Shown here: in pieces, positions 1-64,000 of the stretch
Layout: every line of letters begins with the position of its first letter
How positions within the stretch are numbered: the first letter of the stretch is position 1
From: Synechococcus sp. CBW1002
Lineage (GTDB): Bacteria; Cyanobacteriota; Cyanobacteriia; PCC-6307; Cyanobiaceae
Direction of reading: 5' to 3'
NCBI RefSeq assembly: GCF_015840915.1
Contig: NZ_CP060398.1
Coordinates: 3,100,001 to 3,164,000 of the forward strand
Length of the DNA: 64,000 nt
The notes under the pieces: model-generated
The model's database searches: none
What the model saw: the letters and a program-made list of their open reading frames with translations, nothing else
What the model was told of the DNA's origin: nothing
Program-made: the position numbers and the translations under genes

Positions 1-1600
1 CCTGCAGCGGGCCGTGGATCCGGCCGGAGGCGCTGAGCTCACCCCGCAGGCTTGTGCCGACGAGGGTATCCAGCCTCTGCAGGGGAAAGGCTGTGAGCTG
101 CAGCTGAGCTTCCAGCGGCCCGGTGCGCAGACCGCCTTCATGGGAGGGCTGTAACGGCAGCTGACCGCTGGCCTGCAGGTAGGGACCCCTGAGGTCATCC
201 AGCCGCAGCAACCCCTTACGCCACACCAGAGAAGCCCGTAGGTCTCCCGTGAGGGGATTGGTGAGCCGGGGCACCTGCACCGCCAACGCCGGTGCCGCCG
301 CAGTCCCGCTCAGCTGGAGACTGCCCGCCAGCGTCTGCTCGGTCAGCCAGGAGGGGGCGCTGGGTGGCAGTGGCAGGTCGCTGGGATCCAGCCGCCAGGT
401 TCCGTTCAACGCCAGCAGCGGCCCCACCCTGCCGGAGGCCGACAGCTGGGAGCGACCGCCCTTCACCTGCAGAGAGGAGACCGCCAGGCCCTGACGGCTC
501 CAGCGGCCGGCCGCCGTTCCCTGCAAGGCCGGCAAGGCCGCTGCGGTGCGGCTGCCCCGAGCCCGACGTGGTGGTTGGGCCTTGAAGCTGAGGCTGACCT
601 GCTGGCGGGGCAGGTGGGCCCGACCGGCCAGGCTGCCGCTCCAGCCTCCCAATCCCCAGATGCTCCGCTCCAGCACCAGGCTGTCGCCTTCGCAGCGCAG
701 GTCTGCGGTGGGGCTGCTGATATCGGTTGCGGCTCGTTTTCCCGTTCCGGTGGTGCTGCCGGGGCTCGCCCCAGGGGGTCGCCAGCGCAGCTGCTTGAGA
801 CTGACGGCTCCGCGGCAGCTGGGCCGTCCCTGGCTCAGGGCCAGGACCAGGCGGCCGTCCAGCTGCCCGGTGGTGTGGCCCTGCAGGGGCGTGAACCGCT
901 GCAGGAGGTTCACCGGCAGGCGCTGGAGGTTGAGCTGTGCCTGCCAGCGCTGGCGATCCCAGCGCCCCCCCGCCTCGATCGCCACCAGCCCAGGACCTTC
1001 GGCCGGCTGCAGACGGCCGCTCAGATCGATCCGACGCTCCTGGAGCATCAGGCCGACCCTGCCGCCGAGGCGCAGGTCGACACCGGCAGGGGCGATCCGC
1101 AGCTGTGCCGGATCAGCAAGGTTGATCCGCAGCTCCAGTGATGGTGGCTTCTGGTTGCGAGTCGGGCTACCCAGGACCCAGTACTGACCGCGTGCATTGC
1201 GGCGCAGATCGGCTTCGGCACCGCGCACCTGCAGATCCAGCACCGGAGTCCAGCGTTGCAGGCTCGCAAACGGGTCGAGAGCCACACCCAGGCCCGCCAC
1301 CCTGGCCTCGGAGCGGTCCTGGGCACCTGGCCCCAGGCTCGAAGGTCCCACCTGCAGCCCCGAGAGGCCGATTCCCTGGTAAGGCCCGAGCTGCATCGGA
1401 TGGCCCAGCACCTGGCTCAGCTGTCGCTCCAGCCGTGGTTTCCAGTGGTCGAAGAGGGTGCGGGCCAGGTGGTCAGCCCCTAACCAGGCCAGACCCGCGG
1501 CAGCGCCAAGGCCGAGCAGCCAGGGCAGCCGGCAGGAGAGGGGTGTCGTCGTCCGGTACCAGCTGGCCGCCGATGGTGATGAATCCGGCAAGCCCGCCAT
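1..1600 (-). CDS. TamB-like (DUF490-type) envelope protein, N-terminal part; runs off the window
   Basis: The reading frame is open from ATG at 1600 down to base 1, so only the first ~533 residues are visible. The N-terminus (starting MAGLPDSS) has one hydrophobic segment at about residues 28-45, followed by an AsmA/TamB-style start and long stretches of repetitive beta-type sequence rich in L, Q, R and G. Typical phrases are a region around LDLQVRGAEADLRR and later GQLDGRLVLAL. In Gram-negative bacteria TamB-like proteins are anchored in the inner membrane and bridge the periplasm in outer-membrane biogenesis or lipid transport; cyanobacteria carry large homologues. The C-terminal DUF490 domain, which would confirm the call, lies outside the window. 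The gene is divergent from ycf51 with a 67-bp AT-containing gap (TATAAA at 1636-1641). Confidence 0.7.
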   Translation of the reverse strand, partial: MAGLPDSSPSAASWYRTTTPLSCRLPWLLGLGAAAGLAWLGADHLARTLFDHWKPRLERQLSQVLGHPMQLGPYQGIGLSGLQVGPSSLGPGAQDRSEARVAGLGVALDPFASLQRWTPVLDLQVRGAEADLRRNARGQYWVLGSPTRNQKPPSLELRINLADPAQLRIAPAGVDLRLGGRVGLMLQERRIDLSGRLQPAEGPGLVAIEAGGRWDRQRWQAQLNLQRLPVNLLQRFTPLQGHTTGQLDGRLVLALSQGRPSCRGAVSLKQLRWRPPGASPGSTTGTGKRAATDISSPTADLRCEGDSLVLERSIWGLGGWSGSLAGRAHLPRQQVSLSFKAQPPRRARGSRTAAALPALQGTAAGRWSRQGLAVSSLQVKGGRSQLSASGRVGPLLALNGTWRLDPSDLPLPPSAPSWLTEQTLAGSLQLSGTAAAPALAVQVPRLTNPLTGDLRASLVWRKGLLRLDDLRGPYLQASGQLPLQPSHEGGLRTGPLEAQLQLTAFPLQRLDTLVGTSLRGELSASGRIHGPLQ

Positions 1601-1667
1601 GCCCCTGGGTCTGCCCGTGTCTTCGACGGGCGCAATATAAAAGTCATCTGCCGCTTGACCAGCCCCC

Positions 1668-2135
1668 ATGCCTGCCGATCCAATCCTGTTCACGGCGGGC
1701 CAGTGGCTCGGCGCCGCCAGCGGCGGCCTGGCCCTTCTCACCGGGATCGGCTTCCTGGCCACCTGGGGGATTCGCTTCCGTCTGGTGGGGATCACCAGCT
1801 TCACCGCCCTGCTGTCGCTCTCCTGCCTGGCCTTTGCCGTGAGCTACAGCCCGCGGGTGTCGATCGAGGGGGCGGTGCCCGTGCCCGTGGTGTTCGACAA
1901 CGGCGGTGATCTGGTGATCGCTGCGGCGCCTGCCAATCTCGACCCGGCCGCTGTGGCCCCGACCCTGGAGCAGGTTGCCAGCAACCTGCGGGGCAGCGGC
2001 CGCAATTCCGCGGATGGGTTTGTGCGGGTCAGGCTGCGCCGACTCGAAACGGTGGCGCCCGGCCTGAGCCGTCCGGTGGTGCTGGGTGAGGCCACCCGCA
2101 GCCTGCGGGATGGTTCGGTCGTGCTGGCAGGCTGA
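1668..2135 (+). CDS. ycf51: Ycf51 family protein (DUF2518)
   Basis: This 155-residue protein has two N-terminal hydrophobic segments (about residues 15-32 and 38-60) and a soluble C-terminal half. The stretch WGIRFRLVGITSF after the first helix and VVFDNGGDLVIAAAP in the middle are the pattern I associate with the Ycf51/DUF2518 family, found in cyanobacteria and red-algal plastids. Its function is not established; a thylakoid or plasma-membrane location is inferred from the helices. The start is ATG at 1668, directly after the divergent promoter gap shared with the TamB-like gene. The 3' end overlaps the next gene if that gene starts at 2110. Confidence 0.75.
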   Translation: MPADPILFTAGQWLGAASGGLALLTGIGFLATWGIRFRLVGITSFTALLSLSCLAFAVSYSPRVSIEGAVPVPVVFDNGGDLVIAAAPANLDPAAVAPTLEQVASNLRGSGRNSADGFVRVRLRRLETVAPGLSRPVVLGEATRSLRDGSVVLAG

Positions 2136-2532
2136 TCGCTTGCTGCCCCTGCCCCGCCACTGTCATCGCGAGCAGCGTCGGCTGGAGCAGGCCGGCATCG
2201 TGGCCTGGGAACACCTGGCCGGGCTGGACGATCGTGCCCTGCGGGATCTCGGCAGCGGCGGTGGCGCCAGCGAGAAGCAACTGATCAAGCTTCGTGCCCA
2301 GGCGCGACTGGTCTGCGAGGTGGGCCTTCACCCTTCAGAGGCGGCGCTGCTGCTCTACGCCGGCATTGCGGACCGTCGCGGCCTTGCCCAGGCCGATCCC
2401 CAGCGCCTGTGGGTGCAGATGGGCCGCCTGCAGCGCAGCTTCACCGGCATGGCGGTTCCGGCGTTGGAACTATCCACACTGCGGCAGTGGATCGCCGCCG
2501 CCCGGGAAGGCCTCGGTCGCTCCCGGAACTGA
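2110..2532 (+). CDS. DUF4332-like helix-hairpin-helix protein
   Basis: Small soluble protein whose middle reads EQAGIVAWEHLAGLDDRALRDL, a helix-hairpin-helix-like pattern seen in cyanobacterial DUF4332 proteins. It is followed by a helical segment (SEKQLIKLRAQARLV) and an ALLLYAGI repeat of the same kind. No catalytic residues are recognisable; such folds usually bind nucleic acid or protein, but the role here is unknown. The start is uncertain. ATG at 2110 would overlap ycf51 by 26 bp, whereas TTG at 2140 lies just after the ycf51 stop and begins directly at the conserved LPLPR segment. Either way it is co-transcribed with ycf51. Confidence 0.55.
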   Translation: MVRSCWQADRLLPLPRHCHREQRRLEQAGIVAWEHLAGLDDRALRDLGSGGGASEKQLIKLRAQARLVCEVGLHPSEAALLLYAGIADRRGLAQADPQRLWVQMGRLQRSFTGMAVPALELSTLRQWIAAAREGLGRSRN

Positions 2533-2598
2533 CACCCGTACCGACCCGATGCCGGTTGCCGCTGACTGGAATGGATGCAGCCCCCGATGGGTGGCACC

Positions 2599-2925
2599 AT
2601 GCCGAACCGCTCCAAACTCCTGAACTCCTCACGCCCCGCCTTGCATCGTTTGTTGACTGGCGCCGGGGCTCTCCTTTTCGGTTTTGCCACCTACCCCCTC
2701 GGTAGCGCTGGCTTGGCTGCTTCGCCCCTCCTCGAATCGGTGAAGCAGAACCCTGCCCTGGCGCAGAGCATCTGTGCTCAGTTGCGGCAGTTCAACAGCC
2801 AGGGCATGTCAGCCACCTCCCCGCAGGCGGTGAGTCGCATCGCGCAGCAGCGGGGTCTCACCCCCGTCGATGCCGAGGTGCTCACCACCTACGTGATCGG
2901 GCTTCACTGCCCTGAGGTTCGCTGA
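2599..2925 (+). CDS. small exported protein, unknown function
   Basis: About 108 residues from ATG 2599 (MPNRSKLL); an in-frame ATG at 2575 would add eight residues. The basic N-terminus and the hydrophobic stretch GAGALLFGFATYPLGSAGLA look like a signal peptide ending near the ALA-type junction before SPLLESV. The mature part is about 70 residues, mostly helical, with two cysteines (ICAQL and HCPEV) that could form a disulfide. The pattern resembles short picocyanobacterial secreted proteins without assigned function. It lies 17 bp before the hydrolase gene and may share its transcript. Confidence 0.55.
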   Translation: MPNRSKLLNSSRPALHRLLTGAGALLFGFATYPLGSAGLAASPLLESVKQNPALAQSICAQLRQFNSQGMSATSPQAVSRIAQQRGLTPVDAEVLTTYVIGLHCPEVR

Positions 2926-2942
2926 CCTCCGCACCACTGGCA

Positions 2943-4562
2943 GTGGCCCAGGAGGACCTCCGCCTCCTGTGTCGCGACGGGGTGAGCCTGGCAGCCCGGC
3001 GTTGGCGGCCGCGGGGATCCGGTTTCTGGCCTGTTCTGTTGATGCGTCAGCCCTACGGCCGGGCGATCGCCTCAACGGTGACCTACGCCCATCCCGCCTG
3101 GTATGCCGCTCAGGGGTATCAGGTGGTAGTGGTCGATGTGCGCGGACGAGGGGAGTCCGGTGGCCAGTTCAGAGGCTTCGCCCAGGAGGCTTCCGATGGT
3201 GCTGACTGTGTGCGCTGGGCTCGCCACCTGGACCACGCCAATGGACGGGTGGGGACGTACGGCTTCTCCTATCAGGGGCTCACCCAGGTGCTCTCGGACG
3301 GGAGCGTCCCGCAGGACTTCCCCGATGCCCTTGCACCGGCCCATTGCGGTCTTGATGAACGCTGCCACTGGGCCAGTGAGGGGGGGGCGCACTGGTGGGC
3401 CCTGGGGTTGGGCTGGGCCCTGCAGCTGGCGGCCCAGGGCTGTGCCCGTCGTTCTGACGGAGAGGGCTGGCTGGAGATCCGGCGCAGCCTCGAAACCGGC
3501 ACATTTCTGCAGGAGGGCGTGAACCTGCTTGAGCGCCACGACCCCTTGGGAATGGGTCTGACCTGGTTAGGCCGTGAACCTGCCATCTCGGAGGGCTGGA
3601 CCTGCCATCAAGCGCCCCTGGAGCTGCTACGCCGACCGATGCTGCTGATCGGCGGTTGGTACGACCCCCATCTTCGCGGCGTGCTGGATCTGTGGCGGCG
3701 GTCGCAGGCGGCGGGGGGTGATCCGTGGCTGCGCATCGGTGCCTGGTCTCATCTGAACTGGCGCGGCGGGCTCGATGCCCTGCAGCTGGCCTTCTTCGAT
3801 CGGCACCTGAAGGCATCGGAGGTCTCGATGAGCCCCCCGGGACCCTTGCCCCCGCCGCTGCTGCTCGAGCGCCTGGGAGACGGTGCCTGGCGATCCCCAG
3901 ATCCTGCCGCTCCCTCTGCCGACGCCTGGTGGCTCCGAAGTCAGGGGCTGGCGGCCGTCCGCGTCGACGAAGGCCAACTCATCCCCGGGGTCAGCACTGA
4001 GGGGCCTGCGGATGGTGCCGGTGCATGCACCCTGACCCTGGTGCACGATCCCTGGAGGCCACTGCCTGGCCGGGGCGGCCACCTGGGCCTGGATGCCGGT
4101 CCGGTCGACCGGGCTGATCTGGACGCCCGCAGCGATGTGGCCTGCTTCAGCACGCCCCCCCTGGCCGAGCCCCTGGAGCTGTTCGGCCAGCCCGAGCTCT
4201 GCATCGACGTGGCTGCTGATCAAGCCAGCTACGACCTCTGCGGTGCCCTCTCCGTGGTGGCTGCGGATGGCATGGGGGTGCGGCAATGGAGCACCGGGGT
4301 TCTCCGCTGCCGGAACAACCTCTCAGGCCTGCCCCAGCCCCGCAGCCTCCTGTTTCAGCCGGTGCTGCTGGCGCTGCGGCCCGGCGAGCGCCTGCGCCTG
4401 TCCCTGGGGGCTTCCTCCTGGCCGCAGATCGGAGTGAACTCGGGAGACCCGGATGTTGCGCCCGGGCCGGTGACCCACCGCCATCGGGTGATCACTCTTC
4501 AGTTCAGGCTTCCGGGCGCCCGGTTGCGCCTGCGTTCCTTGGCATCAGAGGGGCTGGATTAG
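2943..4562 (+). CDS. CocE/NonD family alpha/beta hydrolase (X-Pro dipeptidyl-peptidase S15-like)
   Basis: A 539-residue protein with an S15-type alpha/beta hydrolase domain. The nucleophile elbow GFSYQG places the catalytic serine at about residue 109. The acid is probably Asp241 in GGWYDPH and the base His270 in AWSHLNW. An N-terminal VVVDVRGRGESGG motif is typical of the family. After residue ~380 the sequence changes to the beta-rich PepX_C jelly-roll type (ELFGQPELCIDV onward). Family members cleave esters or acyl-peptide bonds (cocaine esterase, glutaryl acylase); the natural substrate here cannot be told. No signal peptide is seen, so it is probably cytosolic. The start is GTG at 2943; the 3' end is 6 bp from the next gene. 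Confidence 0.85.
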   Translation: MAQEDLRLLCRDGVSLAARRWRPRGSGFWPVLLMRQPYGRAIASTVTYAHPAWYAAQGYQVVVVDVRGRGESGGQFRGFAQEASDGADCVRWARHLDHANGRVGTYGFSYQGLTQVLSDGSVPQDFPDALAPAHCGLDERCHWASEGGAHWWALGLGWALQLAAQGCARRSDGEGWLEIRRSLETGTFLQEGVNLLERHDPLGMGLTWLGREPAISEGWTCHQAPLELLRRPMLLIGGWYDPHLRGVLDLWRRSQAAGGDPWLRIGAWSHLNWRGGLDALQLAFFDRHLKASEVSMSPPGPLPPPLLLERLGDGAWRSPDPAAPSADAWWLRSQGLAAVRVDEGQLIPGVSTEGPADGAGACTLTLVHDPWRPLPGRGGHLGLDAGPVDRADLDARSDVACFSTPPLAEPLELFGQPELCIDVAADQASYDLCGALSVVAADGMGVRQWSTGVLRCRNNLSGLPQPRSLLFQPVLLALRPGERLRLSLGASSWPQIGVNSGDPDVAPGPVTHRHRVITLQFRLPGARLRLRSLASEGLD

Positions 4563-4568
4563 GGCAAC

Positions 4569-5408
4569 GTGCTTCGACCATCCCGGTTTCGGCCAAACTG
4601 TCGCCACCGCGCACCCCCTGCCGTGCTTCACCGCCGTCCTGCTCTGCCCTTGTCATTGCTGCTGCTGGGTGGCGTGGTCACTCCGCTCTGTCTCGGTGCT
4701 CGACCGGTTGTTGCGGGCCTCGGCTCGCTGGAGGGGAACGGGGATGGAGCCCCCACCCTGGTGGCTGAAGTCGCAAGCCCCCAACGCAAGCAGACCAAGC
4801 AGAAGCTGCGCAAGGCCGCCGAGAGGATCCTGCTCGCCATCCAGCAAAGCGATGCCAGGGCTCTCTATGGCTATCTGGCTGAGCCCGTGCGACGCTTCAC
4901 AACCCCTGCCGCTATGCAGGAGCGCCTCGCCTCGCTGGGTGGCGTGCGCAGCACCCGGATCGAATCCCTGGTGCTCGGCGCCGATGACGGCACGGTGGAG
5001 GCGGAACTGGTCACCCCCCGTGGCACCCGGCCCCTCACGCTCATTCTGGATGGGGAGGGCAAGATTCTCGGCTGGGAGCTCGATCGCAGCCAGATCCCCG
5101 TCGAGGACACCGCCGTGAAATTCATTGAGGATCTGGCCGCTGGGCGGGTGCTGACGGCCCGCAGCCTGATGTCCGCCGCCATGCAGGAGGAGATGCTGCC
5201 GGCCGCCTTGCAGGAGCGCTGGCAGGGTCTGCAGAAGCTCACCGGTCCGTTCCAGCGGGTGCGGGGCAGCGTTTTCGCCGGCCGGGATGAGACGCAGCAG
5301 CTGGTGTTGGTCACCACCCAGTTCGGGCAGCTCACCGACAACCTCTTCGTGATTCTCAACCTGCAGGGCCAGGTGATCGGGGTCGATTTCCCCCTCGACG
5401 CCTTCTGA
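4569..5408 (+). CDS. exported protein with two DUF3887-like repeats, unknown function
   Basis: The 279-residue frame carries a hydrophobic N-terminal segment (LPLSLLLLGGVVTPL) consistent with a signal peptide or anchor. The mature region contains two successive NTF2-like/DUF3887-type units: around residues 75-165, KAAERILLAIQQSDARALYGYL then RTRPLTLILDGEGKILGWEL is not contiguous but follows the same order, and a second unit around 180-279 ends in GQVIGVDFPLDAF. Such folds commonly serve as non-catalytic binding modules. Two GTG starts are possible: 4569, six bases after the hydrolase stop, and 4623, which would put the signal peptide at the true N-terminus. Close spacing suggests one operon with the CocE-type hydrolase. 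Confidence 0.55.
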   Translation: MLRPSRFRPNCRHRAPPAVLHRRPALPLSLLLLGGVVTPLCLGARPVVAGLGSLEGNGDGAPTLVAEVASPQRKQTKQKLRKAAERILLAIQQSDARALYGYLAEPVRRFTTPAAMQERLASLGGVRSTRIESLVLGADDGTVEAELVTPRGTRPLTLILDGEGKILGWELDRSQIPVEDTAVKFIEDLAAGRVLTARSLMSAAMQEEMLPAALQERWQGLQKLTGPFQRVRGSVFAGRDETQQLVLVTTQFGQLTDNLFVILNLQGQVIGVDFPLDAF

Positions 5409-5477
5409 TCCTCAACAGCGGGGCCCAGCCGTCGCTTCGCCCCGGCAAAGCGGCTTAAGCTCCGGCCCAGCACGTCA

Positions 5478-7787
5478 ATGGATATGGCCCTGGTCTGCCT
5501 CGATTGGATGGTTGAAGACGGGCAACGGCTGGCGGAGTGCAGGCACGATCACCCCCTTGCGGTTCTTGGGCCCCAGCCCCTGCCGGATGGCGGCTGGGTG
5601 GTGCGAATCTGGATGCCTGAGGCCGATCAGGTCGAACTCCTCTGCAACGGCCGCAGCCTGGCGATGGCGACCCCGAACCATCCCTGGCTGTTTGAGGCCG
5701 AGGTCGAGGGGGATCCCGGCTGCTCCTATCAGGTGCGGGTGCAACGGGGCGGCATCGAGCACGTTCAGCACGATCCCTGGGCGTTCCGCCAGGAATGGAT
5801 GGGTGAGATGGACCGCCATCTCTTCGCCGAAGGCAACCATCACCACATCTGGCACCGCATGGGGGCCCACCCCGGCGAGCGGGATGGCGTCGCCGGGGTG
5901 CAGTTCTGCCTCTGGGCGCCCAACGCCCGCAGTGTGGCGATCCTGGGCGACTTCAACAGCTGGGACGGTCGCCATCATCCGATGCAATCGCGGCTGGGCG
6001 GCTGCTGGGAATTGTTCGTACCGGGTCTGCGCCGCGGCGAGCTCTACAAGTACGAGATCCGCACCCAGGCGGGCCACTGCTACCAGAAGGCCGATCCCTA
6101 CGGCTTCCAGCACGAGGTGAGGCCCAACACCAGTTCGCGGATCGCAGGGCTGGCCAGCTTCGCCTGGAATGATGCCGACTGGATGGCCCGGCGGGATGCG
6201 GCCAACCCGCTCGATCAGCCGATCTCGGTCTACGAGATGCACCTGGGCAGCTGGATGCACGCCAGCGCCGATCAGCCCTATGTGGAACCTGACGGCTCGG
6301 TGAGGGAGCCGGTGGCTGCGGCCGATCTCAAACCGGGTGCCCGGCTGCTCACCTACCCGGAGCTGGCCGATCGGGTGATCCCCTACGTGAAGGCCCGCGG
6401 CTTCACCCACATCGAACTGATGCCGATCTCCGAGCATCCCTTCGATGGCTCCTGGGGTTATCAGGTGACCGGCTGGTATGCGCCCACCAGCCGCTTCGGC
6501 AGCCCTGATGAGTTCCGGGCCTTCGTGGACCGCTGCCACGCCGAGGGCATCGGTGTGATTCTCGACTGGGTTCCCGGCCACTTTCCCAAGGATGGCCATG
6601 GCCTGGCCTTCTTCGATGGCGCGCACCTCTACGAGCATGCCGATCCGCGCATCGGCGAGCACAAGGAGTGGGGCACGCTGATCTTCAACTACAGCCGCAA
6701 TGAGGTTCGTAACTTCCTGGTGGCGAATCTGGTGTACTGGTTTGATCAGTTCCACATCGATGGCATCCGTGTGGATGCGGTCGCCTCGATGCTCTATCGC
6801 GACTATCTGCGCCCGGATGGAGAGTGGCTGGCGAATGAGAATGGCGGACGTGAGAACCTCGAAGCTGTGCGCTTCCTGCAGCAGGCGAACTATGTCTTGT
6901 TCCAGCACTTCCCAGGTGCTCTGTCGATCGCGGAGGAATCCACCACCTGGCCGATGGTGACCCAGCCCACCAGCATCGGTGGCCTTGGCTTCAACCTGAA
7001 GTGGAACATGGGCTGGATGCACGACATGCTCGATTATTTCGAGCTCGATCCCTGGTTCCGGCAGTTCCATCAGAACAACATCACGTTTTCAATCTGGTAT
7101 ACCTATACCGAGAACTTCATGCTCGCCCTCAGCCACGATGAAGTGGTGCATGGCAAGAGCAACCTGCTTCACAAGATGCCCGGCGATGACTGGCAGAAGT
7201 TTGCCAATGTTCGGGCCCTTCTGACCTACATGTGGACCCACCCGGGCAAGAAGACAATCTTCATGGGCATGGAGTTCGGCCAGCGGGCTGAATGGAATGT
7301 CTGGGGAGATCTGCAATGGGACCTGCTCCAGTACGAGTCGCACCTGGGCCTGCAGCGGTTGGTGGATGATCTCAATGCCTTTTACAAGGCGGAACCAGCA
7401 CTCTGGCGCGATGATTTCAATGAGTACGGTTTCCAGTGGATCGATTGCAACGACAACCGCCACTCGGTGATCAGCTTCATGCGCCGCGACAGCACCGGTG
7501 GTGGCTGGCTGCTGGTGGTGGCGAACTTCACGCCTCAGAGCCACTCCCACTACCGGGTGGGAGTCCCGATCGAGGGCTTCTACGCCGAGGTGTTCAACAG
7601 CGACAGTGCTCGCTACGGCGGCAGCAATCTTGGCAACCTCGGAGGAAAATTCACTGATCCCTGGAGTATCCACGGCTACGACCAGGCGCTGGATCTCTGC
7701 CTGCCGCCCTTGAGTGTGCTGATTCTTCGCCGTGATGAGGCCCGCAGTCAGATCTCTTCAGCCGCTGAAGCGACAGGGGAAGCCTGA
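5478..7787 (+). CDS. glgB: 1,4-alpha-glucan branching enzyme
   Basis: Forms alpha-1,6 branches in glycogen by cutting and transferring alpha-1,4 chains in the cytosol. The 769-residue product has the family layout: an N-terminal CBM48-type beta domain (residues ~20-210, with [13 protein letters not shown]), a GH13 catalytic barrel and a C-terminal beta domain. The catalytic triad can be placed by spacing: nucleophile Asp433 in [11 protein letters not shown], acid/base Glu486 in [10 protein letters not shown], and Asp554 in [11 protein letters not shown]. These are 53 and 68 residues apart, the same intervals as in E. coli GlgB. Length is normal for cyanobacteria. The gene stands alone, 69 bp after the DUF3887-like gene and followed by a long intergenic region. 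Confidence 0.97.
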
Positions 7788-8343
7788 GTCTCCACAGAAG
7801 AGATCTGCATACCCAGCTCTCTGGCTGCTTCCAGAATCCAGGGTCAGCCCTGGCATGAATTTGCCTGAGTGAACTTCGGGTCGGAGAGAGCAGAATCCAC
7901 TGAGACGGCTCTTAGACTATGCCCAGATTCGCAGGCAAGACCTGTCCGTCAGGACGGGCTTCTGCTCGGGAGATTTTTCTCCGCAAGATCGAACGCTGAC
8001 CCCCAGTGACTGAATCCTGGCGGCAGTCCTTGTCGATTGATTGCAGAAGTGTGAGCAGCAGTGCTTGATGGCTACATTCAGAGATTTCTGGAGTGCTGGA
8101 ACCTGACTATTGACGGTTCAATCATCCAGGAGATTCCGCCTCAATTGCCCTGGCTTCTGACATAGCATTACCACGAAGAATCTTCCAGTAGAGTATAGCT
8201 AGCTCGGCTATTGATACACTTTATTTCAACCTCTCAGCTTTGGAGTGACCGTCAAGTCGGTCGTGGCGCCCCCTGGGCATGAGTCCTCCGCCGAGGCTCT
8301 CGGCTAGGTTTCCGATCGCGATTCCCCTGCCCTGACGACCCCC
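7788..8343. other. 556-bp AT-richer intergenic region between glgB and hemE
   Basis: No open frame here looks coding in codon use or similarity. The stretch 7900-8230 is visibly AT-richer than the neighbouring genes. It contains a short hairpin around 7945-7965 (CCTGTCC and GGACGGG with one G-U pair) and a GC-rich hairpin (GCCGAG / CTCGGC) within the last ~40 bases before hemE. No tRNA cloverleaf or known small-RNA motif (for example the Yfr1 core) was recognised. The hemE promoter and leader must lie here; a non-coding RNA is possible but unsupported. Confidence 0.5.
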
Positions 8344-9402
8344 ATGGCCGACACCCTCCCCCTGCTGCTGCGCGCCGCCCGAGGTGAGCAGGTGGAGCGT
8401 CCGCCGGTGTGGATGATGCGCCAGGCAGGCCGTTACATGAAGGTCTACCGCGATCTGCGCGATCGTCATCCCGGCTTCCGCGAGCGCTCCGAGAACCCGG
8501 ATCTCTCCTACGAGATCTCGATGCAGCCGTTTCACGCCTTCCAGCCCGATGGCGTGATCCTGTTCTCCGACATCCTCACGCCCCTGCCTGGCATGGGGAT
8601 CGACTTCGACATCATCGAGAGCAAGGGGCCGATCATCGAGCCCGCCATTCGCTCCCAGGCCCAGGTGGATGCGCTGCGTCCCCTGGATCCCGCCGAGGCC
8701 CTCCCCTTTGTTGGTGAGGTGCTGTCTCGCCTTCGCCAGGATGTGGGCAACGCGGCCACCGTTCTCGGTTTTGTCGGCGCGCCCTGGACCCTGGCGGCCT
8801 ACGCAGTGGAGGGCAAGAGCTCCAAGACCTATTCCGTGATCAAGGCGATGGCCTTCCGGGAGCCGGCGCTGCTGCACCAGTTGCTGGGCCACCTGGCGGA
8901 TTCGATCGCCGCTTACGTGCGCTACCAGATCGACTCGGGAGCCCAGGTGGTGCAGCTGTTCGACTCCTGGGCCGGTCAGCTCAGCCCGATCGATTACGAC
9001 GTCTTCGCGGCTCCCTACCAGAAGCGGGTGATCGATCAGGTGAAAGCCACCCACCCCGACACTCCCTTGATTCTTTACATCTCCGGCAGTGCCGGTGTGT
9101 TGGAGCGGATGGGCCGCACCGGTGTCGACATCGTGTCGCTGGACTGGACCGTGGACATGGCCGATGGCTGTGCCCGGCTGCCCCAGCACCTCGGCGTTCA
9201 GGGCAATGTCGACCCCGGCCTGCTGTTCGGCACCCCGGAGGCGATCCGCGAGCGCATCCTCGACACCGTGCGCAAGGCCAAGGGCCGCAAACACATCCTC
9301 AACCTTGGCCATGGCATCCTGCCGGGCACTCCCGAGGAGAACGCCCGTGTGTTCTTCGAGACCGGCAAGGCCGTCCATGAGCTGCTCGGAGCGGCCGTTT
9401 GA
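8344..9402 (+). CDS. hemE: uroporphyrinogen decarboxylase
   Basis: Converts uroporphyrinogen III to coproporphyrinogen III, the shared step to haem, chlorophyll and phycobilins, in the cytosol. The 352-residue protein is of standard length. The N-terminal signature [13 protein letters not shown] (residues ~21-33) carries the conserved arginines that bind substrate carboxylates. Further signatures are the segment around [12 protein letters not shown], with the catalytic-region aspartate, [10 protein letters not shown] and the C-terminal [13 protein letters not shown]. The ATG at 8344 matches the usual N-terminus. The stop overlaps the TTG start of the next gene by 4 bp (TTGA), implying translational coupling. 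Confidence 0.97.
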
Positions 9403-10451
9403 GCACCACGGCCACCGAAGCCGGCCGTGCCATCGCCGATCCCGGCGTGCCGTCCAGGGCTCGGATCCTGATCACCGGTGCCAGCGGCTGCGTTGGTCAG
9501 TACATCACCGAAACCCTCTACCGCAACAGCGATGCGGATCTGTTGCTACTGCTGCGCGATCCTTCCAAGCTGAAGGTCGTGGATCCCAACGATCCCAGGA
9601 TCACGCTGTTGGTGGGTGATCTTCGTGAGCTGGATCCCCATGCCGACGCCATCGCCAGCGCCACCCGCGTCATCCACACCGCAACCGCCTGGGGGGATCC
9701 GGAGCGGGCCCGCCAGGTGAATGTGGTGGCGGTGAAGCGGTTGCTGGAACTGGTGAATCCCGCGCGGCTGGAACAGGTGATCTACTTCTCCACCGCCAGC
9801 ATCCTCGATCGACAGCTGAAACTCCTGCCGGAAGCCATGGCCTATGGCACGGAATACATCCAGACCAAGGCCCAGTGCCTCGAACAGCTGGAGGGCCATC
9901 CCCTGGCTGAGCGGATCGTGGCCGTCTTCCCCACGCTGGTGTTCGGCGGGAGGGTCACGTCCGGCGACCCCCATCCCACCAGCTATCTCACGGCGGGCCT
10001 CAAGGAGGCGATCGGCTGGTTATGGCTGGCCCGCTGGCTGCGAACCGATGCCAGCTTCCATTTCATCCATGCGGCCGACATCGCCACGGTCTGCGCCCAT
10101 CTGGCCACCCACCCCCACGAGCCCAATCCCGAGCCTGGCCAAGGTGTGGTGAGACGCCTGGTGCTGGGTCAGGCACCGATCCAGATCAACGACACCGTGC
10201 GAATCCTCTGCCGCTGGCGGCGCTGCTGGTGGCCCTCGATCGGGGTGGATCTGCAGGGCTGGCTGATCGAGGCCTTGATCCGCCTGCTGCGAATCGAGGT
10301 GAATGCCTGGGATCGCTTCTCGATCCGACAGCGCCACTTCGTGCATGAGCCGGCGAGTCCGCCGGAGCGCTTCGGCAGGGTGAGCCTCGCCCCCACCCTG
10401 GAGGCGGTGCTGGAGACCGCGGCCGTTCCCCACCGCGGCCGGATGGACTGA
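9399..10451 (+). CDS. NAD(P)-dependent SDR/epimerase-type oxidoreductase
   Basis: Extended short-chain dehydrogenase/epimerase fold. The Rossmann glycine motif lies near the N-terminus in [14 protein letters not shown] (about residues 24-37), and the NAD-binding Asp in VGDLRE. A YxxxK-like element is present as [11 protein letters not shown] (about residues 148-158) after the STASI segment, consistent with the Ser/Tyr/Lys catalytic set. The substrate is unknown. Its 4-bp overlap with hemE through a TTG start suggests obligate co-expression, but this does not prove a role in tetrapyrrole metabolism. The C-terminal ~80 residues are basic and less conserved in appearance. Confidence 0.8.
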
Positions 10452-10472
10452 AGCAGGCTGCAAGCACAAGAA

Positions 10473-10505
10473 AATGTTGCAGATCTGCCTTGCAGCCGCA
10501 ACATT
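10473..10505. promoter_or_regulatory. inverted repeat upstream of petJ, candidate operator
   Basis: AATGTTGC at 10473-10480 is repeated exactly in inverted form as GCAACATT at 10498-10505, with 17 bases between. The repeat ends 43 bp before the petJ ATG. In other cyanobacteria petJ is copper-repressed through the BlaI-type regulator PetR, so an operator is expected in this position. Identity with a PetR site is inference. Confidence 0.4.
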
Positions 10506-10548
10506 GCCGACCTCTGCCCCTTAGTTTTGTCTGGTTGCTCGTGCTTTG

Positions 10549-10890
10549 ATGCGCCGTCTTTTTTCACTGCTCGCTCTGTGCCTGGCGCTGGTGCTGGGGG
10601 CAGCACCTAGCTTCGCCGCTGACGTGGCCCACGGTGGCCAGATTTTCTCCGCCAACTGCGCTGCCTGCCACATGGGTGGTGGCAATGTGGTGAATGCTGA
10701 GCGCACTCTCAAGCAGGATGCCCTGGAGGCCTACCTGGCTGACTACAGCAGCGGTCACGAGGCTGCCATTGCTGCTCAAGTCACCAAGGGCAAGAACGCC
10801 ATGCCGGCTTTCCTCGGCAAGCTGAGCGAAGCCGATATCGCTGATGTGGCCGCCTACGTTGAAGACATGTCGTCCAAAGGCTGGGCCTGA
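10549..10890 (+). CDS. petJ: cytochrome c6 (cytochrome c553)
   Basis: Lumenal haem protein that carries electrons from cytochrome b6f to photosystem I or to cytochrome oxidase, and can replace plastocyanin. The 113-residue precursor has a clear Sec signal peptide (basic MRRLF, hydrophobic core, cleavage near SFA/AD). The mature protein starts with the haem-binding CAACH ([11 protein letters not shown]), and the distal ligand is Met in [12 protein letters not shown]. It ends in the helix [17 protein letters not shown], as usual for the family. ATG at 10549 is chosen over the upstream TTG at 10546. The gene is followed by a strong intrinsic terminator, so it is probably monocistronic. Confidence 0.96.
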
Positions 10891-10928
10891 TCTGCATCTG
10901 GCTTCTTGCCATTCAATAGCTTCATTCG

Positions 10929-10969
10929 GGTGTGATCAGGCAATCATTTGCCTCGATCACACCTTTTTT
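10929..10969 (+). terminator. intrinsic terminator after petJ
   Basis: GGTGTGATC (10929-10937) pairs with GATCACACC (10955-10963). AGGCAA (10938-10943) continues the stem with TTGCCT (10948-10953), leaving a one-base bulge and a 4-base loop. Six T residues follow at 10964-10969. It lies 38 bp past the petJ stop. Confidence 0.9.
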
Positions 10970-11089
10970 GCTTGCCGACCAATTTGCCCCTCGATCCTCG
11001 ATCCCTGATGGCCTATTGCCATTGATGTCGATCGCTGGCACCCGTTCGACTGGCCCGCCATCCTGACCTCAAGCCAGGGAATCCAGGCG

Positions 11090-11392
11090 ATGTCACGAGA
11101 GCAACTCATCCGGCTGGTTGCCGATGCAGAACGCGATCCCGCCCTTCGAGAGGAGCTGCGGGGTTGTTTTGCCGCGGGCCAGAGCTGGACTTCAGTGGTT
11201 GGCAAGGCGCGTTTGCGCGGATACGAGATCCAGGTCACGGATCTGCAGGATGCGCGTTCGGCTGATCATGCCGCCAGCTTCCTGGAAGCCAGCAGGGTCT
11301 CGGCGATCGGATCCCTGTGGGGTTCCTCACCGGTGTTGCCCAGTCAGGCCGCTCAGCTGGCGGCGCGACGGCAGGCGAGCACCGCCAGATAA
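11090..11392 (+). CDS. Nif11-domain-like small protein
   Basis: A 100-residue protein starting MSREQLIRLVADAERDP, then REELRGC and KARLRGYEIQVTDLQDA. This order (helix with acidic/basic residues, a short linker, then a G-Y/F-xI-xxxDL segment) is the Nif11 leader-domain pattern known from the nitrogenase region of diazotrophs and from RiPP precursor leaders in picocyanobacteria. The C-terminal ~35 residues lack cysteine runs and no double-glycine cleavage site is evident, so it is not a convincing lantipeptide precursor. No LanM, transporter or radical SAM gene is nearby. Its 3' end overlaps the convergent gene by 40 bp. Function unknown. Confidence 0.6.
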   Translation: MSREQLIRLVADAERDPALREELRGCFAAGQSWTSVVGKARLRGYEIQVTDLQDARSADHAASFLEASRVSAIGSLWGSSPVLPSQAAQLAARRQASTAR

Positions 11393-11721
11393 AGATCTTC
11401 GGGTACCTCGCGAATGTCGTATTCGCTGGGAAGCACGCCATGCACGTGTTGATGAACGGCCATCCAGCAGTTCCTCTCTGGATCGGCTGCCGTGGCATCA
11501 AAAGCCCGCGAGGCCTCGACCAGATCCTGCACCAGTTGCGCGTCGGGGACAGGGGGAGTGGGTTCTGCCAGGTCCTGCTTGGGTGGCGGGGTTGAAGACA
11601 TGGTGGTTACGGAGACGTTGGGTTCAGAATCGATGAGTTCAGAGACGCTGGTTGCCGATGGCTGCGTTGCATACACGCTGGTTGTCGCCAGAGTGGCTTC
11701 TGACAGCGTCGGCTCGGCCAC
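11353..11721 (-). CDS. conserved-looking hypothetical protein
   Basis: The 122-residue frame begins with GTG at 11721, but its first 40 residues are Ser/Thr-rich and low in complexity. A well-ordered region follows from the ATG at 11601 (MSSTPPPKQ). The second half contains ASRAFDATAADPERNCW and then HVHGVLPSEYDIREVPEDLY, which read like a constrained domain with several histidines and acidic residues. I cannot assign a family. The true start may be 11601. The end overlaps the Nif11-like gene tail to tail by 40 bp. Confidence 0.55.
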   Translation of the reverse strand: MAEPTLSEATLATTSVYATQPSATSVSELIDSEPNVSVTTMSSTPPPKQDLAEPTPPVPDAQLVQDLVEASRAFDATAADPERNCWMAVHQHVHGVLPSEYDIREVPEDLYLAVLACRRAAS

Positions 11722-11794
11722 AAATGGCTCGGACCTGGAAGAGCAACCCCCACAGGATCCCCAATCCGGCCCATCATGCCCAGAGTGGCCCTTG

Positions 11795-12145
11795 ATGTGG
11801 ACGATGGGACTTCGCTCAGGACTGGTGGGCTCGCTGGTTGCGGCGGCGCTGCTGCCCCTGCTGCGGCCGGCACTCGCCCTGGCCCAGAATCAGCCCTACG
11901 CCGTCCAGGGCCTGCCTGCCTACCCGCCCTGCCCCCTGGTGGTTCCCAAGAGCCAGTCCCTGTTTCAACCCCTGCGACTCAGGCCCAGTCAGGTTGCCTC
12001 CAAGAACGCCCGCGGCTGCCTCTCGCAGGCCGATGCCATTTACGGCTCCAATGGCTGCCCGACCCGTCTGTGCCCGCGTGACAGCGGCGCCTTCCAGCTG
12101 ACCCCTCCAGGATCAGGAAACCCCATAGCGCCAGCTGCCCGTTGA
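11795..12145 (+). CDS. small exported protein, unknown function
   Basis: About 116 residues from ATG 11795 (a second ATG at 11804 gives MGLRSGLVG). The N-terminus is a signal peptide by eye: an arginine, then LVGSLVAAALLPLLRPALALAQ with an ALA-Q type cleavage site. The mature part has a Pro-rich start and four cysteines (PPCPL, GCLSQ, GCPTRL, LCPRD), suggesting a disulfide-bonded extracytoplasmic protein. No family is recognised. The frame is open further upstream, but that extension is antisense to the preceding gene and lacks the signal-peptide logic. Confidence 0.5.
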   Translation: MWTMGLRSGLVGSLVAAALLPLLRPALALAQNQPYAVQGLPAYPPCPLVVPKSQSLFQPLRLRPSQVASKNARGCLSQADAIYGSNGCPTRLCPRDSGAFQLTPPGSGNPIAPAAR

Positions 12146-12169
12146 GGTTTCCGACCGGCAGGCCGCTTC

Positions 12170-12937
12170 TCAGCTGCCGCTGCCGTAGGCCACATGGCAG
12201 ACGGTATTGAGCAGCTGCGCCTGGTCGACGGTGTCAGGAATCTGGCCGTTCAACAGACCGGCCTGACAGTTGGCCGCTCCCAACAAGGTGGCGCCATCGT
12301 CCATGGAGTAGGTGAAGCTCACTCCGTAGGTGCCCACCGGATCCACGGAGGCGTAGTTGAGCTGGATGCTGGTCTGGGGCACCACGATCACCGGCGATTG
12401 TTCTTGGGAGGCCGTATTCACCAGGCTGGTGATGGCAGCTCCTGTTGCCAGCCCGGCGACCCCCCAGGCGGCTGCATTGGCTCCCCACCAGCCCCAGGTG
12501 GAGGGTTGCCAGCCATACCAGCCGTGGTTCCAGGGTCGGTTGTTCCAGTAACCGCCATTGGCCCAGTTGGAATGCCAGCCGTTATAAGGGCGGTTATAGA
12601 AATTGTTCTCGACGTTCAGATTTCGGTTCACGTCGATGCTGTCCCAGCCCGGGCGTGCACCAGGGCCGTACATCGGGTGGTAGCCCCGGTAGCCACCGCG
12701 CCAGGCGTCGCCATCTCCACGCCAGGCCTCTCCCCCACCGCTGAAGTGATAACCACCCCCACCTCCGCCCCAGCCCCCATGGCCACCGCCGCCGCCACCT
12801 CGGGCCTGGGCACTGATCGCTGAGAGGTTGAGAACAGCCACCAGGGCCAGGACACCAGCCCTGCGGGTTCCGGCAAAACAGCAGCGTGGCAGGCAAGCCA
12901 TGGCGGGAGCAAAGCGACGGGGAATCGGAGTGCGCAC
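12170..12937 (-). CDS. secreted Gly/Trp/Asn-rich protein
   Basis: A 255-residue protein with a signal peptide (hydrophobic VLALVAVLNLSAIS ending SAQA/RGG). A low-complexity region rich in Gly, Trp, Tyr, Asn and His follows (about residues 46-150), made of irregular G-G-W-G-like and Y-N-R-P-like units. A hydrophobic Ala/Gly segment (WGVAGLATGAAITSLV) comes next, then a small ordered C-terminal domain of about 75 residues containing two cysteines. The composition suggests a cell-surface or periplasmic structural protein; no enzymatic motif is visible. ATG at 12937 is used, but an in-frame ATG at 12901 is also possible. It is divergent from clpB. Confidence 0.6.
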   Translation of the reverse strand: MRTPIPRRFAPAMACLPRCCFAGTRRAGVLALVAVLNLSAISAQARGGGGGGHGGWGGGGGGYHFSGGGEAWRGDGDAWRGGYRGYHPMYGPGARPGWDSIDVNRNLNVENNFYNRPYNGWHSNWANGGYWNNRPWNHGWYGWQPSTWGWWGANAAAWGVAGLATGAAITSLVNTASQEQSPVIVVPQTSIQLNYASVDPVGTYGVSFTYSMDDGATLLGAANCQAGLLNGQIPDTVDQAQLLNTVCHVAYGSGS

Positions 12938-13064
12938 ACTCTTGATCCATAGCTAGCCAAGGATGTGCGGATTCGATGGTCTGCCCCGCCGGTGCCACGC
13001 GGCAACGGCCCCCTCGCGGATCGGTTCTTTCGCCATTTGGCTACGGCCTGCCCAACCTGAAGGG

Positions 13065-13094
13065 GGAGCACCGACCGATCCGGTTCGGTGCTCC
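13065..13094 (+). promoter_or_regulatory. perfect 10-bp hairpin in the clpB leader
   Basis: GGAGCACCGA (13065-13074) and its exact complement TCGGTGCTCC (13085-13094) flank a 10-base loop, 65 bp before the clpB ATG. G-U and G-C pairs extend the stem by about three. There is no T-run, so it is not an evident terminator. A 5'-UTR control element for the heat-shock gene is possible. No CIRCE repeat was seen. Confidence 0.35.
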
Positions 13095-13158
13095 TCTCCC
13101 TGGGCTCTGTGGTCTGCCCATACGGTTTTCTCAAGCACCCGATCAGGAAGGTTTCGCC

Positions 13159-15777
13159 ATGCATCCCACCGCTGAGCTGTTCACCGAGAAGGCCTGGGGC
13201 GCCGTCGTGGCGGCCCAGCAGCTGGCCCAGCAGAAGCGCCAGCAGCAGATGGAAACCGAGCATCTGTTCGCGGCCCTGCTGAGCCAGCAGGGACTGGCCG
13301 GCCGGATCCTTGAGAAGGCCGGCGTGGATGTGGGAACCCTCAGCCAGAAGGTGGAGGCTTTTCTGGCGTCTCAGCCCAGCCTTGGGGCTGCCCCCGAGAG
13401 TGTGTACCTGGGCAAGTCCCTGAATGTCTGCTTTGACCGTGCCGATCAGGCCAAGGCCGAATTCGGAGATCATTACATCTCGATCGAACATCTGCTGCTC
13501 GGCCTGGTGGCGGATGATCGCTGCGGCCGGCAGCTGCTCAGCCAGTGCGGCGTCAACGCCAAGACGCTGAAGGCCAGTATTGAAGCCGTGCGCGGCAGCC
13601 AGACAGTGACAGACCAGAATCCCGAAGGCACGTACGAGTCTCTGGAGAAGTACGGCCGCGATCTCACGGCCGCAGCCCGCGAGGGCAAGCTCGATCCGGT
13701 GATCGGCCGCGACGAGGAAATCCGCCGCACGATCCAGATCCTGTCGCGGCGTACCAAGAACAATCCCGTGCTGATCGGTGAACCCGGCGTCGGCAAGACC
13801 GCCATCGTCGAGGGTCTGGCCCAGCGCATCGTCAACGGTGACGTTCCCCAGGCCCTGCAGAACCGCCAGCTCGTCTCCCTCGACATGGGTGCCCTGATTG
13901 CCGGCGCCAAGTACCGCGGCGAGTTCGAGGAGCGGCTCAAGGCCGTGCTCAAGGAGGTGACCGCCTCCGAGGGCCAGATCGTGCTGTTCATCGACGAGAT
14001 CCACACCGTGGTGGGGGCCGGTGCCACCGGCGGCGCCATGGATGCCAGCAATCTGCTCAAGCCGATGCTGGCCCGGGGCGAACTGCGCTGCATCGGTGCC
14101 ACCACGCTGGATGAACACCGCCAGCACATTGAGAAAGACCCGGCCCTGGAGCGCCGCTTCCAGCAGGTGTTCGTGGATCAGCCCACGGTGGAGGACACGA
14201 TCTCGATCCTGCGGGGCCTGAAGGAGCGCTACGAAGTGCACCATGGCGTTCGCATCGCCGACAACGCCCTGGTGGCCGCCGCCGTGCTGTCGAGTCGTTA
14301 CATCGCCGATCGTTTCCTGCCGGACAAGGCCATCGACCTGGTGGATGAATCCGCTGCTCGCCTCAAGATGGAGATCACCTCCAAGCCTGAGGAGATCGAT
14401 GAACTCGATCGCCGCATCCTGCAGCTGGAGATGGAGAAGCTCTCGCTCGGCCGTGAATCCGATCCGGCCAGCAAGGATCGGCTGGAGCGGCTTGAAAAGG
14501 AGCTGGCGGATCTGAGTGAACAGCAGAGCGCCCTCAATGCTCAGTGGCAGGCGGAGAAGGGCTCGATCGATGAACTCGGTGCCATCAAGGAGGAGATCGA
14601 GCAGGTGCAGCTGCAGGTTGAGCAGGCCAAGCGCAACTACGACCTCAACAAGGCCGCCGAACTCGAATACGGCACCCTGGCCGAACTCAACAAGAAGCTG
14701 GCCGCCAAGGAGGCCGTGCTCAACGCCGGTGATGGGGAGAAAACGCTGCTGCGGGAGGAGGTCACCGAAGACGACATCGCTGAGGTGATCGCCAAGTGGA
14801 CCGGCATTCCAGTGGCCAAGCTGGTGCAGAGCGAGATGGAGAAGCTGCTCAACCTTGAGCAGGATCTGCACACCCGTGTGATTGGCCAGCAGCAGGCCGT
14901 CACGGCCGTGGCCGATGCGATTCAGCGTTCCAGGGCCGGCCTGAGTGATCCGAACCGGCCGATCGCCAGCTTCCTGTTCCTCGGTCCCACCGGCGTCGGC
15001 AAAACGGAGCTGTCCAAGGCGCTCGCTTCGCAGCTCTTCGATTCGGAAGAGGCGATGGTGCGCATCGACATGAGCGAGTACATGGAGAAGCATGCCGTCA
15101 GCCGCCTGATCGGAGCTCCTCCGGGCTACGTGGGCTACGAAGAGGGTGGTCAGCTCACCGAAGCGGTGCGGCGCCGCCCCTACGCCGTGATCCTGTTTGA
15201 CGAGGTGGAGAAGGCCCACCCGGATGTGTTCAATGTGCTGCTGCAGGTGCTCGACGACGGCCGCGTCACCGATGGTCAGGGACGCACGGTGGACTTCACC
15301 AACACCGTGTTGATTCTTACCAGCAACATCGGCAGCGCCTCGATTCTGGATCTGGCCGGCGATCCCGCCCGCCATGGAGAGATGGAGAAGCGGGTGAATG
15401 AGGCCCTGCGCAGCCACTTCCGCCCCGAGTTCCTCAACCGCCTCGATGAATCGATCATCTTCCACAGCCTCAAGGCCGAGGAGTTGCGCCAGATCGTCGA
15501 TCTGCAGGTGCAGCGGTTGGCCAGGCGCCTGGAGGAGCGCAAGCTCTCGCTGAAGCTCTCCACCGAAGCCCTCGACTGGCTGGCGGCCGTGGGCTACGAC
15601 CCTGTCTACGGCGCCAGGCCGCTGAAGCGGGCCATCCAGCGGGAACTGGAAACCCCGATCGCCAAGGCGATCCTGGCCGGAAGCTTTCCGGCCGGCTCCA
15701 CCATCGCCGTGGAGGTGGAGGCCGAGCGGCTGAAGATCAGCCTGGCTGAAGCGGCCCGCCTGCCGGTGCTGGTGTGA
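13159..15777 (+). CDS. clpB: ATP-dependent disaggregase ClpB
   Basis: Hexameric AAA+ chaperone that threads aggregated proteins through its pore together with DnaK. The 872-residue product has a Clp_N repeat domain (1-150), NBD1 with Walker A GEPGVGKT (207-214) and Walker B LFIDEIHT, and a long coiled-coil middle domain (about 400-540, E/K/L-rich) that marks ClpB rather than ClpC. NBD2 has Walker A GPTGVGKT (609-616) and is followed by a ClpB-type D2-small domain. The frame is open further upstream, but ATG 13159 ([13 protein letters not shown]) matches the family N-terminus and has an AGGAAGG ribosome site at 13145-13151. Confidence 0.97.
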
Positions 15778-15802
15778 GGGTGGTGTGAAGGCTGGGCCGC
15801 CC

Positions 15803-15833
15803 CAGTCACCGATCAGCCTCAGTCACCGATCAG
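15803..15833. repeat. short tandem duplication at the 3' end of yjbQ
   Basis: The 14-mer CAGTCACCGATCAG occurs at 15803-15816 and again at 15820-15833, a 17-bp period. The second copy contains the yjbQ stop codon and its last codons; the first lies just beyond the stop. It looks like a small slippage duplication between the convergent clpB and yjbQ genes. Confidence 0.7.
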
Positions 15834-16298
15834 GTGAAGGCTCAGCTGGCGGCGGTGGGGCACGGCCCGGTGCTCCCAGAGATAGACCGCCTGCCAGGTT
15901 CCCAGCACGAGGCGCTTCTCCTCAAACGCAAGGCTGAGGCTGGTCGCTGTGAGGCTGGTGCGGATGTGGGCTGGCATGTCGTCGGGGCCCTCATCGTCGT
16001 GGCGGTAGCGGTAGCGGCCACCTTCGCCACTGATCGGCCGCACCCCTTCCTGGGGCACCAGCGCCCTCAGGTAGGCGGCCAGGTCATCGAGGACCCTTGG
16101 GTCGGCGTTCTCATTGATGGTGAGGCTGCAACTGGTGTGCAGTGCCACCAGGGTGGCGAGACCGCTGTGCAGGCCGCTGCTGGCGATCCGCAGCTGCAGC
16201 TCGGCGGTGAGATCGGTGAAGCCGTCGCCGCAGGTGGTGACGCTGAGGCGGTGCAGGCTCTGGCGGAGCACGGTTCGAATCGGGCGGTTGCGCTGCAT
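15819..16298 (-). CDS. yjbQ: YjbQ family protein (UPF0047)
   Basis: A 159-residue single-domain protein of the conserved YjbQ/UPF0047 family. The signature ALHTSCSLTINENADP (about residues 52-67) contains the family's conserved His and Asn. The second half carries DDMPAHIRTSLTATSLS and the C-terminal GTWQAVYLWEHR, both typical. Members have been reported with weak thiamine-phosphate-synthase-like activity, but the physiological role is not settled. The ATG at 16298 gives a normal length. It is convergent with clpB, about 40 bp apart. Confidence 0.9.
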   Translation of the reverse strand: MQRNRPIRTVLRQSLHRLSVTTCGDGFTDLTAELQLRIASSGLHSGLATLVALHTSCSLTINENADPRVLDDLAAYLRALVPQEGVRPISGEGGRYRYRHDDEGPDDMPAHIRTSLTATSLSLAFEEKRLVLGTWQAVYLWEHRAVPHRRQLSLHLIGD

Positions 16299-16332
16299 AG
16301 CATCGGATCAGAAGCAGACGCTCCATTCCTCG

Positions 16333-16572
16333 ATGCGCAATCCGTTTGCATGGATGCTTGGCCTTTCGGCCCTGGCGCTCCTGGCCCTGCCGGCCCAGGC
16401 GCAGCGGGTGGTGCCCAAGATCGGCTCGATCTGCCCGATGGGCTACGTCGACACCCTCAATGGCAAGTGCAGCACCCTGGGCCTGATGAACTACACCGTG
16501 AGGCCCACCAACGGTGAAGCCTGCCCGGAAGGATGGATGAACGTGGGCGGGAGCTACTGCCGCAAGAAGTGA
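16333..16572 (+). CDS. small secreted cysteine-containing protein
   Basis: 79 residues from ATG 16333. A signal peptide (MLGLSALALLALPAQAQ, cleavage near AQA/QR) precedes a ~57-residue mature chain with four cysteines arranged as ICPMGYVDTLNGKC and ACPEGWMNVGGSYC. These are two similar C-P-x-G-(Y/W) units, so the mature protein may be an internal duplication held by two disulfides. I associate this type with short picocyanobacterial proteins of unknown function. Its stop is 23 bp before the DCC-family gene. Confidence 0.65.
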   Translation: MRNPFAWMLGLSALALLALPAQAQRVVPKIGSICPMGYVDTLNGKCSTLGLMNYTVRPTNGEACPEGWMNVGGSYCRKK

Positions 16573-16595
16573 ACCAGGTCCTTCTTCTGCAAGAA

Positions 16596-17066
16596 ATGAG
16601 CCAGACCCCTCTCCAGACCGTCGCCAGCCTTTCCGGCGGTCCATTACCCGCCCCCGGTGCCGCTGCTGCAGACCTCACGATCCTCTACGACGGAGGCTGT
16701 CCGCTCTGCCTGCGGGAGGTGCGCTTCCTGCGCAGGCGTGACGGTGAGCATGGACGGCTCGCCTTCGTCGATGTCGCTGCGGTCGATTACGACCCCTCCA
16801 GCCATGGCGAGATCAGCTATCGCGATGCGATGGAGCGCATCCATGGCCTGACCGGCAGTGGCGAGGTGGTGCGTGATGTGGAGGTCTTCCGACGGGCCTA
16901 TGCGCTGGTGGGGCTGGGCTGGCTCTATGCCCCCAGCCGCTGGCCGTTGTTGCGTGGCATCGCCGATGGCCTCTATCGCCTGTGGGCCCTCTGGCGGCTG
17001 CGGCTCACCGGCCGGCCGTCCCTTGATCAGCTCTGTTGTGAACGCGAGGGGCGCTGCTCCCTCTGA
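16596..17066 (+). CDS. DCC family thiol-disulfide oxidoreductase-like protein (DUF393)
   Basis: 156 residues. The N-terminal ILYDGGCPLCLREVRFLRRRD (shown here only as its core D-G-G-C-P-x-C) is the DCC signature: an aspartate followed by a CxxC pair that gives the family its name. An FVDVAAVDYDP segment and a C-terminal helical region with R-x-L-x-x-L follow. Such proteins are presumed thioredoxin-like redox proteins; partners are unknown. ATG 16596 is selected because it precedes the domain by a plausible ~28-residue leader; the upstream frame is antisense or intergenic. Confidence 0.8.
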   Translation: MSQTPLQTVASLSGGPLPAPGAAAADLTILYDGGCPLCLREVRFLRRRDGEHGRLAFVDVAAVDYDPSSHGEISYRDAMERIHGLTGSGEVVRDVEVFRRAYALVGLGWLYAPSRWPLLRGIADGLYRLWALWRLRLTGRPSLDQLCCEREGRCSL

Positions 17067-17134
17067 CGCAGCGTGTCCGCCTGGAGGCGCGCACGCTGCA
17101 TTCCTTTGCCAAGTCAGGTGGTCAGCCGCAGCCG

Positions 17135-18814
17135 TTGCAACAGTGCAGCAACAGGCCATCCTCAGGAGCTGGATCCATCGACGCGGGGACCCGACTCCTG
17201 AGCGCACTCGGAGGGCTCGGCCTGTTCATGCTCGGCATGTCGGTGCTGACCGAGAACCTGCGGAACCTGGCTGGAGCCCAGCTGCGTACCGCCCTGCTGC
17301 GCTTCACCCGCACTCCCCTGAGCGGGGCGGTGACCGGTGCCGTTGCCACGGCGCTGCTGCAGTCGTCCAGCGCCACCACGGTCACCACCGTGGGATTTGT
17401 CGGGGCAGGGCTGATCCGCTTCCCCGATTCGCTCGGCATCATTTTCGGGGCAAACCTGGGCAGCACTGCCCTGGGCTGGTTGGTGGCCTTGCTGGGGATC
17501 CGCTGGTCTCTGGGTCGCGCCCTGCTTCCGCTGATTCTGGTGGGCGCGCTGCTGCGCATCTTCGGCAGGGGCCGCTGGGCGGTGATCGGCTTCGCCCTGG
17601 CGGGCTTTGGCCTTCTCTTCCTGGGGCTCGACGGCATCAAGGCCGCCATGGCTGGCCAGGGATTGCTGCTCGATCCGACGCGATTCGATGGCAGCCACTG
17701 GCTCGGCCGCCTGCAGCTGGTGGCCCTGGGTCTGGTCACCACTGTGATCACCCAGAGCTCCGCCGCCGGAGTGGCCAGCACCCTGATGGCCCTCGCCGCG
17801 GGGGGACTCGATCTGGGCCAGGCCGGAGCCCTGGTGGTGGGCATGGACGTGGGCTCCTCGGTCAGTGCGGTCGTGGCGGCCCTGGGCAGCAGCATCAGCG
17901 CCCGTCGCACCGGCATGGCTCACCTCTGCTTCAACCTGCTCAGTGCTCTGGTGGGGCTGATTCTGCTCAACCCCGTGGTCTGGTTCTGGCAGGAGATCTG
18001 GCCGCAGCGCCTGGCCGCCGAGCCGGAATTTGCCCTGACCAGTTTTCACAGCGGCTTCAATCTGCTGGGGGTGGCTCTCGCCCTGCCCTTCACGGGCGCC
18101 TTCGCGCACCTGATCCGCGCCCTGGTGCCATCGGGTCCCCGTTCCTGGGCCGATGCCCTGGACCAGGCTCCCCCCGACGATGCCCACCTGGCCATTGATC
18201 AGGCACGCCGCGCGGTCGAACAGGAGCTGCGCGAGCTGCTGGAGCTGCTGCGCCGGTCTCTGGGGGGAGCCGGTCCGCCGGCAGCTGCCCAGCCGCCACC
18301 GCGGCTGCCACACCAGCTCGCCAACCTCCAGGCTGATCTTGACCGCACCGAGACCTACCTCGATCAGATCCATCTCGATCATCTGGAACGCCACAGCGGT
18401 CAGCGCCTGATCCACCTGCTGCATGGGCTCGACCACCTGCAGCGGTTGCATGAGCGCTGCGAGGAGGAACCCGATCGCCTCGCCACCCTGATCGGCTCCA
18501 GCCAGCTGGCTGAAGAACGGCAGCAGTTTGCCGCTCTGCTCGACGCTGTGGTTCTCAGGGCCGTGCAGCACGACTGGGCTGGGATCTCCAGCGCCAGTGG
18601 AGCCCTCGTGCGCACTCTGGCAAGCCAGGAGCACCACTGCCGCCACCAGGTGATGCAGGAGGTGGCCCTGGGTCATCTCGATGTGGAGGAGGGCACGCGA
18701 GAGCTCGAGGCGATGCGTTGGCTGGAACGGGTCTGCCTCCACATCGAGCGGATTGGTCACCATCTCGACCATGCTGGGCCTGTTCCCCAGGACACCGGTC
18801 GAGCCATGACATGA
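17135..18814 (+). CDS. Na/Pi cotransporter family protein with C-terminal PhoU-like domain
   Basis: A 559-residue membrane protein. The two inverted-repeat signatures of the Na/Pi symporter family are visible: ATALLQSSSATT in the first half (about residue 70) and TTVITQSSAAG in the second (about residue 205), each with the conserved QSS. Eight or nine hydrophobic segments occupy residues ~15-330. The remaining ~220 residues are soluble and helical with many His, Leu and Glu, resembling the PhoU-like tail of bacterial NptA-type proteins. It probably imports or exports phosphate in exchange with sodium. The start is uncertain: the only long frame begins with TTG at 17135. Confidence 0.85.
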   Translation: MQQCSNRPSSGAGSIDAGTRLLSALGGLGLFMLGMSVLTENLRNLAGAQLRTALLRFTRTPLSGAVTGAVATALLQSSSATTVTTVGFVGAGLIRFPDSLGIIFGANLGSTALGWLVALLGIRWSLGRALLPLILVGALLRIFGRGRWAVIGFALAGFGLLFLGLDGIKAAMAGQGLLLDPTRFDGSHWLGRLQLVALGLVTTVITQSSAAGVASTLMALAAGGLDLGQAGALVVGMDVGSSVSAVVAALGSSISARRTGMAHLCFNLLSALVGLILLNPVVWFWQEIWPQRLAAEPEFALTSFHSGFNLLGVALALPFTGAFAHLIRALVPSGPRSWADALDQAPPDDAHLAIDQARRAVEQELRELLELLRRSLGGAGPPAAAQPPPRLPHQLANLQADLDRTETYLDQIHLDHLERHSGQRLIHLLHGLDHLQRLHERCEEEPDRLATLIGSSQLAEERQQFAALLDAVVLRAVQHDWAGISSASGALVRTLASQEHHCRHQVMQEVALGHLDVEEGTRELEAMRWLERVCLHIERIGHHLDHAGPVPQDTGRAMT

Positions 18815-18891
18815 ATGGTTTCTCCTCCCTGATCAGGCAAGGCTGATCAACCCAGGGATGCTGCGGCGTCCTCAGAGAACGCGGCCACCCT

Positions 18892-19128
18892 GTGGAAACA
18901 TCCTTCAGTTTCGCGATCGCCATCCCGACGTCAGCCGCGAAGGGCGCGGCCAGCCTGGCAGGGGTGGATGTGCCGGTGCTCACCGGTGGCATCGGCAAGC
19001 ACGACCGCCGCCCCAGGCAGGAGCTGGAGGAAGCCCTCGATTGGCTCAGCCCCCTGGAGATTCTGGTGGTGCCTGCCGATCAGGAAGGCCTCATGGCACG
19101 CAGCGGCCGCCATGCCGCCGCCGCCTGA
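18892..19128 (+). pseudogene. ackA: acetate kinase C-terminal remnant
   Basis: A 78-residue frame that resembles the C-terminus of acetate kinase: AKGAASLAGVDVPVLTGGIG corresponds to the conserved ASLGGLDALVFTGGIGE block (ATP-binding motif). It is followed by an R-x-x-L-E-E-A-L-x-W-L helix and then ILVVPADQEGLMA, which mirrors the terminal VLVIPTxEELMIA. The segment normally separating these last two blocks (about 20-25 residues) is missing, and nothing of the N-terminal 300 residues is found upstream. I read it as a decayed fragment rather than a functional gene. The alternative is a coincidental ORF. Confidence 0.55.
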
Positions 19129-19158
19129 CATCCTTTGCTCCAGCCGGGGGTGGCAGCT

Positions 19159-19521
19159 CTAACGGGGGCGGCAGGGGCCATCCCGATCGGAGCGGAACAC
19201 CACCTTCAGGCCAGGGGAACGGGTCTCCACTTCGCTCAGCAGACCTTCAAGGGCCAGCCGGGTGTTGCGGGACCCTCCTGCCATCGGCTCGCCACTCATC
19301 AACACGATTTCGAGTTCGTATCCATCGGAGCGGGGTTGCACGTCGCCGAAGAGCTGAACCTTCAGGCCCACGGGCGCCTGCACGAAGCTTCCGCCCAGGT
19401 GCGTGGCACTGCGCTCGTCCACAGTGGCCTCAAGGGCCTGAAGCACCGGCTCAAGCTGGGGGATCAACTCCCCGGCCGCACAGGCGACGACGGGCTTCAG
19501 CACCACCATCAAGCGGGCCAT
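19159..19521 (-). CDS. hypothetical protein
   Basis: 120 residues from ATG 19521 (MARLMVVLKPVVAC); an upstream ATG at 19539 would add six. It has no signal peptide despite an apolar start. Composition and codon use look coding: amphipathic helix ELIPQLEPVLQALEATV, then a beta-rich middle (PVGLKVQLFGDV, GYELEIVLMSG) and a LEGLLSEVE helix. No motif is recognised. It may be a small alpha/beta fold with a MARLMVVLK first strand. It has no operon partner: the ackA remnant lies downstream of it on the other strand and an apparently non-coding region lies upstream. Confidence 0.5.
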   Translation of the reverse strand: MARLMVVLKPVVACAAGELIPQLEPVLQALEATVDERSATHLGGSFVQAPVGLKVQLFGDVQPRSDGYELEIVLMSGEPMAGGSRNTRLALEGLLSEVETRSPGLKVVFRSDRDGPCRPR

Positions 19522-19539
19522 GGTTCGGGGCGAGGGCAT

Positions 19540-20594
19540 CCCAATCTTGCCGGAGCGCCTTGCCCGCGGCAGGCCCAGGGAAAGACGACAGGCTGAGGCA
19601 TCAATACCTATGGACGGAACTGGTGCTCAGAGCAAGACTGAAGCCATCAAGATTCGGAGGCCCAGAGATGGATGAAACTCCACCGCGTCATCAGTTCAGA
19701 GTCAACTGACATCCTGCGTCCTGCTCCAACAGTCTCAACTAAAGATCAACATCTGCACGATGGTCTGAACTGCTCTCCGAAGCGATTATTCTCTGGCTGA
19801 CCCAGGAACGATCGTCTGGATTTTTGCAATTCGCTATCGCCCTTCGCATCGCGACAGGTGCCCTTGGGCTCAGCAGATGTTCGCCTGAACCATCGGCCCC
19901 AGGATCGCAAGCCAGTTGCTCTACGTCTTCTCTGCTTTTTGCATACCGCCGTCCTTCGTGATTCTGTTTGTTGTCAATGTTTCAACTTCCACATCACAGT
20001 CTTGGAGGTATTGAATTCAGAGTTAGAGTCAATACAATTTGCCCCGAAACTACGGCACCCTTGATCATCCTTCTTGATCTCCTTGCGGGATGATTCGATT
20101 GCCGTGATCGGACTGTTGCCAGGCCGACGGCCTGATCCATTGACAATCCAGGCAAGCAGCAGAGATTCGGCTCACGATCGGCGCCGAACCTTTAAGGCTG
20201 CTCAATGAGGTCCGGCGCTTCTAGTGCCGGACCTTCTGCGTGGCAAGGTTGCAATCAGACTTCGCATCAATCAATGCCAGTGCGGAACCATGACGTGAAT
20301 GAGTTGATGAAACCTTGGTAGAAGAAGTCACCATCAGGGTTTCCGCCGTCGCAATCCCAAGATCTGTGACTGGCTGAATTGGTTGGCAAAGCCATGCAAC
20401 AGCTGGATGGGGTTCCCCCCGGAGTGACCTTGCAATGTTTCCAACCTTTCCAAGGGTCGTTGCAGGCGCTCGTCGGTCGGATGCAGATCTTTATGAGTCA
20501 ACAGCTGAACCATGCCGCTTCATTGCTGAACTCTTTCCGGGGAATGGCGCGCCATGGGGTCCCTGTAGCCAAGGAGCCCTAAGGTGCTGAAATC
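19540..20594. other. about 1.05 kb without convincing genes
   Basis: This stretch is visibly less GC-rich than the rest, particularly 19700-20080. Only short frames occur (19858-20064 and 20379-20582 on the plus strand); neither shows coding character or similarity I recognise. The one clear structure is the hairpin at 20208-20237. Taken with the ackA remnant on one side and the interrupted glycosyltransferase locus on the other, it could be a decayed or recently acquired segment. Confidence 0.5.
20208..20237. terminator. terminator-like hairpin in a gene-poor region
   Basis: AGGTCCGGCGC (20208-20218) pairs with GTGCCGGACCT (20224-20234) around a TTCTA loop, with one G-U pair. TTCT follows on the plus strand. 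It is a very stable stem with a weak T-tract, and no gene directly upstream explains it. It could end an unrecognised transcript or small RNA. Confidence 0.45.
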
Positions 20595-21140
20595 TCAGAG
20601 AAGACGACCTCCCGGGGGACGGACTGCTTCATGAGGAACCATCAGGCCCCTAAGAAAGGTTTGACTGAAATCAACCCTTCGGGAAAAGCGACAGCCGGCA
20701 TAGGTGCCGCCAGCTTCCCTGTCCACCCACATCACCATAACTGCGGTGGGGATCACACTGTTGGTGCTGGGATGGGAAATCAACAGTGATCCCTTCTGAC
20801 TGGCATTCACTCTTTCGCCAGGAGGAAATAGCAGGCAGCATCCCGACCAGCTGATATCCCAGAGTCTGCCGTGGTGTTGCAGGTCATTCACGGTGAAGAT
20901 GGCACCGATCCAGATCGTGATGGCCGGCAGAAGAAATCTCTCTTCCCGCCTTGGCTGCTCGACCATAGATGTGGCTGTGATCCGACGGTATTCAGCCAGA
21001 GCTTCCCACATTTCAGCAGGCAGCGCCCCCCAGCGGTTCTGGGAGTCTGCGATGCCTGCTGCAAACGGCTCCGGCAAAACATCAGCCCCCTGCCAGGGGC
21101 TCGCTCTACGGGCGTCGTCGCTGTTCGCCGTACTACACAC
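20595..21140 (-). CDS. PilZ-domain protein (putative c-di-GMP receptor)
   Basis: Contains a PilZ domain with both diagnostic motifs: RxxxR as RREER (residues 64-68 of the longest frame) and DxSxxG as DISWSG (95-100). These are the residues that bind cyclic di-GMP in this family. The rest is the usual six-stranded barrel (TAVMVMWVD, GTYAGCRFS). The longest start is GTG 21140; ATG at 21011 would remove the first 43 residues, which look less ordered. The gene is divergent from a DUF4079 gene and a BcsA-like glycosyltransferase, so it may regulate polysaccharide synthesis. That link rests on position only. Confidence 0.75.
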   Translation of the reverse strand: MCSTANSDDARRASPWQGADVLPEPFAAGIADSQNRWGALPAEMWEALAEYRRITATSMVEQPRREERFLLPAITIWIGAIFTVNDLQHHGRLWDISWSGCCLLFPPGERVNASQKGSLLISHPSTNSVIPTAVMVMWVDREAGGTYAGCRFSRRVDFSQTFLRGLMVPHEAVRPPGGRLL

Positions 21141-21256
21141 CGTCCGGGGGCGGTGGGCCAGGGCTGGACCAGAGCGCAGGAGTCCTCCCTCAGGAAAATC
21201 CGTTGCTGAAACTCAGCGGTAATTCCCCTACGGTTTTCACGAGTCAAGCTTCCACC

Positions 21257-21964
21257 ATGCAGACGATCGACTGGTTGTGGCTGATACATCCCGTGCTGGC
21301 TGTGGTGGTGGTCTATCCACTGCTCGGCATCGTGCTCCGTCTGGCTCAGCAGACCCGCCAGCGGCGCCTCAAGCAGGCCAAGACCCCTCCCACCAGTGGC
21401 CGAGACCATGCCGATCTGGGCCGTTGGCTGGCCACAACGGTGGTGGCAATCGAGCTGGTGGCTCTCAGCGTGGTGATCGCGACAAAGCATCCCCTCTCCG
21501 CCTTCGAAGGCGGCGCAGGACGCCTGGTCCTGCTCGTGCTGGTGCTGCTCGGTACAACTGCTGCCCTCGTGCTGCTCTGGCGGGCCAAGGCCGCTCCCTA
21601 CAGGGCCACGTTTGCCCTGTTGTGCTGGATCGGCGTCATCGGCCTGGGTATGCAGCCTGAGGTCTGGCGACTCAGCGACAATCCACTTGACCCGGCCTTC
21701 TGGCAATCCCACTTCTGGGGAGGGGTCGGACTCACCGGCCTGCTGCTCTTCGGTGTCGCGGCACGCCCCGAGATTCTTCGCAGCCTCCCCTGGCGTCGCC
21801 TTCACCTGACTGCCAGTGCCCTGGCGGGTCTGCTGCTTCTTGCCCAGGGCATCAGTGGGCCGCGCGATCTGCTGGAAATCCCCCTGAACTGGCAGAAACC
21901 CGCCATTGCGACCTGCGACTTTGTTCGTCAGGTCTGCCCGCCGCTCCAGCCGCCAGCGGGTTGA
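21257..21964 (+). CDS. DUF4079-type integral membrane protein
   Basis: 235 residues with about six hydrophobic segments. The first (IHPVLAVVVVYPLLGIVLRLA) carries a His near the membrane, and further histidines occur at KHPLSAF, QSHFWGGVGLTGL and RLHLTAS. This layout, a cytochrome b561/ferric reductase-like bundle, is what I associate with cyanobacterial DUF4079 proteins; haem binding is inference. ATG 21257 is chosen because it starts directly at the first helix. The stop codon overlaps the ATG of the glycosyltransferase (TGATG at 21962-21966), implying translational coupling, so a shared task is plausible. Confidence 0.7.
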   Translation: MQTIDWLWLIHPVLAVVVVYPLLGIVLRLAQQTRQRRLKQAKTPPTSGRDHADLGRWLATTVVAIELVALSVVIATKHPLSAFEGGAGRLVLLVLVLLGTTAALVLLWRAKAAPYRATFALLCWIGVIGLGMQPEVWRLSDNPLDPAFWQSHFWGGVGLTGLLLFGVAARPEILRSLPWRRLHLTASALAGLLLLAQGISGPRDLLEIPLNWQKPAIATCDFVRQVCPPLQPPAG

Positions 21965-24174
21965 TGCGTCTTCCCTGGGCTGTGGCGCTGCTCACCGTTC
22001 TGGCAGCGCGTTATCTGATCTGGCGTTGCGGCAGCACGCTCAACCTCAGTTCACCCCTGTCAACTGGCCTGAGCCTTCTGCTGCTGGCGGCTGAGTTGCT
22101 GCTGCTGGCCACCACCTTCCTGCAGCTCTGGTTCACCCTGATACCCCCTCCTCCTGTGACGGCCACTGTGGCCGCCGCCGCCGCCCGGCTGGAAGGCCGG
22201 ATGACCCAGCATGCCCTTGCTTCTGCGGCTGACCGTCGGGACACCCCTGTCGCTGTTCCATGCATCCAGACAGCGAGGCAAACTGAGAGCGACCCACCGT
22301 CCGTACTGCATCTTTGCGATGAGGAGTCGGCGGTTGCTTCCCTCTCGGCAAACCCTCTGCTCAGGGTCGATGTGTTCGTCCCCACCTATGGCGAGCCGCT
22401 TGGCCTGGTGGAACGCTGCCTGCGCGGTTGTCTGGCGATGGACTATCCCATCAAGACCGTTTGGTTGCTCGATGACGCTGCCTGCCCTGAGCTGGAGCTG
22501 CTCTGCCGCCGGCTGGGATGACTCTACCTGAGTCGTGGGGAACGGCTCCATGCCAAGGCCGGCAACCTGAACCATGCCCTTCTGCACAGCAGTGGTGACC
22601 TCGTGGCTGTCTTCGATGCCGACGTGGTTCCACTGAATGGATTCCTTCGGCGCACCGTAGGGCTGTTCGATGACTCCAGCGTTGGGTTTGTGCAGACCCC
22701 GCAGAGTTACATGAATGCTGATCCCGTGGTACGCAATGCGTCCATGGAGCGATGGCTGCTGCCTGACGAGGAAACTTTCTATCGCTGGATCGAACCCACT
22801 CGGCAGGCCCTCGGTGCCGTGGTCTGTGCCGGCACATCCTTCGTGATGCGCCGCAGCGCCCTTGAGCAGGTGGGCGGCTTCGTTACCGCCACATCTTCGG
22901 AAGATCTGGCCACGGGAATCCAGATTGCAGCCGCCGGATACCGCAACATTTTCGTGGCCGAAAAGCTCAGCGCCGGCCTGGCTCCGCTCACCGCAGCCGC
23001 CATGACTCGCCAGCGCTGCCGCTGGGCCAGCGGCACGTTGCAGATCCTGCGCACCGGAGCCAGCCCCTTCCGCATCCGTGGCCTGACCCCACTGCAGCGC
23101 CTGGCCTATCTCGAGGGGATCCTGCACTGGTTCAATGTGCTGCCTCAGCTGCTGCTGTTGCTGTTTCCGCTGAGCCTTGGCTTGCTCGGGGTGGCACCAA
23201 TCCGTCTCACTGCCGCCGGCCTGTTCAGTGAAGCGCTGCCTTTCTTTCTGGCGCAAATGCTTCTCAGCCGCTGGTTGAGTGGCCATGCGCGCACGGCCCT
23301 GTTGCCTGAGCTGTACCGCTGGTTGTTTGTCGTCCCTCTGGCTGGCGCGGTGCTGTCCACCCTGTTCGGGCGCCCCCTTCGCTTTCATGTGACGCCCAAG
23401 CAGCGTCCCTGGGGCCGCCGGCTTGGACCGTCACGACAACTGCTGCTCCCCTTGTTGTTTTTGCTCAGCCTCCAGCTGATCGCTTTGGTGCATCTGTTGA
23501 ACGGGCCCCTCACCGGCCCAGAGCTCGCGGCTCTGGATCCGCTTCCGCCCGCCACCAGGGTTGTGACCATGGTCTGGGCCTGCACGAACCTGCTGCTCCT
23601 GCTGCTGGCGGTGCGCTGCTGCTGGGATCGCAGCGCCGACAGCGATCTCCCCTGGTTCCGGCTCGAGCCGAAGCCGCTGATCCGGTTGACCCCGATCCAG
23701 GAGGGGGCTCCGCTGCCACCGCTGAGCCTGAGCGTGATGGCGATCAGTGAAGAGGGGATCGAGTTGGAGGCCCCTGCTCAGTCATCGCCGGCTGCAGAAT
23801 CCTGTATCACGTCGTCAGACGTTGTCTGGACCGTGGAGGGCTTGCCCGGTCTGGACTCAGTGCCCCTGGAGCTTCTGGAGTCGCCGCTGCTCATCTCCTC
23901 GCTGGGCGACCGGCGGCGGGATGGCTGGCGCCTGGCGGGGCGCTGGGGAGCACTGTCGCCGCAGCAGCGTGACCAGCTGCAGACGCTTCTGTACCGCCGT
24001 GATCGGCTCTGGCCGCAGCGCACGGCGCCCTTCGAGCTGCTGGCCCTGCCGGCGGTGCTGCGGTTGCTGCTGCGCCCCTGCGGGCCCGACACCTGGTTTC
24101 AGCGCAGCCTGATCCCCCAGCGGAGCTGGGTTGAAGACTTGCCAGGCACGGCAAGGGATCGCAGAGTTTCCTGA
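21964..24174 (+). pseudogene. BcsA/CelA-like GT2 glycosyltransferase interrupted by an in-frame TGA
   Basis: Reads as one 736-residue protein if the TGA at 22519-22521 (codon 186) is ignored; the frame is the same on both sides, with no indel. The first part (21964-22521) has two TM helices and the GT2 start DVFVPTYGEPLGLVERCL with the DD of VWLLDDA. After the stop come AKAGNLNHAL, VFDADVVP (second Asp), SSEDLATGIQ and the Q-x-x-R-W motif QRCRW near codon 350. Five or six further helices follow, then a ~200-residue soluble C-terminus with a degenerate PilZ-like ISEEGIELE. In relatives the interrupted site reads LG-C/x-YLSR. A downstream piece could start at GTG 22603, but it would lack the first Asp. 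Family members polymerise cellulose-like glucans with UDP-glucose. Confidence 0.85.
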
Positions 24175-24190
24175 CGTTCGCCTGACCCCC

Positions 24191-24922
24191 ATGCCCGCCG
24201 TTCCCCTTGAGACCAGGCCCTCTCCGTTGCTGCTCTGTCGCCGTGCTGGCGAGCGGTTCCACAGCAGCTTCGACTGGCTGGAGAGCTGGCACACGTTTTC
24301 GTTCTCGCATCACTTTGATCCCGCCTGGATTGGCTTTGGCCCACTGAAGGTGATCAACGACGACACCATCGCCGCCGGCCGGGGCTTCGGCATGCATCCC
24401 CATCGCGACATGGAGATCATCACCGTGATGGTGCAGGGGGAGTTGCATCACCGCGACTCGATGGGCCATGCCGAGATCCTGCGGGCTGGCGAAGTCCAGC
24501 GGATGAGTGCCGGCACCGGTGTGGTCCACAGCGAGATCAATGGCGGCTCCACGCCCTGCCGGCTCTTGCAGATCTGGATCGAGCCCAGCCGCCGCGGCAT
24601 TCCGCCCGCCTACGAGCAGAAGCCCTTCGCCATCGGCGCTGGTTGGACCCTCCTGCTCGATCCGGAAGGATCTGGCGGTGCCATGGCGATCGAGCGCCCC
24701 GTACGGCTCTGGCGGGCCAGGCCCCAGCCGGGCGATCGTCTGGCCAACCCGCTCGAGCCCGGCACCCAGGGATGGATCCAGATGATCGAGGGGAGTCTCG
24801 AGATTGCCGAAGCTGGCGCTCCATTGCTGGCGGGTGACGGTCTCGGCTTTGACGCCGCCTCGATCGGGGCCTTCCGTGCGGGGAGGGAGCCCGCCGACGT
24901 GCTGCTCTTCGAGCTGCGTTGA
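24191..24922 (+). CDS. pirin family protein (quercetinase-like bicupin)
   Basis: 243 residues from ATG 24191. The N-terminal pirin cupin shows the metal-binding pattern: FGMHPHRDMEIITVMVQGEL gives H-x-H plus Glu in two short blocks, and a further His lies in GTGVVHSEIN, with the conserved LLQIWI after it. The second cupin (from about residue 135) is shorter and lacks the ligands, as in YhhW. Bacterial pirins bind Fe and some oxidise quercetin; the physiological substrate is unknown. The gene begins 16 bp after the glycosyltransferase stop. The longer frame from 24131 overlaps that gene and is less likely. Confidence 0.9.
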   Translation: MPAVPLETRPSPLLLCRRAGERFHSSFDWLESWHTFSFSHHFDPAWIGFGPLKVINDDTIAAGRGFGMHPHRDMEIITVMVQGELHHRDSMGHAEILRAGEVQRMSAGTGVVHSEINGGSTPCRLLQIWIEPSRRGIPPAYEQKPFAIGAGWTLLLDPEGSGGAMAIERPVRLWRARPQPGDRLANPLEPGTQGWIQMIEGSLEIAEAGAPLLAGDGLGFDAASIGAFRAGREPADVLLFELR

Positions 24923-24997
24923 TCACCCAGCCCGGGCCCATGGCAGGGTGAGGACCCCCTCCGGCAGTGCTGTCTGTCGGTTGCCAGGTCGTCTCCG

Positions 24998-26746
24998 GTG
25001 TCTGTTCCGTCCCACGCGATCCATCCGGTGCAGGCCACGCGTCTGCGGGGGGCCGCCGTTCTGGCCGATCCGCTGCTCAACAAGGACACGGCCTTCACCA
25101 GACAGGAGCGACGGGAGCTCGGCCTCGAGGCGCTGCTCCCCTGGCAGGAGGAATCACTGGAGCTGCAGGCCGAGCGTGCCTGGCGGATCTTCGAGGCTTT
25201 CGACGACGACCTGCAGAAATTCGCCTTTGCGGCTCAGCTTCGCCAGAGCAATCTGGTGCTGTTCTACCGCTTCCTCAGCGATCACATCGAGGCGGTGCTG
25301 CCCGTGGTCTACACCCCCACCGTGGGGCGCGCCATCCAGCGTTTCGGCCACCGCTATCGCAGTCCCAGTCAGGGGGTCTATCTGTTGCCGTCCCAGCAGG
25401 ACCGACTTGAGACCTTGCTGCAACAGGCTGCGGCGGGCCGACCCGTGAATCTGGTGCTGGTGACCGATTCGGAGGGCATCCTCGGTATCGGGGATCAGGG
25501 GGTGGGGGGCATCGAGATCTGCCTGGGCAAGCTGGCCGTCTACACCCTCTGCGCCGGTCTCCATCCGGCCCAGATGTTGCCGGTGGTGCTGGACGTGGGG
25601 ACTGACCGCCAGGAGCTGCTGGATGACCCCCTCTATCCGGGGCTGCGGCAGCCGCGGCTGCGGGGCGAGGCCTACGACCGATTCATCGAGCGCTTCATCG
25701 GCGCGGTGGAGCGTACCTTCCCGGGTTGCCTGCTGCACTGGGAAGACTTCGGCATGCACCAGGCGCGCCACAACCTGGCGCTGTACCGGCAACGGATTCC
25801 CAGCTTCAACGACGACATCCAGGGCACCAGTGGGGTGGCCGCAGCGGCGATCCTGGCGGCCTGCCGCGGTCAGGGGCGGCAGCTGAGCGGGCAAAGGATT
25901 GTGGTGTTCGGCGCTGGCACCGCCGGTTGCGGGATCGCCGATCGGCTGGTGCGGTTACTGCGGGCCGAGGGGATGGGGGAGGCGGAGGCCAGGGCCCACA
26001 TCTGGGCGATTGATCGCGACGGCCTGCTGCTGGACGGTGACGCGGGTGAGGCCGCTGCGGCCTTCGGTCGTCCCCGTCAGGAGGCCGGCAGCTTCCGCCG
26101 TGATGCCTCAGGCCGGATTGGCCTGCTGGCGGTGGTGGAAGCGGTGCGGCCCAGCGTGTTGATCGGCACCTCGACGGTGGCCGGGGCCTTCACCCGGGAG
26201 GTGGTGGAGACGATGCTGGGTGGCCTTGACGGCGATGGTTCAACCCGAGGGACCAGCTTGCCGGGGTCCGTGGTGCCCCGTCCGGTGATTCTTCCCCTCT
26301 CCAACCCCACCACCCTGGCTGAGGCCACTCCGGCCGACCTGCTGGCCTGGAGCCATGGGCGGGCCCTGGTGGCCACGGGTAGCCCCTTTGATCCCGTGGT
26401 TGTCGAAGGTCAGAGTCGACGGATCGGGCAATGCAACAACTGCTTCCTCTATCCGGGCCTGGGTTTTGCGGCAGTGGCCGTGGGAGCGCGCCAGGTGAGT
26501 GAGGCGATGATCGAATCCGCAACCCTGGCCCTGGCGGAGAGGATCCCAGCGACCAAGGATCCGGACGCTCCGCTGATGCCGTCGCTTTCAGAGGTGCAGT
26601 CGATTTCCGCCACGGTGGCCGAAGCCGTGGCCATCACAGCCATGGCCGAGGGCCTGGCCCGACATGCCACCACGGAAGCGGAGGCCCTGGCCTGCCTGGA
26701 GGCGGCGCGCTGGAGCGCAGACTATGGCCCGGTGCAAGCCATCTGA
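24998..26746 (+). CDS. NAD(P)-dependent malic enzyme
   Basis: Oxidatively decarboxylates malate to pyruvate and CO2. The 582-residue protein has the full large malic-enzyme layout. An N-terminal helical part with FYRFLSDHIEAVLPVVYTPTVG is the malic domain start including the catalytic Tyr of VVYTPTVG. LVTDSEGILGIGDQG and the metal site EDF in HWEDFGMHQA follow, then FNDDIQGTSGV. The Rossmann domain has GAGTAGCGIAD (about residue 303-313), and the NCFLYPGLG signature lies near the end. The length and the LLNKDTAFTRQER start are of the E. coli SfcA/eukaryotic class. The start is GTG at 24998. Not evidently in an operon. Confidence 0.93.
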   Translation: MSVPSHAIHPVQATRLRGAAVLADPLLNKDTAFTRQERRELGLEALLPWQEESLELQAERAWRIFEAFDDDLQKFAFAAQLRQSNLVLFYRFLSDHIEAVLPVVYTPTVGRAIQRFGHRYRSPSQGVYLLPSQQDRLETLLQQAAAGRPVNLVLVTDSEGILGIGDQGVGGIEICLGKLAVYTLCAGLHPAQMLPVVLDVGTDRQELLDDPLYPGLRQPRLRGEAYDRFIERFIGAVERTFPGCLLHWEDFGMHQARHNLALYRQRIPSFNDDIQGTSGVAAAAILAACRGQGRQLSGQRIVVFGAGTAGCGIADRLVRLLRAEGMGEAEARAHIWAIDRDGLLLDGDAGEAAAAFGRPRQEAGSFRRDASGRIGLLAVVEAVRPSVLIGTSTVAGAFTREVVETMLGGLDGDGSTRGTSLPGSVVPRPVILPLSNPTTLAEATPADLLAWSHGRALVATGSPFDPVVVEGQSRRIGQCNNCFLYPGLGFAAVAVGARQVSEAMIESATLALAERIPATKDPDAPLMPSLSEVQSISATVAEAVAITAMAEGLARHATTEAEALACLEAARWSADYGPVQAI

Positions 26747-26783
26747 GCCCGTCCCCCCGTCCCCCGCACTGACCCCTCCCCAC

Positions 26784-27176
26784 ATGCAGGATCCCCCAAG
26801 TGGCTATCAGAGCCTGGCCTGGGCCGGACTGATCGCCAACATCCTGGCGATCCCCCTAGGCATCGCGGTGATTCTGTTGGATCCTGACCTGAAGGTCGCC
26901 AATCTGGTGGTGATCAGCAGCGCTGTCCTGCCCACGATCGTCGTGGGTCTTGTGGCCTGTATCGCCCTGCTGCGCTGGCGACGCTGGGGTCAGATTCTGG
27001 CGATCGTCGCCCTGTCCATGAGTCTGGCGACCAGCCTCTCCTATGGGATCGTGCGACTGGCTCTGGTGGCCTCTGGCCGACCGGTTCTGGCCCTGGTGCT
27101 TCCTCTGTTGTGGGTCACCAACGTGGCGCTGCTGGTCTACTGGTGCCGGCCGGTGCATCGCCATTACCTGGGCTGA
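26784..27176 (+). CDS. four-helix membrane protein, unknown function
   Basis: 130 residues with four hydrophobic segments covering most of the chain ([72 protein letters not shown]), separated by short polar loops with Arg-rich cytosolic faces. No conserved polar residues of a known transporter are visible. ATG 26784 is preferred because upstream in-frame sequence overlaps the malic enzyme gene. It lies between the malic enzyme and glnN genes on the same strand. Confidence 0.6.
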
Positions 27177-27252
27177 GTTCTGTAGCAACCGCTGCAAGGA
27201 GAGGGAGGGGTCTCGGGATTGGATGTCATCCATCCGCCTCTCGTCCTTCACC

Positions 27253-29421
27253 ATGCCCAGCCCCCAGCGCTTCGCCGTTGCACAGCAGATTCAGCAACGA
27301 CAGCCGGTGGCCACCGCTCCGGTCCAGAGCCTTGAAGACCTCTGGTGCAGTGACGTGTTCACGCTCGCCAAAATGAAGGCGGCGATGCCGAAGGAGATTT
27401 TCAAGTCGGTGCAGCGCACCATCAAGGACGGCAGCAAGCTCGATGTGTCGGTGGCCAATGTGGTGGCCCAGGCCATGAAGGAATGGGCTACGGCAAGGGG
27501 TGCCCTTTATTACTCCCATGTTTTCTATCCCCTCACCAACTCCACGGCCGAAAAACATGATGGTTTCATCTCTCCCCAGGGAGATGGCAGCGCCATCACG
27601 GAATTCACCGGCAAGTTGCTGGTGCAGGGCGAGCCGGATGGTTCTTCGTTCCCCAATGGCGGCATCCGCTCCACCTTCGAGGCCCGCGGCTACACCGCCT
27701 GGGACATCACCAGTCCGGCCTATCTGATGGAGACGCCCAATGGCGTCACCCTCTGCATCCCCACCGTCTTCGTCTCCTGGACGGGCGAGGCCCTCGACAA
27801 GAAGACCCCTCTGCTCCGCTCCAATGCCGCTGTCAATGCCCAGGCCCAGCGGCTGCTGGGTCTCCTGGGCGAAACCGACATCGCTCAGGTGAACTCCAGC
27901 TGTGGCGCGGAGCAGGAGTATTTCCTGATCGATAATGCCTATCTGCCTCTGCGCCCCGACCTCCTGCTGGCAGGTCGCACCCTGTTCGGCAAGTCGTCTG
28001 CCAAGGGCCAGCAGTTCGATGACCACTACTTCGGCGCGATCCCCGAACGGGTGCAGGTGTTCATGCAGGACGTGGAGCGTCAGCTCTACAAGCTCGGCAT
28101 TCCCGCCAAGACCCGCCATAACGAGGTGGCTCCCTCCCAGTTCGAGATTGCTCCTTATTTTGAGGCGGCCAATGTAGCCACCGACCACCAGCAGCTGACC
28201 ATGACCGTGCTGCGCAACACGGCCAAGAAGCACGGCATGGTGTGCCTGCTGCATGAAAAGCCCTTTGCCGGCATCAACGGCTCCGGCAAACATGTCAACT
28301 GGTCGATCGGCAACGCAACCCAGGGCAACCTCCTCGATCCCGGCAACACGCCTCACGAGAATCTGCAGTTCCTGCTGTTCTGCGGTGCGGTGATCCGAGG
28401 TGTCCATCTCTATGGTCCACTGTTGCGGGCGGTGATCGCCACGGCCAGCAACGACCACCGTCTTGGGGCCAACGAAGCACCCCCGGCGATCATTTCGGTC
28501 TATCTGGGGAGTCAGCTTGAGGATGTGTTCAACCAGATCCGTGAGGGACGCCTGAGTAGTTCATCCATCGGCGGAATGATGGATTTCGGTGTGGCGACCC
28601 TTCCCGAATTCCCCAAGGATGCCGGCGACCGCAACCGCACGTCTCCCTTTGCCTTCACCGGTAATCGCTTCGAATTCCGTGCCGTGGGCTCGGGCCAGTC
28701 TGTGGCTGGACCGCTGGTGTCTCTGAACACGATTCTGGCCGATTCACTGGCCTGGGTGTCCGATCAGCTGGAAGCCAAGCTGTCCAGTGGAACCTCCGTG
28801 GAAGAAGCCAGTCTGGTTGTGCTCAAAGAGGTCATGGAGAAGCACGGCAACGTGGTCTTCGGTGGCGATGGCTATTCCGATGCCTGGCATCGCATGGCTG
28901 TTGAAGAGCGTGGTCTTGAGAATCTTCGTACCACAGCGGATGCCCTGCCGGTGTTGCAACGTGCTTCCACTCGTGAACTGTTTGAGCACACCGGTGTGCT
29001 GACACCGGTCGAACTGGAGAGCCGATTCGAGGTCTACGCAGAGCAATATATTCTTGCGATTGAAGTGGAAGCCAAGCTGGCCGTGCAGATTGCCCGGTCT
29101 CAGATTTACCCTGCCGCCATGCGCTATCTGGGTGAATTGGCTGGCTCGCTGCAGTTGCAGACCGCCATGGGCCTGCAGGTGTCTCCCGAAACCCAGAATG
29201 CGGTTGCCTCCCTCAGCCAGACCTTGATGGAAGTCAGTGGCTCCCTCCAGACGGCGATTGATCAGCCCCCCCACGGCACCGAGGCCCACATGCGGCACTG
29301 TGCTGAAACACTGCTTCCCTTGATGTCAGACCTGCGCACTGCAGTGGATGGGCTGGAAGCCCTGGTGGACGACAATCTCTGGCCCCTGCCTTCCTACCAG
29401 GAGATGCTGTTCTTGCGTTGA
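27253..29421 (+). CDS. glnN: glutamine synthetase type III
   Basis: ATP-dependent ligation of ammonia to glutamate. The ~722-residue length and sequence mark GSIII (GlnN), not the ~470-residue GSI. Seen in order: the start [34 protein letters not shown], the metal-ligand region [13 protein letters not shown] with both glutamates, [17 protein letters not shown], the active-site [18 protein letters not shown] and [17 protein letters not shown]. All metal-ligand motifs look intact. Cyanobacterial glnN is typically NtcA-controlled and induced by nitrogen starvation; a clean GTA-N8-TAC box was not found here. ATG 27253 fits the family; ATG 27223, after a GGAGAGGGAGG stretch, is an alternative. Confidence 0.95.
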
Positions 29422-29463
29422 GTCTGACCTGATTCAGCCCCTACTCACATCGGGTTGTTCTTG

Positions 29464-29492
29464 GCCCCGAAGGCTCGCCCTTCGGGGCTTTC
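29464..29492 (+). terminator. intrinsic terminator after glnN
   Basis: GCCCCGAAGG (29464-29473) pairs perfectly with CCTTCGGGGC (29479-29488) around a 5-base loop and is followed by TTTC. It lies 43 bp after the glnN stop. Confidence 0.85.
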
Positions 29493-29599
29493 TGCCGAAG
29501 CAGCGCTGGCGCCCTGGAGCGTGAGCTTCTGAAGATGTCGTAAAGGTGACAGTCAGCAGCTGTCACAGGAGCGATGATCCTTGATGGTCTCTGAGTTGC

Positions 29600-29926
29600 T
29601 TGCCGATGTCTGCATCGATGTCGCCTGCCAGCGCTTCCCGTTCTCCCTCCTTGCGCAGCAGCACGTCCAGCTCGTCTCCACCGCGCCCTTTCGAGCGAGG
29701 TGGCGGCTTCAATGCCGTTGGTCCACGCCTGTATCGGTTGGTCGACCTGCAGGGCATGCCTCACCCGGTTCTGGATGATCTCTATGACTCGCTCGAGTCA
29801 GCCTGGAGTGAAGCGATCAGTTGGTGGCAGGAAATGGGTGGTGCCGTGGGCGGTCCGGTCGGAATTGGGGTTGAAGTGAGTACAACCAATGGAGATTGGC
29901 GAACACTCAGATACCCAGGCTGTTGA
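29600..29926 (+). CDS. hypothetical protein
   Basis: 108 residues. The first ~35 are Ser/Pro-rich (SPASASRSPSLRSS) and may be untranslated or disordered. The remainder looks like a small domain: RLYRLVDLQGMPHPVLDDLY, a helix (SLESAWSEAISWWQE) and a terminal strand (IGVEVSTTNGDWRTLRYPG). I associate this second part with short conserved picocyanobacterial proteins of unknown function. A later start (for example ATG 29618) is possible. The stop is adjacent to the end of the convergent DUF2808 gene. Confidence 0.5.
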   Translation: MPMSASMSPASASRSPSLRSSTSSSSPPRPFERGGGFNAVGPRLYRLVDLQGMPHPVLDDLYDSLESAWSEAISWWQEMGGAVGGPVGIGVEVSTTNGDWRTLRYPGC

Positions 29927-29927
29927 A

Positions 29928-30515
29928 TCAATAACGATCGATGGAATAGATCCGCAGGGTTCCTGATCCAACGGCTGATGGTATTGGGTTGGGTCCAGCT
30001 GGAATGGCTTCTACCTGGAACATGTACGTATCAGCCTGGGCAGGGTTATGCCATGGCTTGATCATCACTGTGATCGTGTTTCCGGGCGGTATCGGCTCTG
30101 GGAAGCTCAGCTTGAAGCGGCGGAGACTTGGGTCAAAGCTGGCTTCAACCGGGACTGGAGCTCCACCGTGACGGGGTTGCCCTAGAAAGGCCCGGGTTCT
30201 CTCCGGGCTGAAGGGGAATTGCCAGTCTGCACCGCGAGTCTGCTGAATGGTGAGACCGCCGAGTGATGCACCAGCATCCTCGGCAAGGGTGAGGGTGAAG
30301 TAGTACTCAGCCCAACGCTCGAAGACATTGGTGTAATAACTCCTCAGATCTACTTTCCAGGGGGCTCTGAGGAACACCGTGCTGCCGCGTAGCTCGACAG
30401 CTCCACTTCTCAGGGGTTGGAAGACTGCTGCGCAAGCCAGACAGGACAACAGCCCCAATCCAACCCGGGTCCTTTTCCAAGGATTCAGCCTTGTGATGTC
30501 GAAGCTGGAGGTCAT
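29928..30515 (-). CDS. DUF2808 domain-containing exported protein
   Basis: 195 residues with a signal peptide (VGLGLLSCLACAAVF) and a single DUF2808-type domain: VDLRSYYTNVFERWAEYYFT, then a beta-rich body with LTIQQTRGADWQF, and the C-terminal TITVMIKPWHNP followed by YMFQVEAIPAG. This domain is widespread in cyanobacteria and of unknown function; an extracytoplasmic location is inferred. Its ATG overlaps the stop of the upstream M23 peptidase gene by 4 bp (30512-30515), so the two are co-translated. Confidence 0.85.
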   Translation of the reverse strand: MTSSFDITRLNPWKRTRVGLGLLSCLACAAVFQPLRSGAVELRGSTVFLRAPWKVDLRSYYTNVFERWAEYYFTLTLAEDAGASLGGLTIQQTRGADWQFPFSPERTRAFLGQPRHGGAPVPVEASFDPSLRRFKLSFPEPIPPGNTITVMIKPWHNPAQADTYMFQVEAIPAGPNPIPSAVGSGTLRIYSIDRY

Positions 30516-31231
30516 GGCGCGCCTTGACTGGTTGCTTGGCTGGACTCAGCGAGCGCTGCCAACGTTCCCGGTGCTGACTCTGGAAGCGGCGGAAGAACTG
30601 GTGGTGGTAGAAGTCGAGTCAGATGGGGGGTGGGGTCGAGTGCCTCAACCGCAACATCGCCACGGCGTCGCAGTTCAAAATGAAGATGGGGACCGGTGGC
30701 CTGCCCACTCATGCCGACGCGGCCAATCGGCTGGCCAGCCTGGACCGCATCGCCTGGTTGGAGATCCGTGGATTCCAGGTGGGCGTAGAGCGTCTCAAGT
30801 TGGCTGGTGTGAGCCAGCACCACGGTGAGGCCATACCCACCAACGGATTCAACCAGAACAACGGTCCCTGCAAGGCTGGCTCGCACACCAGTTCCAGCGG
30901 GTGCGGCGAGGTCGAGGCCCGTATGCATTCTCCAGGCTCCGCGGGCTTCGGAAAAGCGCCAACCCCAGGGATCCACCTGCTGGGTCGCTCCAGCCAAGGG
31001 ATCCAGCAGTGGAGGAATGGATTGCACACCTGAAACCGCGTTGCTGTGGTCCGCAGCGCGATCGTCCAACGAGCCAGCAGATGGCAGAACATCGGCCACC
31101 GCCAGACGCGTGGGAATGGTCGCTGGTCTGGGGGGAATTCCCGGCGCTGCGGTTTCGTCCCATGACGCCCAGGCTGGGGCTCCCCCTAGGACAACAAGCA
31201 GCAGGGCCAGAGAGCCTGAAGCGGCCATCAC
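30512..31231 (-). CDS. M23 family metallopeptidase (LytM/DUF-type peptidoglycan hydrolase)
   Basis: 239 residues with signal peptide (SLALLLVVLGGAPAWA). The C-terminal lysostaphin-type domain keeps all zinc and catalytic residues: H103 and D107 in MHTGLDLAAPAG, H151 in LYAHLES, and H182/H184 in GPHLHFELR. It is therefore predicted to be an active periplasmic endopeptidase cleaving peptidoglycan cross-links. The intervening ~60 residues after the signal peptide are a linker without known domain. It is the first gene of a two-gene unit with the DUF2808 protein (4-bp overlap). Confidence 0.92.
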   Translation of the reverse strand: MMAASGSLALLLVVLGGAPAWASWDETAAPGIPPRPATIPTRLAVADVLPSAGSLDDRAADHSNAVSGVQSIPPLLDPLAGATQQVDPWGWRFSEARGAWRMHTGLDLAAPAGTGVRASLAGTVVLVESVGGYGLTVVLAHTSQLETLYAHLESTDLQPGDAVQAGQPIGRVGMSGQATGPHLHFELRRRGDVAVEALDPTPHLTRLLPPPVLPPLPESAPGTLAALAESSQATSQGAP

Positions 31232-31310
31232 ATCACCCGTTCAAGCGGAACGACCAGAACAGCCACACGGTGAACTGAAGCCGCGCCACCGTCCAGTGGC
31301 AGGGACAGCT

Positions 31311-32579
31311 TCAGCGACTGGCTGTCAGGAATGGACGCGGATCCTGATCCCGGCGATGGCGCTGTGAGAGGGCTGGTGGTTGATCGTCGGGGCTGCGTGG
31401 ATCGAGCTTTGCTGTGTCCTCAAGGGCCTGGCGCAGCAGCCGGGCTGAATGAAGCGGCATATCGCGCGGAACGCAGATGTGATCCCGCAGGTCACGCAGC
31501 CGGACGGCACTGCCTGGAGGTGGAATGCATGCCGTCCCCTGGATCAGGCGGGTGAGAGCAGCACGCAGGGCCTGATCAAAGCCGCTGTTGGAGGGTTGGC
31601 GCGCCACCAGCACAGTCCGATGCCGCAGAACCCTGGCGAGGGCTACGGCCGCAGCATCCGGCGGCACGGGTGCAGACGTTTCGGGGTCGGGCTCACAAAT
31701 GGGCCATGGACCTCGATCGACTCGACTGGCGATGGCCTGCTGTTCAGCCGTGCCACTGGGATAACAGCCACCCATCTGAGGGGGCAGATCGTGGGCGTGG
31801 GTATGGATGTCGCTCTGGGTCCCGAGATACGTGGGGCGTCGCTCAAGGGCCTGGAACCAGCGATCGATGGCTGGATGCTCCTGACGCAAGGCATAAGCCT
31901 TGTAGTAAAGGAGGCTAGCCGCCATCCGCTCGAAATAAGGCACGAAAACCAGGTCAGCCGTACTGAAGTCACTCAGCAGGAAGGGGCCAGGAGTGTGCTG
32001 CAGCTCTGCTTCCATGCACTGGGCAGCACGGCGAAACGCATCACGGCGGTGACTGTCGTCGTCGATGGAACGGCTCGGTGTGCAGAGCCACTGACACCAG
32101 GATCGAAAGATCTGGCGTTCCAGGCGCCGCAGGGGCAGCACAGTGGGATCGTTCATGCCTGGACCGAGTGGAGCAAAACTTGTTTCCAGAGTCTCCAGGA
32201 TGCGATCGCTCTCGGTAACCAGATGTCCATCGATCTCCAGAGCGGGCAACATCCCCGAGGCAACCCGTTGGCGGTACCAGGACTCCTTCTCGCCGTAGCA
32301 GAACATCGTGACCTTGCGGATGCGATAGGGAACCCGCCGCTCCTCCAGCCACAGCCAGACCTTTTGACAATACGGACACCAGGCGTGGTGGTCGCGGTAC
32401 AGGGTGACCCGAACGGAAGCCTCGGGTTGTCCGAACAGCCTCAAGGTCGCCTGGGAATTGGTCAGACCTTCAACAGGATCGTCCAGTGAAGCTGCAAGCG
32501 TCTCGAGGCTGAGCCAGTCAAGTGGCAAGCAGGCCTCGAATGGGATTGGCGAAAGTTCGGAAGGCATGACAACAATCAT
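31311..32579 (-). CDS. glutathione S-transferase-like protein with C-terminal extension
   Basis: A 422-residue protein. Residues ~57-140 form a GST N-terminal thioredoxin fold with a glutaredoxin-type CPYC motif (C68-C71 in AWCPYCQKV), the cis-Pro region MLPALEIDG and the ESDRIL segment that contacts glutathione. Residues ~150-270 are the GST C-terminal helices (STADLVFVPYFERMA). The final ~130 residues are unlike any domain I recognise and end in a basic, low-complexity tail. It is larger than a standard GST (~210-260 residues). It probably acts in glutathione-dependent reduction or conjugation. ATG 32567 is an alternative start. Confidence 0.8.
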   Translation of the reverse strand: MIVVMPSELSPIPFEACLPLDWLSLETLAASLDDPVEGLTNSQATLRLFGQPEASVRVTLYRDHHAWCPYCQKVWLWLEERRVPYRIRKVTMFCYGEKESWYRQRVASGMLPALEIDGHLVTESDRILETLETSFAPLGPGMNDPTVLPLRRLERQIFRSWCQWLCTPSRSIDDDSHRRDAFRRAAQCMEAELQHTPGPFLLSDFSTADLVFVPYFERMAASLLYYKAYALRQEHPAIDRWFQALERRPTYLGTQSDIHTHAHDLPPQMGGCYPSGTAEQQAIASRVDRGPWPICEPDPETSAPVPPDAAAVALARVLRHRTVLVARQPSNSGFDQALRAALTRLIQGTACIPPPGSAVRLRDLRDHICVPRDMPLHSARLLRQALEDTAKLDPRSPDDQPPALSQRHRRDQDPRPFLTASR

Positions 32580-32724
32580 GGAGTATCGAGCCTCTACTCG
32601 TGACGCTCACAAAACCAGCCACATAATAAAAACACCCCTCAGCCCAAAAGGACTAAGGAGCGAACTGATCAATAAAGGAATTTTCAGTAAGCAATCAGAT
32701 CAGTGAGCTTCAAATCAGTGAGCT

Positions 32725-33066
32725 TCAGATCAGAGTGACATCTCCGGATTCACCGGTCCGGATGCGAATAGCATTTTCGACGTTGGTAATAATGATCTTG
32801 CCGTCGCCAATCTCACCGGTCTGGGCGTTCTTGAGCAGAGCCTCCACGACCTTGTCACAGCTATCGTCAGTCACCACCAAGGTCAGGAGAGTCTTGGAGA
32901 GAAGACGTGCTTCCACCTTCACACCGCGATACACCTCTGTGTGCCCCATCTGTTTGCCGAAGCCTTGGACGGTGGTTACGGTCATCCCATTGATGCCCAG
33001 TTCCACCAGTGCGTCCTTGACGGGATCGAGCTTTTCGGGACGGATGATGGCCTGAATCTGTTTCAA
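32725..33066 (-). CDS. PII family nitrogen regulator, atypical T-loop
   Basis: Trimeric 2-oxoglutarate/ATP sensor. Counting from the TTG at 33066 the protein is 113 residues, the normal PII length, beginning KQIQAIIRPEKLDPVK. Nucleotide and 2-oxoglutarate residues are kept: R9, the GFG around 35-37, Q39, K58, the TGEIGDGKI block and IRIRTGE. The T-loop keeps Tyr46 but has Val at positions 49 and 51 in place of the cyanobacterial phospho-Ser49 and Tyr51. The frame stays open to GTG 33261, allowing up to 65 more N-terminal residues of low-complexity sequence; GTG 33093 is another option. It is divergent from amt, which suggests a GlnK-like job on the ammonium channel. Confidence 0.88.
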   Translation of the reverse strand: MKQIQAIIRPEKLDPVKDALVELGINGMTVTTVQGFGKQMGHTEVYRGVKVEARLLSKTLLTLVVTDDSCDKVVEALLKNAQTGEIGDGKIIITNVENAIRIRTGESGDVTLI

Positions 33067-33362
33067 GGCTTTGGCAAGTGGCTGGATCTCCACTTTGTCA
33101 GGGTCCGCCCGGAGGTGTGTAGCAAATGTTGCCAGATGCAACGGCAGATGCGACGAATCGCTGACACAGCTGCCGCTTGCATGGGAATCAGCCAGACGGT
33201 GTGGATTGAGGAATGACAGGCCCCTGGAGGCACGGATTGGCGATTTGGTAGCGACGGACACTTAGCAAAGGTGCCTTAACGAGCACTTTTGGACCTCAGG
33301 GAAGGGCTTCATGGCCTTCCACTCCCGTGCAGCCTCTGCTTTTTTTTGAGTCATCACGCTCC

Positions 33363-34820
33363 ATGACAGTTGCTCCGCGCGCCCCCAGACGCACCGCCTC
33401 GAGGCGTCTGCAGGAGGCCAGTCTCATTGAGGCTCCGTCGCTGATTGTTCGCAGCATTCGGGGTCTCTCATCCCAACGCTCCCTCACCTGGCTGGCCTGC
33501 GTGCCACTGGCCTTGCTTGGTTTGGGCGTTTTCAACCTGTCGGCCCACGCGGCTGAGCTCCCTGAGCTCACGCCAGCGTTCCTGGCCAACAACATGTTCA
33601 TCTTTGTCTGCGCGATCCTCGTCGTTTTCATGAACGCCGGTTTCGCCATGGTGGAGGCGGGAATGTGCCGGCAAAAAAATGCTGTCAACATTCTGCTGAA
33701 GAACCTGATTGTGTTTGCTCTTGCGGCAAGCGCCTATTGGTTGATTGGCTTTTCGCTGATGTACGGCGATGCGCTGGTTGATGGTTGGCTGTACTTCAAC
33801 GGGCTTTTCTTTGATCCCGAAGTAACTGCTGAAATGGTCACCGAAGGCAGCCTTGTTCCTTCTGTTGACTTCTTCTTCCAGGTTGCATTTGCTGCTACGG
33901 CGGCCACAATCGTTTCCGGACTTGTTGCTGAAAGGATCAAGTTTGGCGAGTTTGTTGTTTTCTCGCTGATTTTGGTTGGATTTCTCTATCCCATTGCCGG
34001 CGCTTGGCAATGGAATGGTGGATGGCTTTCCAGTCTCGGTGGCGAAGCCGGGGGTTTCATTGATTTTGCTGGATCCTCGATCGTTCACTCCTTCGGAGCC
34101 TGGGCTGGCCTGGTCGGTGCAATCCTGCTTGGTCCCAGGATCGGTAAATTCGTAGGCGGCAAGCCGATGGCTTTGCCTGGTCACAGCATGGCCATTGCGA
34201 CTCTCGGTTGCCTGATCCTCTGGATCGGTTGGTATGGATTCAACCCTGGATCCCAACTCGCCATGGATCAGGCTGTTCCTTACATCGCCGTGACCACCAC
34301 CTTGGGTGCTGCTGGTGGTGCGATCTCCGGAACTGTCATCTCCCAGATTCGAGGTGGAAAGCCCGACCTCACCATGACCATCAATGGCATCCTTGCCGGT
34401 CTGGTCAGTGTCACTGCGGGATGTGACGGCATTTCGATGGCTGGTGCCTGGGTCATGGGCTTCATCGGTGGCGGCCTCGTGGTCTTCTCGGTTGCCTTCA
34501 TCGACAGCCTGAAGATTGATGATCCGGTTGGTGCCTTCTCCGTGCACGGCACCTGTGGAATCTGGGGAACCCTTGCAGTTGGGCTGTTCAATCAGGAGAA
34601 AGGCCTGTTCTACGGCCATGGCTTCACCCAATTCGGCTATCAGATCGTCGGCGTCCTTGCCTATGGCATTTTCGCTGTGATCACCTCTTTGATCGTTTGG
34701 TCGATCATTGGTGCCATGTTTGGAGGCATTCGGGTGTCAGAGTCTGAAGAAATCGAAGGTCTCGACATTAGCGAGCATGGCATGGAAGCTTATCCCGACT
34801 TTGCATCTTCTGCAAAGTGA
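33363..34820 (+). CDS. amt: ammonium transporter (Amt)
   Basis: Trimeric NH4+/NH3 channel. From ATG 33363 the product is 485 residues: an N-terminal leader of ~50 residues ending in a signal-like [15 protein letters not shown], then eleven membrane helices. Visible signatures are [28 protein letters not shown], the pore-histidine regions HSFGAWAGL and [15 protein letters not shown], and GMEAYPDF at the cytosolic C-terminus. Length and residues are those of functional Amt proteins. The cytosolic tail is the usual PII/GlnK contact, and a PII gene is immediately divergent. It is followed by a clear terminator. Nitrogen control by NtcA is expected in cyanobacteria; no consensus box was found. Confidence 0.96.
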
Positions 34821-34869
34821 ACTTTAAATTCCGATAATCCTCATTAGGGTTTCAGAATTTTGTTGATTC

Positions 34870-34913
34870 AATCACCGCTCCTGGGCTTGCTCTCCGGATC
34901 GGTGATTTTTTTT
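34870..34913 (+). terminator. intrinsic terminator after amt
   Basis: AATCACCG (34870-34877) pairs with CGGTGATT (34900-34907) around a 22-base loop containing a smaller stem, and a run of eight T residues ends at 34913. It is 49 bp downstream of the amt stop. Confidence 0.85.
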
Positions 34914-35077
34914 GTCGACAGGGGAGGCCCTTAAAGGTTAGGAGTTTCTTTGAATCAGGAGATAAGACACATGTTTCTTGATTCTCTTTTGTTGGGGGCC
35001 TTCTTCTCGCATTTTTGATGACATGCGCAACAAAGCATCAGCGATATGGTCTTTCCTATTTAGTTAGCCATCAACCA

Positions 35078-35521
35078 TCAACCATCATCGTCTTCTAGCA
35101 GAAGCTGCTGAAAAGCGGCATACAGTTCTTGATTCTGACTCTTCAGTTCGGCTTCATGTCGTCCGGCTTTTTCGGTTGTTTTGCCTCGCTGCTTCCCCTG
35201 CCGCCCTTGCCGTTGTTGGCCGCTGGACCGGACTCGCCGATTGTCATCCAGAGCGTCTGCCTTCACGGGCTCAGGGTTGCTGGATGTCTTCACCTCCATC
35301 TGACGTAACCGATCCATGAGATGGGGCGGCACTGTCCCGTCGGGACTGACCCGCATCAGCTGGCGAAACAGTTCGGCCGGGTCCTCTTCGGTTTCAACTT
35401 GATGGCGTCGCTCACTGGTCGTATGGCCAGGCGCTGGCTTGGGCTGAGGCAAAGGCAGCGGCTGTGGTAAGGCTCGTCCCAGCTGCTTCAATCGTTCCAG
35501 GCTATGGGCATCAAAGCTCAT
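35078..35521 (-). CDS. hypothetical protein, charged C-terminal region
   Basis: 147 residues from ATG 35521 (MSFDAHSLERL); the frame extends four residues further to 35533. The N-terminal helix is followed by a Pro/Gln-rich linker and a conserved-looking block EDPAELFRQLMRVSPDGTVP. The C-terminal third is very basic (R/Q/G/K-rich, including RQGRQGKQRGK) and ends in an acidic helix (QLLLEDDDG). The basic region could contact nucleic acid, but no domain is recognised. It is transcribed in the same direction as the pentapeptide gene, six bases after it. Confidence 0.55.
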   Translation of the reverse strand: MSFDAHSLERLKQLGRALPQPLPLPQPKPAPGHTTSERRHQVETEEDPAELFRQLMRVSPDGTVPPHLMDRLRQMEVKTSSNPEPVKADALDDNRRVRSSGQQRQGRQGKQRGKTTEKAGRHEAELKSQNQELYAAFQQLLLEDDDG

Positions 35522-35526
35522 GATGG

Positions 35527-36090
35527 TCAGCATCCCAGGGTGTCGCGGGTGTCGCGACCAGTGATTGGGTTGGTGCCGCTGGCTGAGGCACAGAGAGTCT
35601 TGAGCGCATCGGCGCGCAATGGAACATTGGTGAAGTCGGCACCATCGATGGCCACACTCTGAAAGCGGGTGTTGAAGGCAAAGGCATCTTCAAGCACCGC
35701 ATCGCGAAGGTCGGTTCCATTGAAGACCGCCGAATCCAGAGTGGCTTCGCGCAGATCCGCTCCTCTCAGGCTTGCGTCCTGCAGCTTTGCGCCGAACAGG
35801 CTGGCGCCGCGGAGATCGGCTCCAGTGAAATCGGCATCGCGCAGGTTGGTGAGGTTGAAGGTGACACCACGCAGATCCGCTTCCCGGAAATCCGCCCCGA
35901 TCAGCACCTGCTTGGCATAGTCCATCGCTGCTGGAGCAGGTGCTGCCCAACTCAGAACACCCAGCAGCATCACGATGGCGCTCAGGCATCCAGCCAGCAA
36001 GCGGCCCAGACGTTCCAGTTTGAGCCCTGCGGAGTGGCATGGCACCAGGTCCAGCAGGCTCGGAGAGGCTCCTTGGGAGGCCCTGGCCAT
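35527..36090 (-). CDS. pentapeptide-repeat protein, exported or membrane-anchored
   Basis: 187 residues. A hydrophobic segment at about 33-52 (GCLSAIVMLLGVLSWAA, ending APAPAA) looks like a signal peptide. Residues ~63-150 are tandem pentapeptide repeats of the A(D/N)LxX type (GADFREADLRGV, NLRDADFTGADLRGASL, DASLRGADLREATL), forming a right-handed quadrilateral beta helix. The C-terminus has cysteines near LCASA and TLGC. Cyanobacteria carry many such proteins, several lumenal; function is mostly unknown. Confidence 0.88.
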   Translation of the reverse strand: MARASQGASPSLLDLVPCHSAGLKLERLGRLLAGCLSAIVMLLGVLSWAAPAPAAMDYAKQVLIGADFREADLRGVTFNLTNLRDADFTGADLRGASLFGAKLQDASLRGADLREATLDSAVFNGTDLRDAVLEDAFAFNTRFQSVAIDGADFTNVPLRADALKTLCASASGTNPITGRDTRDTLGC

Positions 36091-36195
36091 AGCGAATCGA
36101 CGGGTGGTCCAACCCTAGGAAAAGTTTGGGACGGTCTTCCTGCCGCGATGACACCGCTGGGGAACTCTGCTCAAGTCACCCCATGCTCTGGATCG

Positions 36196-36585
36196 ATGGG
36201 ACTCCACCGACGATGCAAAGCCTCCACCCGGGAGCGGGGTCAGGGGGCAGAGGACTGGGCGGCGTTGCTGCTGCAGCGACATGGCTGGACCGTGCTTGCC
36301 CGCAACTGGTGGTGCCGCTGGGGTGAGTTGGACCTGGTGTTGGCAAAGCCCCGGCGGTTGCTGCTGGTTGAGGTGAAAGCGCGGGGGCGTTCAGGCCGTG
36401 ATGGAGGCGGTGTAGCGGCCTTCGGCGTGATCAAGCGGAGGCGTCTGGCCCGGGCATGGGCGTGCTGGCTGGCAGCCCATCCCCATCTGGGAGATCGGCC
36501 GGTGGAGGTGGTGCTGGCTCTGGTACCGCTGCCGGTGGGGCTGGATGCGGTGCGCTGGTTGCGGATTGAGGCTGGTCTGGGTTGA
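36196..36585 (+). CDS. YraN family protein (UPF0102)
   Basis: About 129 residues from ATG 36196. Nuclease-fold family with the conserved R-G-x-x-A-E-x-x-A start (RERGQGAEDWAALLLQ), the GELDLVL segment and LLLVEVKARGR, i.e. the D...ExK-type core of restriction-endonuclease-like folds. Cellular role is unproven; members are often linked to DNA processing. An in-frame ATG at 36148 would give a longer N-terminus without family resemblance. Confidence 0.88.
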   Translation: MGLHRRCKASTRERGQGAEDWAALLLQRHGWTVLARNWWCRWGELDLVLAKPRRLLLVEVKARGRSGRDGGGVAAFGVIKRRRLARAWACWLAAHPHLGDRPVEVVLALVPLPVGLDAVRWLRIEAGLG

Positions 36586-36611
36586 GGGTGGTCTGCTGGC
36601 AACCACCGCTC

Positions 36612-36881
36612 CTAGGGCGCCTGGGTCGGGGGCGGATCAGTGGTGTATTCCACCGAGCAGCGGTAGCGGGTGTTGTTGAATCCCACCCCGAATTCTTCGC
36701 AGCGCTGCCCTGTGACCGTGGCTCCGGCAGGGATCTGCTCCATGGCCCGCTGCAGGGCATTGGACTTGTCCCAGACCGATTCAGCGGTTGCACTGCCGGC
36801 CTGGGCAGGTGACGGCCAGGACAGCACCGTGCCGATCAGAGCGCAGCCGATGCAGATCAGGTTCGGAGGGTGGCGGAGCAT
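36612..36881 (-). CDS. small exported protein, unknown function
   Basis: 89 residues from ATG 36881. Signal peptide LICIGCALIGTVLSW ending PAQA/GSA. The mature ~60 residues start with a helix (ESVWDKSNALQRAMEQIP) and continue as AGATVTGQRCEEFGVG and RYRCSVEYTT, with two cysteines that could pair. I associate the R-C-x-V-E-Y ending with short picocyanobacterial secreted proteins of unknown role. It is convergent with yraN (26 bp) and divergent from rsmA. Confidence 0.6.
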   Translation of the reverse strand: MLRHPPNLICIGCALIGTVLSWPSPAQAGSATAESVWDKSNALQRAMEQIPAGATVTGQRCEEFGVGFNNTRYRCSVEYTTDPPPTQAP

Positions 36882-36974
36882 GGACGATCTCTCGCAACGA
36901 CGAGCAAGGCTTCTCTCTTGATAGCCAGGCTGGGCCTGTGGCGCTGCAATCTGGATGCTTGTTCCCGGCCTGCC

Positions 36975-37829
36975 ATGACTTTCGCTGCCCACCGGGCGCG
37001 CAAACGCTTTGGCCAACACTGGCTGATCGATCAGAGCGTTCTGGATCGCATCGTGGCCGCCGCTCAGCTTGGGCCTGAAGATCGGGTCCTGGAGGTGGGG
37101 CCTGGACGCGGAGCCCTGACGGAACGGCTTCTGGCTTCGCCGGCGGCATCTGTGCAGGCGGTGGAGCTGGATCGTGACCTGGTTCAAGGCCTGCGACAGC
37201 GCTTTTCAGATGATCACCGCTTTCATTTGATCGAAGGCGATGCCCTCGTGGTTGCCTTGCCAGCAGCCGACAAAGTGGTGGCCAACATCCCCTACAACAT
37301 CACGGGACCCCTGCTGGACAGGCTGCTGGGCCGCCTCGATCGGCCCGTGGAGCCGCCCTACGCACGCCTGGTGTTGCTGGTGCAGCAGGAGGTGGGAGAG
37401 CGGATCCGAGCCCGTTCCGGCAGCAGTGCCTACTCGGCGCTGAGTGTGCGGATGCAGTTGCTGGCGCATTGCCATTCGGTCTGCAGTGTGCCGCCTCGGT
37501 GCTTTCAGCCGCCGCCGAAGGTGATGTCCGAAGTGATTGCCCTGGAGCCGATGGCGGCTTCCGACCGCCTTGAACCCCGTCTGGCCCGGGCCGTGGAGTC
37601 GTTGCTGCGCCGCTGCTTTGCCGCCAGGCGCAAGATGTTGCGCAACAGTCTCTGCGGCCTTGTGGGTGACCAGGAGTTGCTTGCCGTGGCGGCAGAGGCC
37701 GGGATCGACCTTCAGGACCGACCCCAGATGCTCTCACCTGCCCAATGGGTGGCCCTGGCTACGGCCCTGGAGCCCTATGGCTCTCAGGTTCAATCAAGCG
37801 GAGGAGAATCGAGCTCCACTGAGTGCTGA
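36975..37829 (+). CDS. rsmA: 16S rRNA (adenine-1518/1519-N6)-dimethyltransferase
   Basis: Dimethylates two adjacent adenines in the 16S rRNA 3' hairpin during 30S maturation. 284 residues from ATG 36975. The SAM-binding motif I is VLEVGPGRGALT, the acidic motif QAVELDRDL, the catalytic NIPYNITGPLL (motif IV N-I-P-Y) and the start RKRFGQHWLIDQ, all standard for KsgA/RsmA. The C-terminal helical domain is of normal length. The upstream frame overlaps the divergent secreted-protein gene and is not used. It is followed by ispE, 60 bp on. Confidence 0.95.
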   Translation: MTFAAHRARKRFGQHWLIDQSVLDRIVAAAQLGPEDRVLEVGPGRGALTERLLASPAASVQAVELDRDLVQGLRQRFSDDHRFHLIEGDALVVALPAADKVVANIPYNITGPLLDRLLGRLDRPVEPPYARLVLLVQQEVGERIRARSGSSAYSALSVRMQLLAHCHSVCSVPPRCFQPPPKVMSEVIALEPMAASDRLEPRLARAVESLLRRCFAARRKMLRNSLCGLVGDQELLAVAAEAGIDLQDRPQMLSPAQWVALATALEPYGSQVQSSGGESSSTEC

Positions 37830-37889
37830 ACCCAGCTCCTGCAGACTCAGGCCAAGTCCACGCGGCAGATGCCGCCGCCGCCTGTTGCC

Positions 37890-38843
37890 ATGGCTGAGCT
37901 CATTGTGCGGGCCCCCGCCAAGATCAATCTGCACCTGGAAGTGCTGGGTCTGAGGCCGGATGGCTTTCATGAGCTGGCCATGGTGATGCAGACCCTCGAT
38001 CTGGAAGACCGGCTGTGTCTGCAGGCGCGCCCTGATGCGGAACTGACACTGTCGAGTGATCGGTCTGACCTTCCGAGTGATGGCAACAATCTGATTGTGA
38101 AGGCTGCGGATCGGTTGCGGCGCCACGTGGGTCGGCTCGACCTCGGAGCGTCCATGCGCCTGGAGAAACGGATCCCGATCGGAGCGGGGCTGGCGGGAGG
38201 AAGCAGTGACGCGGCGGCGGCCCTTGTGGGCCTGGATGCCCTTTGGAATCTGCAACTGAATCGCTCCGAACTGCTGGATCTGGCGGCAGAGCTCGGCTCC
38301 GATGTGCCTTACTGCCTGGTCGGCGGTACCCAGCTCTGTTTCGGGCGAGGTGAGCGGCTGGAGCCGGTGCCCTTGCCCGAGCCGCCGCGCCTCGGGGTGC
38401 TGCTGATCAAGCATCCCGATGTGAGCGTGTCGACCCCCTGGGCCTACGGGTTATGCCGCCTGCGGAGGCAGGCCACCTATGTGGAGGGTGAATCCGCTTT
38501 TGAGCAGCGCCGTCAGGCCCTGCGGCAGGGGCCACTGCTGGCGGCTCTGCAGGGCCATGGCCCTTGGCCGCTCTTGCGCAACGATCTCCAGACGGTGGTG
38601 GAGCCAGAGGTGGCCTGCGTCCGTGAGGGGCTGGTTCTGCTGCGGCAGGCCCCGGGGGCCGAGCAGGTGGCGATGAGCGGGTCTGGTCCAAGCCTGTTTG
38701 CCCTGTTCAGCACGGTGGCCGATGCGGAGAGGGCCCTGGAACACCTGGCGACACCACTGAGGGACGCTGGCTTCGAGGCCTGGTGCTGCCGCTGCAGCAG
38801 CTCCGGTGTCAGCCTGGACCCACTCGCCTGTGCCGACCGATGA
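37890..38843 (+). CDS. ispE: 4-diphosphocytidyl-2-C-methyl-D-erythritol kinase
   Basis: GHMP kinase of the MEP isoprenoid pathway, phosphorylating the 2-hydroxyl of CDP-ME. 317 residues from ATG 37890 ([18 protein letters not shown]). Signatures are the substrate-binding [10 protein letters not shown], the ATP loop [17 protein letters not shown] and the C-terminal [13 protein letters not shown], with the catalytic Asp in [10 protein letters not shown]. An ATG at 37869 would add seven residues. The stop overlaps the next gene's ATG by 4 bp (ATGA at 38840-38843). The pair rsmA-ispE is common in bacteria. Confidence 0.96.
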
Positions 38844-39157
38844 GTGAACCCGAGGAGGCGACGCCCTCCACAACCACCCAGCCCCGCAAGGGCCCGCTCA
38901 GCTTTCTCTCGGGTGCCCTCACCAGTGCCCTGCTGGGCTGGCTCAGCCTGGGGGTGAGCCAGCGGGTCGTGGGGTACTACATCGACCATCCGCCCAGCTA
39001 CGGCTCGGCGATGGCCCAGAGCATCGCCACCGCCGTGAAAACCCTGGTGGTGGGGATGTGCTTTCTGGCCACCTTCAGCTTTGGCTTCATCGGCCTGGGG
39101 CTGTTTCTGGTGTTCCTGCGCAGCCTGGTGCCTGCCGGAAGCGAGCAGAGTCCTTAA
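38840..39157 (+). CDS. DUF3082 domain-containing membrane protein
   Basis: 105 residues: a polar Thr/Pro-rich N-terminus, then two hydrophobic segments ([17 protein letters not shown] and [26 protein letters not shown]) linked by [22 protein letters not shown]. The spacing and the A[13 protein letters not shown] pattern fit the cyanobacterial/plastid DUF3082 family of unknown function. Translational overlap with ispE (4 bp) indicates co-expression. Confidence 0.75.
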
Positions 39158-39202
39158 GCTCGGGGACCTCGCACGGTCTTCCCTGATGGTGGACCTGATC
39201 CG

Positions 39203-39298
39203 ATGACTCCCCACGACCTGGGCCTGCTGGTCACGTTGCTGCTGCCGGGCCTGCTGCTCTCGGTGCTGCTGCTGAGCACCTTTGCAGCGGGCGGCTGA
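39203..39298 (+). CDS. possible 31-residue single-helix membrane microprotein
   Basis: ATG at 39203 to TGA at 39298 encodes a 31-residue peptide starting [16 protein letters not shown] and ending LLSTFAAGG. One hydrophobic helix fills nearly the whole chain. The start resembles the beginning of photosystem II subunit PsbM (DLG then a hydrophobic run), but the rest does not match PsbM well, so I do not assign it. The frame sits alone between the DUF3082 gene and pdhB, with a GGTGGA stretch 7-12 bases upstream as a poor ribosome site. It may be a real membrane microprotein or a chance ORF in Leu-rich sequence. Confidence 0.4.
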
Positions 39299-39332
39299 GA
39301 TAAGTTGGCGCGAATCTGGACACCGCTTGGCA

Positions 39333-40316
39333 GTGGCTGAAACTCTTCTGTTCAACGCCCTGCGCGACGCCATCGACGAGGAGATGGCCCGTGACCCCTA
39401 CGTCTGCGTCATGGGAGAAGACGTGGGCCAGTACGGCGGCTCCTACAAGGTCACCAAGGATCTCTACGAGAAGTACGGCGAACTGCGGGTGCTGGATACG
39501 CCCATCGCCGAAAACAGCTTCACAGGCATGGCCGTGGGCGCTGCCATGACGGGCCTGCGCCCGATCGTGGAGGGCATGAACATGGGCTTCCTGCTGCTGG
39601 CCTTCAACCAGATCTCCAACAACATGGGGATGCTGCGCTACACCAGCGGCGGCAACTACACCATTCCCACCGTCGTGCGCGGCCCCGGTGGGGTCGGGAG
39701 GCAGCTGGGCGCGGAACACAGCCAGCGCCTCGAGGCCTATTTCCATGCGGTGCCTGGCATCAAGATCGTGGCGGTGAGCACCCCCACCAATGCCAAAGGC
39801 CTGATGAAGGCCGCCATCCGCGACAACAATCCGGTGCTCTTCTTCGAGCATGTGCTGCTCTACAACCTCTCCGAGGACATCCCCGCCGGCGACTACGTCT
39901 GCGCCCTTGACCAGGCCGAGGTTGTGCAGCAGGGCAGCGACGTGACGATCCTCACCTATTCGCGCATGCGTCACCACTGCCTCAAGGCCGTGGAGCAACT
40001 GGAAGCCGAGGGGGTCAGCGTTGAGCTGATCGACCTGATCAGCCTCAAGCCCTTCGACATGGAGACGATCTCCCGCTCCATCCGCAAGACCCACAAGGTA
40101 CTGGTGGTGGAGGAGTGCATGAAGACCGGCGGCATCGGCGCCGAACTGATCGCCCTGATCACGGAGCACTGCTTCGACGATCTCGATGCGCGGCCGGTGC
40201 GGCTGTCCTCCCAGGACATCCCTACCCCCTACAACGGTGCCCTGGAAAATCTCACGATCATTCAGCCCCACCAGATCGTGGACGCTGCCCGGCAGCTCAA
40301 GGCGGGCCTGATCTGA
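39333..40316 (+). CDS. pdhB: pyruvate dehydrogenase E1 component, beta subunit
   Basis: Beta chain of the thiamine-diphosphate E1 enzyme that oxidatively decarboxylates pyruvate for acetyl-CoA. 327 residues from GTG 39333 (reads [18 protein letters not shown], the usual start); the open frame extends upstream to 39282 without family resemblance. Signatures are [54 protein letters not shown] and the C-terminal [16 protein letters not shown]. The alpha subunit gene is not in the window. secD starts 2 bp after the stop. Confidence 0.95.
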
Positions 40317-40317
40317 A

Positions 40318-41835
40318 ATGGCACGACAACAGGGGTGGTTCGCCCTGATCCTGGCTTTGGCGATCGCCGCCGGAGCCCTTCTTGCCAGCTATCCCTTGCA
40401 GCTCGGTCTGGATCTGCGCGGCGGCAGCCAGCTGACCTTGCAGGTGCTGCCGGCCGGTGCCATCAAGACAGTCGACAAGGAACAGCTCGAGGCCGTCAAG
40501 GAGGTGCTCGATCGCCGCATCAATGGCTTGGGCGTGGCCGAATCCACTCTCCAGACGGTGGGTAACGACCAGATGGTTCTGCAGCTGCCCGGCGAGCAGG
40601 ATCCCAGTCGTGCCGCCAAAGTGCTCGGCACCACGGCCCTGCTTGAGTTCCGCACCCAGAAGCCCGGGACTGAGCAGGCCTTGCGCGGCCTGCTGGCGCT
40701 CAAACGCCAATCCGAAGCCGTTCTACGCAGCAAAGAGCGCCGCACCGCAGAGGTCAACGAGCCGCCCACTGCCCCTGGAGCTCCGAACCCGGAGCCGCCG
40801 CCTGATTTCCAGGCCGACGAACTGGCCGATGCCATGCGCAGCATGGGCCTCACCGTTCCAGCCGGCAGCAGCGAAATTGACCAGCTCAGGTTGCTCCTGG
40901 AAGTGGTCAACAGCCGGGTTGTCGACCTGTTTGAACCCACAGGCCTCACCGGTAAGGATCTGGTCACTGCCGGCCGCCAGCAGCAGCAGAGCGGCGCGGG
41001 TTGGGAAGTGACCCTCGGGTTCAATCGCGAAGGCGGGGAGAAGTTCGCCACCCTCACCCAGTCGATCGCCGGCACAGGTCGCCTGCTTGGGATCGTGCTG
41101 GACGGTCGATCGATCAGCGAGGCCACCGTGGGACCTGAGTTCAAGGCTGCCGGCATCGCCGGTGGCTCCGCCAGCATCACCGGCAACTTCAGTGCCGAGG
41201 AAGCGCGGGATCTGGAAGTGCAGCTCCGCGGCGGCTCTCTGCCCCTGCCTGTGAAGGTGGTGGAGGTCAGAACGGTGGGTCCGTCCCTTGGGGCTGAAAA
41301 CGTCCGTACCAGCTTGTTGGCCGCTCTCTCAGGCCTGGCTCTGGTGGCGGTTTTCATGGTCTGGGTGTATCGCCTGCCGGGCCTGGTCGCGGTGGTGGCC
41401 CTGAGCCTTTATGCCCTGTTCAACCTGGCGATCTACGCCCTGATTCCGGTGACCCTGACCCTGCCGGGGATCGCAGGCTTCATCCTGTCGATCGGCATCG
41501 CGGTCGATGCCAACGTTCTGATCTTCGAGCGGGTCAAGGAGGAACTGCGCCAGGGCACCACCTTGATCCGATCGATCGATTCCGGTTTCTCCCTTGCCCT
41601 GTCGTCGATCCTCGATGGGCACGTCACGGGACTGATCAGCTGCGTCGCCCTGTTCGCGCTCGGCACCGGCCTGGTCAAGGGTTTTGCCGTGACCCTGGGG
41701 ATCGGTCTTCTGCTGAGCCTGTTCACCGCACTGACCTGTACCCGAACCCTGCTGCGGTTGCTGATGAGCTATCCAAGCCTGCGCCGTTCCACCTATTTCC
41801 TGCCTGCCACCCAGCTCCCCGGCACCGCCGCATGA
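40318..41835 (+). CDS. secD: protein translocase subunit SecD
   Basis: RND-type partner of SecYEG that uses the proton gradient to pull exported proteins out on the trans side. 505 residues: TM1, then the periplasmic P1 domain beginning LGLDLRGGSQLTLQV, a Pro-rich insert around residues 145-165 (PPTAPGAPNPEPPPD), and a second periplasmic block (GAGWEVTLGFNREGGEKFA). A five-helix C-terminal bundle has AGFILSIGIAVDANVLIFERVKEE, the conserved Asp region, shown by its two halves. The stop overlaps the secF ATG by 4 bp (41832-41835). Confidence 0.95.
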   Translation: MARQQGWFALILALAIAAGALLASYPLQLGLDLRGGSQLTLQVLPAGAIKTVDKEQLEAVKEVLDRRINGLGVAESTLQTVGNDQMVLQLPGEQDPSRAAKVLGTTALLEFRTQKPGTEQALRGLLALKRQSEAVLRSKERRTAEVNEPPTAPGAPNPEPPPDFQADELADAMRSMGLTVPAGSSEIDQLRLLLEVVNSRVVDLFEPTGLTGKDLVTAGRQQQQSGAGWEVTLGFNREGGEKFATLTQSIAGTGRLLGIVLDGRSISEATVGPEFKAAGIAGGSASITGNFSAEEARDLEVQLRGGSLPLPVKVVEVRTVGPSLGAENVRTSLLAALSGLALVAVFMVWVYRLPGLVAVVALSLYALFNLAIYALIPVTLTLPGIAGFILSIGIAVDANVLIFERVKEELRQGTTLIRSIDSGFSLALSSILDGHVTGLISCVALFALGTGLVKGFAVTLGIGLLLSLFTALTCTRTLLRLLMSYPSLRRSTYFLPATQLPGTAA

Positions 41836-42803
41836 CCGCAAGCCTTGCTTCCCCTCCACCCCTTCGCTTTTTCCGCATCAGCCGGCATCGACGCGTCGCC
41901 TGGATCGGGTCTGGGGTTGCCTGCCTGTTGAGCCTGATCGGCCTGGCCATCTGCTGGTTCACTCCTTCCATCGGTGCACCCTTGAAGCCGGGGCTCGATT
42001 TCACCGGCGGCACCCAGATCCAGATCGAGCGTGCCTGTGATCCAGGCGCCTGCTCAGCGATCAATGGACAGGAGATCCAGCAGCGCCTGGCCCGGATCAG
42101 CCTCCCCAGCGAAGCAGAGGAGCAGGCACCGAACATCTCCAGCGTCGCCGTGCAGGTGCTGGATCAGGGCCAGTCCGTGGTGTTGCGGTTGCCCGCTCTG
42201 GCGCCGGCCCAGAGCGCTGCGGTGATTGAGGAGATGGCCGCGGATGTGGGTCCGCTCGATCAGGCCGGTACCTCGGTCAATACGATCGGCCCCACGCTCG
42301 GAGCGCAGCTGTTGCAAGGCAGCCTGATTTCTCTGCTGGTGAGTTTTGCGGCAATCGCGGCCTACATCACCCTCCGCTACGACCGTGTCTATGCCTTTCT
42401 GGCCCTGCTGGCTCTGGGTCACGATGTGCTGATCACCTGTGGGGTGTTCGCCTGGCTCGGTCTGCTCCAAGGGATTGAGGTCGACTCGCTCTTTGCCGTA
42501 TCGCTGATCACCGTGGCCGGCTATTCGGTGACAGACACCGTGGTGGTGTTCGACCGGATTCGGGAGCAGAAATCCCTGATTGGCCAGTTTTCGCTCATCA
42601 ATCAGGTGGACGTCGCTGTGGATGCCACCCTCACCCGCTCGCTCTACACCTCGCTCACCACGCTGTTACCACTGCTGGCCCTGATCTTCTTCGGAGGTAG
42701 CAGCCTGTTCTGGTTCGCTGTGGCCCTAACCATCGGCATTTCTGTTGGCAGCTGGTCGAGCATCGGCATCGCTCCGACCCTTCTGCCACTGTTGTCCCGT
42801 TGA
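41832..42803 (+). CDS. secF: protein translocase subunit SecF
   Basis: Second half of the SecDF pump, 323 residues. It has N-terminal TM, PGLDFTGGTQIQIE, the periplasmic domain, then five helices with GYSVTDTVVVFDRIREQ, the conserved Asp/Arg region, and a SLYTSLTTLLPLLAL motif. It has overlapping starts and stops on both sides: ATGA with secD and TGATG with the following small gene, so three proteins come from one message. Confidence 0.95.
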   Translation: MTASLASPPPLRFFRISRHRRVAWIGSGVACLLSLIGLAICWFTPSIGAPLKPGLDFTGGTQIQIERACDPGACSAINGQEIQQRLARISLPSEAEEQAPNISSVAVQVLDQGQSVVLRLPALAPAQSAAVIEEMAADVGPLDQAGTSVNTIGPTLGAQLLQGSLISLLVSFAAIAAYITLRYDRVYAFLALLALGHDVLITCGVFAWLGLLQGIEVDSLFAVSLITVAGYSVTDTVVVFDRIREQKSLIGQFSLINQVDVAVDATLTRSLYTSLTTLLPLLALIFFGGSSLFWFAVALTIGISVGSWSSIGIAPTLLPLLSR

Positions 42804-43009
42804 TGGAGACCCCAGTGCGGCGAGGCAGGGCAGGCCTTCTTGTCCCGATCGCCCTGTTGCTGTTCGCCCTCGCGGATCTTCGGGTCGAACTGCAGCTGTT
42901 GCTGGATCACGTGACCCTGACGGCACTGGGGTTTGCGATCCGGGCCCATCCCCTGGCCGTGTTGGTGCTGCTGCTGCAACCGTCGCTGTGGCGGCACTAC
43001 CGCCGCTGA
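42803..43009 (+). CDS. small membrane protein downstream of secF
   Basis: 68 residues. Two hydrophobic stretches (GLLVPIALLLFALADL and HPLAVLVLLLQPSLW) flank a short amphipathic segment containing VELQLLLDHVTLTAL. I have seen similar short proteins after secF in cyanobacteria; the function is unknown. ATG 42803 overlaps the secF stop by one base. The gene ends before the convergent AI-2E permease gene. Confidence 0.65.
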   Translation: METPVRRGRAGLLVPIALLLFALADLRVELQLLLDHVTLTALGFAIRAHPLAVLVLLLQPSLWRHYRR

Positions 43010-43093
43010 GTGTTGGCCAGCACCGATTCAGCCATCCAGCTCGCTTCTGCAGCTCCCGCTCCCGCTCAGTGAGATCGCTGGTAGTCAGCTGGC

Positions 43094-44116
43094 TCAATCG
43101 CTTCGCGGCCGGGTTCCATCCCAGCGATCCATGATCTCGGCCACCACCACCTCCTGACCGATCACCTGCAAGACCACCACCAACGGCAGGGCAATCAGCA
43201 CGCCGGGCAGCCCCAACAGGGCTCCCAGGCAGAGCTGGGCCATCAGGGCCACGGTAGGGAGCAGGTTCACCGTTCGGCTGAGCAGCACCGGTGTGAGCAG
43301 AAAGGCCTCGCCGTTCTGCAGCACCAGCCGCAGCATCAGCACCTGCAGCACCTTGGCGGGCGAAACCAGCAGGGCCATGGCCAGGGGCAGCAGGGTGGCA
43401 GCCGTGGGACCGATGGTGGGCACGAACGTGAGCAGGGCACAGACCAGCGCGCTGAGCAGGGCCAGCGGCACGCCCAACAGGGAGAGTCCGGCCCAGGTGA
43501 GCAGACCCACCACTACGGCCGACAGGGTCATCCCGGCCAGCCAGCCCCCCAGGGCTTCGCGGCAGTCTCCCAGCAACTGCCGCATGCGCAGCCGGTAGAA
43601 GCGCGGGGTGGCCGCCACCACCAGTCCTTGATGGCTGCGGGGATCCAGGGCCAACAGGATGGCGAGCAGGACCATCAACACGAGCTGGATGGTGCTGTTG
43701 GCAGCACCACCGGCCACCCCGATCAGCTGGCCTCCGAGCGGTTGAAGATTCTCCCAGGTGCTGCCCTCCAGCAGTTGCTGTTCAAGCCGATCAAAGCCGG
43801 GCACGTTGGCGGCGAGCGCGGCCAGCTTCTGGGTCAGGGCGGGCAACAGCTGGATGAGGTCGTTCACCTGGGTGAACAGCTCCGGCAGCAGCAGGCCGCC
43901 CAACTGGGTGCCGGCCACCAGCAGCACCAGCAGCACCAGGGCAAGGGCTGCCGGTCGGTTCAGGGGCAGCAACCGACGCAGCAGCGTGATCGGGACGTCG
44001 AGCGCCACCGCCAGAACGATCGCGCCGAACAGAATCAGCAACACCCATCGCAGCTCCCAGGTCAGGAGGCCCAGCACGATCAGGGCGAGGGCACCGAGCA
44101 GGGTGCGCGAACTCAT
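43094..44116 (-). CDS. AI-2E family transporter (permease-like)
   Basis: 340 residues with about eight hydrophobic segments. The layout is that of the AI-2E/PerM family: an initial pair of helices (LGALALIVLGLLTWELRWVLLIL), a large polar loop rich in Leu/Gln with ELFTQVNDLIQLLP, then ...LLGVPLALLSALVCALLTFVPTIGP, the FVPxIGP signature, and a final VLIALPLVVVLQVI. The name reflects one founding member; substrates are generally unknown. It overlaps the paralogous upstream gene by 4 bp. Confidence 0.88.
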   Translation of the reverse strand: MSSRTLLGALALIVLGLLTWELRWVLLILFGAIVLAVALDVPITLLRRLLPLNRPAALALVLLVLLVAGTQLGGLLLPELFTQVNDLIQLLPALTQKLAALAANVPGFDRLEQQLLEGSTWENLQPLGGQLIGVAGGAANSTIQLVLMVLLAILLALDPRSHQGLVVAATPRFYRLRMRQLLGDCREALGGWLAGMTLSAVVVGLLTWAGLSLLGVPLALLSALVCALLTFVPTIGPTAATLLPLAMALLVSPAKVLQVLMLRLVLQNGEAFLLTPVLLSRTVNLLPTVALMAQLCLGALLGLPGVLIALPLVVVLQVIGQEVVVAEIMDRWDGTRPRSD

Positions 44117-45186
44117 GGCGCAGCGGCCCTCTGCGTCTTCCAGGGATCAAGAATGTCGCGGATCACGATTTCCCGCACGATCACCTGCAGGCACACGGCC
44201 AGGGGCAGGGCCAGCAGCAGGCCCAGAGGGCCGAACAGCACCGTGAACAGCAACTGGGCCATCAGGGTGAGGCCCGGGAGCAACTGGAGCTGGTGGTGCA
44301 TCACCGAGGGAGTGATCACGTAACTCTCCAGGTTCTGAATCGCCACATAGAGGCCAAGCACCGCCAGGGCCTTCCAGGGGCTTTCCAGCAGCGCCACGGA
44401 CATGGGAAACAGGGTGCTGAGGGTAGGGCCCACATTGGGGATCACGTTCAGCAGTCCGGCCAGCAGGGCGTTGGCGGCCACCAGCTTCACCCCGAGCAGA
44501 GACAGGCCGATGGCCGCCAGAACCCCCACGCAGGTGGAGCTGATCAGGACCCCTACCATCCAGGCACTGAGGGCATTGCCGCACTGAACCAGAACGGCGC
44601 GGAACCGCCTCCGATAAAACGACGGCACCAGGAGCAGCAGAGCCTCTCGGTACGCCTCCGGCTGGCTGGCGATCATCAGCGCCACCGCCACCACAAACAG
44701 GGTCTGGATCAGGCCGGCGCCGACATTGCCGGCCAGTCCAAGGATGCGAACGGCGCCGCCGCTGAGATGGGAGGCCAGATCACCGGCGGGATTGGCCCCT
44801 TGCAGCCCCTGCTGCAACCAGGAGAGAGTGCCATCGCTTCGGCCGTACAGCATCCTGCTGGCGCTGTCCATGGCCTGCCGAAGCAGTTCAAGCAAGGCAC
44901 GACCAGCCTGGGGAATCTTCTGCAGGAGCTCTGAAAACTGCCCCACGAAGGCAGGGATCACGGCGGTGCCGACGACCAGCACCACAACCAGCAGCAGTGC
45001 GAGGCTGAGCAGAAGTGCCAGTGGGCGCGGACAGCGCAATCGATGGCGCAGCTGGCCCACCAGGGTGCAGAGCGCCATCGCCAGCACAACCGCGGCGAAC
45101 ACCAGAACCAAGGCCTCCCGCAGGCTCCAGAGGAGCAGCAGGGAGGCCACCAGGGCAGTAAGCCCGAGCCACTGGCCGAAGGTCAC
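44113..45186 (-). CDS. AI-2E family transporter (permease-like), tandem paralogue
   Basis: 357 residues, the same family as its downstream neighbour. It has hydrophobic pairs at the N-terminus, a polar LQKIPQAGRALLELL loop, the signature NVIPNVGPTLSTLFPM in place of FVPTIGP, and a closing LGLLLALPLAVCLQVIV. The two proteins resemble each other through their whole length and overlap by 4 bp, so they are a tandem duplication that may form a heteromeric complex. Confidence 0.88.
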   Translation of the reverse strand: MTFGQWLGLTALVASLLLLWSLREALVLVFAAVVLAMALCTLVGQLRHRLRCPRPLALLLSLALLLVVVLVVGTAVIPAFVGQFSELLQKIPQAGRALLELLRQAMDSASRMLYGRSDGTLSWLQQGLQGANPAGDLASHLSGGAVRILGLAGNVGAGLIQTLFVVAVALMIASQPEAYREALLLLVPSFYRRRFRAVLVQCGNALSAWMVGVLISSTCVGVLAAIGLSLLGVKLVAANALLAGLLNVIPNVGPTLSTLFPMSVALLESPWKALAVLGLYVAIQNLESYVITPSVMHHQLQLLPGLTLMAQLLFTVLFGPLGLLLALPLAVCLQVIVREIVIRDILDPWKTQRAAAP

Positions 45187-45226
45187 GATCCCATCCTCTG
45201 CTGGTCGAGCCTGGCCTCAGCTGGGA

Positions 45227-45595
45227 TCAGGAGTCCTCGTCCTCGCTTTCCTTGTCTTCCTGGCCCGAAAATCCCAGACCATGGCTGTCGGCATAGCGCT
45301 CAGCGAAGCGCATGAACCGCTCGAAGTCGGTGGTGTTCTTCCAGGTGTAGGTGGCCTCCAGGGCGCTGGCCTTGCCGTTCACGAAGCGGGCCTTGACCTC
45401 GCGGGTCACCATCTCGCCTTCTTCGTCCTGCATGAACATGCCGGTGATGTCGCCCAATGCTTCGGGTGCCAGGGCCTGAGGCTCTTCGAATACGAACAGG
45501 GCCTGCCCGGTGCGGCCATCGCGGGAGCGGGTCAGACGGATATCGGGCACCACCGGCTCATCCACACCACGGAAGAACTGAATGGCGGCACCCAT
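45227..45595 (-). CDS. psb28: photosystem II assembly protein Psb28
   Basis: 122 residues. The typical Psb28 order is present: [54 protein letters not shown], then [16 protein letters not shown] and a final [18 protein letters not shown]. It is a cytosolic-face factor that binds PSII assembly intermediates near CP47/cytochrome b559 during biogenesis and repair. The C-terminal ~15 residues are acidic, longer than usual. It is encoded 23 bp after mnmH and probably shares its transcript. Confidence 0.93.
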
Positions 45596-45618
45596 GATGG
45601 CTCGGGCAAAAACTGATC

Positions 45619-46788
45619 CTAGGCAGACACTGGCTCGCTGCCCAGCAGGTGACTCTCCAGCCGCATGGCGGCATCCGTGTCGTTCAGGCCGCTGAGATCA
45701 AGCCGTCCCAGGCTGGGCGCAGGGTGACGATCCAGCTCGTGGTCGTAACAGCGGTCGTAGTAGTCGAGCATGGCCTTGCAGGCGCTGGCCCAGTCCTGGG
45801 CTGCGATCGCCTTCAGGGCAGCGTCCGTGCGCTGTGGACCCAGCCGCCGAGCGATCCGTTCGGTGGCCTGGCGCAGGCCGTCGGGATCCTGGAGGCCGTA
45901 CACCGCCACCAACCGATCGATCCGTTCCGACTCGGTGCGCTGGATCTCCAACACCGGCGCCTGCAGCATCTGCTGCCAGAACGCCCGCGGAATCCGGCAG
46001 CGTCCCACCTGGGCGCTTTCGGCTTCCACCCAGATGGCGTCGGCGTTGCGTTGGTGCAGCAGCGCCAGCGCCAGTCGATTCTCGAAATGTTCGCTGGTCG
46101 GCTGTTCCGGTTGTCCGAGGCCGCCGAAGCTGCTGCCACGGTGATGGGCCAGGCCCTCCAGATCAATCACCGCCATCCCCCGGGCGGCCATTGCCTCCAG
46201 CAGATCGGTCTTGCCGCAGCCTGTACGTCCCCCCAGCAGCTGCAGCGGCCAGGGCTGCTCGAAGCTCTGCAGCACCCAGCGACGGAAGGCCTTGTAGCCC
46301 CCCTCCAGCAGGACCACCGGCAGATCCAGGGTGGAGGCCAGCCAGGCGACACTTCCCGAGCGCATGCCACCACGCCAGCAGTGCAGCCGCAGATCGGACA
46401 CCTTCCGTGTTCCGCTGCAATCGGCGTTGGCCAGTTCGCTCAGCCTGTCTCCCAGGTCAACCAGCCTCGGACCGACCAGCTCCAGCCCGCGCCGAACCGC
46501 ACTGGGGCGGCCCTGCTGTTTGTAGAGGGTGCCGATCTCGGCGCGCTCCTCATCGCTGAACAGGGGCAACGAGCAGGCGCCGGGGATGTGGCCCTGGCGG
46601 AACTCGCCGGGGCTGCGCACATCCACCACCGGTCCAGACGCCGCCAGAAAGGCAATGACCGGCAGTGCCGCAGGCTCTGCGGAGGTGCTGGCGATCCCAG
46701 GCAGCACCGTGGGATGCAGGTCAGAGGATCGGCTGTCGCGGAGGCTCATGGCGGTGGGGCGCTGCGCGTCATCAGACCCGACTGACAT
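45619..46788 (-). CDS. mnmH: tRNA 2-selenouridine synthase
   Basis: Replaces sulfur with selenium in 2-thiouridine at tRNA position 34, going through a geranylated intermediate. 389 residues: an N-terminal rhodanese domain with active Cys137 in [12 protein letters not shown], then a P-loop GRTGCGKT (residues 187-194). This pair of domains defines MnmH/YbbB/SelU. The rhodanese start [18 protein letters not shown] is canonical. The use of selenophosphate implies a SelD elsewhere in the genome. ATG 46788 is used; ATG 46749 would cut 13 disordered residues. Confidence 0.93.
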
Positions 46789-46829
46789 AGTGGGCCAACA
46801 CTGGCTCCCCTTCTGGCTGGTTCCCCACC

Positions 46830-47570
46830 ATGCTCTCCGGTTCCCCGGTTTCCGTCGCCGCCAGTGCGGCGCCAGATCAGCTGCTGGAGCGCTTCCTCTC
46901 CGCCTCCCCGCGTCAACGGCGCAGCCTGCTGGGCCAGCTTGAGAGCCGCGCCTCCGAGCTGGCTCCGCTGATCGGTGACCGCCTTGATGGCTGGGATGCC
47001 ACCGGTGACGACTGGGCCCTGGGTTTTCTGCTGCAACTCCTGCTCAAGGCGAGCGATCAGGAGCTGCGTGAGCAGGTGCTGGCCCGCTATCCGGACGGCT
47101 GGCTGGCGGTGACCAGCGGTGCAGGGCTGGACTACGCCCCTCTGCAGCGCCATCTGATGCTGCAGGACTTCGAGGCGGCCGATCGGATCACCAGTGAGCT
47201 GTTGCGCCAGCTTGCCGGCAGCGGCGCCATGCAACGGGGCTACGTGTATTACAGCGAGGTGCCAGCGATCGCGGGCGTGGACCTGGAGAGCCTCGATCGG
47301 CTCTGGCTGGTCTATTCACGCGGTCGCTTCGGTTTCTCCGTTCAGGGTCGCCTGCTGGCCGCCTGTGGCGGTCGCTGGGAGCTGCTCTGGCCACGCCTGG
47401 GCTGGAAGCACGAGGGCCTCTGGACACGCTATCCAGGCTCCTTCACCTGGTCGATCGAGGCGCCCGAGGGACACATGCCCCTGGTCAACCAGTTGCGAGG
47501 GGTGCGGCTGATGGATGCACTGTTGCGCCATCCCGCCCTGCGGCAGCGCATCGAGAAGGCCGCGGGGTAG
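46830..47570 (+). CDS. gun4: GUN4 domain protein, Mg-chelatase activator
   Basis: 246 residues. Residues ~100-240 are the GUN4 domain: LQRHLMLQDFEAADRITSELL, then YVYYSEVPAIAGVDLESLDRLW, the WSIEAP region and MPLVNQLRGVRLMDALL. GUN4 binds protoporphyrin IX and Mg-protoporphyrin and stimulates Mg-chelatase at the start of the chlorophyll branch. The N-terminal ~95 residues form the helical HEAT-like domain seen in cyanobacterial Gun4. It is divergent from mnmH with a 41-bp gap, and the next gene follows within 33 bp. Confidence 0.93.
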   Translation: MLSGSPVSVAASAAPDQLLERFLSASPRQRRSLLGQLESRASELAPLIGDRLDGWDATGDDWALGFLLQLLLKASDQELREQVLARYPDGWLAVTSGAGLDYAPLQRHLMLQDFEAADRITSELLRQLAGSGAMQRGYVYYSEVPAIAGVDLESLDRLWLVYSRGRFGFSVQGRLLAACGGRWELLWPRLGWKHEGLWTRYPGSFTWSIEAPEGHMPLVNQLRGVRLMDALLRHPALRQRIEKAAG

Positions 47571-47602
47571 GGTCAATTCCGGCAGCTGCGGATCCTGATC
47601 TG

Positions 47603-48028
47603 TTGGCGTTGCGTTGGTCCGATTTCATCACTCCCTCCACATTGCAGCTGGCTCCGCTGGTGGAGTTGTTGCTGGAGCCGGTGCGCTGCGAGCGCACCCT
47701 GGCTGAGTTGCACCTGGGTCTCCAGGAGGCCCTGGTCAATGCCGTGCGCCATGGCAACGGCTGTGATCCGCGCAAATGCCTGCGGATTCGCCGCATCCAG
47801 ACGCCGCGCTGGCTGGTCTGGCAGGTGCAGGATGAGGGACCTGGTGTGCCGGCAGGCCATCGCGGCCACGCCTTGCCTGACCACGAGGACACCCCCTGCG
47901 GCCGGGGCCTGTTCCTGATCCACCATTGCTTTGATGATGTGCGCTGGAGCGGTCGCGGGAACCGCCTCCAACTGGCCGTTCGGCGCTCCCGCTTCAACGC
48001 CCGTGGCTTGGACAGCCCGGATCACTGA
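47603..48028 (+). CDS. RsbW-like ATP-binding anti-sigma-type protein (HATPase_c_2)
   Basis: 141 residues of a GHKL ATPase fold without kinase domains. The N-box is HLGLQEALVNAVRHGN (E, N, H aligned), the G1 box VQDEGPGVP and the G2 box CGRGLFLIHHCFDDV. This arrangement matches serine-kinase anti-sigma factors of the RsbW/SpoIIAB group. Cyanobacteria use related partner-switch proteins for stress and light control. No anti-sigma antagonist is adjacent. The start is TTG at 47603. The 3' end overlaps the convergent gene by 35 bp. Confidence 0.75.
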   Translation: MALRWSDFITPSTLQLAPLVELLLEPVRCERTLAELHLGLQEALVNAVRHGNGCDPRKCLRIRRIQTPRWLVWQVQDEGPGVPAGHRGHALPDHEDTPCGRGLFLIHHCFDDVRWSGRGNRLQLAVRRSRFNARGLDSPDH

Positions 48029-48290
48029 TCTCCTGACGCAGCCAGGCCAGGCCATGCTCCAACAACGCGATCGCCCGCTCCCGCGCTGCGGTTGAGCTGG
48101 TCGAGGCCGGGCTGTCCTCTCCGAGCAGCTGCACCAGGGCCGCCGCAATCTGCTCCGCGCCACGGCGCGGCCGTTGGGCCTTGAGGGCGTGCCAGTCGCG
48201 ATCTCCGATGCTGAGGCTGCGATGCAGAGCCACGGCTTGCTCCAGGGCCTGCGGGGGCCAGTCCCGTTTCACAGCAGCTGACTGGGTCAC
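47994..48290 (-). CDS. small helical protein (DUF6439-like)
   Basis: 98 residues from GTG 48290 (reads MTQSAAVKRDWPPQAL). A fully helical look: ALEQAVALHRSLSIGDRDWHALK, then GAEQIAAALVQLLGE and a terminal ERAIALLEHGLAWLRQEI. I associate it with a short family conserved in cyanobacteria (DUF6439 by recollection, not verified). The frame stays open upstream to 48581, but that part is antisense to another small gene and loses coding character. It overlaps the anti-sigma-like gene tail to tail. Confidence 0.6.
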   Translation of the reverse strand: MTQSAAVKRDWPPQALEQAVALHRSLSIGDRDWHALKAQRPRRGAEQIAAALVQLLGEDSPASTSSTAARERAIALLEHGLAWLRQEISDPGCPSHGR

Positions 48291-48326
48291 TGGACAACAC
48301 ACAACGGCGGCGCCCATCCTGGCGGG

Positions 48327-48587
48327 ATGCCTCACCCCACGCGCCGCACCCGCCCGATCGGTGCCCTGCATCAGCTGGCTGCCGTGCTCACCATGGCCAG
48401 TGCAGCTCCTCGGCAGCTCGGACAGGCTGCCTGGCAACGTCGCCAACGGCAACGGCTCGCCATTGCCCAGCGCCTGCTCGATCCCCTGCCCCAGGGGCTG
48501 CGGCAACCCCAGGCTGGACGCCACTTCTGGGTCGGCCTGAGGGGAGCCGGTGCCGGCCTGATCCTGGCCTGGTGGCTCCAACGCTGA
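48327..48587 (+). CDS. hypothetical small basic protein
   Basis: 86 residues, Arg/Gln-rich (about one residue in five is basic), with a helical middle and a short apolar end (GLRGAGAGLILAWWLQ) that could be membrane-associated. No family recognised. It lies in the gap between two minus-strand genes, and its ATG is 36 bp from the start of the divergent 98-residue gene. Coding status is moderately likely only. Confidence 0.4.
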   Translation: MPHPTRRTRPIGALHQLAAVLTMASAAPRQLGQAAWQRRQRQRLAIAQRLLDPLPQGLRQPQAGRHFWVGLRGAGAGLILAWWLQR

Positions 48588-48614
48588 GCTGCACCCGCCA
48601 GACGGCGATTCGGC

Positions 48615-49673
48615 TCAGAGCGGTTTGCGGGCGGTCCAGACGCGGGTCATGAAATGGGATTCGGCAGCAATGTCTTCGAATCCGGCCTCCGTCAGCCGTG
48701 CGTCGATGTCGTCCTCGATGTAGTGCCGGAAGTAAGGCTCGTGGAAGACCCGCCGGAAATTCTCCATCGGCGCGGCGAACTCCGGCGAATCGTTCAGCTG
48801 CACCGAATCCGCCAGCACCAGCACGCCACCGGGCTCCAGCACCCGCTGGATCTCGTAGAGCACGGCCTGCCTTGCCGACCCCGGCAACTCATGCAGCAGA
48901 AACACGCAGGTGGCGCCCTGCAGGCTGGCCTCAGCGAAGGGCAGCGTTTCGGCATTGCCCTGGATCAGCTGGGGCAGCTCGCCAGGCAGCTCGGCGAGCC
49001 AGCGATTGGCCTGCCGCAGGTAAGCGGTGGAAAGATCGATGCCGATCAACTGGGCCTTGGGCAGGGCACCACGCAGCTGGCGCAGGGTGCGACCGGTACC
49101 GGTGGCCACGTCGAGCACCCGCAGGCAGCCCGGGGGCCGATCGGTGAAGGCCTTGAGGCCCTGAACCAGGGGGCCGAGGACCCGTCGCCGCATCGGATCG
49201 GCGGTGCCGTTGAACAACAGCTCCACCTGCAGGTCATACAGGGCGGCGGAGTGGTCGCTGAGGTAACCGTCGGTCTGGTGATGGAAATTCTGGAGGTAGT
49301 AGTCCGGGTAGGCAGCGGGATCGATGGTGCGAGGCAGGTCGCGCACCTTCCGCTCCCGGCGGCGGGTCCAGGTGGCCGGAATATCGAGCCAGATCAGCGG
49401 GTACCGGCTGGCCCAGTCAAGCCAGGGGGCATCGAACAGCAGGGAGGCCGGATAGAGGCCCTGTTCCGCTTCCTGCCAGTCCCGATCCAGCAGACGTTGC
49501 ATCGATGCCTGCAGCATGGCCAGCAGGGCCGGTGGCACCGGCACCGTGCGGGCGCTGACCTCAGGACTGATCAGGTCCATGAGGCGGCTGCTCACTTCCT
49601 TGTGGGCCAGCCCGACCAGACTCTTGCCCTGCTGCAGGGTGTGATAAGCCAGCTTGCTGAGCTGATCGGACAT
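48615..49673 (-). CDS. class I SAM-dependent methyltransferase
   Basis: 352 residues from ATG 49673 (MSDQLSKLAYHTLQQGK). A cyanobacterial-type N-terminal ~120 residues, with a YYLQNFHHQTDGYLSD block before the core, is followed by the Rossmann methyltransferase domain: motif I LDVATGTGRTLRQL, acidic motif IGIDLSTAYL, motif II NAETLPFAEASLQGATCVF and post-motif VLEPGGVLVLADS. The substrate cannot be told; the order resembles ubiquinone/menaquinone-type C-methyltransferases. A perfect palindrome sits 29 bp upstream of the ATG. Confidence 0.85.
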   Translation of the reverse strand: MSDQLSKLAYHTLQQGKSLVGLAHKEVSSRLMDLISPEVSARTVPVPPALLAMLQASMQRLLDRDWQEAEQGLYPASLLFDAPWLDWASRYPLIWLDIPATWTRRRERKVRDLPRTIDPAAYPDYYLQNFHHQTDGYLSDHSAALYDLQVELLFNGTADPMRRRVLGPLVQGLKAFTDRPPGCLRVLDVATGTGRTLRQLRGALPKAQLIGIDLSTAYLRQANRWLAELPGELPQLIQGNAETLPFAEASLQGATCVFLLHELPGSARQAVLYEIQRVLEPGGVLVLADSVQLNDSPEFAAPMENFRRVFHEPYFRHYIEDDIDARLTEAGFEDIAAESHFMTRVWTARKPL

Positions 49674-49701
49674 GGAAGGGCCGAAGCGACAACGTCTGGG
49701 T

Positions 49702-49723
49702 GCATTCCAACGGATTGGAATGC
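49702..49723. promoter_or_regulatory. perfect palindrome upstream of the methyltransferase gene
   Basis: GCATTCCAA (49702-49710) and TTGGAATGC (49715-49723) are exact inverted repeats separated by four bases. The site is 29 bp from the ATG at 49673, an operator-like location. Farther upstream CCTGATCCGT occurs twice (49777-49786 and 49790-49799). The lack of a T-run on the minus strand argues against a terminator. Confidence 0.45.
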
Positions 49724-49876
49724 TCATCCGTGAGCCAGGATCCTGATCAGCTTCGCGATCGGATCCGTTCCTGAGACCTGATCCGTACACCTGATCCGTT
49801 TTGAGATCTGCTCAGACTTGCGCTCTGCAATGCCCTGGGATGCGAGGTTTCCTGCGATGCCATCAAGCCTCAGGCT

Positions 49877-51253
49877 TCAGATGTCGTAGTAGAGGCTGAA
49901 TTCGTAGGGGTGGGGGCGCTGACGCAGCTGCTGCACCTCCGCGTGCTTGATCGCGATCCAGTTGGCGACGAAATCCTCGCTGAACACGCCGCCCGCCAGC
50001 AGGTAGTCCTGGTCAGCCTCTAGGGCCTCGAGAGCGCCACTGAGGGAGGCCGGAAGCGATGCAATTCTGGCCCGTTGATCGGCCGGAAGTGCGATCAGAT
50101 CCCCATCGATGCCGTCACCGGGATCGATCTGGTTCCTGATTCCATCCAGTCCGGCCATCAGCATCGCCGAGAAGGCAAGGTAGGGATTGGCCAGGCCATC
50201 GCCGGATCGGAACTCCAGCCGTTTGGCCCTGGGGCTGGGGCCCGTGATCGGAATGCGGACGGCCGCTGAGCGGTTGCCCTGGGAATACACCAGGTTCACC
50301 GGCGCTGCGAAGCCCGACACCAGACGCCTGTAACTGTTCGTGCCCGGGTTGGTGAAGGCCAGAACGCTGGGCGCATGGCGCAGCAGACCGCCGATGTACC
50401 AGCGAGCGGTCTGGGAGAGGTTGGCGTAGGTGCCCTCCCCGAAGAACAGGGGCTGGCCAGCCTTCCAGAGACTCTGGTGGACAGGCAGTCCAGAGCCGTT
50501 CGCGCCAAAGACTGGCTGCGGCATGAAAGTGGCCGACCGTCCATATTTTCTGGCCAGTTTGCGCACCACATAGCGGGTGATCATCAGGTTGTCCGCCGCG
50601 CTGATCAACTCCGCATCCTTCATGCCCAGTGCGTGCTGCCCCGATGCCGTCACCGCATGGTGATGCTTGTCCATCGGAACCCCGAGTGAGCCCAGCAACA
50701 GCACCATCTCGCTGCGCAAGTCCTGATCGGCGTCGCTGCGGTTGCCGCCGTCGTCGACGTGGCCCTGGTTCCAGGCAGCCTCAATCGACTCGATGCTGTA
50801 GGAGCAGCCCGCCTCGCTGGAGCTGTAGCGCACGTCGTCAAAGAGGAAGAATTCCGGTTGGGGCGCGAAGTACGCCGTGTCGGCAAGACCGGTCGAGCCC
50901 AGATAGGTGAAGGCCCTCTGGGCCAGGGAGCGGGGACAGCGGCCTGTGGGCTTGGCGCTGCGGGGCTCCTGGATGGAACAGATCAGGCTGAGGGTCCTGT
51001 GGCTTTGGAAGGGATCAATCCAGGCGGTGCCGGGATCGGGCACCAAGGCGATCGCTGAGTCCTGAACCGGATTCCAGCCGCGGAATACCGAACCGTCCCA
51101 GGCGAGCCCGTCGGCAAAAGCCCGGGCGTTGACCTGGTCAGCGCACACGGTGAGGTGCTGCCATCTGCCATGAAGATCAGCGACTTTGAGGTCGATCAGT
51201 TCGATTCCCTCGTCCTTGATCTGGCTCAGAACGTCCCGGGCGGTTTGGGCCAT
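49877..51253 (-). CDS. glutamine synthetase-like protein with lost active-site residues (pseudoenzyme)
   Basis: 458 residues from ATG 51253, aligning throughout with cyanobacterial type I GlnA (~473 residues). Substitutions relative to Salmonella GS numbering: metal ligand E129 is Gln132 (APQPEFF), E212 is Ala200 and E220 is Ala208 (KHHHAVTASGQHALGM), H269 is Pro257 (GSGLPVHQS), and flap E327 is Ala316 (VSGFAAPV). E131 (Glu134), E357 (Glu347) and the NRSAAVR arginine region remain. A loop of about 18 residues before the QDLRSEM segment (normally with YFPVSPxDTSQD) is missing, and the adenylylation-type Tyr near NLYDLP is Ile. The frame is intact and otherwise well kept. Synthetase activity is unlikely; a regulatory or dodecamer-modulating role is inference. 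Confidence 0.9.
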   Translation of the reverse strand: MAQTARDVLSQIKDEGIELIDLKVADLHGRWQHLTVCADQVNARAFADGLAWDGSVFRGWNPVQDSAIALVPDPGTAWIDPFQSHRTLSLICSIQEPRSAKPTGRCPRSLAQRAFTYLGSTGLADTAYFAPQPEFFLFDDVRYSSSEAGCSYSIESIEAAWNQGHVDDGGNRSDADQDLRSEMVLLLGSLGVPMDKHHHAVTASGQHALGMKDAELISAADNLMITRYVVRKLARKYGRSATFMPQPVFGANGSGLPVHQSLWKAGQPLFFGEGTYANLSQTARWYIGGLLRHAPSVLAFTNPGTNSYRRLVSGFAAPVNLVYSQGNRSAAVRIPITGPSPRAKRLEFRSGDGLANPYLAFSAMLMAGLDGIRNQIDPGDGIDGDLIALPADQRARIASLPASLSGALEALEADQDYLLAGGVFSEDFVANWIAIKHAEVQQLRQRPHPYEFSLYYDI

Positions 51254-51457
51254 GACGAAGTGGTGGGGGGAGCCCGCGCAGACCACGGGTTGACTGAACG
51301 GTAGGGATCGCCCCGAAGCTCACTCGCCAGGTCTGGTCCGATGGCGCCACTTTGCGTAACCGTTTCTGTCAAGTTGCCGAGAACGCGCCTGGCAGCAGGA
51401 ATGTTGCCGGTTGGTGAGTGCTAGTTTCCGCTGCAGGTGCGTCGATCCACAACACCC

Positions 51458-51988
51458 ATGCGCGATGCCATCACTGGTTTGATCGGCCGCTACGACCAGC
51501 TCGGTCGTTATTTCGATCGCGATGCCATCGACCGCATCAAGGGCTTTTACTCCCAGTCCGCCCTTCGTCTGGCGGCCGTGGAGCTGATCAACCGAGACGC
51601 CGCCGAGATCGTTCGCGAAGCCTCGCAACGGCTCTGGAAAGAGGATCCTGAACTGATCCTGCCGGGAGGAAATGCTTACACCACCCGTCGTCTGGCCGCC
51701 TGTCTGCGGGACATGGACTATTTCCTCCGTTATGCCAGCTACGCCCTGATCGCTGACGACGCCACGATCCTCAACGAACGGGTGCTCAACGGTCTCGACG
51801 ACACGTACAAGAGCCTTGGGGTTCCCACCGGTCCCACCGTCCGGGGGATCGCCCTGCTGGGCGAGGTGGTGTGTGAACAATTGTCCGAGGCCGGAGTTGC
51901 TGAGGCGGCCGTGCTGGCCTCGGTCGTGAAGGCTCCTTTTGATCACCTCTGCCGTGGTCTGGCCTCCACCAACGTGCGTGCCCGCTGA
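51458..51988 (+). CDS. apcF: allophycocyanin beta-18 subunit
   Basis: Core phycobilisome subunit that replaces one ApcB in the basal cylinders next to the terminal emitter. 176 residues from ATG 51458 (MRDAITGLIGRYDQLG). The chromophore Cys82 is in RRLAACLRDMDYFLRY, and Asn72 (GGNAYTTRR, the site of gamma-N-methylation in beta subunits) is kept. SLGVPTGPTVRGI near residue ~120 fits ApcF. It is divergent from the GS-like gene with a 204-bp gap, and pcyA lies elsewhere in this window. Confidence 0.93.
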   Translation: MRDAITGLIGRYDQLGRYFDRDAIDRIKGFYSQSALRLAAVELINRDAAEIVREASQRLWKEDPELILPGGNAYTTRRLAACLRDMDYFLRYASYALIADDATILNERVLNGLDDTYKSLGVPTGPTVRGIALLGEVVCEQLSEAGVAEAAVLASVVKAPFDHLCRGLASTNVRAR

Positions 51989-52043
51989 CCAGCAGCAGCT
52001 CTCTGTTTAGGCTCAATCGTCTCACCCCCCTCAGCCCTCGGTC

Positions 52044-53234
52044 TTGGTCTCCACTCCTGCCCGTCCGCCCGTCGGCGATCACCAGCTCAGCGAAGCTCAC
52101 CGCTGCACGCTCGGCCCGATCGCCACACCGGATCGTCTTCTGCTCGGACCCGGGCCCTCCAATGCCCATCCCACGGTGCTTCAGGCCCTGTCCCGGACGC
52201 CAATCGGCCATCTCGATCCGCTCTACGTGGAGTTGATGGGCGAGGTGCAGGAGCTTCTGCGCTACGCCTGGCAGACCGACAATCGCCTCACCATTCCGAT
52301 GAGCGGCACCGGCAGTGCCGCCATGGAAGCCACCCTGGCCAACACGGTGGAACCGGGTGACAAGGTGTTGGTGGCCGTGAAGGGCTACTTCGGCCTCCGA
52401 CTGGCGGATATGGCCGGCCGCTACCGGGCGGAGGTGGCCACGATCGAACGCCCCTGGGGCGAGGCGTTCACCCTGGAGGAGATCGAGGCGGCGCTGCAAC
52501 ACCATCGCCCCGCCATCCTGGCGATGGTGCATGCCGAAACCTCCACCGGGGTCTGCCAGCCCATGGAGGGCATCGGTGAGCTCTGCCGGCAATACGACTG
52601 CCTGCTCCTGCTCGACACCGTGACCTCCCTGGGGGCGATCCCCGTCTTCCTGGACGACTGGAAGGTGGATCTGGCCTACAGCTGTAGCCAGAAGGGCCTC
52701 AGCTGCCCTCCAGGCCTCGGTCCCTTCACCATGGGGCCCCGGGCCGAGGCCAAACTGGCGGCCCGGCCGGACAAGGTGCCGAACTGGTATCTCGACGTGA
52801 GCCTGCTGAACCAGTACTGGGGCAGCAACCGGGTGTATCACCACACCGCCCCGGTGAACATGAACTTCGGCATGCGCGAGGCGCTGCGTCTACTGGCTGA
52901 AGAGGGTCTGGAGAATGCCTGGGCCCGTCACCGGGCCAATGCGGAGCGCCTCTGGATCGGTCTGGAGCGCCTCGGTCTCGAGCCCCACGTCCCTGAAGAG
53001 CTGCGGCTGCCCACCCTCACGACCGTGCGCATTCCGGAGGGCGTGGATGGCAAGGCCTTCAGCCTCCATCTGCTCAACACCCATGGCATCGAGGTCGGTG
53101 GTGGTCTCGGTGTGCTGGCCGGCAAGGTCTGGCGCATCGGTCTGATGGGCTTCAACAGTCGCGCCGAGAACGTCGATCGGCTGCTGGATCTGTTCGAGGC
53201 CGAGCTGCCTGCCTTCCGCTCCGCCGCTGCCTGA
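52044..53234 (+). CDS. alanine--glyoxylate aminotransferase family protein (class V)
   Basis: PLP enzyme, 396 residues. RLLLGPGPSNAHPTVLQAL opens the catalytic region; MSGTGSAAMEATLANTVEPGD binds the cofactor phosphate. The PLP Asp is in CLLLLDTVTSLG and the Schiff-base Lys in YSCSQKGLSCPPG. The closing block ending VGGGLGVLAGKVWRIGLMG is standard. In cyanobacteria it probably serves photorespiratory glyoxylate amination to glycine or serine:glyoxylate transfer. The start is TTG at 52044. The 3' end overlaps tadA on the other strand by 83 bp. Confidence 0.9.
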   Translation: MVSTPARPPVGDHQLSEAHRCTLGPIATPDRLLLGPGPSNAHPTVLQALSRTPIGHLDPLYVELMGEVQELLRYAWQTDNRLTIPMSGTGSAAMEATLANTVEPGDKVLVAVKGYFGLRLADMAGRYRAEVATIERPWGEAFTLEEIEAALQHHRPAILAMVHAETSTGVCQPMEGIGELCRQYDCLLLLDTVTSLGAIPVFLDDWKVDLAYSCSQKGLSCPPGLGPFTMGPRAEAKLAARPDKVPNWYLDVSLLNQYWGSNRVYHHTAPVNMNFGMREALRLLAEEGLENAWARHRANAERLWIGLERLGLEPHVPEELRLPTLTTVRIPEGVDGKAFSLHLLNTHGIEVGGGLGVLAGKVWRIGLMGFNSRAENVDRLLDLFEAELPAFRSAAA

Positions 53235-53649
53235 ACCAGGCCGTGAGCTGAGCTCCAGCCTGCTCGCCGCGCACCCCGCCCACCACGGTCATCGCGTGGT
53301 GGGCGCTGGGATCGCTGGCCAGATCCAGGCACCCCCCCAATGCGCCCCGCTTGGGATCCGGGGCGCCATAGACCACCCGTCCGACCCGCGCCTGCACCAG
53401 GGCGCCGGCACACATCGGGCAGGGCTCGAGGGTCACCACCAGGGTGCAGGCGTTGAAACGCCAGTCGCCGAGCAACAGCGCCGCCTGGCGCAGGGCCACC
53501 AGCTCGGCGTGCCCCAGCGGGTCCATCTCGCGATGGCGCCGATTGCTGCCCCAGCCGATGCAGCGTCCCTGGGCATCCAGCATCGCGGCCGCGACAGGAA
53601 TCTCACCGGTTTCCCCCACAGCGGCTGCATGGCGAAGCAGCCGATCCAT
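53152..53649 (-). CDS. tadA: tRNA(adenosine-34) deaminase
   Basis: Converts A34 to inosine in tRNA-Arg(ACG). 165 residues from ATG 53649 (MDRLLRHAAAVGETG). Zinc/catalytic set: H47 and E49 in DPLGHAELVAL, C77 and C80 in LEPCPMCAGAL. The frame remains open to 53847, giving a Pro-rich extension of 66 residues that does not look like the family. The last ~28 codons overlap the aminotransferase gene tail to tail; the tail is basic (Arg-rich) and probably variable. Confidence 0.93.
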   Translation of the reverse strand: MDRLLRHAAAVGETGEIPVAAAMLDAQGRCIGWGSNRRHREMDPLGHAELVALRQAALLLGDWRFNACTLVVTLEPCPMCAGALVQARVGRVVYGAPDPKRGALGGCLDLASDPSAHHAMTVVGGVRGEQAGAQLTAWFRQRRSGRQAARPRTDPAADRRSRRDC

Positions 53650-53878
53650 CCAGCTCTCCAGCCTGGTGTGCTCGATCGATGCTCTTGATGCCAGCTCGGC
53701 AGGCCTGTGGTTCTGATCGGGCAGGAGTTGAGGATCCCCCGAACCGAGCGGATCATCAAGGAGCTGTTGGGTCGGCAAGGGCTGGTGGGGCCGGTCGTCC
53801 CGACGGAGAGTCGGCATCGATCGTGGCAGCGGGGCGAGCCCGGCCAAACCAGGGCCTGAACCATGCTGCGCCCCTCAG

Positions 53879-55324
53879 GTGAGAATGGGAGACCTTGACC
53901 GTCCGCCGTTGGCCAGCGCGCCACCAGCTCTGCGGGCCGCCTCGCCCCTGCCCTTTGCCGATCCTGCCCAGCCGGATGCGGCCCTGGAGTCGTTTCTGCA
54001 TCGGGCTGCCAGCCAGCTCACGGCCTGGATGGGCAGCAGCCTGGCCCGCTCGCCTCTGCCTGGTCTGAGTGTGCTTCCCAGCGCGGTTCCTGAGGCTTTC
54101 GGCCTGCCATCGGAAGCCTTGCTGGCCGATCTCCAGCAACTGATGGATGGGGCCTACAACCCCCACCACCCCGGAGCCCTGGCCCACCTGGACCCCCCGC
54201 CCCTGGCGGCCTCGATCGTGGGCGATCTGATCTGCGCCGGTCTCAACAACAACCTGCTGGCGGAGGAGCTCTCCCCCAGCCTCAGTCGGCTGGAGCGCAG
54301 TCTCTGCAGCTGGCTGGCCGAAGCGATCGGTCTGCCGGCCGGTGCCGGTGGCATCCCGGCCAGCGGTGGCAGCCTCAGCAACCTGATGGCTCTGGTACTG
54401 GCACGCCACCGCGCTGGCCTGGCCTGTTGCGGCCAGGCGGTGGTGCTCTGCAGCCAGGATGCCCATGTGTCCCTGGCCAAGGCCCTCACGGTGATGGGAC
54501 TGCCGGCCACGGCCCTGCTCACGCTGCCGACCGATGCCTCGGGCGGTCTTGCCATCGAGGCTCTGGAGAGCAGGCTGAAGACACTGCGAACCCAGGGAGT
54601 GCCGGTTCTGGCTGTGGTGGCCACCGCCGGCACCACCGTGCGGGGAGCGGTGGATCCCCTCGAGCCGGTGGCGGATCTGTGCCGGCGCCAGGGGATCTGG
54701 TTGCACGTGGATGGGGCGATCGGAGCGGTGTACGCCCTCAGTGATCGCCATTGCCACCGGGTGGCGGGTCTGGCTCAGGCGGATTCGATCACCCTCAATC
54801 CCCAGAAGCTTCTGGGCATCACCAAAACCTCCTCCTTGCTGTTGCTGGCTGATCCGGCAGGTCTGGAGGAGGTGTTCGGCACGGGGCTTCCTTACATGGA
54901 GCCCAGCTGGGGGGGCAGCCATGGCGGCGAGGCAGGGCTGCAGGGCACCCGTCCCGCCGAAATCCTCAAGCTCTGGCTGGGCCTTCGGCAACTGGGCCTG
55001 GCGGGAATCGAAGCGGTGCTGGATGGCGCCATCGAGCGGCGGCGACATCTGCGCCAGCTGCTGGCCTCTGGTGACCGGCTCGACCTCAAGGACGGCCAGC
55101 TGCACCTTCTCGCCTTCTGCCCCGCCGGCTATGACGCCGAGCAGGCCACCCACTGGAGCGCCGAAACCCGCCAGCGCCTTCTGGCCGAGCAGTTGATGCT
55201 GTCGCGGCCCCTGTACGGCGGCCGCCATCACCTCAAGGCCGTGCTCGGCAACCCCCACACCAGGGCCGAACACCTGGAGCGGCTGGCGCAGCTGGTGCAC
55301 GCCTCGCTTCTGCCGCAGCTCTGA
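53879..55324 (+). CDS. group II PLP-dependent decarboxylase
   Basis: 481 residues of the DDC/glutamate/diaminobutyrate decarboxylase family. PLP-binding His196 in SQDAHVSLAKA, Asp278 in LHVDGAIGAVYAL and Schiff-base Lys310 in ITLNPQKLLGITKTS. The N-terminal HPGALAHLDPPPLAASIVGDLI, then NNNLLAEELSPSLSRLE, is the usual substrate-entry region. Substrate is unknown: aspartate, glutamate, 2,4-diaminobutyrate or an aromatic amino acid are all possible for this group. GTG 53879 is used, ATG 53885 being an alternative. It is divergent from tadA. Confidence 0.88.
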   Translation: MRMGDLDRPPLASAPPALRAASPLPFADPAQPDAALESFLHRAASQLTAWMGSSLARSPLPGLSVLPSAVPEAFGLPSEALLADLQQLMDGAYNPHHPGALAHLDPPPLAASIVGDLICAGLNNNLLAEELSPSLSRLERSLCSWLAEAIGLPAGAGGIPASGGSLSNLMALVLARHRAGLACCGQAVVLCSQDAHVSLAKALTVMGLPATALLTLPTDASGGLAIEALESRLKTLRTQGVPVLAVVATAGTTVRGAVDPLEPVADLCRRQGIWLHVDGAIGAVYALSDRHCHRVAGLAQADSITLNPQKLLGITKTSSLLLLADPAGLEEVFGTGLPYMEPSWGGSHGGEAGLQGTRPAEILKLWLGLRQLGLAGIEAVLDGAIERRRHLRQLLASGDRLDLKDGQLHLLAFCPAGYDAEQATHWSAETRQRLLAEQLMLSRPLYGGRHHLKAVLGNPHTRAEHLERLAQLVHASLLPQL

Positions 55325-55343
55325 AGACGACCAGGCCTGATCA

Positions 55344-55430
55344 CCATTTCCGCTTTCCATATCCAGTTTCTTTTTCCATTCCCTATCCCATTTCTTTTCC
55401 CTCTCCTTTTTCGTCCTCCTTTCCAACCGC
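55344..55430 (+). repeat. polypyrimidine tract before a small membrane-protein gene
   Basis: About 74 of 87 bases on the plus strand are C or T, made of variations on CCATTTCC, CTTTTTCC and CCTCCTTTCC. The run ends one base before the ATG at 55432 and leaves no Shine-Dalgarno-like purine stretch there. Such strand asymmetry is rare in this window. Confidence 0.7.
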
Positions 55431-55431
55431 T

Positions 55432-55836
55432 ATGGACCCATCCGCTCCGGAGACGCCCGACACGCTCGCTCCCGCTCCGTTTCGCTCCGGCGATGCTGCC
55501 CGTTCGGATGTTGCACGCTCGGACGATGCCGGCATCTCCGAGGATGCCACCCGCTCCCCTAGGGCCACAGCAGCGGCTGGTGCTCCTGGCGGTGTCGAAC
55601 GGGATCGGCGGCGTGGACAGTGGGTGGCCATCGTCACCGGGGCCCTGTCGATCCTGATCGGGGTGGCCTACCTGGTGTTGATCACGGTTCTGGATCGTCA
55701 AGGTCCCCTGCTGCCGCCTCCGCCTGAGGCCTTCGGCGTGGCGGCAATGCAGTCTGCTCCGGCCGCTGCAGGGGCTCCACCACGCGGCGCAGGGCCAGGT
55801 CGAGAAAGCGGCGCAGGGCTCCTTCCCGCCGGTTGA
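55432..55836 (+). CDS. small single-helix membrane protein
   Basis: 134 residues. The first ~60 are Ala/Ser/Pro/Asp-rich and disordered-looking. A helix follows, QWVAIVTGALSILIGVAYLVLITVLDRQGPLLPPPPEAFG (given here as its two ends QWVAIVTGALS and DRQGPLLPPPP), resembling a cyanobacterial family of short membrane proteins. The C-terminal ~45 residues run into the end of the convergent GTPase gene (overlap 55682-55836). The conserved part ends close to where the overlap begins, so the tail may be non-essential. Start ATG 55432, with no ribosome site in a pyrimidine-rich leader. Confidence 0.6.
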   Translation: MDPSAPETPDTLAPAPFRSGDAARSDVARSDDAGISEDATRSPRATAAAGAPGGVERDRRRGQWVAIVTGALSILIGVAYLVLITVLDRQGPLLPPPPEAFGVAAMQSAPAAAGAPPRGAGPGRESGAGLLPAG

Positions 55837-57286
55837 GCTCGAACTGGCGTTGCACCACCTCCTGCAGGCCGCCATCCCCCCAGTCCTGGTCCTGGTCGAA
55901 GTAGGTGATGAAGCTCCGCCCTGCCACCCGGGTCAGCCAGGCGGCGCTGACCGCCTGAATCGCGCGACCCACCAGCAGGGTCGGCAGCTGCAGGCTGAGA
56001 GCCCCGCTCAACAGGCTCACGCCCCCCTTGATCAGCCCCAGCCCCGCCAGGGTGCGACCCACCGAGAGGGCCAGATCCTGAGCTGAGGCGCGGCTGAGGG
56101 TGATGCCGTAGATCCGGCCGATCTCCACCACCATCTGGGCATTCACGGCGGCGGCACCGAGCAGATCCACCCCTGGCAGGGGCGTGACCGCCAACACCCC
56201 GGCACTGATCCACATGTAGCGATCCACGATCCGGTCCGCATCGCTGCGGCGCTGGCGGGCCAGCAGGGCGCGGCTGGCCTCACTCAGTCGGCGGCTCTGC
56301 AAAAGGATGTTGTCGGCGATCAGCTCTTCGCCGTCGCTGTGCAGCACCGCCGCCAGCCGGCCCAGCAGGGCGTCGACTTCAGGCGGAGGCTGCAGCGGAC
56401 GGCCCCCTGGCATCGGCACGCTCTGGGGAGACGCACTGGCACTGACCACATCAGCGGCGGTCAGGCGGCCCTGGCAACGTTGGCGCAGCAGAGCCAGCAG
56501 CCGCTGTTCCTCCCGTTCACCGCGCAGGTCGCACTTGTTCAGCACCAGCAGCAGGCGTTTGCCCAGCCCGGCCAGGGTGTCGAACACCTCCAGCTCGCTG
56601 GCCCGCAGATCTCCGTCCACCACCAGCAGCAAAAGATCGGCCCGGGCCGCCTGATCGCGGGCGGCCTGCTCCCGTCGCTGCCCATCGACGCCGGCCTCCA
56701 GGATGCCGGGTGTGTCCACCAGGATCACCGCCCGGCGCAATCCCCGCAGCCGCAGCCGGTAGCGGTTCGAGCCGAAGGTGGATCCCATCGGGGCCCCCAC
56801 CTCTCCCACCAGCTCGCCCAGCAGGGCGCGGATCAGGGAGGTCTTGCCGGCCGAACCACTGCCGAACAGCACGATCACCAGATCGCCGCGCTCCAGCTCC
56901 GCCTGCACCCGCTCCCGCTCCTGCCGCAGGGCCTCGCGAGCCACCGCATCCCGGACGCGATCGAGGGTGGCATCAATCGAGGCCAGCTGGCTCTGGGCCG
57001 CCTCCTGGCGATTGTTCGGTGGCGGCGGCAGCTCACCAGCGGCAGAGCCGCTGCGGCTGGAACGGCCGAGGCGCCGTCCTCCCTGGAGCCAGGGCCACAC
57101 CAACCGGGCCAGGACCAGCAGCAGCCCGGCCAGCAGCAGCAGGGCGATCGGGCCCACCAGCCAGCCTGGGAGCCAGTAGCTCAACTGCCAGAGCAGCTGA
57201 TTCACGGTCTGCAGCACCATGCCCACCAGCACCAGCACCGCCAGGGCGACGACGAGCCAGATCCAGGGCCTGGCGGGCAGCTTCAT
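55682..57286 (-). CDS. GTPase with DUF697-type membrane domain
   Basis: 534 residues. Two N-terminal TM helices (residues ~8-27 and 44-62), then a GTPase domain: P-loop FGSGSAGKTS (141-150), switch/G3 LVDTPG and G4 NKCD. From about residue 350 a DUF697-like region with helices (ITLSRASAQDLALSVG, GVSLLSGALSLQLP) completes the fold. The family is common in cyanobacteria and often called YcjF/DUF697; function unknown, perhaps membrane remodelling. Last gene of a four-gene overlapping unit; its start overlaps the PBP stop by 4 bp. It overlaps the convergent small gene by 155 bp at its 3' end. Confidence 0.9.
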   Translation of the reverse strand: MKLPARPWIWLVVALAVLVLVGMVLQTVNQLLWQLSYWLPGWLVGPIALLLLAGLLLVLARLVWPWLQGGRRLGRSSRSGSAAGELPPPPNNRQEAAQSQLASIDATLDRVRDAVAREALRQERERVQAELERGDLVIVLFGSGSAGKTSLIRALLGELVGEVGAPMGSTFGSNRYRLRLRGLRRAVILVDTPGILEAGVDGQRREQAARDQAARADLLLLVVDGDLRASELEVFDTLAGLGKRLLLVLNKCDLRGEREEQRLLALLRQRCQGRLTAADVVSASASPQSVPMPGGRPLQPPPEVDALLGRLAAVLHSDGEELIADNILLQSRRLSEASRALLARQRRSDADRIVDRYMWISAGVLAVTPLPGVDLLGAAAVNAQMVVEIGRIYGITLSRASAQDLALSVGRTLAGLGLIKGGVSLLSGALSLQLPTLLVGRAIQAVSAAWLTRVAGRSFITYFDQDQDWGDGGLQEVVQRQFELNRREGALRRFLDLALRRVVEPLQRPEQTALPPRRRPQAEAAAGDLDDPEP

Positions 57287-59628
57287 GGTGTTGGGCTCGT
57301 GGTGCCTGCGCCTCGGACCAGATCGCCCCAGAGGCCCGCGGCCAGGGCACTGCTGGCGTGGGTGGGGCGGTTGTCGTCATTGCCGAGCCAGACGCCAATC
57401 ACCCAGTGGCGCCGCGGCTCGAACCCCACGAAGAGCAGATCCCTGCCCTCGTTGGTGGTGCCGGTCTTGCCACCCTCCTGCCCCCCCAGGTAGGCGGCGC
57501 TGCCGGTGCCACTGCGCACCACCGCGCGCAACAGATCCTGGAGAGCGCGGGCCGTGGCTTCGCTGCTCACCCGCCTGCCAGGGGCAACGGTGGCGGTGGG
57601 CTGACGCCCGCCTGGATCGCTCTCGCCACGGCTACTGCCCGCGGCACTGCCCGCCGCACTGGCTTTGCAGCGCTGGAGGGTGGCGGGATCGGCCAGCCGA
57701 GCACCCCCGCCACAGAGTTCCGCATCGGTGAGGCGGCGGATCGTGCTGGGCTGATGCCAGAGGCCGTTGTTGGCGATGGCGGCGTAGGCACCGGTGAGTT
57801 CCAGCAGCGTCACTTCGCTCTGTCCCAGGGCCAACCCCGGCACGGCCGCCAGGGGGCTGCTGATGCCGAGCACACGGGCCTTGTTCACCACCGCCTCCAG
57901 GCCGACCCGCTGGGTGAGCCGCAGCGCAGCGGTGTTACTGCTGCGCGCCAGGGCCTGCCGCAGGCTGAGGCTGCCGCCGCAAGTGCTGGCGAAGAACTGA
58001 CCACGCCATTGCAGGGGGCCGCAGCCGATCCGATCTCCCGGCCTGGCCCCCTTCTCCAGGGCCACCAGATAGGGCACCAGCTTGAAGGTGCTGCCCGGCT
58101 GGCGCAGGGCCATCGAGGCGCGGTTGAACTGGCTCTGGCGATAGTCGCGGCCGCCGGCGATGGCCAGGATGCCGCCGCTGCGACTGTCGAGCACCACCAC
58201 GGCACCCTGGCTGACGCCGCTGAAAGCCGGCCGAGCCAGGGTGTCGCGCAGCTGCCGTTCCACCCGTTGTTGCAGGGCTGGATCGAGGTGGGTATCGATC
58301 AGAAAGTTGCCCTCCTGTGCCACCTCCTGCCCCACCAGGGCCTCCAGATCACGGCGCACCTGATCGCTGTAGAACGGGGCATTGCGGCCAGGTCCATTGG
58401 ATCGGCAGGCCTGTGGAGCGAGCTGCACCGGGCGGCGGCGGGCCCGGCGGGCCGCATCGCGACCGATCCGGCCCGTGTCCGCCATCTTGGCCAGCACACG
58501 GTTGCGAGAGTCCAGAGCGGCCTCGGGCGCCACACAGGGATCATTGCCGTTAGGGGAGGGCAGCAGCCCCACCAACAGGGCGGCCTCCTCCAGCTCCAGG
58601 CGAGCGGCCGGTTTGTCGAAGTAGTGGCGGGCGGCATCCTCAAAGCCCCAGCCCACCCCGAGGTAGACACGGTTGAGATAACTCAGCAGCAGATCGGCCT
58701 TGCTGAAGCGGGCTTCCAGCTGAAGGGCCACCAGCAGCTCCCGCCACTTGCGACCCAGTGTTTCCCCCTGTCCCACCTGCTCCGGATACAGGCTGCGGGC
58801 CAGCTGCTGGGTGAGGGTGCTGCCACCTTCCAGCACGCGGCCGCCCACCAGGTTGGTCACCAGGGCCCGGCCTGTCCCGATGGGATCCACCCCCGGATGC
58901 CACCAGAAGCGGCTGTCCTCACTGGCCAGCAGTGCATCGATCAACACACCCGGGTAGTCCCGCAAGGCGGCCAGCTCGCGATGCTCCACGCCCTCCGCCG
59001 AGCTGAGCGGCCGGTTGTTGCGGTCGTAGAGCGCCAAGGGTCCGCGCACGTTGGCCAGACTGCCGCGGATCGGCGCCTGCCACAGGGCCAGGCCCAGCAG
59101 CAACACCCCTCCACCGGCCAGACCCGCCAGAGCCAGGCAGGCGCCCCGCAGCAGGGGCACCAGGCGGCGCTGCATCGGCTGGCGGAACACCAGCAGCGGC
59201 ACCGACCCGCGTTCTTCCGGGCCGAAAGCCACGGCGTCGCCGTCCCGCAGCAGCAGCTCCTGCACGCGCCGCCCCTGCCACCAGAGGCCGTTGGTGGAGC
59301 CGGCGTCCTGAAGCAGCCAATGCTGACCGCGCCATTCCAGGCGTGCGTGCTCACGACTCACGGCCGGGTGATCGATCACGATCTCCAGGTCGGGATCCCG
59401 GCCGATGCGCCAGAGACCGCCATGCAGGCGGAGCGTGCGCTCAGGCTTGATCTGCTCAAGTGTGGTGCTTACAGCTTCGGCATGCTCTGCTGCTGCAGCG
59501 GAGGCCGATGGAGGCCCACCTCGCTCGGGAGATGCGGTGCCATGGCCATGGCGCGGCAGGGGATCCCTCCGGGAGCCATCGAGGCCGTAGAGCTCCAGTT
59601 GCGCTGCTGCCAGAGGGAGACCGGTCAT
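57283..59628 (-). CDS. bifunctional class A penicillin-binding protein with N-terminal FHA domain
   Basis: 781 residues from ATG 59628. Residues ~60-150 form an FHA domain (LWRIGRDPDLEIVIDHPAVSREHARLEW, shown by its ends GRDPDLE and SREHARLEW, then DAGSTNGLW), which binds phospho-Thr. A TM helix follows, then the GT51 glycosyltransferase with EDSRFWWHPGVDPIG and GGSTLTQQLARSLY. The transpeptidase has SxxK in QPGSTFKLV, SxN in ARSSNTAA and KTG in GGKTGTTNEG. It polymerises and cross-links peptidoglycan on the periplasmic side. The FHA fusion suggests control by Ser/Thr kinases. It overlaps lspA and the GTPase gene by 4 bp each. Confidence 0.94.
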   Translation of the reverse strand: MTGLPLAAAQLELYGLDGSRRDPLPRHGHGTASPERGGPPSASAAAAEHAEAVSTTLEQIKPERTLRLHGGLWRIGRDPDLEIVIDHPAVSREHARLEWRGQHWLLQDAGSTNGLWWQGRRVQELLLRDGDAVAFGPEERGSVPLLVFRQPMQRRLVPLLRGACLALAGLAGGGVLLLGLALWQAPIRGSLANVRGPLALYDRNNRPLSSAEGVEHRELAALRDYPGVLIDALLASEDSRFWWHPGVDPIGTGRALVTNLVGGRVLEGGSTLTQQLARSLYPEQVGQGETLGRKWRELLVALQLEARFSKADLLLSYLNRVYLGVGWGFEDAARHYFDKPAARLELEEAALLVGLLPSPNGNDPCVAPEAALDSRNRVLAKMADTGRIGRDAARRARRRPVQLAPQACRSNGPGRNAPFYSDQVRRDLEALVGQEVAQEGNFLIDTHLDPALQQRVERQLRDTLARPAFSGVSQGAVVVLDSRSGGILAIAGGRDYRQSQFNRASMALRQPGSTFKLVPYLVALEKGARPGDRIGCGPLQWRGQFFASTCGGSLSLRQALARSSNTAALRLTQRVGLEAVVNKARVLGISSPLAAVPGLALGQSEVTLLELTGAYAAIANNGLWHQPSTIRRLTDAELCGGGARLADPATLQRCKASAAGSAAGSSRGESDPGGRQPTATVAPGRRVSSEATARALQDLLRAVVRSGTGSAAYLGGQEGGKTGTTNEGRDLLFVGFEPRRHWVIGVWLGNDDNRPTHASSALAAGLWGDLVRGAGTTSPTP

Positions 59629-60116
59629 GCCACCGAACGGGGCCGGCCAAGCAGATCCAGCAGGAAACAGGCCACGGCCACGTTGATCGCCACGTCCGCC
59701 AGGTTGAACACCGGAAAGCTCACCGGCACGAACTCCAGGAAATCCACCACGGCTCCAAGGCGCCAGCGATCGACACCATTGCCGATGGCTCCCCCCAGCA
59801 AGCATGCGCAACCGGATGCTTGCCAGACCCCCATGCGGGGCTGGGCCAGAAGCCACAGCACCAACCCCAGGGCCACCAGCAGGCTCACCAGACCCAGGGC
59901 GACGGTGGAGCCGGTGAACAGGCTGAAGGCGGCTCCGGTGTTGAACACCAGGCGCAGTTGCAGGATCCCGGGAATCAGGGTGTCCACCTGACCGGCGGCT
60001 AGTTGCTTCAAGGCCCAGTGCTTGCTGAGCTGATCCAGGATCACCAGCAGAGCCGCCAGCCCCAGGCAGAGCAGCTGGCGGCGGTTGGGTCGGCGCCGGA
60101 GGGTTGAACGGATCAT
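59625..60116 (-). CDS. lspA: prolipoprotein signal peptidase (signal peptidase II)
   Basis: 163 residues with four membrane helices. Cleaves lipoprotein signal peptides after diacylglyceryl transfer. The catalytic aspartates lie in the conserved segments GNGVDRWRLGAVVDFLEF and VFNLADVAINV, with the LDQLSK start motif in the first helix region and the NTGAAFS loop. ATG 60116 overlaps bioY; the stop overlaps the PBP start. Confidence 0.94.
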   Translation of the reverse strand: MIRSTLRRRPNRRQLLCLGLAALLVILDQLSKHWALKQLAAGQVDTLIPGILQLRLVFNTGAAFSLFTGSTVALGLVSLLVALGLVLWLLAQPRMGVWQASGCACLLGGAIGNGVDRWRLGAVVDFLEFVPVSFPVFNLADVAINVAVACFLLDLLGRPRSVA

Positions 60117-60715
60117 GAGGGCAGGAGCAGCAGGCGCCGCAGCAGCAGGGCCACCACGGCAACGGCGCAGCAGAGCATCAGCTGGGGCAAGAGGGGCCCG
60201 ATCGAATAGCTCATCAGCAACGGCACCAGGGTGCCGCTCCAACGGCCTGCCAGAGCCCCGAGCAGCAGGTTGGCGATGCCGCACAACTGAATCACCAGCA
60301 GGCCGATGGCGGCAGCACCGGCCAGGGAGAGGGGGTCGTTCATGCCCGGCTGGCGGGCCAGACGGCCCGTCAGCCAGGCCGCCGGCAGAAACCCGGCCAG
60401 ATAGCCGAAGCCGGGATCCAGCACATAGGAGGGGCCACCACCGCCATAGAACACCGGCAGCTGGAACAGCCCCACGCTGAGGTACGCAACGGCCGCGAGC
60501 ATGCTGCTGCGCGGGCCGCAGACCAGCGCCGTGAGCAACAGGCCGGGGACCTGCAGGGTGATCGGCAGGCTGACCAGCGTCCAGGCACCCGTGAGATCGT
60601 CCAGACCTCCGGAGGGAAGGGGAACGGCAGCCTGGATCAGGCCTCCAACCAGGATGAGCAGGAGTCCGGCGATGGCGCCGCTCCAGGTGGCAAGGGCCCG
60701 CAACGGCACAACCAA
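60113..60715 (-). CDS. bioY: biotin transporter BioY
   Basis: S-component of an ECF biotin transporter, 200 residues with six hydrophobic segments. Signatures: LVSLPITLQVPGLLLTALVCGPRSS, with the conserved biotin-pocket region, then VGLFQLPVF and GPSYVLDPGFGYLAGFLPAAW, typical of BioY. The start is TTG 60715 or GTG 60709. First gene of the overlapping unit bioY-lspA-PBP-GTPase. Confidence 0.93.
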   Translation of the reverse strand: MVVPLRALATWSGAIAGLLLILVGGLIQAAVPLPSGGLDDLTGAWTLVSLPITLQVPGLLLTALVCGPRSSMLAAVAYLSVGLFQLPVFYGGGGPSYVLDPGFGYLAGFLPAAWLTGRLARQPGMNDPLSLAGAAAIGLLVIQLCGIANLLLGALAGRWSGTLVPLLMSYSIGPLLPQLMLCCAVAVVALLLRRLLLLPS

Positions 60716-60799
60716 AGGGCTGGCGCCATCCTGCTGCAGCTAGGTTCACCTGACCAGACACCCTCGGGCCAGACAGGTTCGGGGGCGGAGTTCAGGCCC

Positions 60800-61177
60800 A
60801 TGCCACCCAGACAGCCCGAACAGGCACCTCCGCCAGGCCAAGGCGTTCCGATCGAGGCCGCAGCCTCGGGTGAGGCGGCATCAGGTGATGCCGTGAAGGA
60901 CGTTGGTGGACATGACCATCCGGGACAGGAAGACGCGGCAACCGCGATTCCCCAGGAACCCGAGACGGTTGCTCTCCAGATTGGAGCGAGGGTCGAGGTA
61001 TGCCGGCCCTTGCGCTATCTGAAGACTTCTGACCCGATGCCGATGTTGCGCCCCCCCGATCTGGTCGATCCGGGCGAGGTCGGCACGGTCACGGCCATCC
61101 GGATGATGGGTCAGGTCTCGGTGCGATTCCGTCGCGGCAGCTTCCTGATCAACAGCGATGATCTGAAGCTCTGCTGA
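60800..61177 (+). CDS. sipA: SipA family protein (DUF3148)
   Basis: 125 residues. The C-terminal ~65 are the SipA-like SH3-type barrel: IGARVEVCRPLRYLKTSDPMPMLRP, then DPGEVGTVTAI and RFRRGSFLINSDDL. In Synechococcus elongatus SipA binds and stimulates the histidine kinase NblS (Hik33) and modulates high-light and nutrient-stress responses. The N-terminal ~60 residues are Ala/Glu/Pro-rich and probably disordered, longer than in the type protein. Divergent from bioY. Confidence 0.8.
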   Translation: MPPRQPEQAPPPGQGVPIEAAASGEAASGDAVKDVGGHDHPGQEDAATAIPQEPETVALQIGARVEVCRPLRYLKTSDPMPMLRPPDLVDPGEVGTVTAIRMMGQVSVRFRRGSFLINSDDLKLC

Positions 61178-61232
61178 GCATCTGAGCAACCTCGCTGACC
61201 AGCTCAGACCGAGTCAGGGCAAGGCGACACCG

Positions 61233-62534
61233 TCAGGTCGATAATGGGTGGGCTGTCCAGACGGCTGCGGCTCCTTCCAACGCCGCGGTCGGTCCACAGA
61301 GGCTGAGGTGGGGGCGGCGCAGGCAACGCTGTGCCGCTGCCTGAAGGGCTGCACCATCGAACTGGCCGGCTCGCTCCAGGGCCTGGTCCACGTAATCCGT
61401 GGGAAGTCCATGGCCCAACACCAGGGCCAGACGGTCGGCGATCTGGCCGCAGGTCTGCCGGCCCATGGCGTCCTGACCACGGAACTTGGCCAGGGCCAGC
61501 TCCAGTTCCTCAGCGTCCAGCGGGTGCTCCAGCAGTCGCTGCCATTCGTCCAGCAGCGAGCGGCAGGCATCGGCGGCGCGATCGGCCGACGTGGAGAGGT
61601 GGAACACGAACGGGGCGGCGCCGCGGCGGGCGGGCAGGTGGACACCCACGTCGTAGGCCAGCCCCTGCTCTTCGCGCATCACGACGAACAGGCGGCTGGA
61701 CATCCCCATGCCCAGATGGCTGTGCAGCAGCCGCAGGGCCAGACCATCCTGTTCGCCCAGGGGCACGGTGGCTGCACCGAGCATCAGCACCATCTGTTCG
61801 GTGTCCTGGGAACAGAGGGCCAGGCGCTCCCCCGGCCGCCCCAGGGGACCAGTCCCCTTCAACGGCGCCTGGCTGCTCCAGGGTGACGCCTCCAGGCTGC
61901 GCTGCAGAAGCGTGATCAACGACTGAGGCACATCACCGCAGAGCACCAGCACGGCGCCGTGCGCCCCGAGGGTCTGGCGCAGCGGATCCAGGGCCTCCAG
62001 CTCCAGGCCCTGCAGGTCCGCCTCGAGCCCCAGGGGGTCATGACCGTAGGGCCCGTTCCCATAAAGCTGCTGGCGTAGACGGTCGTGGCAGAGCTGGAAC
62101 GGATCCTCCTTCTGGCGCTGCAGGGCCTGCAGATTGAGCTGCCGCTCCAGCTCAAACTGATCGGCCCGCAGCCAGGGGCTCTGCACCATGGTCAGCAGCA
62201 GCGGCAGGAGTAGATCGGCATCCTCCCTGGCGCATTTGAGGCTCAGCAGCACGTTGTCTTCGGAGGCCTCGCAGCGGAGCGCGGCGCCGCATCCCTCCAC
62301 CAGATCGGCGAGGGCTTCCGGACCCAGGTCGCCGCAGCCGCGGGTCATCAGGCCAGCCAGGATCTGGTGGGCACCGCAAGCTCCCGCTGGATCGAGGCTG
62401 CTGCCTCCCCGGATCCAGAGCCGTGCCGACAGGATTGCCGGCCCGGGGCGATGGACCACCGCAAGGGGCAGGCCGCCTGGTAGCAGCATGGTCTCCGGCG
62501 TGGTGCGGAACAAAGACAACGTCGCGAGGGGCAT
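61233..62534 (-). CDS. M16 family peptidase-like protein, degenerate zinc site
   Basis: 433 residues with the two-fold M16 layout, but the HxxEH motif is lost. The equivalent position reads GAHQILAGLMTRG, keeping the first His only, so it is a non-catalytic partner (as the beta subunit of mitochondrial processing peptidase or the YmfF-type pairs). The YGNGPYGHDPLG segment and the GMSSRLFVVMREEQGLAYDVG R/Y region match the family. Its start overlaps the stop of the active partner by one base (TGATG). Confidence 0.9.
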   Translation of the reverse strand: MPLATLSLFRTTPETMLLPGGLPLAVVHRPGPAILSARLWIRGGSSLDPAGACGAHQILAGLMTRGCGDLGPEALADLVEGCGAALRCEASEDNVLLSLKCAREDADLLLPLLLTMVQSPWLRADQFELERQLNLQALQRQKEDPFQLCHDRLRQQLYGNGPYGHDPLGLEADLQGLELEALDPLRQTLGAHGAVLVLCGDVPQSLITLLQRSLEASPWSSQAPLKGTGPLGRPGERLALCSQDTEQMVLMLGAATVPLGEQDGLALRLLHSHLGMGMSSRLFVVMREEQGLAYDVGVHLPARRGAAPFVFHLSTSADRAADACRSLLDEWQRLLEHPLDAEELELALAKFRGQDAMGRQTCGQIADRLALVLGHGLPTDYVDQALERAGQFDGAALQAAAQRCLRRPHLSLCGPTAALEGAAAVWTAHPLST

Positions 62535-63829
62535 CAGGCGGGAACGGCTTCCAGCACGCAGGCCAGGGCTGGATCAAACAGGGGCAGCATGCTCCGCTGC
62601 AGGCGAGCGGGGCTCCAGGTCTCGAGCAGCTGCAGGGGGTGCTCGAGAGGAGCATGGCGGCCCCAGAGCCCATTGGCGCCGATCAGTCCGGCTACCCCAC
62701 CAGCGGCTTCGAGCCCGAATCGATAGGCATGCGCCACCAGGCGCCGACTTCGCTGCCACTCGGCCTCCGGCAGGGCCGTCTCGCCGAGCTCCTGCCACAC
62801 CTGGGCTATCACCCGGCGCACTTCCGGCAGATCCTCGGGCTCGCACACCGCTTCCAGCAGGGCCAGGCTGCCGCACTCGAGCACGTGCAGGTCGAGATCG
62901 ACGCTCTCAACGATCCGCAGATCTTCCCGCAACCGATCCACCAGCCGGCTGCGACGCCCCTCCGCCAGGGCGGTGGTGAGCAGGTCGGCGCCCATCACGG
63001 CCTCCTGCTCAACGGCCGCGGGCAGGGCCCAGGCCATCAGCAGGCGGGCAGCTTCCAGCCTGGGGATGGCGAGACGGTGGACTCCAGGGCGGAGACGCAG
63101 GGCCGGCGGCGAGGGTGGATCGCTGCTGGCGTCGAGCTCGGCCAGGGCACTGCCGCTCAGCCGATCGAACCGCTGGTCCGCGGCCAGGGGACCCGTCTCC
63201 AGGCAGCCGCTGAGGGCCAGGATGCAACGGTCTGCCCCATAGAGCCGCCGCTGGAACTCGCCCATCACAGCGGGCGTGTGCTGCAGCAGGGCGTCGCGGC
63301 GGCCCAGGATCGGCAATCCATAGGGGTGATCCGGGCAGGCCAGAGTGAGCAGGCGCTGCATGGCGATCTCCTCGGGCTGGTCTTCGCTCTGGGCCAGTTC
63401 CTCCAGCACCACCTGGCGCTCCATGGCGAAGGCCTCCTCCTCCAGGCGAGGGCGCAGCACCAGATCCAGCAGCAGATCGAGGGCCTGATCGGCCGCGTCG
63501 GGTGGAATCAGCACGTGATAGTGCACGTCATCGAAGCCGGTGGCGGCATTGCTGCTGCCACCCAGGGCCTCGATGCGCCGGTCAAACTCACCGGCCTCGA
63601 GGTGGGCACTGCCCTTGAACACCATGTGCTCGAGAAAGTGGGCCACACCGCTCTCCTGCGGAGCCTCCCAGGCACTGCCGGCCCGGCACCAGAGGTTGAG
63701 GCAGATGAGCGGCGCGTCCGGCAGGGACAGGCTGACCACCGGAGCCCCGTTGGCGAGATGGTCGAGCTGAGGGGGCGCCAGCTCCGGCAGCAGCAGCGGC
63801 GACGCCCCCTGGGGCACGGCAACGGGCAC
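62534..63829 (-). CDS. M16 family zinc peptidase
   Basis: About 431 residues from GTG 63829. Active-site HFLEH at 64-68 (GVAHFLEHMVFKG) with the downstream Glu near 144 (VLEELAQSED), plus LGGSSNAATGFDDVHY and DHPYGLPILG in the usual order. It probably forms a heterodimer with the neighbouring degenerate paralogue to degrade peptides (such as leader peptides). The frame stays open to 63910, but that would overlap the pcyA start. GTG at 63817 is another candidate. Confidence 0.92.
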   Translation of the reverse strand: MPVAVPQGASPLLLPELAPPQLDHLANGAPVVSLSLPDAPLICLNLWCRAGSAWEAPQESGVAHFLEHMVFKGSAHLEAGEFDRRIEALGGSSNAATGFDDVHYHVLIPPDAADQALDLLLDLVLRPRLEEEAFAMERQVVLEELAQSEDQPEEIAMQRLLTLACPDHPYGLPILGRRDALLQHTPAVMGEFQRRLYGADRCILALSGCLETGPLAADQRFDRLSGSALAELDASSDPPSPPALRLRPGVHRLAIPRLEAARLLMAWALPAAVEQEAVMGADLLTTALAEGRRSRLVDRLREDLRIVESVDLDLHVLECGSLALLEAVCEPEDLPEVRRVIAQVWQELGETALPEAEWQRSRRLVAHAYRFGLEAAGGVAGLIGANGLWGRHAPLEHPLQLLETWSPARLQRSMLPLFDPALACVLEAVPA

Positions 63830-63899
63830 GGTGGCAGACGCATGGCAGGATCTGCATTCTGCTGCTGCCCACGGCGGCACGCGCCCGTCCCTGCCGCCC

Positions 63900-64000
63900 A
63901 TGCCCACCACCGAGGCCCAGCGCGCCGAGGGTGTCCATCCCCTGGTGGATGCTCTGGCCGAGAGAATCCGCCAGCAATGGGCGCTCCTGCCGGAGCTGGC
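63900..64000 (+). CDS. pcyA: phycocyanobilin:ferredoxin oxidoreductase, N-terminal fragment
   Basis: ATG at 63900 opens a frame that runs off the right edge; 33 residues are visible. The segment HPLVDALAERIRQQWALLPEL matches the PcyA N-terminus (HPLVxALAxRIxxxW) in spacing and residues. PcyA reduces biliverdin to phycocyanobilin, the chromophore of the allophycocyanin made by apcF in this window. The identification rests on a short piece and should be read as probable. Confidence 0.7.
   Translation, partial: MPTTEAQRAEGVHPLVDALAERIRQQWALLPEL

Follow-up and report, generated by a model that had tools for sequence, protein, structure and literature searches.

The window examined here comprises 64,000 nucleotides (positions 3,100,001-3,164,000) of the genome of Synechococcus sp. 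CBW1002, a complete, single-contig sequence of 3,854,122 bases (99.74% complete) of the Synechococcus/Cyanobium kind. It contains, directly downstream of a DUF4079 gene, a gene for a family-2 glycosyltransferase (GT2) resembling the BcsA/CelA cellulose synthases, which is interrupted by a premature TGA at codon 186 (Table 1). In the reading frame extending from the ATG at 21964 to the natural TGA stop at 24172-24174, this codon is the sole internal stop, and there is neither an indel nor a change of frame. The segment downstream of the stop suffices by itself to match models for family-2 glycosyltransferases and for cellulose synthases, and the presence of CelA-like homology on both sides of the TGA in one frame indicates that this is an interrupted frame and not a chance split of an ORF. 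The first-pass annotation of this DNA, which had reported two halves in the same frame with no indel, was thus borne out, both by the reading of the frame and by the gapless alignment across the site with the homologue of Synechococcus sp. CS-1328, which carries TGC at this position and is intact over its length.

Table 1. Features of the interrupted gene and its surroundings (positions within the window)
Feature	Position	Strand	Remarks
Na/Pi-cotransporter gene	17135-18814	+	
PilZ-domain gene	20595-21140	-	free-standing; divergently upstream of the DUF4079-glycosyltransferase pair
DUF4079 gene	21203-21964	+	directly upstream; its stop overlaps the glycosyltransferase ATG (TGATG)
BcsA/CelA-like family-2 glycosyltransferase gene, interrupted	21964-24174	+	736 codons from ATG to natural stop; assigned by homology; CS-1328 ortholog intact
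VDVFVPTYGEP	22366-22398	+	residues 135-145; start of GT-A domain; upstream of stop
Asp-Asp motif	22471-22476	+	residues 170-171; upstream of stop; from sequence
Premature in-frame TGA	22519-22521	+	codon 186; replaces conserved Cys codon
CTC (Leu187)	22522-22524	+	second non-synonymous difference; adjoins the stop
Longest downstream ORF with a start codon	22603-24174	+	GTG start, 523 aa; product would lack N-terminal membrane segment and first part of catalytic domain
DxD motif (DAD)	22615-22623	+	residues 218-220; downstream of stop
TSSED, counterpart of TED motif	22891-22905	+	SED at residues 312-314; downstream of stop
QxxRW motif (QRCRW)	23011-23025	+	residues 350-354; downstream of stop

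Type of enzyme encoded

In the protein searches the stop was read as X and the full-length product was used. The best match of known structure, by sequence, was BcsA (residues 134-550, E about 5e-56), and the CelA model TIGR03030 was matched with an E value of 1.3e-95, with a score of 320.9 bits that lies below the equivalog cut-off of 699.1. The first-pass annotation had considered all GT2 motifs intact on both sides of the stop. This holds for the Asp-Asp, DxD and QxxRW motifs, while the TED-type motif reads SED instead of TED. Apart from the stop, the gene therefore has the GT-A motifs and the cellulose synthase sequence match of processive GT2 enzymes of the BcsA/CelA type. It falls short of a true UDP-forming cellulose synthase as defined by the TIGR03030 equivalog, because of the score below cut-off and of the absence of the C-terminal PilZ domain of BcsA, for which no Pfam match was obtained in the glycosyltransferase even at E<=5. 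Judged from these sequence matches, the product is a BcsA/CelA-like processive glycosyltransferase and not a proven cellulose synthase.

The comparison with known systems leads to the same picture. With BcsA/CelA (TIGR03030; PDB 7lby, 4hg6) the gene shares an N-terminal hydrophobic segment, a GT-A domain with DD, DxD, S/TED and QxxRW, and hydrophobic segments afterwards, but, besides the low score, the missing PilZ domain and the stop, it has no adjoining bcs/xcs operon. The cyanobacterial cellulose synthase XcsA (Tll0007, Synpcc7942_1398; PMC12430437) is of the same enzyme type and comes from the same phylum, but carries a PilZ domain, of which no C-terminal counterpart is recognisable in the window gene. 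The neighbours differ too, being DUF4079, pirin, malic enzyme and glutamine synthetase III genes in the window instead of the HlyD and endoglucanase genes of the xcs system, and a GH8 endoglucanase was not found in the genome.

Codon 186 in relatives and the age of the stop

Cys (TGC or TGT) occupies the codon-186 column in 32 of the 33 non-redundant family relatives, the remaining one having Ser. In the alignment with E. coli BcsA this place is taken by Val, so that conservation of the Cys holds within this cyanobacterial group but does not extend across the wider family. At codon 187, Arg is found in CS-1328 and in 28 of the 33 relatives; Leu occurs in two, which indicates that the Leu of the window is tolerated. 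The site reads LG*LYLSR in the window, with the stop replacing Cys and Leu replacing Arg. It had been proposed that the stop sits where relatives have a residue between LG and YLSR; the place is correct, but relatives carry two residues before the Y, usually Cys-Arg. Other internal stops were absent from the family matches examined. A recurrent stop in the family was considered and discarded, as the stops noted in three distant homologues fall at the C-terminus of the protein.

A break also occurs in the homologue of Synechococcus sp. GFB01, where one G has dropped out of a G run at residue 184/185 (L049:3551-3565) and the frame changes a second time near residues 460-490 (L049:4377-4465). Since this genome is an Ion Torrent draft, these frame breaks are probably homopolymer errors.

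CS-1328 was the only same-genus comparison genome. The dN/dS ratio against it is 0.16-0.19 for the whole gene and 0.12-0.15 downstream of the stop, values that indicate purifying selection. When changes were polarised with outgroups (parsimony counts), 19 amino-acid and 60 synonymous changes were assigned to the window lineage, against 14 and 27 in the CS-1328 lineage. The resulting rate ratio of 0.61 (95% interval 0.27-1.40, Fisher p 0.28) shows no excess of amino-acid changes in the window lineage, that is, no relaxed selection by this comparison. If amino-acid changes build up about six times faster in a free-running gene (1/0.16), the gene could, at the upper limit of 1.40, have been unconstrained for at most roughly 8% of the time of the window lineage since the split, this being a rough estimate. 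Three changes at conserved columns are exclusive to the window (R174C, C186*, P238S) and none to CS-1328, numbers that are too few as proof of decay.

Absence of relaxation leaves three readings: a young stop, a gene that continues to function and to yield its protein, or an erroneous base. Such an absence is what would be expected of a very recent nonsense pseudogene, and the undecayed state of the rest of the gene fits sequencing error or continued expression equally well. Among the four options that the first-pass annotation had left open, a very recent nonsense mutation is the best supported, given the intact relatives and the lack of relaxation. As in other single-stop bacterial pseudogenes, one substitution has created a stop in an otherwise conserved gene, the ortholog is intact in a close relative and the stop removes essential motifs; the only peculiarity is that the substitution hit a conserved Cys codon. 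We thus consider it probable that a recent nonsense mutation has inactivated, in this strain, a cellulose-synthase-like glycosyltransferase of envelope or exopolysaccharide synthesis.

The alternative that deserves most weight is an assembly or base-call error, in which case the organism would have a sense codon as its relatives do and an intact gene. A single base separates TGA from the conserved codon, selection is not relaxed elsewhere in the gene, and there is a precedent in the published PCC 6301 genome, where apparent nonsense mutations in essential genes vanished on resequencing (PMC9239245). Against this stands the quality of the sequence, which is complete and in one contig, as well as the outcome of a survey of broken genes. 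In this survey, 444 kb of the window's genome were compared with a 431-kb contig of CS-1328, with 252 accepted ORF matches in one direction and 245 in the other, and 15 and 17 ORFs, respectively, were flagged for an internal stop. For 13 of the 15 ORFs flagged in the window's genome, the comparison was extended to the segments on either side of the stop. Other than in the glycosyltransferase gene, the pre-stop segment was short and mostly devoid of third-position bias, as expected of stop-to-stop frames running into non-coding or antisense sequence. In two flagged ORFs checked against Pfam the recognised domain begins well after the stop, and one short ORF had no Pfam match. Among the flagged ORFs compared, the glycosyltransferase gene is the only one in which long stretches of conserved coding sequence both precede and follow the stop. 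Since the 444 kb, with about 250 ORF pairs, contain no further gene that a stop has clearly broken, the assembly does not appear error-ridden, which favours a real mutation. Moreover, in finished consensus sequences substitution errors are rarer than indels. An error at this base is accordingly regarded as unlikely, albeit with an appreciable residual chance.

Decoding, switching and local mutation at the TGA

The premature stop might instead be read through. In the general form of this explanation, the UGA followed by C would act as a weak terminator at which a near-cognate tRNA-Trp or tRNA-Cys inserts a residue, yielding some full-length enzyme. The fourth base is indeed C, a context documented as inefficient for UGA termination in bacteria (PMC5289835), and the downstream half of the gene is conserved. 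However, a recent mutation accounts for this conservation equally well, the stop is absent from every relative examined, which argues against a conserved readthrough site, and the RNA fold around it is not unusual when compared with dinucleotide-preserving shuffles (z -1.1 and +0.3). Leaky or regulated readthrough is for these reasons very improbable. If anything, less credence still can be given to its functional version, where the leaky UGA-C at codon 186 would provide low, tunable amounts of a full-length polysaccharide synthase via tRNA-Trp or tRNA-Cys. Some unspecific, low-level readthrough may occur at UGA-C.

Readthrough had been raised as an option in the first-pass annotation; its specific forms considered here, selenocysteine insertion and a suppressor tRNA, gained no support. 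An in-frame UGA aligned with the Cys of homologues is the classic signature of a selenoprotein (PMC9312934), and this is exactly the pairing observed here, so that the codon might be thought to be decoded as selenocysteine. Yet SelA has no match in the genome, and the best SelB match reaches 193 bits against a cut-off of 242; each of the 14 control genomes also gave SelB matches of this sub-cut-off kind, which general elongation factors would be expected to produce. The best tRNA-Sec candidate scores 45.2 bits, short of the cut-off of 47, and ARAGORN identifies the candidate loci as ordinary tRNAs for Ser, Leu, Tyr, Gly, Trp and His. Published surveys did not find selenocysteine decoding in cyanobacteria (PMC1794560, PMC9312934). 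Furthermore, the Val of E. coli BcsA and the Ser of one relative make a redox-active role of the position unlikely. Selenocysteine was therefore rejected, its probability being negligible, and so was a suppressor tRNA, since no UCA anticodon occurs among the tRNAs scanned. As to a SECIS stem-loop, which would lie just downstream of the UGA, general RNA folding showed a short hairpin that takes in the UGA itself, the fold being no better than that of shuffled sequences. The result is mostly a clean negative: a UGA at a conserved Cys resembles a selenoprotein while the machinery is absent, and sequence context alone would mislead. The broken gene looks like the outcome of an ordinary mutation, or less likely of a sequencing error, and not like a special decoding trick.

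Genes for surface polysaccharides are often phase-variable in bacteria, and the stop could in principle represent the off phase of a reversible on/off state, as the first-pass annotation had contemplated. This idea found nothing to sustain it, because the TGA arises from a substituted base, neither a homopolymer nor a tandem repeat is present there, the genome has no second copy of the site even with 3 mismatches allowed, and the gene is single-copy, with no paralogue match at E<=0.001. Phase variation is accordingly extremely improbable.

The stop lies inside a perfect short inverted repeat (GACTC-tacct-GAGTC, 22517-22535), although such arms are equally common in other parts of the gene, and CS-1328 differs from the window at codon 186 as well as at codon 187. 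Mutation templated by a quasipalindrome was dismissed, as close pairs of differences in repeat arms numbered 18 of 210 for the window and 18 for CS-1328, against about 10% of random spans, which gives no signal. The same applies to a local mutation cluster, the 7 differences in 8 codons being a level reached by about 8-14% of the stretches within the gene and hence not unusual. An upstream near-copy (GATGACGCTGCCTG at 22471, 12 of 14 positions identical to 22517-22530) was taken as chance.

Likely consequences of the stop and the gene neighbourhood

Under the preferred explanation, a recent nonsense mutation, the window lineage would have inherited an intact membrane GT2 of the cellulose synthase type, in which a single base change in the third position of the Cys186 codon, with the direction read from the relatives, produced the TGA. 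Translation would end after 185 residues, and the resulting fragment would comprise the N-terminal hydrophobic segment together with the initial portion of the GT-A domain. As this fragment lacks DxD, S/TED and QxxRW, whose functions are established, it would be expected to have no enzyme activity. The downstream piece could be made by an internal restart only and would be without the portion of the catalytic domain that is encoded ahead of the stop. Loss of a presumably glucan-type envelope polymer or exopolysaccharide would be the likely outcome, and planktonic growth in culture is a plausible candidate reason for its toleration; as a precedent, genome comparisons among S. elongatus strains support the view that domestication in the laboratory has favoured planktonic cells that do not form biofilms (PMC9239245). 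Should the TGA be genuine, a cellulose-like polymer of the envelope has probably disappeared from this strain while its nearest relative retains the capacity to produce it, and together with CS-1328 the strain offers a convenient natural comparison for the role of this polymer in picocyanobacteria.

The pairing of the DUF4079 and glycosyltransferase genes is kept in CS-1328 and GFB01 and was not found in the other 13 loci checked. The free-standing PilZ-domain gene that precedes the pair is also kept in CS-1328 and encodes a possible c-di-GMP receptor. As no such domain was detected in the glycosyltransferase itself, this separate protein may be its regulator. For the Na/Pi-cotransporter gene, farther upstream, the alignment with CS-1328 is confined to the C-terminal part (59% identity), and the gene is apparently truncated or replaced there.

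Follow-up and report, generated by a model that had tools for sequence, protein, structure and literature searches.

A gene in the window (the whole stretch of 64,000 nucleotides analysed here) very probably encodes a conserved pseudoenzyme, which is derived from type I glutamine synthetase (GlnA, GSI) and is kept under purifying selection. Nitrogen assimilation enters metabolism through glutamine synthetase (GS); that a GSI in bacteria appears dead and is nevertheless preserved in 22 species was unexpected. The features discussed below are collected in Table 1.

Active site and other glutamine synthetases of the genome

The open reading frame starts with an ATG at 51253, and its product is called P0001 here; an alternative upstream GTG start would give 469 aa. 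P0001 is collinear with type I GS and carries the Pfam domains Gln-synt_N and Gln-synt_C. Its homology over the full length, covering the N-terminal beta-grasp and the catalytic domain, places it in the GlnA family. It shares 68–75% identity with canonical cyanobacterial GlnA, and its nearest solved structure is Anabaena GS (3ng0). Under the NCBIfam GlnA model TIGR00653, P0001 scores over the cut-off (506.7 bits, cut-off 429.15) and is called an active type I glutamate-ammonia ligase, and this may explain why the protein has been overlooked. Because automatic annotation by this model calls an active ligase, metabolic models built on these genomes would contain an error.

We aligned P0001 with 3ng0 and with 25 canonical Cyanobiaceae GlnA proteins, which are invariant at every site considered. 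The five substitutions named in the original prediction are all real: Q132 (E129), A200 (E212), A208 (E220), P257 (H269) and A316 (flap E327). The 25 canonical proteins have all six metal ligands (E129, E131, E212, E220, H269 and E357). P0001 has kept E131 and E357, that is, one of three ligands at each metal site as had been claimed, and it does not have the six-ligand set of a type I GS. It is thus an enzyme homologue without the conserved catalytic residues. The loop deletion that had been described also exists, but its size was put at about 18 residues and is 15 residues net (458 versus 473 aa), with the Y179 segment removed. The pocket residues D50, N264, H271, R321, R339, R344, K352, R355 and R359 are still in place. 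An AlphaFold2 model, built on a shallow alignment of 22 sequences, was uninformative (mean pLDDT 35.5), so fold and oligomer are taken from homology.

The genome is a single contig of 3.85 Mb with 99.74% completeness. No canonical GlnA was found in it, and the P0001 gene is its sole GSI-type GlnA gene; the assumption that this genome encodes a canonical GlnA was therefore wrong. The remaining GS-family proteins are three paralogues at 33–37% identity and GlnN, a type III enzyme (GSIII). The glnN gene is intact and lies 22 kb from the P0001 gene inside the same window (27277 marks the start of the match and not a settled start codon); the original prediction had drawn no link between the two genes. 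GlnN of the sister genome is 96% identical, with an omega (dN/dS) of 0.08. Immediately upstream of the window glnN, a consensus NtcA site was not found. Judged from these sequences, GlnN is the likely glutamine source of the genome. One of the three paralogues passes the NCBIfam model 'type III glutamate--ammonia ligase'; the corresponding gene of the sister genome (G001:C7:20060-21286) has an internal TAG, which is not present in the copy of the window genome.

Table 1. Positions in the window of the glnA-derived gene, its neighbours and glnN.
Feature	Position	Strand	Description
Pseudoenzyme gene, glnA-derived	49877..51253	(-)	458 aa + stop; PF03951 + PF00120; metal ligands 2/6; loop deletion of 15 residues
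Best-preserved pseudoenzyme segment	50264..50491	(-)	P0001 residues ~255-330, GLPVHQSLWKAGQPLFFGEGTYANLSQTARWYIGGLLRHAPSVLAFTNPGTNSYRRL...; omega 0.15 (pair), 0.095 (g6)
Divergent intergenic region	51254..51436	(.)	Upstream region of the pseudoenzyme gene; NtcA box (GTAN8TAC) not found
Phycobilisome-family protein	51437..51988	(+)	PF00502; divergent neighbour, likewise at canonical glnA loci
Class-V aminotransferase	52044..53234	(+)	PF00266; serine/alanine-glyoxylate type by resemblance; conserved synteny
Methyltransferase	48615..49790	(-)	PF13649; adjoins glnA downstream in many relatives
glnN, type III glutamine synthetase	27277..29421	(+)	GSIII_N PF12437 + PF00120 + PF18318

Relatives and the glnA locus

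Orthologues were searched in 300–400 genomes of the family. In the window's genus (g1), two pseudoenzyme sequences are available, from the window genome (G000) and from a sister species (G001) whose orthologue is 86% identical. The sister protein shares E129Q, E212A, H269P and E327A with P0001, and at E220 it has R instead of A; orthologues with the same five substitutions had been proposed as a check, and the sister agrees at four of the five. Its loop is rewritten and not deleted. A further 20 pseudoenzyme species were found in two other genera (17 in g6 and 3 in g37), all with full-length, open frames, so that the open frame claimed for the window gene is confirmed both here and in its orthologues. 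In these 20 species the loss hits the same set of sites and leaves 0–2 of the six ligands. Since the sister has four of the same losses and the 20 species lose the same sites, the loss pattern goes beyond chance. The g37 proteins are strongly diverged, and the canonical GlnA alignment covers only part of their length. In a scan of genome contigs, the 80 matches listed (own genome excluded) all have at most 72% identity and are canonical at the tested sites. Named relatives among the GlnA matches are Vulcanococcus, Cyanobium, Synechococcus and Prochlorococcus, and the family is called Cyanobiaceae here on the basis of these names.

P0001 could still be a ligase or transferase whose use of substrate or metal has changed, and the retention of E131, E357 and many pocket residues would agree with this. 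However, four of the six metal ligands, the flap glutamate and the Y179 loop are missing in P0001, 4–6 of the six ligands are lost across all 22 species, and the pocket beyond the metal ligands also erodes in relatives. We regard such an altered activity as very unlikely.

The GSIII search detected GlnN in all 22 pseudoenzyme-bearing genomes, and canonical GlnA was found in none of them. The original prediction suggested that the protein is a regulatory subunit of mixed dodecamers with canonical GlnA. With the canonical partner absent from the window genome and from every other pseudoenzyme-bearing genome, and with no point in its favour, this suggestion can practically be dismissed. One genome of the family (G299, family f1, 99% complete) was matched by neither the GlnA nor the GlnN query, which reflects either an assembly gap or a true absence.

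In canonical and pseudoenzyme genomes alike, the gene has the genes for the phycobilisome-family protein and the class-V aminotransferase beside it, often with the methyltransferase gene downstream. As these neighbours are common to both, the pseudoenzyme gene is the ancestral glnA changed in place. Other fates of the locus were also observed. The glnA spot is empty, by clean deletion, in the GlnN-bearing relatives G048, G107, G032 and G079. At the same locus, G051, a relative of a canonical-GlnA species, has a frameshifted glnA with internal stops (G051:C2:33259-34664). Deletion or frameshifting of glnA in these relatives means that some lineages can do without the protein. One family thus offers, at one locus, a natural series of active, freshly inactive (the window gene), long inactive, frameshifted and deleted glnA. 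This series makes the question of GlnA roles besides catalysis testable in cultured picocyanobacteria.

Selection on the reading frame

Codon models gave an omega of 0.252 for the 17 g6 species and 0.239 for the 3 g37 species, compared with 0.036 for canonical GlnA. Models with omega set to 1 were worse by 353 (g6) and 50 (g37) log-likelihood units. For the G000/G001 pair, the NG86 omega was 0.35, lower than in any of 1000 neutral simulations (mean 0.94, minimum 0.48), and the simulated pair was stop-free in just 4.5% of cases. On the g6 tree, neutral simulation led us to expect about 61 stops, and none was observed; a mean of 0.5 of 17 tips stayed open, and all 17 are open in reality. These simulations used simple models without indels. 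The catalytic losses are common to the two sequences of this pair, and therefore the constraint acted after inactivation. The purifying selection that had been predicted is thus borne out by the dN/dS check (omega 0.24–0.35, well under 1, with orthologues present).

The constraint is distributed unevenly along the protein. In the G000/G001 pair, omega was 0.17 for residues 1–100, 0.15 for residues 261–330 and 1.04 for the former loop (151–190). In the 17 g6 species, the lowest value (0.095) was found at canonical positions 271–312, and positions 401–440 reached 0.44. The best-preserved segment has 72–96% canonical identity in all three groups, and its retained core is VxQSLW-AGQPLF-GEGTY-LSQTARWYIGGLL. 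Codon models, simulations and regional omega values all indicate that selection was maintained after the catalytic loss.

Could the gene be a pseudogene that decays slowly and has so far escaped stop codons, with high G+C contributing? The constraint is indeed weaker, by a factor of about 7–10, than that on canonical GlnA, and the other genes of the G000/G001 pair are also more strongly constrained (omega 0.08–0.18). Moreover, the frameshift and the clean deletions described above are real cases of glnA decay among GlnN-bearing relatives. However, the rejection of omega = 1 in both genera, the number of open frames on the g6 tree and the low omega of the window pair all stand against it. Purely neutral decay is ruled out by the codon models and the simulations, and slow decay in general appears improbable. 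A conserved pseudoenzyme remains our preferred reading.

Regulation, origin and possible role

We scanned upstream regions for the NtcA box, accepting an exact GTAN8TAC or one mismatch together with a −10 element at the right distance. The box was found upstream of 15 of the 17 sampled canonical glnA genes and in none of the 22 pseudoenzyme upstream regions. Of the canonical genes in the gene tree, the two without a box (L020 and L026, in G083 and G075) lie closest to the pseudoenzymes, and they possibly represent an intermediate state. The glutamine riboswitch RF01739 was surveyed in small numbers of genomes: it is present in all 4 of the sampled canonical g6 genomes, absent from 8 of 8 pseudoenzyme g6 genomes sampled and from both g1 genomes, and weakly present in 2 of 3 g37 pseudoenzyme genomes. 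Binding of GIF-type regulators had also been suggested. A query with an IF7 sequence gave no match in 26 genomes, but it was run without a positive control and so is uninformative. The riboswitch, too, is absent in g1 and in the sampled g6 pseudoenzyme genomes, unlike in canonical g6, and so the suggestion finds no support. At several of the riboswitch loci (L230–L237, in G162, G261, G242, G062, G076, G037, G192 and G075), a small YRG-repeat protein follows, which looks like DUF4278 by its sequence.

The GlnA tree groups all 22 pseudoenzymes with support of 100/98, and the grouping persists with each group left out, but long branches meet. In trees of neighbouring genes, the carriers fall into three positions, with the g6 carriers within canonical g6. 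In AU tests, trees that match the three-position placement were not rejected (p-AU 0.08 and 0.24). At 10 of the 20 sites altered in both g1 and g6, the new residue is identical, and the changes are mostly conservative. The origin may be either single with gene exchange or parallel. A broader possibility, which we put forward as speculative, is that GSIII replaces GSI in Cyanobiaceae and glnA repeatedly becomes a non-catalytic nitrogen regulator or scaffold, in parallel in three lineages.

The following course of events may be proposed. GlnN would have taken over glutamine synthesis, so that glnA was no longer needed for catalysis. The resident glnA would then have been converted in place, with loss of catalysis and of nitrogen-control transcription through the NtcA box. 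The inactive protein presumably keeps its fold and probably forms GS-like rings, because constraint is strongest on the beta-grasp and the C-terminal barrel helix, and the central-channel loop and active-site lids vary freely. It would act, most likely within nitrogen control, by binding a partner protein or by serving as a scaffold. That it has a non-catalytic function of some kind is, from the sequence comparisons, probable. Specific binding of a nitrogen-control partner is a more tentative proposal that we would not yet favour, and the link to nitrogen control is a guess from ancestry.

The role might also be a remnant of moonlighting by the ancestral GlnA and not newly gained, which is a sub-case of the explanation above. 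Bacterial GS can moonlight as a regulator: the Bacillus subtilis enzyme does so via TnrA/GlnR. The conservation of the same segment in three separately placed lineages is consistent with such a remnant. However, the clean glnA deletions in other lineages show that the role is not universal, and the literature searched contained no report of moonlighting by GlnA of Cyanobiaceae. We consider this origin of the role possible, though rather unlikely. The B. subtilis enzyme resembles the window protein as proposed here, a GS-fold protein working through protein binding; it is, however, catalytically active, whereas P0001 is predicted to be inactive.

Compared with canonical cyanobacterial GlnA, the window gene has the same locus, the same neighbours and high identity, but it lacks the catalytic residues, the NtcA box and the Y179 loop. 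In the open-access literature, we found no paper on a cyanobacterial GS pseudoenzyme or a retained inactive GlnA, and within this limited search the GlnA-derived pseudoenzyme is apparently undescribed so far. A comparative study reported glnA in all picocyanobacteria but SC5.3 (PMC9361551). Pseudanabaena PCC 6903 and Synechococcus RS9917 have GlnN only and no active GSI, and glnA is reported absent there (PMC6316151). The window genome is similar to them in relying, as it seems, on GSIII as the GS, but it keeps an inactive protein.

The closest analogue is a non-catalytic relic in the lens of vertebrates. According to the passage on it in PMC2667176 (citing Wyatt 2006 and Grassi 2006), lengsin (GLULD1/LGSN) is an inactive class-I GS relic that was kept after another GS type took over. 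Here, too, another GS type (GlnN) is present, and the lengsin structure 2j9i matched P0001 by sequence. However, lengsin is eukaryotic, lens-specific and changed in its N-terminal region, whereas the window protein is bacterial, much nearer to active GlnA and still in the glnA locus. Because the pseudoenzymes are placed among Cyanobiaceae GlnA (with the support given above) and at the glnA locus, an origin separate from lengsin is, on sequence grounds, near certain.

Outside the family, a class-level sample contained intermediate GlnA matches (E ~1e-107 to 1e-134) in G401, G463, G514, G663, G571, G576, G587, G595, G597 and G604. These may be fragments, other GS types or more pseudoenzymes.
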